This document shows, one piece after another, positions 1 to 36,498 of a stretch of DNA of 36,498 nucleotides. A program made the position numbers and the translations under genes. Location of the stretch: assembly GCA_024653905.1 (NCBI GenBank), contig JANLGZ010000036.1:1-36498 (forward strand), written 5' to 3'. Position 1 is the stretch's first letter, and each line of letters opens with the position of its first letter. This stretch comes from an archaeon (lineage in GTDB: Archaea; Iainarchaeota; Iainarchaeia; Iainarchaeales; Iainarchaeaceae). The notes under the pieces are model-generated. The model was not told where the DNA came from, did not search any database, and saw only the letters and a list, made by a program, of their open reading frames with translations.

Positions 1-633
1 ATTAAAGCAGATGATTTTGAAAAAGTTAAAGGAAATTTAAGGGAAATTGATAAGTGGATTTTGAGCAGATTTGCGAAAGTAAAAAAAGAAGCAACTGAAT
101 CATTGGAAGAATATGAATTTTCAAAAGCACTTAGTGCAGTTAGGAATTTTTTCTGGTTAGAGTTTGCTGATTATTATATTGAAATGGTAAAGCACAGGGT
201 CTACGATGAGGAACAAGAAACTGAAAATGGAAAAGCAGCAAAAGTTGTTCTTGTGAAAATCATTACTGAATTATTGAAAATGCTTGCTCCGTTTGTTCCG
301 CATATTGCAGAGGAAATTTTCCAGGAAAACTTTAAGGAAACTGCAAAGAAAAAATCAATTCATTTGGAGAAATGGCCTTTGTTGGATGAAAAATTGATTA
401 ATGAGAAATCTGAAAAAGCAGGGGAAATTGCTAAAGAAATTATTGCTGGAATTAGAAAATATAAATCTGAGAATAATCTTTCAATGAATGCTGAACTTGC
501 AAGTGTTAAGGTTAGTTTTAAGGAACCTGAATTAATTGAAAAGGTTGCTGAAGATATTAAAGCAACAATGAAAGTCAAGGAACTTAAATCTGAAAAAACT
601 GATTCTGAAGAACTAAAAATAGAAGCTAACTAA
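1..633 (+). CDS. valS: Valyl-tRNA synthetase, C-terminal part (5' end outside window)
   Basis: The reading frame is open from base 1, so the gene begins before the window and only about 210 C-terminal residues are seen. This is the anticodon-binding and tail portion of a class I aminoacyl-tRNA synthetase that charges tRNA-Val in the cytoplasm. The frame opens with a DKWILSRF motif, typical of the junction into the anticodon-binding helical domain. It continues with MLAPFVPHIAEEIF and IRKYKSENNLSMNAEL; the IR.YKSE...S.NA pattern is what I associate with ValRS rather than IleRS or LeuRS. The catalytic HIGH and KMSKS motifs would lie upstream. A 7-bp inverted repeat (642-648 with 665-671) follows the stop and could be a 3' structure. 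Confidence 0.88.
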   Translation: MKADDFEKVKGNLREIDKWILSRFAKVKKEATESLEEYEFSKALSAVRNFFWLEFADYYIEMVKHRVYDEEQETENGKAAKVVLVKIITELLKMLAPFVPHIAEEIFQENFKETAKKKSIHLEKWPLLDEKLINEKSEKAGEIAKEIIAGIRKYKSENNLSMNAELASVKVSFKEPELIEKVAEDIKATMKVKELKSEKTDSEELKIEAN

Positions 634-673
634 ACTTTAATAAACCAGAAAAACCTATTTAGAACTGGTTTTA

Positions 674-1192
674 ATGAGCAAATTCAAAAAAATTATTTTT
701 GCAATATTCTTTATAACTATTGTTTATTTTAGTTTACAGCAACTTGGTTTTATAGGAGGCCTTGAGCAGGTTAAAGCAATTGATGATAAATACAGTGTTG
801 GTGAAGGGAAGCTTATTCCTGCTACTTCAGAAGAACTTGAACAATATGAAAGGGAATTGCGAAATTTGAATGTATCAGGAGATACAAAAGATGTTGTTGC
901 TGTAAAATTAGAGCTTATTGAAATGCAAAAATCACTTCTTGAATATCAAGCGAATATTTCTCAAATAGATTTTGAAGCACTAAATTGCAGTGTTTCAGGA
1001 CCAATTGCAAAAGCAAGGAATGCTGGAGAAAAAGCAATTCAGCATGCGGAACTTGCATTGCAGAAAAGCAAAAGCCTTTCAAAAAATATTTCAGGGTTTG
1101 GGTATTTTATTAAAAGCGATTTTGAAGAAGGAATAAAAGCTGTAAAAGATGCACTCAGCGGACCTATCAACACTCTTAAAACAATTTGTTAG
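674..1192 (+). CDS. Hypothetical membrane-anchored protein, helical
   Basis: No family is recognised. The 172-residue product starts with a Lys-rich stretch and a hydrophobic segment (about residues 5-26), consistent with an N-terminal anchor or uncleaved signal. The rest is Glu/Lys/Ala-rich and probably helical or coiled coil, so most of the protein would face outside. It carries two cysteines, near residue 105 and at the very C-terminus. An AT-rich element around 650-660 sits at the right distance for a nearly leaderless start at 674. The stop lies 12 bases before bud32, so the two are probably co-transcribed. The function is unknown. Confidence 0.7.
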   Translation: MSKFKKIIFAIFFITIVYFSLQQLGFIGGLEQVKAIDDKYSVGEGKLIPATSEELEQYERELRNLNVSGDTKDVVAVKLELIEMQKSLLEYQANISQIDFEALNCSVSGPIAKARNAGEKAIQHAELALQKSKSLSKNISGFGYFIKSDFEEGIKAVKDALSGPINTLKTIC

Positions 1193-1204
1193 CGAAACTT
1201 TTTC

Positions 1205-1816
1205 ATGGAATTAATTAAACAGGGAGCTGAAGCAAAGCTATACAAAACAGAATATTTAGGAAGAGAATGTGTTGTAAAGCAAAGGCAGAGGAAAAAATAC
1301 CGTGAAAAAATTCTTGATGAAAGAATCCTCAAAGAAAGAATAAGGACTGAATGTAATTTACTTTCAAAAGCAAAAAAAGCAGGAATACGAACACCAATAG
1401 TATGGAAGATTAACCTCAAAGAAATGGAAATTATTTCAGAGTTCATTTCAGGAAAAACACTCAAAGAAGAATTTTTATCAGAAAATAAAAACGCGGAAAA
1501 ATTGTGCAAACAGGCAGGAAATTTAATCGGAAAAATGCATTCACGGGATTTAATCCACGGAGATTTAACAACAAGCAACATTATTCTGCATAACAATGTT
1601 TTGGTTTTTTTAGATTTTGGATTGGGGAGCATTTCAAGTAAAATAGAGGATAAAGCAGTTGATTTGCTTGTTTTCAAAAAGACTTTTATGGCAACACATT
1701 ACCAACTAATTGATTTGTGGAAAACCATTGAAAAAGAATACCAAAAATCTTTTAGCAATGGAAAAAATGTTTTAAAACACCTTTCAGAGGTGGAAGCAAG
1801 GGCAAGGTACTATTAA
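1205..1816 (+). CDS. bud32: KEOPS complex Ser/Thr kinase/ATPase Bud32
   Basis: This is a small RIO-like kinase of the KEOPS complex, which makes t6A at position 37 of ANN-decoding tRNAs together with Kae1. The 203-residue product has the family's compact form: a Gly-poor N-terminal loop (QGAEAKLY), a catalytic lysine in VVKQR (about residue 25), the KYR..ILD.RI segment (about 31-41), the catalytic loop HGDLTTSNI (118-126) and the metal-binding DFGLG (137-141). The C-terminus ends in a basic EVEARARYY stretch typical of Bud32. In many euryarchaea Bud32 is fused to Kae1; here it stands alone and kae1 is not next to it. It begins 12 bases after the preceding gene with no clear RBS. Confidence 0.93.
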   Translation: MELIKQGAEAKLYKTEYLGRECVVKQRQRKKYREKILDERILKERIRTECNLLSKAKKAGIRTPIVWKINLKEMEIISEFISGKTLKEEFLSENKNAEKLCKQAGNLIGKMHSRDLIHGDLTTSNIILHNNVLVFLDFGLGSISSKIEDKAVDLLVFKKTFMATHYQLIDLWKTIEKEYQKSFSNGKNVLKHLSEVEARARYY

Positions 1817-1866
1817 AACAAACCTAACCACAGATGTGCATTGAATGATACATCAAATATACATTA

Positions 1867-1874
1867 TTTATATA
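1867..1874 (+). promoter_or_regulatory. TATA box for the first toxin-antitoxin operon
   Basis: The sequence TTTATATA lies about 40 bases before the TTG start at 1907, which is preceded by GGTGA at 1899-1903. This spacing implies a transcription start near 1895-1900 and a very short leader. It argues against translation starting at the in-frame ATG at 1841, which would lie upstream of the promoter. Confidence 0.6.
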
Positions 1875-1906
1875 CTTTAAGGTACATTAAATATACAGGT
1901 GATTTT

Positions 1907-2143
1907 TTGAATGCAGATCTTGGGGTTCCTTACGAAACAATAATGAAAAAAGCAATTGAGAAAGGCTATGCCGGAAACCAGACTGAGGTACTCAGACAGG
2001 CACTTCTCAACTATGAAAGAATGATAGAGGAGGAAGAAAAAGAACTTGTCACTAAGGCAGTTAAAATAGAAATGGGAGAGGTAAAAGCCGGCACCATAAA
2101 AACAAAACCATTTGGTGAAGTAAAGAAAAAGTTTGGGTGGTGA
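1907..2143 (+). CDS. Ribbon-helix-helix-type antitoxin
   Basis: This is the probable antitoxin of a type II toxin-antitoxin pair. The core VPYETIMKKAIEKGYAGNQTEVLRQALLNYER matches the ribbon-helix-helix layout, with a short strand, a helix, the turn G..GNQTEV and a second helix ending in ALLNYER. An acidic linker and a Lys-rich tail follow, the usual place for toxin binding. I chose TTG at 1907 because GGTGA sits five bases upstream and a TATA box lies at 1867. A longer reading from ATG 1841 is open but would begin upstream of the promoter. The stop overlaps the toxin start (GTGA), showing translational coupling. Confidence 0.75.
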   Translation: MNADLGVPYETIMKKAIEKGYAGNQTEVLRQALLNYERMIEEEEKELVTKAVKIEMGEVKAGTIKTKPFGEVKKKFGW

Positions 2144-2406
2144 AAGTGGAAATACTAATCCTTAAAACCGCCGAAAAGGAACTCGAAAAAATAGCAAACC
2201 CGCTGAACAAACAATTTGGAAAGCACATTGAAAAGCTTGCCTCGGCAGAAACCAACAAACATTTAAAACGCGGAATCCCTTATTTCACGGAAAATGTTAC
2301 AAAACAGGCAAGAATCATTTATTACATCGAAGAAGAAACCATTTACATAATGCATTGTTTCGCAACGCACAAAGAATACGAAAGATGGTATAAATCATTC
2401 AAATGA
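2140..2406 (+). CDS. RelE/ParE-superfamily toxin
   Basis: The product of about 88 residues has the RelE/ParE pattern: an N-terminal strand, two helices (TAEKELEKIANPLNKQFGKHIEKL), then a beta sheet with RIIYYIEEETIYIMHCFATHKEYERWYK. RelE-type toxins cleave mRNA on the ribosome, while ParE-type toxins poison gyrase; sequence alone does not separate them here. The GTG at 2140 overlaps the antitoxin stop as GTGA, the standard antitoxin-first operon layout. A second GTG at 2146 is possible. There is no sign of disruption. The 160 bases after the stop contain the rps15 promoter and leader. Confidence 0.75.
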   Translation: MKVEILILKTAEKELEKIANPLNKQFGKHIEKLASAETNKHLKRGIPYFTENVTKQARIIYYIEEETIYIMHCFATHKEYERWYKSFK

Positions 2407-2452
2407 ACAGTATTTGGCTTTAACAAACCCCTAAAATAACCCAAAAACTAAG

Positions 2453-2575
2453 CTTTTTAAAGCTTCCACAGGAAGAATTACTAGTACTTTTTCATTCAGA
2501 AAAAGCTCTCTCATGCCGTTAGGGTGAGATGGTAACAAAAACAGAATAAATTAGATTTTAAAAAAAGTGATTTTT
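2453..2575 (+). promoter_or_regulatory. rps15 promoter and structured leader
   Basis: A TATA-like CTTTTTAAAGC at 2453-2463 implies transcription from about 2480, leaving roughly 90 bases before the S15 start, long for this window. The segment holds two small inverted repeats: CTTCC/GGAAG (2463-2475) and CTTTTTC/GAAAAAG with a 5-base loop (2487-2505). A GTGA at 2567-2570 precedes the ATG. The second hairpin could be a leader structure; the first lies at or before the start of transcription. Confidence 0.45.
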
Positions 2576-3031
2576 ATGGCAAGAATGCATTCAGGCGCAA
2601 AAGGAAAAAGCGGTTCTACTCCACCAGCATCTAAACAGAGCGCTAGCTGGGTAGAATACAAACCTGCTGAAGTCGAGCAAATTATTATCGAATTAGCTAA
2701 TTCTGGTTTAACCGCAAGCGAAATAGGAATGACTCTCAGAGACCAATACGGAATTCCGAGTGTTCATAAATTAAGCGGAAAAAAGATTGAACAAATTCTT
2801 GAAAAAAACAAACTTGGTTCTGATATTCCAAGAGATATTCTTAATCTAATCAAAACTTCTGTTAAACTTATAAAACACATGGAAAAAAACAAGAAAGATA
2901 TGACCTCAAAAAGAGGTTACCAATTAACTGTTAGTAAAATCAGAAGGCTTACAAAATATTATGTTGGAAAAGGAAAACTGCCAAAAGGATGGAGATACAC
3001 TCCTGAGAAAGCAGCTCTACTGGTGAAGTGA
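2576..3031 (+). CDS. rps15: 30S ribosomal protein S15 (archaeal S15/eukaryotic uS15)
   Basis: This is a small-subunit ribosomal protein that binds 16S rRNA at the central-domain three-way junction. The 151-residue product begins MARMHSGAKGKSGS, the conserved archaeal start, then WVEYKPAEVEQIIIELA and the helix-turn GLTASEIGMTLRDQYGIP, the N-terminal extension seen in archaea and eukaryotes. The C-terminal half (about 80-151) carries the S15 core HMEKNKKDM.SKRGYQLTVSKIRRL. The frame stays open upstream to GTG 2567, but that GTG is the RBS, so ATG 2576 is the start. It is followed after 4 bases by rps3Ae. Confidence 0.95.
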   Translation: MARMHSGAKGKSGSTPPASKQSASWVEYKPAEVEQIIIELANSGLTASEIGMTLRDQYGIPSVHKLSGKKIEQILEKNKLGSDIPRDILNLIKTSVKLIKHMEKNKKDMTSKRGYQLTVSKIRRLTKYYVGKGKLPKGWRYTPEKAALLVK

Positions 3032-3035
3032 TAAT

Positions 3036-3656
3036 ATGGCTAAGGACAAAAAAGATAAGAAAGAAGAAAAAACAAAAGCACCACCAAAGAAAAAAACCAA
3101 AACCACTGATAAGTGGAAGAAAAAATCTTGGTATGCGATTATTGCACCTGAAGAGTTTGAAAGAAAACAACTTGGAGAAACAATTGTTGAAAAACCTGAA
3201 AACTTAATTGGCAGAGTTATTCATGTTACTGGCAGAGAACTTGCAAACCAGCCAAAGAAACAGCACATCCAATTGAAATTTAAAGTAAGGGACATTACAG
3301 GCAATAAAGCAAATACTGAAGTAGTCGGACATGAAGTAAAAGACAGTTATTTGAAAAGAATCATCAGAAGAAGAGCAAGTAAAATAATGACTGTAAAAAA
3401 TTACACTACAAAAGATAATAAAATTTACAAAATTAAAATAATTATTATTACAGAAAATAAAGCATCAAGAAATCAGAAAACAAGCATTATGAAACAAACT
3501 GAAGAAGCAACAAAGAAAATTATTTCAGAACTTGATTCAAGAAAGGTTATTGATGAAATTGTTTTCGGCACAATTCCTAACAAAATTTATGGAAACCTGA
3601 AAAGCATAGTGCCGGTAAAAAGAATTGAAATAACAAAATCCGCATTAGTTGTGTGA
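3036..3656 (+). CDS. rps3ae: 30S ribosomal protein S3Ae (eS1)
   Basis: The 206-residue product is the archaeal eS1 protein of the small subunit, located near the mRNA exit. It has a Lys-rich N-terminal tail (residues 1-30), then the conserved WKKKSWYAIIAPEEFERKQLGET and IGRVIHVTGRELANQPKKQHIQLKF segments. The core continues with SYLKRIIRRRASKI and the C-terminal FGTIPNKIYGNLKSIVPVKRIEI. The start at 3036 is preceded by GTGATAAT, with the GTGA overlapping the end of rps15. This close packing indicates one r-protein operon. Confidence 0.95.
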   Translation: MAKDKKDKKEEKTKAPPKKKTKTTDKWKKKSWYAIIAPEEFERKQLGETIVEKPENLIGRVIHVTGRELANQPKKQHIQLKFKVRDITGNKANTEVVGHEVKDSYLKRIIRRRASKIMTVKNYTTKDNKIYKIKIIIITENKASRNQKTSIMKQTEEATKKIISELDSRKVIDEIVFGTIPNKIYGNLKSIVPVKRIEITKSALVV

Positions 3657-3660
3657 AACA

Positions 3661-4350
3661 ATGCTTGATGCATTCCCCCCTACAATAACTGCACTAAATT
3701 TTAGTGTGACAATTTTAATTTTAGCAGGATTTTCATTCTTTTCTTACAAAAAAAAACTACTTAATAATACAGGTATTATAATAGCAGATATTGTCGGAAT
3801 AATTGCTTTTGTTTTAGGCGGGTTTTTGGCATTCCTAACCCTGGTTGTTTTTTACATAATAGCAGAGACAGCAACAAAAATAGCAAGGAAAGATGGTCAA
3901 AAACATGAGCAAAGAACAACAGCCAACATTATAGGTAACTCAGGAGCCGCTATAATAGCACTCTTTTTAGGGCAGGGAATCGCATTTTTTGGGGCAATCT
4001 CAGCGGCTTTGGCGGATACAGTTTCCTCAGAGATAGGAATGCTTTCCAAAAAAGATCCTGTTTTAATAACCAATTTTAAAAAAGTTGAAAAAGGAACAGA
4101 TGGCGGAATAACCTTTCTCGGAATAGTATCAGGAATAGCAGCAGCAGTATTAATCGGAATAATTTACTACTTTACAATCAATCCTAACAAAGCAATAATA
4201 ATTGTAATTGCCGGAATAATAGGAACATTAATCGATAGTATTCTTGGCGCAACACTCGAAAGAAAAGGAACCCTGAATAATACGCAGGTTAATTTTCTTG
4301 CAAGTGCATCAGGAGCAATAACTGCTTTTTTACTTTCAGGAATAATTTAA
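3661..4350 (+). CDS. DUF92/TMEM19-family membrane protein
   Basis: This is an integral membrane protein of about 229 residues with roughly six hydrophobic segments. The family core ADTVSSEIGMLSKKDPVLITNF...GTDGGITFLG (about residues 117-158) matches DUF92, where ADT...EIG and GT.GG...LG are the conserved cytoplasmic motifs. Plant and cyanobacterial members (VTE6) phosphorylate phytyl-phosphate, so an isoprenoid-phosphate kinase role is possible, but this is inference from family knowledge. I chose ATG 3661, five bases after a GTGA that overlaps the rps3Ae stop, over the in-frame GTG at 3649. It is transcribed with the r-protein genes. Confidence 0.82.
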   Translation: MLDAFPPTITALNFSVTILILAGFSFFSYKKKLLNNTGIIIADIVGIIAFVLGGFLAFLTLVVFYIIAETATKIARKDGQKHEQRTTANIIGNSGAAIIALFLGQGIAFFGAISAALADTVSSEIGMLSKKDPVLITNFKKVEKGTDGGITFLGIVSGIAAAVLIGIIYYFTINPNKAIIIVIAGIIGTLIDSILGATLERKGTLNNTQVNFLASASGAITAFLLSGII

Positions 4351-4433
4351 ACCAAATTTAACTCATTTTTTAGTATTCAAAAACAACTATACATTAAAAT
4401 ACACGCTTCCACAAATAAGATTGAGGCGAATTA

Positions 4434-4949
4434 ATGGAAGAAGACCTGATAATTAAACTCATAATTTATCTTGCGCCAATGTACTTTGCAAACAGTTCAG
4501 CAATGCTTTTTGGCGGAAAAACACCGATAGATTTTGGTAAAAATTTTCTGGACGGAAAACGTCTTTTCGGAGACGGGAAAACCTTCAAAGGGCTTTTTTT
4601 TGGAACTTTAATTGGAACAATAATTTCTGCAATCATTCTTACTTTTCTTCCTGAGCTGACATTATTATTAACTCCAAATTATCTGCTCCTTGGATTTTTG
4701 CTTTCAGGCGGGGCACTTATAGGAGATATTGCTGGAAGTTTTTTCAAAAGAAGAAATGAAATAAAGCAAGGAGGAGAAGTTCTCTTTCTTGACCAATTGG
4801 ATTTTGTTATAGGCGGAATGATAATTGGAAGTTTAGTTTACGTTCCAACTTTTTACGAGATTATTTATGCAATTATAATAACACTTATTGTTCACAGGGC
4901 TTCTAATTTTGTCGCATACAAAATAAAACTCAAAAAGGTGCCATGGTGA
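4434..4949 (+). CDS. carS: CDP-archaeol synthase
   Basis: CarS transfers CMP from CTP to unsaturated archaetidic acid to give CDP-archaeol, the activated precursor of archaeal phospholipids, in the membrane. The 171-residue product has about five hydrophobic segments. It shows the family signature: PMYFANSSAMLFGGKTPIDFG (residues 15-35), then FLDGKRLFGDGKTFKGLFFG (about 38-57), then GDIAGSFFKRR (about 98-108) and DQLDFVIGG (about 120-128). A TATA-like element near 4393-4402 and a GAGGCGA before the ATG support the start. Its last seven bases overlap the archaeosortase-like gene, so the two are translationally coupled. Confidence 0.92.
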   Translation: MEEDLIIKLIIYLAPMYFANSSAMLFGGKTPIDFGKNFLDGKRLFGDGKTFKGLFFGTLIGTIISAIILTFLPELTLLLTPNYLLLGFLLSGGALIGDIAGSFFKRRNEIKQGGEVLFLDQLDFVIGGMIIGSLVYVPTFYEIIYAIIITLIVHRASNFVAYKIKLKKVPW

Positions 4950-5431
4950 AATTTGATAAAAGATATTTAATTTTTCTTTTGAAATTCTTTGTAATTTTTC
5001 TTTTTTTGGAATTTTTTATTTTTGCAACTAATTTAACTTTTTTACAAGAATTTATTGCAAAAACCCAGGCAGAATTTTTCGGATTAAGGTACGCAGGTAA
5101 TTTTGTTTTTGTTTCTGATGGTATTTTTGAAATAGTTCCTGAATGCACAGGCATTGTAAGCACAAGCATTCTTGCTTCAATAATTTTTTCCCTGAAAAAA
5201 CCTGAAATGAAAAAGAAACTATTGATTTTTGGATTAGGTTTTGTGCTTTTATTTATTGTAAATTATTTAAGAGTTTTAAGCATTATCTGGATTGGAATGG
5301 AATATGGAATAGAAAATGCTGAAATCCTGCATGTTACAAGCTGGTTTGCTTCATCAGGATTGGTGATTGCATTATGGTATTATTTCACAAAAAGGATTAC
5401 AGGAGCAAAGAACTTCAAAGGTTTTTTGTGA
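4943..5431 (+). CDS. Archaeosortase/exosortase-family transpeptidase
   Basis: This is a polytopic membrane protein of 162 residues with about five hydrophobic segments. It has the three hallmarks of exosortase/archaeosortase enzymes: a cysteine in PECTGIVSTSI (about residue 57), an arginine in VNYLRVLSI (about 109) and a histidine in EILHVTSWF (about 130). Such enzymes cleave a C-terminal tripartite signal (short motif, TM helix, basic end) and, in haloarchaea, ArtA depends on phospholipid synthesis to attach substrates to lipid. It overlaps carS by 7 bases. The subfamily and exact substrate motif cannot be assigned from sequence alone. A candidate substrate lies at 32742-33410. Confidence 0.85.
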   Translation: MVKFDKRYLIFLLKFFVIFLFLEFFIFATNLTFLQEFIAKTQAEFFGLRYAGNFVFVSDGIFEIVPECTGIVSTSILASIIFSLKKPEMKKKLLIFGLGFVLLFIVNYLRVLSIIWIGMEYGIENAEILHVTSWFASSGLVIALWYYFTKRITGAKNFKGFL

Positions 5432-5494
5432 AGATGAACACCCAAGCCGAAAAACTTATAGTGTTATTATAGAATAGTCCGAAAATTAAATTTT
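5432..5494. repeat. Flanking repeat A, copy 1
   Basis: This 63-base segment is identical to 6032-6094. It starts directly after the archaeosortase stop codon. It lies at the 3' end of the minus-strand RelE-type module. On the plus strand it contains CCGAAAA twice (5447 and 5479), each followed by an AT-rich stretch (ACTTATAG and TTAAATTTT), which looks like two BRE-TATA elements pointing into the 3' end of the toxin gene. Confidence 0.95.
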
Positions 5495-5505
5495 CTGAAA
5501 CTTAA

Positions 5506-5751
5506 TCAGTAAACGTGTCCCCTGTCATCAATCCATGCGAATTTTATGGTCTTACCGATTATCAAGTAAATAATTCTGAGTTTTTCAATTCTCTCACTTT
5601 TATAATTTTGGAGCGGAGCATGAAGTGGTTTTCCAAGCAAAGGGTTTTCAATGATTTTCAATAATTTCTTGTCAACAAGTTCCTGCTGATGACCATCCAG
5701 CTTCTTGTACTCTTTCTTGAAACGGTCGGAACGAAAATAAACGTAACCCAT
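5506..5751 (-). CDS. RelE/ParE-superfamily toxin (cassette 1)
   Basis: The 81-residue product fits the RelE/YoeB-like fold: FRSDRFKKEYKKLDGHQQELVDKKLLKIIENP, then the strand region GKPLHAPLQNYKSERIEKLRIIYLIIGKTIKFAWIDDRGHVY. The R..IEKLRIIYLI and terminal DDRGHVY stretches resemble archaeal RelE toxins, which cut mRNA at the ribosomal A site. The ATG overlaps the last base of the antitoxin stop (TAATG). The gene sits between repeat A (downstream) and its antitoxin and repeat B (upstream), forming a self-contained cassette. Confidence 0.78.
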   Translation of the reverse strand: MGYVYFRSDRFKKEYKKLDGHQQELVDKKLLKIIENPLLGKPLHAPLQNYKSERIEKLRIIYLIIGKTIKFAWIDDRGHVY

Positions 5752-5957
5752 TATTTTTTCAGCTCTGCAAGGAATTCATCAACAGAAGAAAAAGCCTTCC
5801 CCTTATTGCTTTCGGTATCATTAATTGCCACCCAAAACTCAGGGTTGGAGTACATTCGCAAATCATCCATATATTCCTGCAAATCACCCCTTATTTTAGC
5901 CGCTTCTTTAGTCAATTCCTTGATAGCCTTTTTTTGAATCAAAGTAGTGGAAGTCAA
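5751..5957 (-). CDS. Probable antitoxin (cassette 1)
   Basis: The product of about 68 residues has a helical N-terminal half (KKAIKELTKEAAKIRGDLQEYMDDLRMY) and ends FSSVDEFLAELKK, a tail often seen in small archaeal antitoxins. I infer its role from position: directly upstream of a RelE-type toxin with a TAATG overlap. TTG at 5957 is chosen because AGGTGA lies five bases upstream in repeat B. The in-frame GTG at 5966 is part of that RBS. No DNA-binding domain is clear. Confidence 0.65.
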   Translation of the reverse strand: MTSTTLIQKKAIKELTKEAAKIRGDLQEYMDDLRMYSNPEFWVAINDTESNKGKAFSSVDEFLAELKK

Positions 5958-5961
5958 ACAA

Positions 5962-6011
5962 ATCACCTAACAATATACTGATTTGCAAAGAATTTATTCC
6001 TTTTGGTCAAC
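5962..6011 (-). repeat. Flanking repeat B, copy 1 (promoter and RBS of cassette 1)
   Basis: This 50-base segment matches 6561-6610 at 46 of 50 positions. Read on the minus strand it supplies an AATAAATT element and, about 25 bases on, AGGTGA just before the antitoxin start. It is therefore best read as a shared promoter and RBS block that drives each toxin-antitoxin cassette. Confidence 0.9.
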
Positions 6012-6031
6012 TCCTTTAGAACCGTTAATTG

Positions 6032-6094
6032 AGATGAACACCCAAGCCGAAAAACTTATAGTGTTATTATAGAATAGTCCGAAAATTAAATTTT
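6032..6094. repeat. Flanking repeat A, copy 2
   Basis: This segment is an exact 63-base copy of 5432-5494, displaced by 600 bases. It lies 3' of hicA on the minus strand and 20 bases from the end of repeat B copy 1. The order A-TA-B, A-TA-B is thus repeated head to tail. Confidence 0.95.
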
Positions 6095-6112
6095 TTTGAA
6101 ACCAATAATCCA

Positions 6113-6334
6113 TTAAAGCAATTTAATGAATTCTATTCTTGATAATCCAAAATCTTGTTTGATAATCTTATTTAATAATCCTGGCGGAATCGGTGTTGAA
6201 TGAACTGCGATTGTAAGAACTCTGCCATCTTTGTGCTTAAATGTTTTATGAGCCCCTTTTTGCCTCACTTCTACAAATTCAAGTTTAATTGCTATTTTAA
6301 CCAAATCCTTACCGCTAACCACGGGAAGCTTCAT
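6113..6334 (-). CDS. hicA: HicA-family mRNA interferase toxin
   Basis: The 73-residue product is a HicA toxin, a small double-stranded-RNA-binding-like fold that cleaves mRNA. It shows VSGKDLVKIAIKLEFVEVRQKGAHKTFKHKDGR followed by LTIAVHSTPIPPGLLNKIIKQ, with the conserved catalytic histidine in G.H and the later HS..IP.G..N.I motif. Its ATG overlaps the hicB stop (ATGA), so the order is antitoxin first, the reverse of the common bacterial hicA-hicB order. It looks intact. Confidence 0.88.
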   Translation of the reverse strand: MKLPVVSGKDLVKIAIKLEFVEVRQKGAHKTFKHKDGRVLTIAVHSTPIPPGLLNKIIKQDFGLSRIEFIKLL

Positions 6335-6555
6335 ACTACAACCTTAACCATGCCTATAACAGAACTCGAATCAACTTTGATTTTCTCACTTTTCAAAACA
6401 CTTAAATGCAATTCAATAGCCTCTTTAATTCCCTTCATTAAAGCCTCAATGGAGCCTGCATACGAATAACAACCCGCCAAAGCAGGCACAGAAGCATAAA
6501 ACTGGCCAGATTCATTATCCTTCTCAATAACAACATCAAATTCCTTAACCTTCAC
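6331..6555 (-). CDS. hicB: HicB-family antitoxin
   Basis: The 74-residue product has the partial RNase H-like HicB fold: KEFDVVIEKDNESGQFYASVPALAGCYSYAGSIEALMKGIKEAIELHL, with the typical VP.L.GC...G...EA....EAI pattern. There is no separate DNA-binding domain after it, only a short basic and hydrophobic tail. The start is GTG at 6555, preceded by AGGTGG within repeat B copy 2. A longer frame runs on through the repeat to 6621, but that part is the promoter. It neutralises HicA by direct binding. Confidence 0.87.
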   Translation of the reverse strand: MKVKEFDVVIEKDNESGQFYASVPALAGCYSYAGSIEALMKGIKEAIELHLSVLKSEKIKVDSSSVIGMVKVVV

Positions 6556-6560
6556 AAAAA

Positions 6561-6610
6561 ACCACCTAATAATATACTTACTTGCAAAGAATTTATTCCT
6601 TTTGGTCAAC
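6561..6610 (-). repeat. Flanking repeat B, copy 2 (promoter and RBS of hicBA)
   Basis: This segment is a 46/50 match to 5962-6011, including the AATAAATT element and an AGGTGG ribosome-binding site immediately before hicB. The four differences are scattered single bases, so the two copies diverged a little, unlike the exact copies of repeat A. Confidence 0.9.
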
Positions 6611-6721
6611 ATTTCTGGCAAGTGAAATGAAGACTCGCCGAACTATACCTATATTTCATAAAGATTAATTTAAGAATTTCTGACTGTTTTTGATTGGCAT
6701 ATAATTGATTTGAAGTCTAAA

Positions 6722-6729
6722 TTTAAATA
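6722..6729 (+). promoter_or_regulatory. TATA box for the 85-residue membrane protein
   Basis: TTTAAATA lies 22-29 bases before the ATG at 6751, so the transcript is expected to be leaderless. The 140 bases between the hicB promoter and this gene otherwise contain only AT-rich sequence and a short TCGCCGAA motif. Confidence 0.6.
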
Positions 6730-6750
6730 CTGAAAAATAGCAGTAATTCT

Positions 6751-7008
6751 ATGGATTTGAAAAAACTTCTAAAACCAAATATTGGAAAAATCATATTCAC
6801 CCTTGTCGCATATGGACTCATCAAAGTCTTATTCACAGGCATTGGTGGCATGGTTTGCCCAACAGGAACAATTGCATATTATACAATACTAGGGCACACA
6901 GGAACCTGTCTTGCACAAGGAGAAGCAGTAGTCTACAATATAATTGACAACCTATTTTTGATTGCTGCAACATACCTAATCTCTTGTGGGCTGCTCAAAA
7001 ACAAATGA
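6751..7008 (+). CDS. Small hypothetical membrane protein, two TM segments
   Basis: The 85-residue product is not recognised. It has a short basic N-terminus (MDLKKLLKPNIGK), a hydrophobic segment at about residues 13-33, a loop with two cysteines (GGMVCPTG and HTGTCLAQG) and a second hydrophobic segment at about 60-80. The two loop cysteines could form a disulfide if the loop faces outward. It appears to be a stand-alone leaderless gene between the toxin-antitoxin cassettes and the convergent secFD operon. Confidence 0.6.
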   Translation: MDLKKLLKPNIGKIIFTLVAYGLIKVLFTGIGGMVCPTGTIAYYTILGHTGTCLAQGEAVVYNIIDNLFLIAATYLISCGLLKNK

Positions 7009-7093
7009 GTTCATTTTTTCTTAGAATCCATAGTAGATATGAAAATCTCGCCGAAGAATAGTTCCAGTCACAATGAATTTTTTATAAAAAAAA

Positions 7094-8746
7094 TTAAGCT
7101 TCAGCTGACTGCTTCTTCTTAAGAACATGTTCCGCCAGTATTGAGAATGCTGGTCTTGTGATTAAAACACCGATAAGAACTCCGACAACAATGGTTATTG
7201 CAAAACCCCTTAATTTTCCAAGACCAAAACTGAAAATAATAATCGGAAGCATTGTAACTATTGTGGTTGATGCAGCAGCCATTATTATGAAAAATGCTTT
7301 TTTGGTTCTATTAACAAAGCTTCCGCCTGCAACCAATTCACCCCTCAAAAGTTCATCAGTAATTATAATCTGATGATCAACTCCAGTTCCAACCGCTGCA
7401 AGAATTCCTGCAACAGCTGCTAAATCAAGATTGTATCTTATAAGTGAAGCAAACCCAAGAATCAAAATTATTTCACTTGTGCCTGTAATAAGAATTGGAA
7501 TAACCAAACTGAAATTTCTATATCTAAAAAACACAACAAGTGCAACAATAATCAAACCAATAATACCAATCATTAAAGCACTGTTCAGGAATTCGTTTCC
7601 AAGCAAAGGAGAAATGGTTTCTTTAGAAATACTCTTAATTCCAATAGGCAAAGAACCTGTATCAAGCAGTACTTCCAAAGCTTTTAGTTCATTAGCTGCA
7701 TCTTCGCTTGAAATTGCTGAGCCTGTAATTAATAATTGTGAGAAAATTTTTGCATTTGCAATATTCTCAACTCTTGGTTCAAGATTAGCAATTCCTGGAG
7801 TTAAAGCAATAACCTGTCTAGCGCCTGTAACAGTCCAAATCCACGGAACTGTTTCCTGTTCACTTACCTCAATAATATCATAACCTAATCCAATTAATAT
7901 CTGTCTTTGCTCTGCAGAAACAGAATTATGGACAATAGCAACAGGATTTTCTTCCACTAAATTTTCAAGCTCTGTTAATTGAGCAGAGGTAAAGTTAGTA
8001 TCATTAACAATAAAGTGTTGTAAACCTGCATTAGTTAATAATTCTTCAATTGATGTTCCCTGAGGAATGTTTTCAAAACTATTCCCTGCAATTAATAAAG
8101 CAGTGTCATCTGAAAAAACTCTTTGTGGAATAATTATTACTGAATTTGCAGGTCTATCAATGAAAAAGTAAGTGCTTTCACAATCATAAGAGCCTCCTGT
8201 TTTAACATCAAAAGAAATCTGAGAACATTTATGGAAAGTTTTCCTTGAAAAGTTTTCAGCCGCTTTCTGATTCATTAAAAAAGGTAATTGCCAAGTAAAT
8301 GATTCTTCTCCTTGAGCATTCACCTGCCCAGAATTTACAATACCGTAACCATTAGAAGCGGATTTGTAAATCTGAATAATGTCACTACCCTCAAATAAAA
8401 TTTCTCCATTAATAGTCGATTCAAACTTCCCCTGAGTTCTTAATAATGATTCTAAATGCTCTATTTTTTCAGGATCAGTTTCTGCAATCTGAGCCGAAAC
8501 AAAATCCTCTCCAAGGGAATTAACTTTAGTGTCCTTTAAACCAAAAGCATCTAAACGCTCGCCTATAATTGCTACAATGGTTTCCATTTTATCAGGAGTA
8601 ACTTTTTCATCCAACTGAACTTGGAAAAGTGTTCCGCCTTTAAAATCAATTCCGAATTCAAGGCCGGTTAAACTGATTGAAAGCAATGAAATAAGCACTA
8701 AAGCAATTAGAAGCAATACTCTTGGTTTTGTAATTGCATCTCTCAT
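7094..8746 (-). CDS. secD: Protein-export membrane protein SecD
   Basis: SecD works with SecF next to the SecYEG channel and assists late steps of protein export, using the ion gradient. The 550-residue product starts with a TM segment (about 9-28) and the signature FGIDFKGGT (about 31-39). A large external domain follows, then a C-terminal block of about five TM segments. That block contains LNSALMIGIIGLIIVALVVFFRYR and GVDHQIIITDELLRGE, the family's TM4 region with its conserved acidic residue. Its ATG overlaps the secF stop (ATGA), so secF and secD are one operon in the archaeal order. It ends in a Lys-rich tail. Confidence 0.94.
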   Translation of the reverse strand: MRDAITKPRVLLLIALVLISLLSISLTGLEFGIDFKGGTLFQVQLDEKVTPDKMETIVAIIGERLDAFGLKDTKVNSLGEDFVSAQIAETDPEKIEHLESLLRTQGKFESTINGEILFEGSDIIQIYKSASNGYGIVNSGQVNAQGEESFTWQLPFLMNQKAAENFSRKTFHKCSQISFDVKTGGSYDCESTYFFIDRPANSVIIIPQRVFSDDTALLIAGNSFENIPQGTSIEELLTNAGLQHFIVNDTNFTSAQLTELENLVEENPVAIVHNSVSAEQRQILIGLGYDIIEVSEQETVPWIWTVTGARQVIALTPGIANLEPRVENIANAKIFSQLLITGSAISSEDAANELKALEVLLDTGSLPIGIKSISKETISPLLGNEFLNSALMIGIIGLIIVALVVFFRYRNFSLVIPILITGTSEIILILGFASLIRYNLDLAAVAGILAAVGTGVDHQIIITDELLRGELVAGGSFVNRTKKAFFIIMAAASTTIVTMLPIIIFSFGLGKLRGFAITIVVGVLIGVLITRPAFSILAEHVLKKKQSAEA

Positions 8747-9804
8747 TTTGAACCCTCTTTTTTCTCAACATACCAAAGAAGTATTGGAGCATTCATTAAC
8801 CATGTTGAAAGAATATCAGCAAACAAACCAAACAACAAAACAGCAGAGATTTCATAAATAACCTGAATCTGGCCGAAGTATGAAAGTACAATCATTGAGG
8901 TTAAAGCTGCTAGTGTTGTAAAAGTCATTGTTAAACCGGTTATCATTGATTCATGAGCTCTTTCTCTTGCAGAACCTTCTCTTCTTTTCAGTAACCTTGT
9001 TGTTAACATTAAGTCTGTGTCAACACTGTAACCAATCAGCATTAATAGCGCTGGAATTGTTGCAAGTGAAAGCGGAATTTCAAACAAAGCCATTAAAGCT
9101 AAGGCTCCTGCAACGTCAAACAAAACAGCAAATACAATTGCTGCTGATGGAACAACTTCTCTGAAGAAAATGAAAATCACGATTATTACTAAAAGTAAAC
9201 CAACTAATGCAACAGTTATACCTGTACTGAAAAAGTTTTCTCCGAGTGATGGGCCTATTTCTCTTTTTTGGAATTTTAAATCTCCTTTAAGATGATAAGT
9301 TTGTGAAATTGTATCCTGTAAATCCTTATTGAATGTTTCCTCTGCTTTTGTTAAAGCTTTATCAGCAACACTGATTGTTTGCTGTGCATTAAGAGCGGAA
9401 GTATTTTCAACTTCAGTAAATTTTTGTGAATAAACAATCGATTCTAATGCAAACTGCTTTGCACTTTCCGGATTTGATTCCAGAGAATCTTTAGCCTGAT
9501 TCAAAAGGTTTTGTGCCGCAACAATATCAGCATTTTCTGAAAATTGTAAAAATAACCCGAAACTATTAGGGCTTGAAACAGAACCAACCTGCAATTCATC
9601 AAGAGAATACTTTTCCTCCAAAATTGGGATTAAAAGATTAGGGTCAAGCTCAGAATCAGCCCTTACTATAATACTAGTGCCTCCTTTGAGGTCTATGCCC
9701 TGTGGTACGCCTGGAGTAATAAAAATTAAGAACAAAAATACAATGAAAAGTACTGCTGGAATCAGCAAATACCTTTTATAGTCTCCCAAATACAAATTGT
9801 TCAT
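8743..9804 (-). CDS. secF: Protein-export membrane protein SecF
   Basis: The 353-residue product has an N-terminal TM segment (about 12-30), the signature QGIDLKGGTSI (about 35-45), and a C-terminal five-TM block with FREVVPSAAIVFAVLFDVAGALALMALF and LLMLIGYSVDTDLMLTTRLLKRR, typical of SecF. Between the first TM and the channel-like block lies an Ala/Gln/Glu-rich stretch (about 105-170), predicted helical, which makes the external domain longer than I expect for archaeal SecF. Only 31 bases separate its start from the divergent GTPase gene; a CTTATAATC element there (minus strand) would give a leaderless transcript. Confidence 0.93.
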   Translation of the reverse strand: MNNLYLGDYKRYLLIPAVLFIVFLFLIFITPGVPQGIDLKGGTSIIVRADSELDPNLLIPILEEKYSLDELQVGSVSSPNSFGLFLQFSENADIVAAQNLLNQAKDSLESNPESAKQFALESIVYSQKFTEVENTSALNAQQTISVADKALTKAEETFNKDLQDTISQTYHLKGDLKFQKREIGPSLGENFFSTGITVALVGLLLVIIVIFIFFREVVPSAAIVFAVLFDVAGALALMALFEIPLSLATIPALLMLIGYSVDTDLMLTTRLLKRREGSARERAHESMITGLTMTFTTLAALTSMIVLSYFGQIQVIYEISAVLLFGLFADILSTWLMNAPILLWYVEKKEGSK

Positions 9805-9835
9805 AATAAAAAACCATTAAACAGATGATTATAAG

Positions 9836-10891
9836 ATGAAAAAAGCCAGAAAACCTTTAAATAGCCATGGTTCAGAACTAAAAAATTACTTTCCGAGTTC
9901 TAAAGAAATAATGGAGCTTGCTTATGGTAAGCTTCGAAAAGTTGATGTGGGCAAAAAATACAGAGATCCTCTTTACAAAAGAAAAAAGCTGAACAGTGAA
10001 AAACTAAAAGCATTCGGGAATTTTTTACAAAAAAAGCTTTTTGAACTCGGGCAATTGTTTCCCAATATTGATGAAATGAATCCTTTCTTCAGAGATTTGC
10101 TTGGAGCCTTGGTTAATATTGATAAATTAAAAATGGCACTGGGAAAAATTAATGCTTCTTCTAAAGTACTGAAAAAAATCAGATTTGAATACGGTGAAAA
10201 AATTTATTCAAGCAAAACTCCGGATGCAGCTAATAAACATTTGAAATCATTTGAAGGAAGAGCAGGGTCTGTAATAAAAAAATTGAATTCAACACTTAAA
10301 ACCCTAAAAGAATATTCCAAATTATTGAAAGAAGTTCCAACAATCGATTTTAACCTTTTCACCATGGTTCTTGCTGGTTTTCCGAATGTTGGAAAAACAA
10401 CTCTTTTGAAAAGGCTGACAAAAGCTAAAGCAAAAATTTCTTCTTACCAATTCACAACAAAGCAAATTAATGTGGGTTATTTTGAATTAAAATACAGAAA
10501 AGTTCAGGTGCTTGATACTCCGGGATTACTGGATAGGTCTGAATTAAATGATATTGAAAAAAAAGCTTTAGCAGCAGTAAAGCATTTAGCATCAGTTATT
10601 GTTTTTGTAATAGATCCTACAATGAACTGCGGTTTTACACAAAAAGAACAGTTTGATTTACTAGCACATATGAAAAAAGAATTCAAAGGAACAACAATAA
10701 TTGGAGTTATTAACAAAGCAGATTTGGCAACTGAAGAAGAGCTTAATTCTGCTAAGGAAAAATTAAAAGATTTTGTTCTTGAAGGAGAAAAAGAAAACGG
10801 AAATAATTTACGAGAAGCCCTGATTAAAGAAATGGGACCAATGGTTTATCCTGCTACTGGAAAATATCTTACTCCGCCAAAAAAAAGCTAA
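9836..10891 (+). CDS. NOG1/OBG-type GTPase
   Basis: The 351-residue product is a translation-factor-class GTPase of the NOG1 branch, whose eukaryotic members act in 60S ribosomal subunit assembly. The N-terminal 170 residues form a helical NOG1-type domain (SSKEIMELAYGKLRKV and NPFFRDLLGALVNIDKLKMALGKI). The G domain follows: G1 AGFPNVGKTTLLKRLT (about 181-196), a switch region with TTKQINVGYF, G3 DTPGLLD (about 225-231) and G4 NKAD (about 294-297). ATG 9836 keeps the whole conserved N-terminal domain. A TTTAAATAG box inside the gene (9856-9863) could alternatively drive a shorter product from ATG 9911. Confidence 0.88.
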   Translation: MKKARKPLNSHGSELKNYFPSSKEIMELAYGKLRKVDVGKKYRDPLYKRKKLNSEKLKAFGNFLQKKLFELGQLFPNIDEMNPFFRDLLGALVNIDKLKMALGKINASSKVLKKIRFEYGEKIYSSKTPDAANKHLKSFEGRAGSVIKKLNSTLKTLKEYSKLLKEVPTIDFNLFTMVLAGFPNVGKTTLLKRLTKAKAKISSYQFTTKQINVGYFELKYRKVQVLDTPGLLDRSELNDIEKKALAAVKHLASVIVFVIDPTMNCGFTQKEQFDLLAHMKKEFKGTTIIGVINKADLATEEELNSAKEKLKDFVLEGEKENGNNLREALIKEMGPMVYPATGKYLTPPKKS

Positions 10892-10921
10892 GAGTTGCTA
10901 CATAATTATTTCTTTCCCAAG

Positions 10922-10931
10922 TTTTATATAA
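10922..10931 (+). promoter_or_regulatory. TATA box for the UPF0147-polD operon
   Basis: TTTTATATAA predicts transcription from about 10950, giving a leader of roughly 70 bases before the UPF0147 start. The leader contains a 14-codon open frame (10988-11032) that begins after GGTGGT and ends just past the downstream start codon. Confidence 0.55.
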
Positions 10932-11024
10932 AGAATTGATTACAATTTATTCAAGCGCTTTTAATTGGGCGTGGTTCAGGTGGTAAGATGGATGCTTACA
11001 AGCTAATTGTGAAAGGTGAGAACC

Positions 11025-11300
11025 TTGGATGACGAAATAAAACAGCAGGTAGAATATACTGTTGAATTAATGGAAGCTATTATAGAAGACAATTCTGTTC
11101 CAAGGAATATCAGAAAAACCATTGATGACGCAAGACAAAAAATAACCTCAAAGGAAGATACTTTGAGCGTGAATTTAAGCAATGCGATTTACTTAATGGG
11201 AGACATCAGCAATGACATAAACATGCCCTCGCATACTAGAACCGAAATCTGGACCATAATCTCTGAATTGGAAGCCATACGGGAAAAGTACAAGGGATAA
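11025..11300 (+). CDS. UPF0147 family protein
   Basis: This is a small conserved archaeal helical protein of about 91 residues with unknown function. The pattern IKQQVEYTVELMEAIIEDNSVPRNIRKTIDDARQKI...AIYLMGDISNDINMPSHTRTEIWTIISELEAIR is characteristic, especially IIEDN.VPRNIR and ISNDINMP.HTRT.IW. I choose TTG 11025, seven bases after GGTGA (11015-11019); the in-frame GTG at 11016 is part of that RBS. It lies one base before the polD small subunit gene, so it is co-transcribed with polymerase D, an association worth noting for a protein of unknown role. Confidence 0.88.
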   Translation: MDDEIKQQVEYTVELMEAIIEDNSVPRNIRKTIDDARQKITSKEDTLSVNLSNAIYLMGDISNDINMPSHTRTEIWTIISELEAIREKYKG

Positions 11301-11301
11301 C

Positions 11302-12819
11302 GTGGAAACTCAAGTTGATGAAAAGAAAAAGAAAATAGTTGACTTTTGTAATGATAAACATCAGTTTATTGACAAGAAATCAGTTGATTTACTTGAAAAA
11401 GAAGAAAACTGGGAAGAAATTCTTAATGAAATCAAAGACCAAATGATTTCTGCTGAAAAAGTAAAAAGCATGATTGCTAACCGTGAATCAAAACTAAGCA
11501 ATGTTAAACGCGAAACAATAGTAAAAAAATCCGGTTTCAAAGCAATTGCAAAAGAAGTTGATCCTGATTTCAGAATAATGACCGAATATGAGGTTACTGG
11601 CCAGAGCAAAAGTGAAGGTAAAGTAAAAGATTTTCTGAATTATTTTTCTGATAAATATGCCTTCCTTAGTGGTTTGCTGAAAAAAAGAGTCGGCTTTAAC
11701 CCAAAACCTTTGAATAAATTAAAAACTGCGGCAAAGTATGAAGAAGTTGATCTTATTGGAATGGTTGTGAGAAAATGGGTAAGTAAAAAAGAAAATCTTA
11801 CTATTGAAATTGACAGCCCTGAAGGAAGGTGCATTGCAATTGTTTCTAAAGATGACGCTGAAATAAACAGAGAAGCAGGAAAAATTTTGATTGATGATGT
11901 TATTGGAATTAAGGGGAAAAAGTTTGCTGACGAGGTTGTTATTGTTCAGGGTTTTTTGTGGCCTGATTTAATGCAGAGAACTCCAAAAACTGCTGAACGA
12001 GATTTGAGCGTGATGCTGATTTCAGATATGCATATTGGAAGCAAACTTTTCATGGAAAAAGAATTCAACAAATTTTTATCATGGATTAATGGAAATGCTA
12101 ATACTGAAAAGGAACTTGAAAGAATTGGGAAAATAAAATATTTAGTTGTTGCAGGGGATAATGTTGATGGAGTTGGAGTTTATCCTTCGCAGTTTGATGA
12201 ACTTGCAATTAAAGATATTTATGGTCAGTACAATAAGTTTACTGAATTAATAAGGCAGATTCCTGAACACATTGAAATTTTTATCTGCCCAGGGCAACAT
12301 GATGCTGTGAGAAGAGCTGATCCACAACCGGCTATTCCAAGGGAATATGTGAAAGAATTATATGATTCTAAAAATGTTCATTTTGTCGGAAGCCCAAGCT
12401 GGGTCGAAATGGAAGGATTGAAAGCAATGATTTATCACGGGGCATCGCACCATGACATGTATTCTGCAATGAGTGGTTTGGATGCAAAAAAACCAGAAAT
12501 GGCAATGATAGAGCTTTTGAGGAGAAGGGATTTATCAACGGGTTTTGGGCAGATTCAGCCTTATGTTCCGGAAAAATTTGATTACATGCTAATACGCGAA
12601 GAACCTGATTTTTATTTTGCGGGAGATATGCACCACAAGGGTTATGCTCAATACAGGGGCTGTTTGAATGTTAATGCGGGCTGCTGGCAATTAAGAACTG
12701 ATTATCAGGTTAAAGAAGGTCATGTGCCAACTCCTGGAATTGCTATTGATATTAATCTAAAAACAAGAAAAATAACTGAAAATAATTTTTATGGTGGGGA
12801 AGATGGAAATATTAGCTGA
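11302..12819 (+). CDS. polB: DNA polymerase D small subunit (DP1, exonuclease)
   Basis: DP1 is the 3'-5' proofreading exonuclease subunit of the archaeal replicative polymerase PolD. The 505-residue product has a helical N-terminus, an OB-like domain (about 150-220) and a calcineurin-like phosphoesterase domain. Metal-binding motifs are visible: DMHIGS (about 242-247), GDNVDG (about 285-290), PGQHDAVRR (about 330-338), YHGAS (about 379-383) and DMHHKGYAQYRG near 442. The third motif has Gln where calcineurin-like enzymes usually have Asn (GNHD). The start is GTG 11302, one base after the UPF0147 stop. It overlaps the DP2 gene by 17 bases. Confidence 0.95.
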   Translation: METQVDEKKKKIVDFCNDKHQFIDKKSVDLLEKEENWEEILNEIKDQMISAEKVKSMIANRESKLSNVKRETIVKKSGFKAIAKEVDPDFRIMTEYEVTGQSKSEGKVKDFLNYFSDKYAFLSGLLKKRVGFNPKPLNKLKTAAKYEEVDLIGMVVRKWVSKKENLTIEIDSPEGRCIAIVSKDDAEINREAGKILIDDVIGIKGKKFADEVVIVQGFLWPDLMQRTPKTAERDLSVMLISDMHIGSKLFMEKEFNKFLSWINGNANTEKELERIGKIKYLVVAGDNVDGVGVYPSQFDELAIKDIYGQYNKFTELIRQIPEHIEIFICPGQHDAVRRADPQPAIPREYVKELYDSKNVHFVGSPSWVEMEGLKAMIYHGASHHDMYSAMSGLDAKKPEMAMIELLRRRDLSTGFGQIQPYVPEKFDYMLIREEPDFYFAGDMHHKGYAQYRGCLNVNAGCWQLRTDYQVKEGHVPTPGIAIDINLKTRKITENNFYGGEDGNIS

Positions 12820-15800
12820 TCCTGCAACCAAAAAATATTTCAAACTGCTAAAAGAAAAAGCAGATGCGCAATATGAAATAGCTTCAAAAGCTAAAGCAAA
12901 AGGAAAAGATGTGAGTTTAGAAGTAGAGTGTCCACCAACATTGGATTTGGCTGATAGAACAGAACAAATTATTGGCCCAAAAGGGGTTGCTAAAAGATAT
13001 AGAGAACTTTATGATGAAAATAAGCGGGACAGGAATAAAACAATTTTTCAATTATTCAAAGAAATCATTCAAGGAGATTTGGGGAATATTCCTGATGATG
13101 AAAAAAGATTAGAACAAGCTGTAAAAACTGCGCTGGTTCTTGTAACAGAGGGGGTTGTTGTTGCTCCGTTAGATGGTGTGCCGAAAATAAAAATAAGCAA
13201 AAATAGTGATGGTTCAAAATATGTTGATATTTATTTTGCAGGCCCTATAAGAGCTGCGGGCGGAACAGCAACTGTGTTCCCTTTGATTTTGGGGGATTAT
13301 GCAAGGCAATTAATGAATCTTGATGTTTACAAACCAACCAATGATGAAATTGAAAGGTATGTTGAGGAAATTAATCTTTATGATGAAATAATTACAAGGC
13401 AATACAAACTGAAGGATGATGATGTTAGAAAAATCATCAGGGGCTGTACTGTTTGTGTGAATGGAGAACCAACGGAGGACCGAGAAGTAACTGCACATAA
13501 AGATTTGGAGAGAATTCCTACAAATAAAGTAAGGGGCGGAATGTGTCTTGTTATTTCTGAGGGGGTTGGTTTGAAGGCAATGAAAATAATGAGCCTTGCA
13601 AAATTATTAGGCCTTAATTGGAACTGGCTGGAAGACATAATAAAAATTGGCAAAGGCACAGGAAAAGACAAGGAAATAAAACCGAATTTTAATTACTTGG
13701 GAAGAATTGCAGCAGGAAGACCTATTTTTTCTTATCCCTCAAGGTACGGTGGTTTCAGGCTTAGGTATGGCAGGGCAAGAAACACATGCATAATGGCTAA
13801 GGGCACTCATCCTGCCACAATGCATGTGCTGGATGGGTTTATTGCGGTTGGAACCCAAACTAAAGTTGAGAGACCTGGTAAAAGTGCAGAAATGTTTCCA
13901 GTGGATACAATAGAGGGCCCGATAGTTCTTTTGAAAAGCGGAGAAGTGAGAAAATTTACTTCTTCAAAAGAAGCTGAAGAAATGAATCATCAGGTAAAAG
14001 AAATTCTTTTTATCGGAGATATTTTAATTGCTTTAGGAGATTTCAGAAAAACTGCACATCCTTTGATTCCTGTTGGTTATTGTGAGGAATGGTGGAAACT
14101 TGAACTTAAAAAATATGCTGAAGGAAACACTAATTTTGATATTGAAACAATGGTGAAAAATCCTGAACTTGTGGAACAAAACACAGCAATAGAACTCTCA
14201 CTTCAATTAGGTGTTCCTCTGCATCCAAAATACCTGCATTATTATACTGCATTAACCCCTGAGGAAACAGTTGTTCTTGTAGAAAAAGTCAGGAAAGCTG
14301 AAAAGAATTTTGCAGGAGATGAAATGGATGAATTGTTGTTTGAAAAAAACAGTGAAACAAAATTAATGCTTGAAAAAATCGGTCTGCCCCATAAAATTGA
14401 TGAGGATAAAATTGTTGTTGAAAAAGAATTTGCTTATTCTTTTTTCAAAACTTTTGGAGGCGCAAGCAGTGAAAAACCAGATTCTTCAAAAACAGTATGC
14501 AAAATACTTACAAGAATTTCAGGAATGAAAATACGAGACAAAGGCGGAAGCTTTATTGGAGTAAGAATGGGACGACCAGAAGCGGCTAGGCCTAGAAAAA
14601 TGATCGGAGACCCAATGACTTTGTTTCCAATAGGAACTTATGGAGGCGCCACAAGATCAATAAATAAAGCAATGGAAAATCCTGTTCTTGAAGGAGAAAT
14701 TGCATATTTTCTTAACCCCAAAACAAAAGAAATTGAAGAACAGCAATATTCTCTGGAAACTGGTGAAAGAAATGAATTTGTGCGAAAATGTTCAAAGTGC
14801 GGTTTATTTGGCCAAAATGAAACCTGTGAGAAGTGTTTTTCACAAACAACTGCTTTTGAAAAAAGAAAATTTAATTTGAACAAAATGATTATACAAGCCG
14901 CAAAAAACCTGAGAGTTACAATGCCTCCACTTGTGAAAGGAGTAAAAGGATTAATTAATGCAGATAAAATTCCAGAACCGCTTGAAAAAGGAATTCTTAG
15001 AGCAAGACATGATTTGCATATTTTTAGAGATGCAACAATTAGGTTTGAATTATTGAATGCACCAATAACTCATTTTAAACCTAAAGAAATTAATCTGAGT
15101 ATTGAAAAAGCAAAGGAACTTGGGTATGAATTAGATTTTGAAGGAAGAGAACTTGTAAGTGAGGATCAAATTTGTGAAATCTTTCCGCAGGATATGATTG
15201 TGAATGAGGACGCAGGAAACTTTTACATAAGAGTTTGCAGATTTATTGATGAGGAATTGGAAAGATTTTATGGAATGGAAAAACACTATAATTTCACTTC
15301 AAAAGAAGATCTTGTGGGAGAATTATTTTTGGGTTTGGCTCCACACACTTCAGCCGGGGTTGTGGGAAGAATTATTGGTTATACAAAAGCAAAACTGAAT
15401 TTTGCACATCCTTATTTTCACTTAGCCAAAAGAAGAAATGCTGACGGAGATCAGGATTCAATAATGCTTCTGATGGATGCTCTTTTGAATTTTTCAAAAA
15501 GTTATCTGCCATCATCAAGAGGAGGAAGAATGGATGCACCATTAGTTTTTACAATAGTTATTAATCCTTCAGAGATTGATGATGAGGTTTATGATGTTGA
15601 AACCTGCAGAGAATACCCTCTTGAACTTTATGAAAAAGCAGCTTTGATTTCAGATCCCGATCTTGATTCTATTCCTATAATTAAAAATAAAATAGGAAAA
15701 AATACACAATACTCAGGTTTTGGCTTTACTCATGATACTTCTATTTTTGATGAAGGGCCAAAAGAATCAACCTATGTAACCCTGAAATCAATGGAAGACA

Positions 15801-16189
15801 AAATGGAAGCACAGGCAAAAGTACAGAACAAAATAAGAGCACTTGATAAAAAAGATGCTTTAGAAAGAGTTCTTGCATCACACTTTCTGCCAGATATTAT
15901 TGGAAATACAAGATCATTTTCAAGACAGGAGTTTAGGTGCACTAAATGCAACACCAAATACAGAAGAGTTCCTCTTGTTGGAAAGTGCACATCTTGCGGA
16001 GAAGACAAATTAATACTTACAATTGCACAAGGTTCTGTTAGAAAATACTTAGATATTGCAAAGAAACTAATCAAAAATCACGGGCTGAGCAGTTACTTGA
16101 GCCAGAGGATTGAATTAATAGAAAAAGAAATAGATTCTGTTTTTACTAATGATAAAGTACAGCAAAAAAGTTTGTCGGAGTATATGTGA
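12803..16189 (+). CDS. polC: DNA polymerase D large subunit (DP2, catalytic)
   Basis: DP2 is the polymerising subunit of PolD, with a two-barrel RNA-polymerase-like active site. The 1128-residue product is full length. It shows FAGPIRAAGGTA near 140-160, a zinc knuckle CSKCGLFGQNETCEKC (about 663-678), the active-site region NADGDQDSIMLLMDALLNF (about 879-897) with SSRGGRMDAPLV after it, and a C-terminal zinc module CTKC...CTSC (about 1046-1064). The last residues, QKSLSEYM, fit a PCNA-interacting PIP box. No intein interrupts it, although DP2 genes often carry one. The start ATG 12803 follows GGTGGGG within the end of DP1. Confidence 0.96.
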   Translation: MEILADPATKKYFKLLKEKADAQYEIASKAKAKGKDVSLEVECPPTLDLADRTEQIIGPKGVAKRYRELYDENKRDRNKTIFQLFKEIIQGDLGNIPDDEKRLEQAVKTALVLVTEGVVVAPLDGVPKIKISKNSDGSKYVDIYFAGPIRAAGGTATVFPLILGDYARQLMNLDVYKPTNDEIERYVEEINLYDEIITRQYKLKDDDVRKIIRGCTVCVNGEPTEDREVTAHKDLERIPTNKVRGGMCLVISEGVGLKAMKIMSLAKLLGLNWNWLEDIIKIGKGTGKDKEIKPNFNYLGRIAAGRPIFSYPSRYGGFRLRYGRARNTCIMAKGTHPATMHVLDGFIAVGTQTKVERPGKSAEMFPVDTIEGPIVLLKSGEVRKFTSSKEAEEMNHQVKEILFIGDILIALGDFRKTAHPLIPVGYCEEWWKLELKKYAEGNTNFDIETMVKNPELVEQNTAIELSLQLGVPLHPKYLHYYTALTPEETVVLVEKVRKAEKNFAGDEMDELLFEKNSETKLMLEKIGLPHKIDEDKIVVEKEFAYSFFKTFGGASSEKPDSSKTVCKILTRISGMKIRDKGGSFIGVRMGRPEAARPRKMIGDPMTLFPIGTYGGATRSINKAMENPVLEGEIAYFLNPKTKEIEEQQYSLETGERNEFVRKCSKCGLFGQNETCEKCFSQTTAFEKRKFNLNKMIIQAAKNLRVTMPPLVKGVKGLINADKIPEPLEKGILRARHDLHIFRDATIRFELLNAPITHFKPKEINLSIEKAKELGYELDFEGRELVSEDQICEIFPQDMIVNEDAGNFYIRVCRFIDEELERFYGMEKHYNFTSKEDLVGELFLGLAPHTSAGVVGRIIGYTKAKLNFAHPYFHLAKRRNADGDQDSIMLLMDALLNFSKSYLPSSRGGRMDAPLVFTIVINPSEIDDEVYDVETCREYPLELYEKAALISDPDLDSIPIIKNKIGKNTQYSGFGFTHDTSIFDEGPKESTYVTLKSMEDKMEAQAKVQNKIRALDKKDALERVLASHFLPDIIGNTRSFSRQEFRCTKCNTKYRRVPLVGKCTSCGEDKLILTIAQGSVRKYLDIAKKLIKNHGLSSYLSQRIELIEKEIDSVFTNDKVQQKSLSEYM

Positions 16190-16248
16190 AGAAACATATT
16201 CAGCCGGTTTATCTTTGAGCATAAAAAAATCGTTTATGCGTTGAATCA

Positions 16249-17016
16249 TTACAGATACGCAACCCAAAGGATTACGAGTATTGCAATTATTGCAAGAATA
16301 AGAATCAGAACATCTGGATTTGAAAAGCTCAGAGAATAATCTGGTTTTCCATTGGTTTGATTGAATCCTTTTGATACTTTTGACACGAGTTCCACAGAAT
16401 ACTTAATCCATTCTGACGGATTAGACAGTTCCTCAAATGCCTCCGAGGTCAGTTCGGAAAATCCTTTATCCCTAAAAGGCACAGAACTTTTATTTACAAT
16501 GTTTCCTGTTGTTGCATTAATACGCAGATTTAATTCATGAGCTTCACTAACATTTGATTTTACTTCAATTTTTGCAATCCAAAAAGGAACATAAAACATT
16601 TCCAAACCTGAAATCATAACATTTTTTTTAGAAGTATTTTCCAAAGAAGCAGTTTTTATAAGAAGAATCTCTTTTGCTTCAGATTCATTCATTTTAGAAA
16701 CTAAAACCCTTGGATCATCCTCCTCGCTAACTTCATTACTTCTTGAAACATTCTCCAACAAAATAAGATCTGCAACAGCAGAATCAAATTCTTTGTTAAA
16801 AGCATTAAATGCTTTTGAACCGCTGAAAACATGATTTGTTTTCTTTTCCGTTTCCTCAACAACATCATAAGAATAGAAATAATACGGAACATAAATCAAA
16901 TTAGTTGAAGAAAACGTAAATCCGTTCCAGTGTTTTTCTTTAAGTAGGTTTGAAACCTTTTCCCCTGCTTCACTCAAATCAACTGAAACAGGGAATGCGG
17001 GTTTCTCTATAAACAT
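16249..17016 (-). CDS. Hypothetical C-terminally anchored protein, downstream of sepF
   Basis: No family is recognised in this 255-residue product. It has no signal peptide but a strong hydrophobic segment at the C-terminus (about residues 234-254), so it is likely a tail-anchored protein with a cytoplasmic body. Two similar segments occur, NLIYVPYYFYSYDV (about 39-52) and EMFYVPFWIAKIEV (about 141-154), suggesting an internal duplication of a beta-rich unit. The start lies four bases after the SepF stop, so it is co-transcribed with sepF. That context suggests, but does not prove, a division-site or envelope role. Confidence 0.72.
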   Translation of the reverse strand: MFIEKPAFPVSVDLSEAGEKVSNLLKEKHWNGFTFSSTNLIYVPYYFYSYDVVEETEKKTNHVFSGSKAFNAFNKEFDSAVADLILLENVSRSNEVSEEDDPRVLVSKMNESEAKEILLIKTASLENTSKKNVMISGLEMFYVPFWIAKIEVKSNVSEAHELNLRINATTGNIVNKSSVPFRDKGFSELTSEAFEELSNPSEWIKYSVELVSKVSKGFNQTNGKPDYSLSFSNPDVLILILAIIAILVILWVAYL

Positions 17017-17020
17017 TGTT

Positions 17021-17380
17021 TCACTGGTTTTCTCGTCTTTTTATTATTTTAACTCTGCTTGGAGTAATTAAAATTCTGTCTGATGAAATTCTTGCCATAT
17101 CGCCATCTATTCCATCAATACCTTGCTTTATTCCTCCAACCAAATCCTTTAATTTTATTGCATTTCTTTTTGAAAGCGCCTCAATATTCAACAGAATAAT
17201 GTTGCCTTTCTTTGCTTCCGCAACAACCAAGTCTCTATCTTCCTCTGATTGTAAAACTATTGGTTTTACAAACGCATCTGCGTTTTCATAAGGATCTTCT
17301 TCTTCTGACTCAAGATTGTTAAGGAAATCCTCAATATTAATTCCCTCATCCTTGCCGACAAGCTTCTCCAAAAAAGCCAT
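17021..17380 (-). CDS. sepF: Cell division protein SepF
   Basis: SepF is the membrane anchor that tethers FtsZ in archaea with FtsZ-based division. The 119-residue product has an N-terminal amphipathic helix (MAFLEKLVG) for membrane binding, an acidic linker (about 12-38) and the conserved SepF core. The core contains VKPIVLQSEEDRDLVVAEAKKGNIILLNIEAL and LVGGIKQGIDGIDGDMARISSDRILITPSRVKI, with the G.I.GIDGD.A.I....LITP signature. ATG 17380 is preceded by GGGGTGATTTGATA; the in-frame TTG six bases earlier is less likely. FtsZ itself is not in the window. Confidence 0.93.
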   Translation of the reverse strand: MAFLEKLVGKDEGINIEDFLNNLESEEEDPYENADAFVKPIVLQSEEDRDLVVAEAKKGNIILLNIEALSKRNAIKLKDLVGGIKQGIDGIDGDMARISSDRILITPSRVKIIKRRENQ

Positions 17381-17676
17381 TATCAAATCACCCCTTCATA
17401 AACAAGAACTGTTAGTTTACAATAATTGCTCATGACCATCTTAAAAATCCTTTTGCTAAACTCCTGTACATAACACTGCAGAAACCTGCAATGAACCATA
17501 CAAGCACTATCAAACCACGCAAAAAATCTGACAGAAATAATACTATCCTCACTCAAACACTGGAAAGTATACATAAAAAATATTTGAATTTCGAATACTA
17601 ATACCGGAAGAAGTTAACTTCCACAACTACTAGATTTTTTAACAACTTACATCTTACTCACTTGTGGGTTGATTTA
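17381..17676. other. Intergenic region between sepF and orc1; candidate replication origin
   Basis: These about 300 bases between divergent sepF and orc1 have no convincing gene. They hold an AT-rich stretch (about 17565-17600), a 12-base palindrome GAAGTTAACTTC (17610-17621), a TTCGAA palindrome (about 17590-17595) and CACTGGAAAG (17558-17567), which resembles the inner part of an origin recognition box. Archaeal origins commonly lie beside orc1/cdc6. There is no pair of full-length ORB repeats that I can see, so this is a position-based suggestion. Confidence 0.35.
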
Positions 17677-18882
17677 TTGCAGATACAGAATATTTTCGAA
17701 AAAGAATTTGCAAAAGAAACTATTTTTCTTGATAGGAACATGATAACCCCGCATTACACCCCAAAAGTACTTCCTTTCAGGGAAATTTACATTGGAGATA
17801 TTTCAAACCTTGTTTCTAAAACATTAAGAGGCCAAAAAGCAGATAATCTTTTCATTTATGGTAAAACAGGCACGGGTAAAACATCTGTTACTAAGCATGT
17901 GATAGAGCAATTATTGGAATTTGCTTCACAAAAAAACCTCCCTGTTGAGGGAAATTATGTTAACTGCAGAAATCATAACTCAAAATACAGAGCTCTTGTG
18001 AAAATTGTGAAGGAGTTTTATCCCGAAGAAAATTTTCTGGGTTTTTCTGCTGCGTTTGTTTATGAAAAATTGCTTGATTATGCAAGGAAAGGAAAACACC
18101 TTATTCTTGTTCTGGATGAAATTGATAAAGTAAAGGATTTGGACGAACTTGTTTATGGTTTGACAAGATGCAATGATGAACTTGATAAAGGAAGCATTTC
18201 AATAATCGGGATTTCTAATAATTTAATGTTTAAAGACAGATTAGACCCAAGAACAAAAAGCAGTTTGTGCCAGCATGAAATGATTTTCCCGCCTTATAAT
18301 GCACAGGAACTTTCAGAAATACTTGAACAAAGAACAGCACTGGCTTTTAAAGCGAATTCTGTGGAAAGTTCAGCAATTCATCTTGCTGCTGCAATTGCAG
18401 CACAAGAATCAGGAGATGCAAGAACTGCAGTAATGCTTTTGCTTCACGCAGGAGAAATCTCAGACAAAAAAGGAAGCGGAAAAGTAACTGATGTTGAAGT
18501 TAAAAAAGCAAAAAAGCATGTGGAGGAAGAACTTATTTTCAATATGGTTTCTACGCTTCCTGAACAACAGCAATTAGTTTTGTATGCAATCGCTTCTCTT
18601 TCTCTTGAAAAACGACCAATGCACAAAATAACAGGCGCAATAGAAGTTGGAGTTTTATTTTCAGGGGAAATTTATGATGAGTACTGCAGGCTTTCTAAAA
18701 AATATAAAGAAACAACAGTTTCAGCAAGATGGTACAGGCAATATATTTCTGAATTGGAAATGTATGGTTTGATTGTTTCAACTAATTCTGGAAAAGGAAT
18801 TAAAGGCCAGACAAGATTAATCAAGCTTGGTTTTGATGCTGATAAAATTAAAGGTTTGATTGAAAAGGAACTTGCAGGCTAA
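17677..18882 (+). CDS. cdc6: Orc1/Cdc6 replication initiator
   Basis: This AAA+ protein binds replication origins and loads the MCM helicase. The product of about 401 residues shows Walker A IYGKTGTGKTSV (about 59-70), Walker B LILVLDEIDK (about 142-151), sensor 1 IIGISNN (about 175-181), the DPRTKSSL segment (about 189-196) containing an arginine near the sensor 2/arginine-finger region, and a C-terminal winged helix (about 290-400). I favour TTG 17677, preceded by GGTTGAT, over TTG 17662, since the RBS-like sequence would otherwise be coding. It is transcribed away from sepF. Confidence 0.92.
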   Translation: MQIQNIFEKEFAKETIFLDRNMITPHYTPKVLPFREIYIGDISNLVSKTLRGQKADNLFIYGKTGTGKTSVTKHVIEQLLEFASQKNLPVEGNYVNCRNHNSKYRALVKIVKEFYPEENFLGFSAAFVYEKLLDYARKGKHLILVLDEIDKVKDLDELVYGLTRCNDELDKGSISIIGISNNLMFKDRLDPRTKSSLCQHEMIFPPYNAQELSEILEQRTALAFKANSVESSAIHLAAAIAAQESGDARTAVMLLLHAGEISDKKGSGKVTDVEVKKAKKHVEEELIFNMVSTLPEQQQLVLYAIASLSLEKRPMHKITGAIEVGVLFSGEIYDEYCRLSKKYKETTVSARWYRQYISELEMYGLIVSTNSGKGIKGQTRLIKLGFDADKIKGLIEKELAG

Positions 18883-18883
18883 A

Positions 18884-18893
18884 CATTAAATAC
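18884..18893 (+). promoter_or_regulatory. TATA box for the pilin gene
   Basis: CATTAAATAC lies just after the orc1 stop and 24 bases before the pilin ATG at 18917, which predicts a leaderless transcript separate from orc1. Confidence 0.55.
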
Positions 18894-18916
18894 CCAAAAG
18901 AACACTTATTCTAACT

Positions 18917-19429
18917 ATGAAAGGACAAGGCGCTTTAGAATATTTACTTCTCATCGGAGGCGGAGTGCTTATTGCAGTTATAGCAATAACAATAATACTC
19001 ACGCTTGCAGGAACAGGAGATGAACAAGTAAACAACAGTGGCACAGACACCTTTGATGCTATTCAAAATATTGCTGCTGAATCATCAGAACTTACAGGAG
19101 GAAATGTTGGTTCACCTTTAACTCTTATTATTGATGACACCGATAGACCTAATGTATCCGTAACTGTTGGAGGATTAGACATAGTTAAAATGGAAGCCCA
19201 AATAAACCCTGAACTTATATGTTCTAAAGTAACTGGAACGTGGAAATGTAACTTTCCCACTGGACAAGGCTCACTTGAAATTGGAAGAAGTTATACTCTA
19301 ATAGTAAAATGTTGGGTGAATGGAACTGCTCTTGATGGAGATCCAACCAAAATAATAACCAAAGATTTTATAGTTGGAGAACAAACTGAAATCCACACTA
19401 GTATCGGTTCAACAACCAATAGAGGCTAA
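18917..19429 (+). CDS. Class III signal peptide-containing pilin-like protein
   Basis: The 170-residue product begins MKGQGALEYLLLIGG, a class III (QXXXE) archaeal signal peptide. In euryarchaeal type IV-like pilins this is cut between Gly and Gln by the dedicated peptidase EppA, leaving the hydrophobic helix (about residues 3-32) as the assembly core. The remainder is a beta-rich extracellular domain with Gly/Thr/Asn content and two closely spaced cysteines (LICSKVTGTWKCNF) plus one more near 134. It is a single gene with its own TATA box; no assembly ATPase is near. It converges on the helicase gene. Confidence 0.85.
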   Translation: MKGQGALEYLLLIGGGVLIAVIAITIILTLAGTGDEQVNNSGTDTFDAIQNIAAESSELTGGNVGSPLTLIIDDTDRPNVSVTVGGLDIVKMEAQINPELICSKVTGTWKCNFPTGQGSLEIGRSYTLIVKCWVNGTALDGDPTKIITKDFIVGEQTEIHTSIGSTTNRG

Positions 19430-19457
19430 TGCAATAGACACAGCGTGCCAAATTAAA

Positions 19458-22400
19458 CTATTTTTTCATCAAAAGCTGTTGTTTCACACTTATTGCTATT
19501 TTTGGACTCAGGATTTTTTCCAAATCCTTAACATCAATTTTTTTCACATCAGAAATGCTTTTAATTCCAGAATTGAATAATCTTCTTGCCCTAACTCTTC
19601 CTATTCCTCTTAATTCACAGAGCATTACAAGTTCTTCTTTAATTCCGTTTTTGAGGCGCTTTCGCATTTTATTTAAAGGAGAAAAATGTTCCTGCAAACC
19701 AATAATTTTTGCTAATTCTAAGGCAGAGTAAGCAAGCCAGTCAGCATTCTGAAGTTTTGCTCTTAGAATCCCGGGCTGTACTTTAAAAGAATCAACCAAA
19801 TCCTGTTCTTTAACTTCCTCAACCCAATCTTTAAGCAAGAAGCTTGTCCAGAGTTTGGAAAGAATATTATTATCAGTGAACATTTCAACATCTGCATTAA
19901 TTGGAAGAAGTTCTTTATTTTCCTGTAATTGTTCCCAGAGTTCAGCTTCCTTGGAAGCAGGAGAAGAAACTAAAGGAGTAAATTCAGAAGTGTTAGTAAT
20001 CGTGAATAAGTAAGCAAGGTCATTGAATTTGTTCTGCTTTAAGGAAGTTATTATTGAAAATGCAGACATTGGATCAAGGTAAAGTTCAGTGACTCTTTTT
20101 CCCAAAGGAGTAGCATCTATTCTGTTTTCATCAGCATCAACAAAACCCATTTCTTCTAATTCTTTTACAATAGAAATTATTTTTCTGAATAAACTTGAAA
20201 GGTTCCCTGTTTGAGCAGCATAAAAGGTTTGCGAAAAAAACTTTTCAGCAGATTCCAAATCAAAAACAAAACCTGTTGAAATAACAGCCAATAAATGAAA
20301 TCTCAACGCTGTTTCTGAAGCTAATTTTGAATCCATGTTTTCTATTTCGCCATTAATAAAATAATCAAAATAATCATCCTTCTCAAATTCAGTTTTTGCA
20401 AGGAGTATTGCCTGACCTTCAGAATCATATTTGGGTCTGCCACTGTTATGGATAACCAATCCGTTGGCAATAAAATTATGCCCTGTTTCAAGCGTAAAAT
20501 CATAGACATACTCATCCACGAGTATTTTTCTCATGCACTTTATTTGGTCGGGGCACACTTGCCCAACCATGTTTTTATTGGAAACGCCATTAAACTGGGA
20601 TTTGGTCACGCTAACTTCCCATATGTGACTTTGCCTAAATGAATTGGGTTTTTTCCTACAAATCCTTGGAATCCACCCAAGCTTTGAAAACATGAGGCAG
20701 AAGTCGCGTGCGAGACGTTCGCTACTTGTAATCAAAAAGTATGAGTTTCCGGTTTCCCAACCATCACAATCACTGTACTCTTTGACAAATGCCTTTGCCA
20801 TTTCGTCAGGCAGATAAAACAACACCTCAGGCAATTTCAGAATAAAAGCCTTTTTCCCGGAAGGAACGCCCAGATTGGCAAGAAAATCACCTATCGGAAG
20901 AGATTTGAAACCGCAACAATAAGAGCCACGCCTCCATTTTGCTTTGGTTTTCTTGCCAAAAAGCGAATAAACCATTGAAGAATATTCCTCCTGAACACCA
21001 CGATTCTTGTTATAATACCTAATCAGATAAGAGTTGTCTTTTTTATTATAGTAAATCGAGCCATCAGACATTATTTTTGCGATGAACCTGCACAGATTTA
21101 CAGACCATTCAAGAGGGAATTTGTGTGCTTGATGACCAGTTTTGTTCATCAGCAAATCTTCTTTCCTCACAAATTTTTCCGAAGAAACATACTCAATCGG
21201 GGCACTTACTTCCCCCATAACACTAAATGCCACAGGGCAAGACAGGTAATCCGAAACTTTATGTGTTTCACCCACCTCCAAACTTTGGGCTTCACGCCAC
21301 TCATAAGGGTTTGGAAACGGTTTCGAACCATCATAAAACCAGTGCTGCAATTGTCTTGATTTTTCTGGCACCCCAAGCACCATAGCTGCTTTAGTCGGAC
21401 CAAACCCCTGCTCGTTTCTAAGCCTAAAGGATTCTGCGTAAAGTTCTTGGGCATTGGAAAAAGGCGAAATTCTCGGTTTTCCCGCGGCTATTTTGGTAAA
21501 ACAAAGCATGGGGTGTTCAGGAGTAACCCTTATTCTTTTCCCCCCACGGGTCTCTATCTCAATCAATTCTTGTGCCTTCCTTTTCCACAAAGAACGGACA
21601 GAAAAAATTTTTACAGACCCAGTTTCAAGTTCAACTCCAAGTAACTCCAACTTGCCATCTGCCTCTTTTTTCCCGACCTCGTCCGAACCAAAAAAGCGGG
21701 AAAAAATTTCCTCAACCCTTTTTACTCCATTGTTAGTGTATACCACGGTGTCTCCAGAAACACAACGCCCAGCCATTTGCTTCCATTCCGAAACTGGAAT
21801 TCTGTCCATCCCATAACCGGTGTAACGATAAGGGGTTTGTAGAATTACTCTATAAGCAGGAAGATTTACCCCCGCGGCTAAAGTTGGCGTTGAAGCAATA
21901 AATTTCAAATAATTTCTCCTGAACAAATCCTCGACAATTTCTCTTTGTTTCTGAAGCAAACCAGCATTGTGAAAACAACTCCCTTTCTTTATTAGTTCAG
22001 CAATTGTTCTGCACTGAACAGTGGGTTGTTCCAATACACTTAAAACTTTTTCAGCAGAATCATTCAAAACATTTTTTTCCTTTTCTGTGAGGACTTTTTC
22101 GGTGATATTCGCAAGTTTTTTTGCAGTAGCCTCACTGCTTCTTTTTGTGTTAGAAAAAACCAAAGCCTGTTTTCCTTTCTTAAGAGTATCAAGGCAAATA
22201 GAAATAGTTGGATCAGTGCTTAGAGTAACATCCTGAGAAGTTTCACCAAAATCAATTTTATCATCTAAAAAAACCCCTTCCTTTAATTCAACAGGCCTGT
22301 AATCGCTTTCAACTAACTCAGCACCAAGCCATTTGGAAAGATCTTTTGCATTTGGAATAGTTGCACTTAAACCAAGAACCTGAATATTCTTGTTCAGAAA

Positions 22401-22877
22401 ACGGAGCTTTGTAATAAGCATTTCTAAAGTAGCCCCTCTATCAGAACCAATGGAATGAATCTCATCCACCACAAGCAAACCTATTTGGGAGAGCCAATCC
22501 GCACGATGGTTCAGAAGCGAATTTAGTTTTTCATAAGTAGTAAAAATAATGTCTTTTTGTGAAAGATATTTTCCAGCAGAATCAAAATCACCAGTGCTTA
22601 AAACAGTTTTAATTCCGAGTTCGGCTGAATATTTATTTTTAAAATCATTAGAATGCTCAGAAGCCAATGCTCTTAATGGACAGGTGTAAACAACTTTTTT
22701 TCTGTTTTTTAAAATTGAATTTAAAGAAGCTAATTCAGCAACAACTGTTTTGCCTGAAGCTGTGGGAGAACTAACCACAATACTTTTTTCCAAAACACCC
22801 GCATCAATTGCTTTTTTCTGCATTGGATTGAATGAATCAAAACCATTGTGATGTTTTACTAATTCAATTATTTCCAT
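19458..22877 (-). CDS. hel308: Hel308-type Ski2-like DNA helicase with an in-frame intein
   Basis: The spliced host protein (about 699 residues) is a superfamily 2 helicase of the Hel308 group, which unwinds lagging strands at stalled forks. Residues 1-371 contain motif I SSPTASGKT (36-44), motif Ib-like LSTGDF, motif II DEIH (138-141), motif III SAT (171-173) and motif IV-V TLAAGVNLPAYRV (332-344). Motif VI reads QMAGR, then the 440-residue intein, then SGRPKYD. After the intein come the winged-helix and ratchet domains and a helix-hairpin-helix tail (LCELRGIGRVRARRLFNSGI). The ATG start at 22877 follows a GGTAT-containing leader 52 bases after the preceding small gene. Confidence 0.93.
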   Translation of the reverse strand: MEIIELVKHHNGFDSFNPMQKKAIDAGVLEKSIVVSSPTASGKTVVAELASLNSILKNRKKVVYTCPLRALASEHSNDFKNKYSAELGIKTVLSTGDFDSAGKYLSQKDIIFTTYEKLNSLLNHRADWLSQIGLLVVDEIHSIGSDRGATLEMLITKLRFLNKNIQVLGLSATIPNAKDLSKWLGAELVESDYRPVELKEGVFLDDKIDFGETSQDVTLSTDPTISICLDTLKKGKQALVFSNTKRSSEATAKKLANITEKVLTEKEKNVLNDSAEKVLSVLEQPTVQCRTIAELIKKGSCFHNAGLLQKQREIVEDLFRRNYLKFIASTPTLAAGVNLPAYRVILQTPYRYTGYGMDRIPVSEWKQMAGRCVSGDTVVYTNNGVKRVEEIFSRFFGSDEVGKKEADGKLELLGVELETGSVKIFSVRSLWKRKAQELIEIETRGGKRIRVTPEHPMLCFTKIAAGKPRISPFSNAQELYAESFRLRNEQGFGPTKAAMVLGVPEKSRQLQHWFYDGSKPFPNPYEWREAQSLEVGETHKVSDYLSCPVAFSVMGEVSAPIEYVSSEKFVRKEDLLMNKTGHQAHKFPLEWSVNLCRFIAKIMSDGSIYYNKKDNSYLIRYYNKNRGVQEEYSSMVYSLFGKKTKAKWRRGSYCCGFKSLPIGDFLANLGVPSGKKAFILKLPEVLFYLPDEMAKAFVKEYSDCDGWETGNSYFLITSSERLARDFCLMFSKLGWIPRICRKKPNSFRQSHIWEVSVTKSQFNGVSNKNMVGQVCPDQIKCMRKILVDEYVYDFTLETGHNFIANGLVIHNSGRPKYDSEGQAILLAKTEFEKDDYFDYFINGEIENMDSKLASETALRFHLLAVISTGFVFDLESAEKFFSQTFYAAQTGNLSSLFRKIISIVKELEEMGFVDADENRIDATPLGKRVTELYLDPMSAFSIITSLKQNKFNDLAYLFTITNTSEFTPLVSSPASKEAELWEQLQENKELLPINADVEMFTDNNILSKLWTSFLLKDWVEEVKEQDLVDSFKVQPGILRAKLQNADWLAYSALELAKIIGLQEHFSPLNKMRKRLKNGIKEELVMLCELRGIGRVRARRLFNSGIKSISDVKKIDVKDLEKILSPKIAISVKQQLLMKK
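20445..21764 (-). mobile_element. Intein with LAGLIDADG-type homing endonuclease in hel308
   Basis: The insert of 440 residues has all splicing landmarks. These are Cys1 in CVSGDTVVYT, the block B motif RVTPEHPML (about 79-87), and the C-terminal block F YDFTLETGHNFIANGLVIHN ending His-Asn, followed by Ser as the +1 residue. Two degenerate dodecapeptides of a LAGLIDADG endonuclease are present, FIAKIMSDGSI (about 227-237) and FVKEYSDCDGWE (about 326-337). Between block B and the endonuclease is a helix-turn-helix-like stretch (FGPTKAAMVLGVPEKS). It sits inside helicase motif VI, a site where only precise splicing restores function. No stop or frameshift is seen. Confidence 0.92.
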
Positions 22878-22929
22878 AAAAAAAATACGAAAAAATACCT
22901 TTTCTCAAAACTAAACCATTTATTTCAAA

Positions 22930-23109
22930 TTATTCTGGGTGAAAGCGAGTCTTTTTTCTTACAACGCAAAAAACATTTTCTTCAAGAATAATTTGCTGAG
23001 ATTTATGCCTGCCGGTTTTTACAATAATTTTTGGTTTTTTTATTTTTCTGGCTTCAGCCACAATTAAATCACCTTTAATTGCATCCCCTACTTCATAAAG
23101 GATTGTCAT
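22930..23109 (-). CDS. Small conserved-looking protein, 59 residues, in regulator operon
   Basis: This short gene is supported by position rather than by family. Its ATG overlaps the stop of the upstream regulator gene as ATGA, and the frame is clean to TAA. The product (MTILYEVGDAIKGDLIVAEA... ending VVRKKTRFHPE) is basic with alternating hydrophobic residues and may form a small beta barrel, possibly nucleic-acid binding; that is inference. It has one cysteine. It lies 52 bases upstream of hel308 and may be co-transcribed with it. Confidence 0.65.
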   Translation of the reverse strand: MTILYEVGDAIKGDLIVAEARKIKKPKIIVKTGRHKSQQIILEENVFCVVRKKTRFHPE

Positions 23110-23447
23110 TCAATAACCTCTACTTTCTTTTCCTTGATTAATTCATCCACAATTTTAACAGTCATCTCCAAATCCAACCTAAGTTCATTTGCAATTTCCT
23201 CATAATACGCTTCATTATTTTTCTTATAATACTCCAAAATTTCCTTTTTAGCAGTACCATAATCAACATCCCTAAGGTATATGACTTCTGTTCCTTCTAA
23301 TTTTTCTCTTACTGCCCCCCGAATGAAATCAGAAACATTCAAAAAAACACCTGCATTAACCATTTGTTTTATTTTTCTATACTCAAGAGGAGTCAATTTT
23401 ACCCCTACTGCTTTTGCTTTTAAAGTTTCCTGCTTTGTTTTGAACAT
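23106..23447 (-). CDS. RHH plus winged-helix transcriptional regulator
   Basis: The product of about 113 residues appears to join two DNA-binding modules. Residues 10-45 (AVGVKLTPLEYRKIKQMVNAGVFLNVSDFIRGAVREKL) look like a ribbon-helix-helix domain. Residues 60-110 (AKKEILEYYKKNNEAYYEEIANELRLDLEMTVKIVDELIKEKKVEVI) look like a winged helix with a wing-like basic end. I choose ATG 23447: a TATATAA-like box at about 23471-23478 is 25 bases upstream, giving a leaderless message, while ATG 23462 falls inside a palindrome over the promoter. That palindrome suggests autoregulation. The stop overlaps the 59-residue gene. Confidence 0.75.
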   Translation of the reverse strand: MFKTKQETLKAKAVGVKLTPLEYRKIKQMVNAGVFLNVSDFIRGAVREKLEGTEVIYLRDVDYGTAKKEILEYYKKNNEAYYEEIANELRLDLEMTVKIVDELIKEKKVEVIE

Positions 23448-23454
23448 ATAAAAA

Positions 23455-23478
23455 TTATACATGGTTAACCATATATAA
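23455..23478. promoter_or_regulatory. Palindromic operator over the regulator's promoter
   Basis: A perfect 12-base palindrome ATGGTTAACCAT (23461-23472) extends on both sides, after one mismatched pair, by TTATA and TATAA, making a 24-base near-perfect dyad. It overlaps the TATA region and predicted start of transcription of the RHH-winged-helix gene, an ideal place for an autoregulatory dimer to bind. Confidence 0.6.
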
Positions 23479-23733
23479 CTAAGTTATTTGTGTAACTGCA
23501 ACCAGTTCATCTTTCAAAGCAAGATGTTCATATGCTTTTTGCAGGGCTAAAATTGCTTTTGGAATCTCATTTATATTAAGAGAATTGGTGGATTTCCATT
23601 GCTCTCCTATTTTGTAATTTTTCTGTATTGAAACGCTCTTAAAATGCCTTCCTTCTTTAGCATCATTTTCCCATACAGAAACACTCACGTTCCCTGCCTG
23701 AAATTTTGCAATCGGAGTTTTGTTTTCAACCAT
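23479..23733 (-). CDS. Conserved hypothetical protein, 84 residues
   Basis: The product (VENKTPIAKFQAGNVSVSVW.. then FKSVSIQKNYKIGEQWKSTNSL and IPKAILALQKAYEHLAL) resembles a small conserved family I recall from archaea and bacteria with the pattern F.aG.vs.sVW.n.......sv.i.r.Y....W..t.sl...elpka...l.ka. I know no function for it. The first half is beta-rich and the end is helical. ATG 23733 follows GGTGGT with six bases spacing. The gene is 18 bases after a predicted 27-residue peptide gene and ends exactly where the next gene's operator begins. Confidence 0.75.
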   Translation of the reverse strand: MVENKTPIAKFQAGNVSVSVWENDAKEGRHFKSVSIQKNYKIGEQWKSTNSLNINEIPKAILALQKAYEHLALKDELVAVTQIT

Positions 23734-23751
23734 GATTTTACCACCTGCCCA

Positions 23752-23835
23752 CTAATAGGTTCTCCACACTTTCTGCCTTGGATTTTGTGTTGGTTCCCTT
23801 GTTTCTACAAACCTTACTAATCTAAACGCATACAT
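23752..23835 (-). CDS. Possible 27-residue peptide gene
   Basis: An ATG at 23835 is preceded by AGAGGTGATTTA, the best RBS form in this window, and by a TTTATAAA box (23869-23876) at a distance that fits a start of transcription near 23847. The peptide begins MYAFRLVRFVETREP and ends in VWRTY; it is basic and Arg-rich. It lies 18 bases upstream of the 84-residue gene. It may be a real small protein or a leader peptide. The frame continues upstream to 23967, but that part crosses the promoter and a tandem repeat. Confidence 0.5.
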   Translation of the reverse strand: MYAFRLVRFVETREPTQNPRQKVWRTY

Positions 23836-23868
23836 TAAATCACCTCTGAAATAAATGAGATCTGAGAG

Positions 23869-23876
23869 TTTATAAA
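23869..23876 (-). promoter_or_regulatory. TATA box for the 27-residue/84-residue gene pair
   Basis: TTTATAAA is self-complementary and lies about 34 bases before the ATG at 23835 on the minus strand. It predicts a short leader containing GGTGA. Confidence 0.55.
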
Positions 23877-23895
23877 GAACTGGAAGGGGTGGGTT

Positions 23896-23949
23896 GCCGG
23901 TGCGAATACGGATGAGCGCCGGTGCGAATACGGATGAGCGCCGGTGCGA
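23896..23949. repeat. GC-rich 22-base tandem repeat, two full copies plus a partial
   Basis: Two exact head-to-tail copies of a 22-base unit beginning GCCGGTGCGAATACGG (23896-23917 and 23918-23939) are followed by its first ten bases (23940-23949). The block is much richer in G+C than its surroundings and lies between the 3' end of the multi-TM gene and the promoter of the 27-residue gene. Its role is unknown. Confidence 0.9.
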
Positions 23950-23963
23950 GAAATGCGAAATAT

Positions 23964-24827
23964 TCATTTCCTGAACAAATTCTGAACTTCTGCTTCTGAA
24001 AACCCTGGAGGCAAAATACCCTGATCAGCATATAAATAAAGAAGCGTTTTGTAAATCTGGCTAATTGCTGATTGTATAAGAATCATTATCAGGAAACCAA
24101 AAACAAAGAATAATGCGACTGCAACACCAATAAGTGGTTCGATTGCAATTGCAGAAATAATCGCAACAGCCCCAATAATTACCCAGATTAAAAACATTGC
24201 AAAGAAAATTAGGCCTGTGCTGAAACCAATGAACAATGCTTCTTTCCAAGTGGCTTTGAGAGTTTCTCCTGATTTTTTTATTGTATCAATAACTCCTAAA
24301 TTTTGGTAAACAATAACCGGAATAATAAAAAAAGTAAGCAAACCCCATGCAAGACCAATGATTCCTCTTAAAATTCCGAGTAATAAAGGGCCTATTCCTT
24401 TTACTTTTCTTGCGGCACTTTCAATAGCATTCATTATCAGACCCACAAGAGCTGAAAGTACAGCCCACTGTAAAATAACTCCAAATCGCGAGAATGCAAA
24501 ACTAATTGATGAACTCATTGATTCTCCACTGCCTTCAATTCTTGATTTTACGGCATGAACCAGAGCTACATTGAAAAAAATTGCTAAAAAGGATGTTCCG
24601 ATATAATAAGCAAAAAGAACAGCCAAATAAAGAACATTTCCAAACGATTCAGTGTCAGTGTTTACTGATAAAGCACCTGTAATAACGAACGGGGCAAAAA
24701 AACCAACCAAAAGAAGAATAGAAAAGAATGCAGAAAGGAAAGGAAAAATCATTAACTTTTTTTCTTCCATCAACATTGCAAAAGAAACCTTGGTTAATTT
24801 CCAACCAGCTTTAATAGATTCAAACAT
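23964..24827 (-). CDS. Multi-pass membrane protein, DUF6159-like
   Basis: The 287-residue product has about six hydrophobic segments: residues 28-50, 64-90, 110-135, 150-175, 195-225 and 230-255. The N-terminal pattern MFESIKAGWKLTKVSFAMLMEEKKLMIFPFLSAF and the central SRFGVILQWAVLSALVG resemble the DUF6159 family of uncharacterised membrane proteins. The C-terminus has a short cytoplasmic tail with YKTLLYLYADQGILPPGF. A GCTTTAAATTC box 25 bases upstream (minus strand) predicts a leaderless message. Function unknown. Confidence 0.75.
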   Translation of the reverse strand: MFESIKAGWKLTKVSFAMLMEEKKLMIFPFLSAFFSILLLVGFFAPFVITGALSVNTDTESFGNVLYLAVLFAYYIGTSFLAIFFNVALVHAVKSRIEGSGESMSSSISFAFSRFGVILQWAVLSALVGLIMNAIESAARKVKGIGPLLLGILRGIIGLAWGLLTFFIIPVIVYQNLGVIDTIKKSGETLKATWKEALFIGFSTGLIFFAMFLIWVIIGAVAIISAIAIEPLIGVAVALFFVFGFLIMILIQSAISQIYKTLLYLYADQGILPPGFSEAEVQNLFRK

Positions 24828-25072
24828 TAAAGAAATAATATGCCTTTTTTGAATTTAAAGCTAACGGGCAGAAATAACTTTTTAATCCAAGGCAAAAAAA
24901 ATGATTTAATAAAAAAAAGCCAATGAAAAAATTAAAAATGATTTAATAAAAAAAAAGTTAATGAAAAAAAGTTAATGAAAAAATATTGCTTATAAAAAAA
25001 GACAAAGTAAAAATATTGATTGATTTAAGATTAATGAAAAGAATTTGATTTTATTTTTTTTGGATGTTAATT
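24828..25072. other. AT-rich intergenic stretch with degenerate repeats
   Basis: These 245 bases carry no plausible gene. An ATGATTTAATAAAA... unit occurs at 24901-24925 and again at 24938-24963, followed by AAAAAAAGTTAATG repeats up to about 24978. Both flanking genes read on the minus strand. It may be a region of slippage. Confidence 0.6.
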
Positions 25073-25579
25073 TTATTTTTTATACTGCGCCCAATTCGCA
25101 AAAGCCCCTAACTCTCGCGGAGTTGGGTCTGCCTCATGCCCATTTGGAAGAATCTTGATTATCTTTATTCCCCGTTTATTTGACCGCTCGTATTCAAAAA
25201 CCTGTCTTACAAACGTAAAACCATTCAATTTCATTGCACGAAATCGCATATTAAACTCGTTTGCTTCCTCGACAGTAGCGGTCCTTGGTTTGCCTTTCCC
25301 GTTTTTGTCCTGAACCATTACTACTCTCCGCCCTTTATCTACACTGTTTTCAAAGACAGTTGCACCACTAGAAAGAGTCAGTCTATCCCCATTAGAAGCA
25401 CGGGCTTCTCTCGAAGGCGGCAATCCGCTATGATCACGGGGCCTGGAATTAACCTTTGATTCAACTGCAGGCTTAGAACTTGGTTTAGCGAGAGGCAAAG
25501 ATTTGGACTTAACCGCAGGTGCAGGTCTGGGCTTAGGCTTAGGAGGCGATTTTTTTGGCGGTGTTTTTACGTGAACCAT
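25073..25579 (-). CDS. Hypothetical protein with Pro/Lys-rich N-terminus
   Basis: The 168-residue product is not recognised. Residues 1-45 are low-complexity Pro/Lys/Ser (KTPPKKSPPKPKPRP...), probably a disordered basic tail. The remainder is a compact domain with GDRLTLSSGATVFENSVDKGRRVVMVQD and FNMRFRAMKLNGFTFVRQVFEYERSNKRGIKIIKILP. There is no signal peptide. The gene starts eight bases after the 212-residue gene stop. G+C content is visibly higher than neighbours, which could indicate recent acquisition. Confidence 0.6.
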   Translation of the reverse strand: MVHVKTPPKKSPPKPKPRPAPAVKSKSLPLAKPSSKPAVESKVNSRPRDHSGLPPSREARASNGDRLTLSSGATVFENSVDKGRRVVMVQDKNGKGKPRTATVEEANEFNMRFRAMKLNGFTFVRQVFEYERSNKRGIKIIKILPNGHEADPTPRELGAFANWAQYKK

Positions 25580-25587
25580 TTTTCATC

Positions 25588-26226
25588 TTACTCCTTTGCC
25601 CATTTTTTGATTAATTGCAAAGATTTTATTTCTTCCTCGAGTTTGGAAACTTTTTTACTCAAATCATCAATTTTGGAAGTTGAAATTTCACTCCGAAAAT
25701 CCTGCAAAATATCAGCATACTTTCCTACTTTTTTATCATCTTTGTAAACAATACTGTTTTGTACAGTTTCAACAAGATTTTTTCTGTATTCTAAATCATC
25801 AACAAACATTTTCACCATGGGTTTCCATTTCGGGTCAGCAACTAAATGAACAGGTAATGAAACCGAACCTGCATCGCTTTTGTAATCAGGATCTGAAATT
25901 GTTTTTGCAACATGTTTCCAGTACAATGGTTCTGCGAATTTTTTAAATTGATGCCTTTGATGATAGGTTTTTGCTTGTGAAAGTTTTTCTTTCCAAGTAT
26001 TATTTTTTTTAGAATAAACATCCTTCAATTCTTCAAGTTCTTTTATCTGAACATCAATTCTCATAGGGGAAGGATAAGCTAATTTTGGCCAGGGTTTTCC
26101 GGATTTTACCGCACTAATAACCCCGCCTCGAATGAAGTACTTTTCTAAAGCTTGGTAACGCTCATCTTTAGTGACTTCAAAATTTTCATCAAAAGCCCGC
26201 ATAGAGCTTATAATATTGCTTGCCAT
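25588..26226 (-). CDS. Hypothetical helical protein, 212 residues
   Basis: No family is recognised. The product is highly charged and helical with a C-terminal coiled coil (ISTSKIDDLSKKVSKLEEEIKSLQLIKKWAKE, about 181-212). The body contains KPWPKLAYPSPMRIDVQIKELEELKDVYSKK and EPLYWKHVAKTISDPDYK. There is no signal peptide or TM segment. A CATTTATTAATCC box about 25 bases upstream suggests a leaderless start at ATG 26226. It forms a two-gene operon with the Pro/Lys-rich protein. Confidence 0.6.
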   Translation of the reverse strand: MASNIISSMRAFDENFEVTKDERYQALEKYFIRGGVISAVKSGKPWPKLAYPSPMRIDVQIKELEELKDVYSKKNNTWKEKLSQAKTYHQRHQFKKFAEPLYWKHVAKTISDPDYKSDAGSVSLPVHLVADPKWKPMVKMFVDDLEYRKNLVETVQNSIVYKDDKKVGKYADILQDFRSEISTSKIDDLSKKVSKLEEEIKSLQLIKKWAKE

Positions 26227-26454
26227 AAGAAGAAGAATGATTCAAGGATTAATAAATGTTACAGAAAACAATTGAATTGGTTTTTAGATGGTTTCAGGCC
26301 CGCACACTAACTTTTGAACTAAAAAAACAAAATCAGGTTTTGTGAAAATCATTTATAAATATGTAAAAGTACCATTATAAGCAAAACAACAATTCTATCC
26401 TCTTTCCAATTTGAAACAAAAAACCTTAAATTCTGGTTGAATATCAATAATACT

Positions 26455-26598
26455 ATGGAAACTGTTACTATTTCAAAAAAAGAGTATGAACTACTCAAAA
26501 GAAACGCAACCGTAGACAATGAACTTGTGCAAAGCATTAAAAAAAGTCTGAAAGACATTAAGGAAGGAAGAATAAGCGAATGGACGCCTTCTAAATAA
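26455..26598 (+). CDS. Probable small antitoxin, 47 residues
   Basis: This short gene encodes METVTISKKEYELLKRNATV followed by VQSIKKSLKDIKEGRISEW, a pattern typical of small RelB-like antitoxins: a strand, the SK.EYE.L helix, then a helix ending in KEGRI..W. A CCTTAAATTC box about 25 bases before ATG 26455 predicts a leaderless message. Its 3' end overlaps by eight bases the 3' end of a convergent RelE-type toxin gene on the other strand. This tail-to-tail arrangement is unlike the usual co-transcribed pair. Confidence 0.7.
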   Translation: METVTISKKEYELLKRNATVDNELVQSIKKSLKDIKEGRISEWTPSK

Positions 26599-26932
26599 GT
26601 TTTTTGTTTTTCAAAGTTTCAAAAACAAATCTTTGATAGTCAGATAAATCTCTTATAATCTGATTAATCGTGGCTTGCTGTGTTTTTTTATTGCTCAATG
26701 CCACTGCAAGTATAACAAAATAAGTTTCATAAACTAAATAGTAAAGTCTCTTTCCTCCAAACTTCTTCTCCCTGAAAAAACTCAAACCAGATAAAGGTTT
26801 ACCAACTAAATCACCTTTTTCATACAATTGCAGCAAAATTTTATTTACCTGAATTTTTTCTTCAGAAGAAAGCCTTTCAAACTGCTTATCAAACTCATTA
26901 GTTTTAAAAACCTTGAATTTTTGATTATTCAT
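26591..26932 (-). CDS. RelE-superfamily toxin-like protein
   Basis: The product of about 113 residues shows KVFKTNEFDKQFERLSSEEKIQVNKILLQLYEKGDLVGKPLSGLSFFREKKFGGKRLYYLVYETYFVILAVALSNKKTQQATINQIIRDL. The GKPL..L..FRE.KFGGKRLYYLVY pattern with a following strand and NKK.QQ..I helix is typical of archaeal RelE-like toxins. I favour ATG 26932 because a TTTAATA box lies about 25 bases upstream; ATG 26947 is also open. Its 3' end overlaps the 47-residue antitoxin gene, which runs in the opposite direction. Confidence 0.75.
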   Translation of the reverse strand: MNNQKFKVFKTNEFDKQFERLSSEEKIQVNKILLQLYEKGDLVGKPLSGLSFFREKKFGGKRLYYLVYETYFVILAVALSNKKTQQATINQIIRDLSDYQRFVFETLKNKKLI

Positions 26933-26949
26933 AATGAAAATAGCCATTA

Positions 26950-26962
26950 CTATTAAAAAAAG
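26950..26962. promoter_or_regulatory. Shared TATA-like element between toxin and NAC genes
   Basis: ACTATTAAAAAAA read forward fits a TATA box about 25-30 bases before the short NAC leader, and its complement TTTTTTTAATAGT fits one for the leaderless toxin start at 26932. The same AT element may serve both directions. Confidence 0.4.
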
Positions 26963-26993
26963 CTTTCAAAGTAAATATTTTTGGTGATGTGGA

Positions 26994-27329
26994 ATGTTTC
27001 CTGGAATGGGTGGAATGGACCCAAGAAAAATGAAAATGATGATGAAGCAACTAGGCATTAAAAATGAGGATATTGATGCCAAAAGAGTAATATTCGAACT
27101 TGAAAATGGAAGATTAATTATTGATAACCCTCAGGTTTCAGCTATTGATATGCAGGGACAAAAAACTTACACTGTAATGGGAGAAGCTCGTGAAGAACAG
27201 GGTGGAATTCCTGAAGAGGACATAAAAATGGTTTGCGAACAAGCGGGTGTTTCTGAAGAAGAAGCTAAAACCGCACTGGAAGAAGCAGACGGGGATATTG
27301 CCGAGGCAATAAGCAAACTAAAAAAATAA
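26994..27329 (+). CDS. nac: Nascent polypeptide-associated complex protein (NAC alpha)
   Basis: Archaeal NAC forms homodimers at the ribosomal exit tunnel and contacts emerging chains. The 111-residue product begins MFPGMGGMDPRKMKMMMKQLGIKNEDIDAKRVIFELENGRLIIDNPQVSAIDMQGQKTYTVMGEA, the archaeal NAC domain, followed by a UBA domain (IPEEDIKMVCEQAGVSEEEAKTALEEADGDIAEAISKLKK). The start ATG 26994 follows GGTGATGTGGA. Just past its stop, 27352-27378 encodes the same final eight residues EAISKLKK and a stop with different codons, a puzzling partial duplicate. Confidence 0.95.
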   Translation: MFPGMGGMDPRKMKMMMKQLGIKNEDIDAKRVIFELENGRLIIDNPQVSAIDMQGQKTYTVMGEAREEQGGIPEEDIKMVCEQAGVSEEEAKTALEEADGDIAEAISKLKK

Positions 27330-27351
27330 TGCCAAAAGGTCTGAAAGGTCA

Positions 27352-27378
27352 GAGGCAATTTCTAAATTAAAAAAATAG
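27352..27378 (+). pseudogene. Duplicate of the NAC C-terminal end
   Basis: Nine codons here read EAISKLKK and stop, the same peptide end as NAC (27303-27329), but with three synonymous codon changes and in another frame. It looks like the 3' remnant of a second, diverged NAC gene, or a tail left behind after recombination. Confidence 0.4.
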
Positions 27379-27382
27379 TTCT

Positions 27383-27859
27383 TTACCCGTGCAGTTGCTT
27401 CAGATTTTCTTCTAAATAAGAGGCACGGTTATACCCGTCTTCCATGAGTTGTTCAAAGTGTTTCATTGTATCAGTATAATTTACAATCATAGCCCTGCAC
27501 TTGTTCAAACCTGGTTCGCCACCATGGGTTTCCAAAAAAGCATGAAGATGCACCAAGGCTTGTTTATACAAAGTTATCTGCCTTTCCCTTAGAGCATTTA
27601 TCGAAGCAATGCACTCAAAAAGAAGCTTTTCCCTTAAGGCATTTCTTCCTTCACTTTCAAAAATCTGTGACTCAAGCGATTCGGCTTTTCTGTCGGTTTT
27701 ATCTAATGACCCAAACAACGATTTCAATTCATGTTCTATTGGCTCGAGTTCTGCCTTGAAAAAGTTTTCAAATTTCTTTTCCATTACTCTTTTTCTTTCT
27801 TCAAGTTTTTTTTTCCCGCCTTCTATAACTTTAAACTTAAACGGTATTTTTGGACGCAT
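27383..27859 (-). CDS. Hypothetical helical/coiled-coil protein, 158 residues
   Basis: No family is recognised. The product has a basic N-terminus (MRPKIPFKFKVIEGGKKKLEERKR) and then long helices rich in Glu/Lys/Leu (FFKAELEPIEHELKSLFGSLDKTDRKAESLESQI; ALREKLLFECIASINALRERQITLYKQALVHLHAFLETHGGE). There are two cysteines and a His-containing C-terminal half. No TM or signal is seen. A CTTATTAATG box 25 bases upstream suggests a leaderless start at ATG 27859. It stands alone, ending just after the NAC gene tail. Confidence 0.6.
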   Translation of the reverse strand: MRPKIPFKFKVIEGGKKKLEERKRVMEKKFENFFKAELEPIEHELKSLFGSLDKTDRKAESLESQIFESEGRNALREKLLFECIASINALRERQITLYKQALVHLHAFLETHGGEPGLNKCRAMIVNYTDTMKHFEQLMEDGYNRASYLEENLKQLHG

Positions 27860-27890
27860 AAAAGAAAAAGGGTTTCAAACATTAATAAGT

Positions 27891-29237
27891 TTAACTTTCG
27901 ATTTGTACAGGAGCAACTTCCTGTGCCTGAACATCAGTTATTCCGCTTCTTTCGTTTGCAAATACAACCAATGAAAGATTTACTGTTTCTCCTTGGATTT
28001 TTTCAAGGTTTACGAATGCTTCAAAAGAACCAGAACTTAATGAAAATGAAGTGTTTGCATCGAGAATAAAAATCGAGTCTGCTTTGATTATTGCTTTTTG
28101 TAAAGGTTCAATATCAATGTTTGTTTGTGTAATGCTTGCAAGCAAAGCTTCTTTTGATTCTGCTTGAATTGTTCCCTGTAAACTAACTTTTGGTTCTTCG
28201 ATTCTATCAACTTCAAAACCAAACGAATTGAGCCCTTCTTCTAAAGAATCTTTGAAAGAACCAAAATCTGTTCCCGGATTAAACTCAACTACTGCGAAAC
28301 TATTATCAGACGCAATACTGCTGGAAACAGCTCCGTCAAAAGAACTCAAAAAGAAATTCAAATCCTCTGGAAAAAAACTGTTGGCATCAGAAAAATAAAC
28401 ATTTATGCTTGTACTAAGAGGAGAAACTTGAATAGTGGATGTTTCTGCATTATTATTTTCTTCGAGGATTGTTTTTGCATTCTCAAGTACTGCTTTTTTT
28501 GAATAATCAGCAGAAGCTTTTACAAAAAACTCGTTTTCAACAGAATCAATTGGAAAGGAATCTTCTGTAAAGTAAATCTGAGGAGAACTTGAATTATTGC
28601 GCAATTCAAAAGCGGTTAAACTGACTAAATTTTGCCCTTCAAAAGAAGCATTTAATGAAACAATTAAATCATCTCCTTTGAGAGTGTCCATTGTAACATA
28701 TGCCTGTGCCTGAGGCTCGGTAAAAGTATATTCCTGTGTTAGGTCAAGGTCTTCGTTTCGAAATTCTACTGTTTCAGGAATCGAAACTAATGCCTGCGGA
28801 AAAATCTGAACATTGGTTAATGATTCAATTGCATTTATTGATTCAAATGCAGTTCTTATTGCTTCTGGAGAATCAATCCTTAAATCTGCCCTGAAGTTTT
28901 CATTCCTTGCAGAATCATCAAAAAACTGCGGATTATTAACAGAAACAACTTCCTTAATTGCTAATATTTTTGAGGTAGTTTCACTTAATTCAAAATCCCC
29001 TGATTTTGCAAGCAAAACAACTGTGGGAAATAGGTCTATTACAGTAGCCTGAATCTGAGGAACCTCATAAGCAATAGTGGTTGGTGTTTGATTTATTGGA
29101 ACATCTGGAACATACCCCTCAGGAGGAATATTGTTTGAATTATTAGTGTTATCCTGTGAAGCAAATAGCCCAAGTACTGAGCCGAACATTACAATAGCTA
29201 AAAAAATGGCTCCAAGCTGGTTTTTTGTCAATCCCAT
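27891..29237 (-). CDS. Anchored extracytoplasmic protein, acidic, unknown family
   Basis: The product of about 448 residues has an N-terminal TM segment (about residues 6-27, LGAIFLAIVMFGSVLGLFAS) then an Asn/Pro/Thr linker and a large acidic, beta-rich domain outside the cell. No known domain is recognised. The recurring short helices followed by strands (e.g. SPEAIRTAFESINAIESLTNVQIFPQALVSI and SFKDSLEEGLNSFGFEVDRIEEPKVSL) suggest several small alpha/beta repeats. ATG 29237 follows GTGATACGA; the longer frame to 29267 lacks this. It is divergent from the FKBP gene, so it may be a partner of other envelope proteins. Confidence 0.7.
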   Translation of the reverse strand: MGLTKNQLGAIFLAIVMFGSVLGLFASQDNTNNSNNIPPEGYVPDVPINQTPTTIAYEVPQIQATVIDLFPTVVLLAKSGDFELSETTSKILAIKEVVSVNNPQFFDDSARNENFRADLRIDSPEAIRTAFESINAIESLTNVQIFPQALVSIPETVEFRNEDLDLTQEYTFTEPQAQAYVTMDTLKGDDLIVSLNASFEGQNLVSLTAFELRNNSSSPQIYFTEDSFPIDSVENEFFVKASADYSKKAVLENAKTILEENNNAETSTIQVSPLSTSINVYFSDANSFFPEDLNFFLSSFDGAVSSSIASDNSFAVVEFNPGTDFGSFKDSLEEGLNSFGFEVDRIEEPKVSLQGTIQAESKEALLASITQTNIDIEPLQKAIIKADSIFILDANTSFSLSSGSFEAFVNLEKIQGETVNLSLVVFANERSGITDVQAQEVAPVQIES

Positions 29238-29332
29238 TCGTATCACTACTTTTATAATATTATTCAAAGTTAATTGATTAGTTAATCAAGCTGAAAAAGG
29301 CTTTTAAAACAACTTTTTTCGGAAGTGTTTTT

Positions 29333-30082
29333 ATGAAAGAAAAATCATGTATTTTGATTGAGTTTACAGGAAAAGTCAGTGAAAGTGGAAAAATATTTGA
29401 CACAACAGATGAAAAAACCGCAAAAGAAGCAGGTTTGTACAAAGAACAAGCTGTTTTCAAACCAGTTCCAGTCATAATAGGCAACGGAGATGTCCTTAAA
29501 GGTTTAGATATTGCTTTGAGAGAAATGAGTGAAGGCGAATCCAAAAATATTAAACTTTCTCCTGAAAAGGCATTTGGTCAGAGGCAAAAAGAATTAATTG
29601 TTGTTATTCCTGTAAAGCAATTTACTGAAAGAAAAATCAAACCATTCCCTGGATTGATTGTTGATTTGAATGGCCAATATGGAAGAGTTCAGACAGTTTC
29701 TGGAGGAAGAGTTAGAGTTGATTTGAATAATGATTTAGCCGGGAAAGATGTTGAATATTCTGTTAAAATTATTAAAGAAATTAAAACCACTAAAGAGAAA
29801 GCTGAGGTTTTAACTGAAAAATATTTTCCAATGAAGGATAAGAAAGTTGAAACCAAATTAGAGGAAAATATTTTGAAGGTTAAGTTTCCAAAAGAACTGG
29901 CTTCACAAATCGGAGCATTATTGGTTCCTTTTACTAAAACCATAAAAGAAGCGATTCCTGAAATCAAATCAGTTGAATTTGTGGAAAGCTTTGAAGGAAA
30001 AACTGTAAAAGAAAAAGAGAGCAAATCTGGAACGCATACTCACACACATGCTGATGGCACAGTACATCACCATGAGCATTAA
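29333..30082 (+). CDS. Long FKBP-type peptidyl-prolyl isomerase with His-rich tail
   Basis: The 249-residue product is a SlyD-like archaeal FKBP: ILIEFTGKVSESGKIFDTTDEKTAKEAG, then PVPVIIGNGDVLKGLDIALREMSEGESKNIKLSPEKAFGQR, with the G.vlkGlD.al..M..Ge...i...pe.AfG signature. An insert-in-flap domain follows (residues about 85-150), then a C-terminal domain of about 70 residues (FKBP26-type). It catalyses proline isomerisation and acts as a folding helper. The end HTHTHADGTVHHHEH is a metal-binding His tail, as in SlyD proteins. It is preceded by GTGTTTTT before ATG and has no signal peptide. Confidence 0.9.
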   Translation: MKEKSCILIEFTGKVSESGKIFDTTDEKTAKEAGLYKEQAVFKPVPVIIGNGDVLKGLDIALREMSEGESKNIKLSPEKAFGQRQKELIVVIPVKQFTERKIKPFPGLIVDLNGQYGRVQTVSGGRVRVDLNNDLAGKDVEYSVKIIKEIKTTKEKAEVLTEKYFPMKDKKVETKLEENILKVKFPKELASQIGALLVPFTKTIKEAIPEIKSVEFVESFEGKTVKEKESKSGTHTHTHADGTVHHHEH

Positions 30083-30130
30083 AATCTGATTAAAGAAAAC
30101 CGACAAACAGCAGGTTGAACGTGACGTCCT

Positions 30131-30171
30131 CCCACGCCTAAAGGTGTGGGTTTCCCTGTATTTTCAAGAAA
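30131..30171. mobile_element. Lone IS200/IS605-like element end
   Basis: CCCACGCCTAAAGGTGTGGG forms an eight-pair hairpin with one G-T pair (30131-30150), preceded by CAGCAGGTTGAACGTGACGTCCT and followed by a TTTTCAAG. This matches the hairpin end familiar from IS200/IS605 elements that encode TnpB. No transposase or TnpB gene is present nearby, so this is a solo end or relic. Confidence 0.55.
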
Positions 30172-30229
30172 CCCAGTTGGTTAGTTTGGTTTGATAGATG
30201 TTGCCTTGTTCTCTGACATATCTGTGTTG

Positions 30230-30669
30230 ATGGAAAATCAAAATGCGTTAGTTGTTTTTCAAAACAAGAAAATAAGGCGAATATGGCACGAAAATGATTG
30301 GTTTTTTTCAGTAATAAATATTGTAAGCGCCTTGGAAGCGAGCACCCTGCCTAAGAGATATTGGTCTGACTTAAAAGCCAAACTTTCAGAGAAAGGTTTT
30401 GAACCGTACGATAAAATCGTACAGTTGAAAATGCCTGCGGAAGACGGGAAATCAAGGGAAACTGACTGTGCTAACACAAAAAATATGTTTAGAATCATAC
30501 AGTCGATTCCCTAGCCAAAGGCCGAACCATTCAAGCGCTGGCTCGCACAAGTTGGATATGAGCGCGTCCAGGAAATTGAAAATCCCGAACTGTCGCAGGA
30601 ACCATGAAAGAACTTTACAGGGCTAAAGGCTATTCGGACGAATGGATTGAAAAAAGAGTCCGGGGATAG
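30230..30669 (+). pseudogene. Broken BRO-N/antirepressor-type gene
   Basis: Residues from ATG 30230 (ENQNALVVFQNKKIRRIWHENDWFFSVINIVSALEAS..., PAEDGKSRETDCANTKNMFRIIQSIP) match the BRO-N/DinD-like antirepressor family common in phages and mobile islands. A TAG at 30512 interrupts where the family continues SIP(S)PKAEPFKRWLA. The sequence after the stop still reads PKAEPFKRWLAQVGYERVQEIENPELSQE. One base appears to be missing near 30600, where the frame then shifts to MKELYRAKGYSDEWIEKRVRG and ends at TAG 30667-30669, cutting off the C-terminal half. Two or three disabling changes make it a pseudogene. Confidence 0.85.
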
Positions 30670-30939
30670 CTGTCAGGGTTTTATAGGTAAAAACAAAAAA
30701 AAAGAATAAAGTTCCTTTAAAAAAACGGCTCCCGAAAAAAATCTTTTTAATTCAATTTTCTCAAATTAAGCCAAATAACCGAACAGCAACACCAATAAAG
30801 AAAGTAATATATATATGAGAAAACATTAATTACTAAAAATATTCCGGGGTGTTTTTGCTTCAGGAAACCGCGACCCAAAAAAAAACAGCTAACAATAAAC
30901 ACGCAAAAAAAAACACAAGGAACCTAAAAGGGATTTTGG
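30670..30939. promoter_or_regulatory. Intergenic region with promoter of the exported-protein operon
   Basis: The 270 bases after the pseudogene hold no gene. AATATATATAT at 30806-30816 is a likely TATA box, implying a leader of about 100 bases for the exported-protein gene, with many A-tracts. Confidence 0.5.
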
Positions 30940-32736
30940 ATGAAAAAGACACTATTAATTTTACTTCTCTTAACAGCAATGATTTCATATGGCTTTGCCG
31001 CAACCGGACCTGTTTATGAAATCAGCAATTTATTGATTAAAAATGCGGCAGGGATAGAAAAATTAAGAGTAGATGGAATAGTGAACAGTCCAGGTTACAC
31101 TGCACAGAGCATCGACCTTTCAAATGCAAATGACAGAACTTTAACGGTATCTTATGCAGTTAAGAATATTGGTGATGCGGATGGAAGTGGTTTTACTGTT
31201 TCCTATACTGGCTTTCGAGCGGCTTATAATTATTATTTGCCAGAAGTTGGTGTTCTCCCTAACATTGTATACGAAAAAAGAGCAGATTCAGCATCTACCT
31301 CTCCTATTCCTCCAGCAAATATAAATATGGGTGCAACTCAAATAATTTCTTTTGAAATACCCGTTTATGAAAACCTACCTGATTACACCTCATTAGGATT
31401 GAATTTTTACCCTACTGATGTTTATATCACAAATAGCGCAAGTACAGGAACATTCACGGCAGCATCATTTTACATAAAAACACCTATTACCCCCCAAAGC
31501 GACAAATGGGAATTTATTCACCCTGAAATAAGATTTGACCCTGCTGTTCCTTCAGCAACAGACAAGTTTGATATTTACATAAAAGCCACTAATTTAGGCC
31601 CTACTCCCCTGACTACAGTTCTTATTGATACCACAAGTAATATCAGCTGTGCAACTCTTGACACAGCCAACAAAACAGTTTATTTGCCTGCTAACGGTGG
31701 CAACACTGAAGTCAAAATAGGACAGGACTGTGAAAGGACAGATGTGTTAAGCTACTGGTCAAGAGTGACTCTGACAAGCGTACACGTTCCGAATTTTTAC
31801 TCCAGAACAACAGCAACGATGCAGTTTGAACCTGCATCAGGACCTGCTTTTATATTTGTTACTTCTCTTTACCCTACAAAAACTTATTTGCAAAGTGACA
31901 CTCCAGATACAATGAAATTATGCACTAATTATACTCCCTCTTCAGGGTCAAATATTAAACTTGGAAAAATAAATTTTAAATTGACTGAACTTACCACTAA
32001 CCATGTAAAATATACAGAAGACATTTCAATGGGGGGTTTAGCACTCGTCCCAGGAACAAATTATGACATTTGTTCGCCTCTTTTTTCATACTCCGCCTTG
32101 GCAGGCGAACCGCCTCTTCTTTCAAACTTTAAGATAGAAATAAAATTTTATGATGATGCAGATAGCTTAATTTCAACAGGTGGCACGAATACGGCAATAA
32201 TAAAAGATTATGATACTTTAACCTGTAACATTTCCCAGGCAATTGGACCATCTCCAACCACTTGTCAGTGTAGCACAACCACCGTTGGTTTGCAAACAAA
32301 ATACACTTGCAATACAACAAGCCCGCAGACCAAAATCATTGTTGTGTCTTTTACAAATTTAGAACAAGGAGAATATGTCTTCTTTGATACATTTGCTGTA
32401 CCAGGCCAAACCTCTCTGACTTATTCTGTGAGCAGCACTTCGCCTCTAATTCTGCAAAACCTGATTAATCCGGATAACAAAACCTTCGAAATCACGATGA
32501 GTTCAATAGCCCCAGTTACAACTCCAAAAACATTCTATGTTTATGCTTACGGTGCAGGTCTCACGGACCCGCTTGTGATAACCGCAAATGGGCAAACTGT
32601 TTCCCTGACGCCAAGTAACGGCAGTATAAACGGCCAGACTGCAACATTTAACCTTGTTCCAGGCACATTATATGATTTTGGTCTTGCTTGGTCAACTTTT
32701 AGTGACATCCTCACCCGCCTGGTAAGTGGGGGATGA
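30940..32736 (+). CDS. Large secreted protein with signal peptide
   Basis: The 598-residue product starts MKKTLLILLLLTAMISYGFA followed by ATGPVYEIS, a clear Sec signal peptide with a probable cut near residue 20-21. The rest is Thr/Ser/Asn-rich, beta-rich and contains several cysteines (e.g. SNISCATLDT, QCSTTTVGLQTKYTCNT), fitting Ig-like or CARDB-type cell-surface domains (e.g. the segment SYAVKNIGDADGSGFTVSYTGF). It has no C-terminal TM helix, so it is secreted or held by a partner. Its stop overlaps the next exported protein gene, forming a two-gene operon. Confidence 0.78.
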   Translation: MKKTLLILLLLTAMISYGFAATGPVYEISNLLIKNAAGIEKLRVDGIVNSPGYTAQSIDLSNANDRTLTVSYAVKNIGDADGSGFTVSYTGFRAAYNYYLPEVGVLPNIVYEKRADSASTSPIPPANINMGATQIISFEIPVYENLPDYTSLGLNFYPTDVYITNSASTGTFTAASFYIKTPITPQSDKWEFIHPEIRFDPAVPSATDKFDIYIKATNLGPTPLTTVLIDTTSNISCATLDTANKTVYLPANGGNTEVKIGQDCERTDVLSYWSRVTLTSVHVPNFYSRTTATMQFEPASGPAFIFVTSLYPTKTYLQSDTPDTMKLCTNYTPSSGSNIKLGKINFKLTELTTNHVKYTEDISMGGLALVPGTNYDICSPLFSYSALAGEPPLLSNFKIEIKFYDDADSLISTGGTNTAIIKDYDTLTCNISQAIGPSPTTCQCSTTTVGLQTKYTCNTTSPQTKIIVVSFTNLEQGEYVFFDTFAVPGQTSLTYSVSSTSPLILQNLINPDNKTFEITMSSIAPVTTPKTFYVYAYGAGLTDPLVITANGQTVSLTPSNGSINGQTATFNLVPGTLYDFGLAWSTFSDILTRLVSGG

Positions 32737-32741
32737 TTTTG

Positions 32742-33410
32742 ATGAAGAAAGCAGGGGTGTTTTTTCTCCTTCTTTGCCTGATTTTTCTGGCTTTACAATC
32801 CTTTGCAATAGCCCCCGGCCAGATTGATTGCAGCAAACCTTATGTGTGCATTAGTGAAGAGCCGGCACCATGCGTGAATAATGGAAGCAGTATTGTATGC
32901 ATCCTTGAAAACGGCGATGAGTGCCTTGATGCAGAATTAGTCAGTTTGATTTGCGGCGGCACTGCAGGAGATAATTATGTGAAAATTGAAATTACAACTG
33001 ATAAAGATGAGTACACGCTTGCGGACACTCTTATAACAGCAACGATTGTTGTCACACGCTTTGAATCTTTTGTGGAATCTGTTAATGTAACAGTGAAAAC
33101 AACAAACGCAGAAAGTGTGATTGTTGAAAGACCTCTTACGCTGACTTTTTCAGGAACGGACGCAACCCAAACAGGAGAAGTTACTTTTGACACAGCAGAC
33201 CTTGGGGAAGGCATGAAAACAATTATTGCACAAATAGACACTGTAAACACAAGCGGAACAGTGCCAGATGAAACGCAATTGTATGACAACACGGATTACA
33301 AAAACATTATACTGAACACAGGACTGGCAACAACAGCAACCCCAGAAATACCACCAGTATTTATTGTGCTTATTTTAATCAGCGTGTTTTTGCTTGTGAA
33401 CAAAAACTAA
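32742..33410 (+). CDS. Exported protein with possible archaeosortase C-terminal signal
   Basis: The 222-residue product has a signal peptide (MKKAGVFFLLLCLIFLALQSFA), a Cys-containing N-terminal region (DCSKPYVCISEEPAPCVNN and GDECLDAELVSLICGG) and one Ig-like beta domain (YVKIEITTDKDEYTLADTLITATIVV...). It ends TPEIPPVFIVLILISVFLLVNKN: a short PEIPP motif, a TM helix and a Lys/Asn end. That is the tripartite pattern of archaeosortase/exosortase substrates (compare PEF/PGF-CTERM). ATG 32742 follows GGATGAT; an overlapping ATGA start at 32733 is an alternative. It is co-transcribed with the secreted protein before it. Confidence 0.75.
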   Translation: MKKAGVFFLLLCLIFLALQSFAIAPGQIDCSKPYVCISEEPAPCVNNGSSIVCILENGDECLDAELVSLICGGTAGDNYVKIEITTDKDEYTLADTLITATIVVTRFESFVESVNVTVKTTNAESVIVERPLTLTFSGTDATQTGEVTFDTADLGEGMKTIIAQIDTVNTSGTVPDETQLYDNTDYKNIILNTGLATTATPEIPPVFIVLILISVFLLVNKN

Positions 33411-33464
33411 AAACAAAAATCGATTCTAAACCAAAAATACACAATTCTGATTTTTGAAGAAAAG

Positions 33465-33474
33465 AAATATATAC
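33465..33474 (+). promoter_or_regulatory. TATA box for the 75-residue basic protein
   Basis: AAATATATAC lies 23-32 bases before ATG 33497, which suggests a leaderless transcript. Confidence 0.6.
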
Positions 33475-33496
33475 TTCCGCAGAGTTTTATTTTATT

Positions 33497-33724
33497 ATGG
33501 CTGGAACACACAGAGAACGTCGTAAAGCAGTAAAGCAACACACTACAGAGGATAGAAAAAGCAGACGAGGTGGCAAGGATGCCCATCCTCTTTTTAGAAT
33601 TCCTCCTGAGGTGTTTCGGAAAAAAGTTGATGCTTTAATGGAAGAAGGAATGGGCGAAGCAGATGCAACAGCAAAAATCAGTGATTTGTTTGAAATAGAT
33701 TATAGGGTTAAAAAACCCAATTAA
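33497..33724 (+). CDS. Small basic hypothetical protein, 75 residues
   Basis: No family is recognised. The first 28 residues are strongly basic (MAGTHRERRKAVKQHTTEDR, then KSRRGGKD), likely disordered and able to contact nucleic acid. The remainder is a short helical domain (PPEVFRKKVDALMEEGMGEADATAKISDLFEIDYRVKK) that resembles a small helix-turn-helix. It has its own TATA box and precedes the proteasome gene, with no other link. Confidence 0.6.
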   Translation: MAGTHRERRKAVKQHTTEDRKSRRGGKDAHPLFRIPPEVFRKKVDALMEEGMGEADATAKISDLFEIDYRVKKPN

Positions 33725-33740
33725 CACACTCTAAAATACC

Positions 33741-33748
33741 TTTATAAA
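33741..33748 (+). promoter_or_regulatory. TATA box for the proteasome beta gene
   Basis: TTTATAAA predicts transcription from about 33770, giving a leader of roughly 30 bases before ATG 33803. Confidence 0.55.
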
Positions 33749-33802
33749 GGTTTAGGAAGCGTATTAGTTTAGGCTCAATAAAACTATTTTTGGGATTTTT
33801 TT

Positions 33803-34438
33803 ATGATTCAGGATATTAAAACAGGCACTACTACTGTAGGAGTAATATTTGATGGTGGCGTTGTACTAGCGGCAGATCAAAGAGCAAGCATGGGGCATAT
33901 TGCTTATGATGATGAATCTGAAAAAATTTACAAAATTAACAGTAAATTAGCAGTTACAAATGCAGGAAATGTCGGGGATAGTTTAGCAGTAATAAGGTTT
34001 TTGAAAAGCCACTCAAGAATTTATGAACTTGAAAGAAACGAAACAATGACTGCAAGAGCAGCAACAACATTTTTATCAAACATTTTGAATGGGAATAGAT
34101 ATGCTCCTTATATTGTTCAGTTAGTAGTTGGCGGTTTTAATGGAAAACCAGAATTATTTGATCTTACTCCTTACGGCGGAATTCTCGAACGAGATAAGTA
34201 CGCTGTTTCTGGTTCAGGCACAGAACAGGCTTTGAACACTCTTGACCTTGGATACAAAAAAGGCATGAATGAAAAAGAAGCAATTACTCTTGCAATAAGG
34301 GCAATTGAATCAGGAAAGAGAAGGGATCTTTACTCTGGAGGAGTTAGTGTAACAGCATTTGTTATTGACTCAAAAGGTGTAAGGCAACTTTCTAAGGAGC
34401 AGGCAGAGAAAGTATCCAAAGAAGTCAAAACTGCTTAA
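33803..34438 (+). CDS. psmB: Proteasome beta subunit
   Basis: The beta subunit forms the catalytic inner rings of the archaeal 20S proteasome. The 211-residue product has an eight-residue propeptide (MIQDIKTG) cut before Thr9, the nucleophile (TTTVGVIF). Counting from that Thr, Asp17 (in AADQRASMG) and Lys33 (in ESEKIYK) are present, completing the active site. Later motifs are VVGGFNGKPELFDLTPYGGI and AVSGSGTEQALNTLD. It has its own promoter, and the beta subunit is encoded next to aCPSF1, a gene neighbour I recall from euryarchaea. No alpha subunit is in the window. Confidence 0.95.
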   Translation: MIQDIKTGTTTVGVIFDGGVVLAADQRASMGHIAYDDESEKIYKINSKLAVTNAGNVGDSLAVIRFLKSHSRIYELERNETMTARAATTFLSNILNGNRYAPYIVQLVVGGFNGKPELFDLTPYGGILERDKYAVSGSGTEQALNTLDLGYKKGMNEKEAITLAIRAIESGKRRDLYSGGVSVTAFVIDSKGVRQLSKEQAEKVSKEVKTA

Positions 34439-34477
34439 TTGCTTTTGAATTAAATTACTGATCAAAAAATTTTTTTT

Positions 34478-34486
34478 CTTAAATAC
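34478..34486 (+). promoter_or_regulatory. TATA box for the aCPSF1 gene
   Basis: CTTAAATAC lies 18-26 bases before ATG 34504 and predicts a leaderless transcript separate from the proteasome gene. Confidence 0.5.
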
Positions 34487-34503
34487 ATTTTAGGGATTAA
34501 TTC

Positions 34504-36411
34504 ATGGAAAACACAGACTATTTGAAAGAAGTAAAAGACACAATAAATGCTATAGTTCCGAAAGAAGCAGAAATAACCTCAATAGACCTTGAGGGCCCGG
34601 AAGTAGCTATTTACACGAAAAAGCCAAAAATGTTTCACGAAAACGAAGATTACGTGAAAAATATTGCTTTCCAGTTAAAGAAAAAGGTAAACATCAGAGC
34701 AGATAAATCATTATTGATTGATCAGAAAGAGGCAAAAGAAGCAATAATGAGAATTGTTCCGGAAGATGCACAAATAACTGAAATACAATTTAGTGAACCT
34801 TTCAGTGAAGTTGTGATTGAATGTTTAAAACCAGGATTGGTTATTGGAAAAGGCGGACAAACAAGTAAACAAATTATTCTTGAAACAGGATGGACGCCTA
34901 ATATTCTAAGAGCTCCAACTCAACCAAGTGATGTTTTGAGAGGGGTAAGAAATCATTTGAATAAATATGCTGCTGAAAGGAAAAAAATCCTGCAACAAAC
35001 TGCTAATAAAATTTATTCTGAAAAATCAAGCCCAAGCTGGATTAGATTAACTCCATTAGGAGGTTTCAGACAGGTTGGAAGAAGTTGTATTCTTTTGGAA
35101 ACAAGAAAAACTAAAGTATTATTGGATTGCGGAATCAATGTAGCAGCACAGAATAATGAAGATGCTTTTCCTTTTTTAGATGCAATAAGGTTTCCAATTG
35201 ATGAACTTGATGCAGTTATTTTAAGTCATGCTCACATGGATCACTCTGGATTTATACCATATTTATTCAAACTTGGTTACAGGGGACCTGTTTATTGTAC
35301 GGAACCGACAAGGGATTTAATCGCGATTTTGCTTTTTGATTACATTGATATTAATGCCAAAGATAACAAAGACGGGCCTTATCAGGAAAGAGACGTTAAA
35401 GAAATGCTGAAATACTGCATTACAAGAGAGTATAGAGAGGTTACTGATATTGCACCAGATATGAGATTGACATTCCATAATGCGGCGCATATTCTTGGAA
35501 GTGCTTCTGTACATTTGCATATTGGAGAAGGTGCCCATAATCTTGTTTATAGTGCGGATATAAAATACGGTTTTACAAGGCTATTCAATAATGTTGATAG
35601 TAATTATCCAAGGCTTGAAACTCTGATAGTTGAAAGCACTTATGGTGGAAGGGATGATATTCAAACCCCAAGGGAAGATTCTGAGGTTCAGTTTTTGAAA
35701 GTAATACAGGAAACAATAAGGCAAGGCGGTTCGATTTTAGTTCCAAGCTTTGCTGTAGGAAGAGCACAAGAGATTCAGCTTATTATTGAAAATTTTTACA
35801 GACGCGGTTTAATTGATCAGGATGTGAGGGTTTACATTGATGGAATGATTAAAGAGAGTTCAGCAATTCACACTGCTTACCCTGAATATTTAAGAAATGC
35901 AGTACAGAAAAGGGTTTTACAGAACGATAGTCCTTTTACATCAGATATTTTTGAAGTTGCTACACCCGATCAGAGAGATGAGATTATAAAAAACGGAAAA
36001 GCGATTATAATTGCTTCAAGCGGAATGTTAACTGGAGGAGCAAGTGTACAGTATTTTTACAAAATGGCAGAAGACCCAATCAATACAATGGTATTTGTTG
36101 GTTACCAAGGAGAAGGTTCTTTGGGAAGAAAGGTTCAATCTGGGTTGAAAAGCATTCCAGTAACAATGGATAATGGAAGAACAAGAAGACTAAACATTAA
36201 TATGCGCCTTGAGACTTTAGATGGTTTTTCAGGACACTCAGATAGGAAGCAATTACAGGCATATGTAAGAAATTTGAAGCCAAAACCAAAAAGAATCCTA
36301 ACAGACCACGGAGAAGCATCAAAAACAATAGAACTAGCTAAATACTTCTCACAAAAGTTCGGAATAAGCTCACAATCCATAAATAATTTGGACAGCGTAA
36401 GATTACGCTAA
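34504..36411 (+). CDS. fttA: aCPSF1/FttA transcription termination ribonuclease
   Basis: aCPSF1 (FttA) cleaves nascent RNA and releases RNA polymerase at archaeal 3' ends. The 635-residue product has two N-terminal KH-type domains (residues about 1-170, with PGLVIGKGGQTSKQI) and a metallo-beta-lactamase core with SHAHMDHSG (about 241-249). A later histidine motif follows in HILGSASVHL, and DI in YSADIKYG. The beta-CASP block contains VPSFAVGRAQEIQL and ASSGMLTGG, followed by the DGFSGHSDR histidine (about 577-585). All metal-binding positions appear intact. Poly-T tracts after many genes in this window would be its natural signals. The last 87 bases of the window hold no gene. Confidence 0.96.
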   Translation: MENTDYLKEVKDTINAIVPKEAEITSIDLEGPEVAIYTKKPKMFHENEDYVKNIAFQLKKKVNIRADKSLLIDQKEAKEAIMRIVPEDAQITEIQFSEPFSEVVIECLKPGLVIGKGGQTSKQIILETGWTPNILRAPTQPSDVLRGVRNHLNKYAAERKKILQQTANKIYSEKSSPSWIRLTPLGGFRQVGRSCILLETRKTKVLLDCGINVAAQNNEDAFPFLDAIRFPIDELDAVILSHAHMDHSGFIPYLFKLGYRGPVYCTEPTRDLIAILLFDYIDINAKDNKDGPYQERDVKEMLKYCITREYREVTDIAPDMRLTFHNAAHILGSASVHLHIGEGAHNLVYSADIKYGFTRLFNNVDSNYPRLETLIVESTYGGRDDIQTPREDSEVQFLKVIQETIRQGGSILVPSFAVGRAQEIQLIIENFYRRGLIDQDVRVYIDGMIKESSAIHTAYPEYLRNAVQKRVLQNDSPFTSDIFEVATPDQRDEIIKNGKAIIIASSGMLTGGASVQYFYKMAEDPINTMVFVGYQGEGSLGRKVQSGLKSIPVTMDNGRTRRLNINMRLETLDGFSGHSDRKQLQAYVRNLKPKPKRILTDHGEASKTIELAKYFSQKFGISSQSINNLDSVRLR

Positions 36412-36498
36412 AAACCTATTTCTTTTTCTAAAAGAATTTTAGAACCCCTATTTTTAACTCAAACTAATCAAATTCAGCACACAAACCATGTTATACAT

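Follow-up and report, generated by a model that had tools for sequence, protein, structure and literature searches.

Domain Organization of the Tailed Protein and Its Gene

The stretch of DNA analysed here, referred to as the window, is the entire contig JANLGZ010000036.1 (36,498 nucleotides) of the archaeal assembly GCA_024653905.1, which belongs to the group Diapherotrites (Iainarchaeota), comprises 1.15 Mb and is 92% complete. The gene under study encodes a secreted protein of 222 amino acids and directly follows a gene for a larger secreted protein:

30940..32736, forward strand: secreted protein of 598 aa without C-terminal anchor (open reading frame directly upstream of the tailed gene)
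32742..33410, forward strand: coding sequence of the tailed secreted protein, 222 aa (open reading frame from the ATG at 32742 to the stop at 33410)
32742..32813, forward strand: Sec-type signal peptide MKKAGVFFLLLCLIFLALQSFAIA, residues 1 to about 24 (from the sequence; helix 4-19 in the predicted model)
32979..33317, forward strand: CARDB-like Ig-fold domain, residues 80-192 (predicted structure and PDB fold match)
33336..33356, forward strand: putative sorting motif ATPEIPP, residues 199-205 (order-wide form [VIT]PE-[LTIM]-[NPSH])
33357..33398, forward strand: hydrophobic helix VFIVLILISVFLLV, residues 206-219 (from the sequence; helix 205-221 in the model)
33399..33407, forward strand: short polar/basic end NKN (from the sequence)

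An initial sequence-only reading of this DNA had described a signal peptide, an Ig-like domain and an end composed of PEIPP and a helix. This organization was borne out, and the domain could be specified as CARDB-like by its fold. The β-sandwich of residues 80-192 is predicted with a pLDDT of about 80-86 (mean of the full model 64.9), and among PDB entries it comes closest to the CARDB domain of Pyrococcus PF1109 (3idu/2kl6; TM-score by target 0.64-0.68); Pfam gave no match for the CARDB-like domain of this 222-aa member. Besides signal peptide, sandwich and tail, the protein contains a Cys-containing linker. Its C-terminus reads ATPEIPP-VFIVLILISVFLLV-NKN, in which one Lys constitutes the basic part, i.e., a weak basic end. 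Starting at an alternative in-frame ATG (32733) would lengthen the protein by three residues, and because the stop of the 598-aa gene overlaps this possible start, coupled translation of the two genes is suggested. The 598-aa protein has no convincing relative among 93 related genomes and was therefore rejected as a conserved partner. The strand opposite to 32742-33410 contains no open frame, as it is closed by stops. A scan for sigma-70-type promoters is uninformative for archaea.

An Order-Wide Family of C-Terminal Tails

Distant homologues of the 222-aa protein in the 93 related genomes searched carry the same kind of tail at their end. A tail profile, built from 8 and then from 32 tails, was applied in a six-frame genome search without positional constraint and found matches at E ≤ 0.05 in 54/93 genomes, all of which belong to one order; the 18 genomes of this set lying outside the order gave none. 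The search of 201 further archaea returned 7 weak matches (best 2.5e-4), among which there was no C-terminal PE tail; read singly, the outgroup matches are ordinary membrane-protein helices and one stretch apparently antisense to a DnaK-like frame. All 71 distinct tail matches from fetched loci are situated at the C-terminus, the stop being at most 12 residues away in 68 of them and at most 20 in the other three. The consensus consists of [VIT]-P-E-[LTIM]-[NPSH], a hydrophobic helix of approximately 14 residues and then R/K, and most members end in R/K. Within the tail P-E is near-invariant, and the helix contains a conserved V-L at +14/+15 counted from the Pro. PEIPP had been regarded as a signal that does not carry an established name. 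This holds insofar as the tails stay below the cut-off of every NCBIfam signal model; the PEIPP form itself, however, is seen in close relatives only and the order-wide motif is broader.

As the first relatives came up by domain plus tail, the common tail might reflect nothing but homology of whole proteins of the CARDB family. The ectodomains of the 71 tailed proteins, however, form 27 clusters, in which PKD domains (in several proteins), Ig domains or no known domain can be recognised, and tail identity is higher than ectodomain identity in most of the protein pairs compared, e.g., 58% vs. 19% for the closest relative, a genome of the same genus. We consider this explanation very improbable. 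Relatives carry between one and seven tails per genome on unrelated proteins, and a signal peptide is present in 23 of the 25 tailed proteins whose start lies in the locus, as judged by a simple hydrophobicity rule and not by a trained predictor. Motif, helix and basic cluster are thus located at the C-terminus of secreted proteins and are common to proteins that are otherwise unrelated. Judged from its sequence, the end of the 222-aa protein belongs to a real, order-wide family of putative sorting signals of Diapherotrites.

A Single Tail in the Own Genome

All contigs of the 1.15 Mb genome were fetched, and every ORF end was searched by similarity, by pattern and by profiles. Exactly one PE tail exists in this 92% complete genome, that of the 222-aa protein; these searches yielded no second one, the best of the next candidates having an E-value of about 0.09. 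Further carriers of the tail had been predicted for this genome, and this prediction failed. The lack of a second tail, named beforehand as an argument against a sorting signal, did occur, but it loses weight with the multiple tails on unrelated proteins of the relatives. Several substrates per genome, as is usual for exosortase-type signals, are not seen here. Such multiplicity is not required, and single-target systems are known.

The lone tail could also be a chance resemblance. Shuffled sequences give an expectation of 0.14 per genome for the broad tail pattern, and the single copy found is by itself not significant. What lifts the tail beyond chance is the C-terminal family in the relatives, whose E-values reach 1e-13 and for which the 219 outgroup genomes contain no true counterpart, and we give a coincidence hardly any credence.

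A CarS-Linked Archaeosortase in the Same Window

The window also encodes the likely partner enzyme of the tail, within a conserved gene block:

2567..3656, forward strand: ribosomal protein genes S15 and S3ae, head of the conserved gene block
3649..4350, forward strand: TIGR00297/DUF92-type membrane protein, upstream of CarS (TIGR00297 150 bits, below the cut-off of 206)
4434..4949, forward strand: CDP-archaeol synthase CarS (NF003114 194.7 bits, cut-off 148; PF01864)
4943..5431, forward strand: archaeosortase of 162 aa (TIGR04178 52.9 bits, cut-off 23)
5144..5146, 5270..5272 and 5330..5332, forward strand: codons of the invariant residues C68, R110 and H130 (alignment of 30 orthologues)

The 162-aa protein is a member of the exosortase/archaeosortase superfamily, given its TIGR04178 score above cut-off and the conservation of Cys, Arg and His, which are kept in 30/30 orthologues. 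Its structure is predicted with a pLDDT of 93.5, and no solved relative was found by sequence or by fold. The models of the named subtypes match it far below their cut-offs: ArtD (TIGR04175) with 41.2 bits (cut-off 125), ArtE (TIGR04124) with 40.8 bits (cut-off 95), pacearchaeosortase (NF033505) with 31.7 bits (cut-off 80), ArtA with 26 bits (cut-off 75) and ArtC (TIGR03762) with 23 bits (cut-off 100). According to these model scores, the enzyme belongs to no named Art/Xrt subtype.

The end of carS overlaps the start of the archaeosortase gene in the window, and the block order is S15, S3ae, TIGR00297 (DUF92), CarS and archaeosortase, with TIGR00297 upstream in most loci. In 34 of 36 named archaeosortase loci, the gene for CarS, which makes the key precursor of the membrane lipids, precedes the archaeosortase gene on its strand (32 within 210 nt, 7 overlapping). 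One of the two remaining loci is at a contig edge and the other is a second, partial archaeosortase copy. This partial copy without CarS is on SBBR01000032.1 (L214, same assembly as locus L202) and is perhaps due to strain mixture or duplication. Literature on archaeosortases and CDP-archaeol, searched by term, contained no report of the CarS-archaeosortase gene pair in the portions of text available. The enzyme gene and the tailed gene are 28 kb apart in the window and 60 kb apart, on the same contig, in the closest relative; a comparison of these two revealed no tight synteny between them.

Co-Occurrence of Tail and Enzyme

A second exosortase, which is XrtH-like, is encoded in the same genome on another contig (C63; L063:7627-8229, minus strand; TIGR04178 36 bits), and for this reason the pairing of the tail with the window enzyme needed evidence. 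Two exosortases per genome are the usual state in the order. The XrtH-like gene is closely followed by one for a giant protein of >2400 aa, which has an N-terminal hydrophobic segment and whose gene runs off the contig.

At E < 1e-4, tails are present in 42 of the 66 genomes of the order that have the CarS-linked enzyme vs. 1/9 of those without it (Fisher p = 0.004, ignoring kinship and incompleteness); for the second-type exosortase the association is p = 0.066 with the same disregard of kinship and incompleteness. A real sorting tail might nevertheless be served by the XrtH-like exosortase, which is present in the own genome and in most relatives, all the more as tails are found in a genome (G072, 79% complete) that has only the second type. 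No CarS-linked (type-I) enzyme was detected in this genome, which is congeneric with genomes having it. With the second-type exosortase alone, however, tails are found in 1/7 genomes compared to 5/12 with the CarS-linked enzyme alone, and its association is the weak one, so that we regard this assignment as improbable. The co-occurrence favours the CarS-linked window enzyme over the second exosortase. Surveyed genomes without any exosortase have no tail at all; tails in genomes lacking archaeosortases, a finding that would have spoken against the sequence-only reading, were thus not encountered. Conversely, 24 genomes of the order, above all from families f10 and f20, have the CarS-linked enzyme and no clear tail, and they may have diverged signals or the enzyme may have a different job there.

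Another explanation takes the tail for a plain transmembrane anchor at the C-terminus that is not cleaved, with the PE motif serving as a helix cap. Helices end many archaeal surface proteins, and other secreted proteins of the own genome have a C-terminal helix lacking the PE motif. A mere anchor accounts poorly for a near-invariant P-E and a conserved V-L in a helix as short as about 14 residues, and also for the confinement of the tail to a single order and to enzyme-bearing genomes; such an anchor is in our judgement an unlikely reading. The 162-aa enzyme, a candidate protease/transpeptidase, is the likely partner of the PE tail, and we estimate the probability that the tail is processed by the CarS-linked archaeosortase of the window at roughly 0.7. 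The earlier suggestion of an archaeosortase substrate encoded together with its enzyme is accordingly supported by the tail family, the TIGR04178 score and the co-occurrence.

Comparison With Known Sorting Systems

PEF-CTERM/ArtC (TIGR03024/TIGR03762) likewise combines a P-E motif, a helix and a basic end on secreted archaeal proteins, and PEF-CTERM is the nearest NCBIfam model, matching 8/32 tails weakly (best E 1.3e-4). It differs in that 0/93 genomes score above the TIGR03024 cut-off, the weak matches being at other loci, and in that the ArtC model spans 274 positions compared to the 162 aa of the window enzyme. Filing the system under PEF-CTERM was rejected, since TIGR03024 and TIGR03762 both remain below cut-off. 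Some tails, such as VPEIPP and VPEINP, fit V-P-x-x-x-P by eye; VPXXXP-CTERM/ArtB was rejected nonetheless, as 0/32 tails match at E ≤ 1 and the ArtB model matches 1/30 enzymes. Archaeosortases D and E and pacearchaeosortase are small like the window enzyme and are its best-scoring subtypes, but it stays far below the cut-offs of all three. VPEID-CTERM/exosortase E is a single-target system of alphaproteobacteria; by description only, it resembles the present system in its PE-type motif and its few or single targets, and differs in being bacterial.

PGF-CTERM/ArtA with PssA/PssD in Haloferax and Methanosarcina likewise pairs the archaeosortase with a gene of lipid synthesis, be it as neighbour or as partner (PMC7157517). 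In Methanosarcina, artA adjoins the archaetidylserine synthase gene pssA, and in Haloferax lipid attachment depends on HvPssA, and cleavage of an ArtA substrate on both HvPssA and HvPssD (PMC7157517). In contrast, the linked gene here is CarS, phosphatidylserine decarboxylase is absent and the tail is without PGF. The pair of ArtA and an archaetidylethanolamine acceptor was discarded on the ArtA score of the enzyme and the absence of PF02666. What appears new is an unnamed signal together with an unnamed, CarS-linked archaeosortase subtype within the known exosortase kind, although both may be named elsewhere. In the literature covered, the only text that mentions both Diapherotrites and sortases is a wide-ranging review on trees of ribosomal proteins, and those that mention both DPANN and archaeosortase refer to the enzyme a single time each.

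Lipid Acceptor and Proposed Mechanism

Phosphatidylserine decarboxylase (PF02666) was found in 0/75 genomes of the order by a search that was positive in the controls Haloferax, Methanosarcina and Methanocaldococcus. Because PF02666, without which the ArtA-type acceptor archaetidylethanolamine is not made, is absent order-wide, any lipid acceptor must differ from archaetidylethanolamine. CDP-alcohol phosphatidyltransferases are common in the order, as is CarS, and the only one of the own genome is nearest to archaetidylinositol phosphate synthase, below cut-off. From this gene content, the natural hypothesis is an acceptor derived from CDP-archaeol other than archaetidylethanolamine.

The 222-aa protein would be exported by the Sec route and retained in the membrane by its C-terminal [VIT]PE-helix-basic tail acting as sorting signal. 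The CarS-linked archaeosortase might then recognise the PE motif on the outer side of the membrane, and C68, together with R110 and H130, may cut at or near the motif to form an acyl-enzyme. From this intermediate the protein would be transferred to an acceptor in the membrane, for which an archaeal lipid derived from CDP-archaeol is the most likely choice. The outcome would be a surface protein with one CARDB domain anchored in the outer leaflet, and this domain may serve to retain the 598-aa secreted protein encoded alongside. Transfer of the tailed protein to a lipid, to which the adjacency of the genes points, is judged slightly less likely than not. A dedicated system of Diapherotrites, in which a [VIT]PE-CTERM signal and a CarS-linked archaeosortase act together to attach proteins to some archaeal lipid that is not archaetidylethanolamine, is proposed tentatively and with odds clearly on the lower side.

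To our knowledge, surface attachment of proteins in DPANN archaea is largely unknown, and for an entire order the present work supplies a defined tag together with an enzyme candidate and a substrate list. Moreover, the order offers a natural test of the question which acceptor archaeosortases use, as the enzyme is tied to CDP-archaeol synthesis and the archaetidylethanolamine route proposed for Haloferax is absent.

Other Genes in the Window

A short ORF at 30191-30670 (forward strand) looks truncated or frame-shifted, coding-like sequence resuming downstream in another frame. At 18917-19429 (forward strand) a class III signal peptide protein (PF04021) is encoded, which is probably pilin-like and secreted. 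The gene at 19458-22877 (reverse strand) encodes a helicase of 1139 aa, Hel308-like by eye, with an apparent intein-like insertion (CVSGDTVVYTNNGVKR ... VIHNSGRPKYD).
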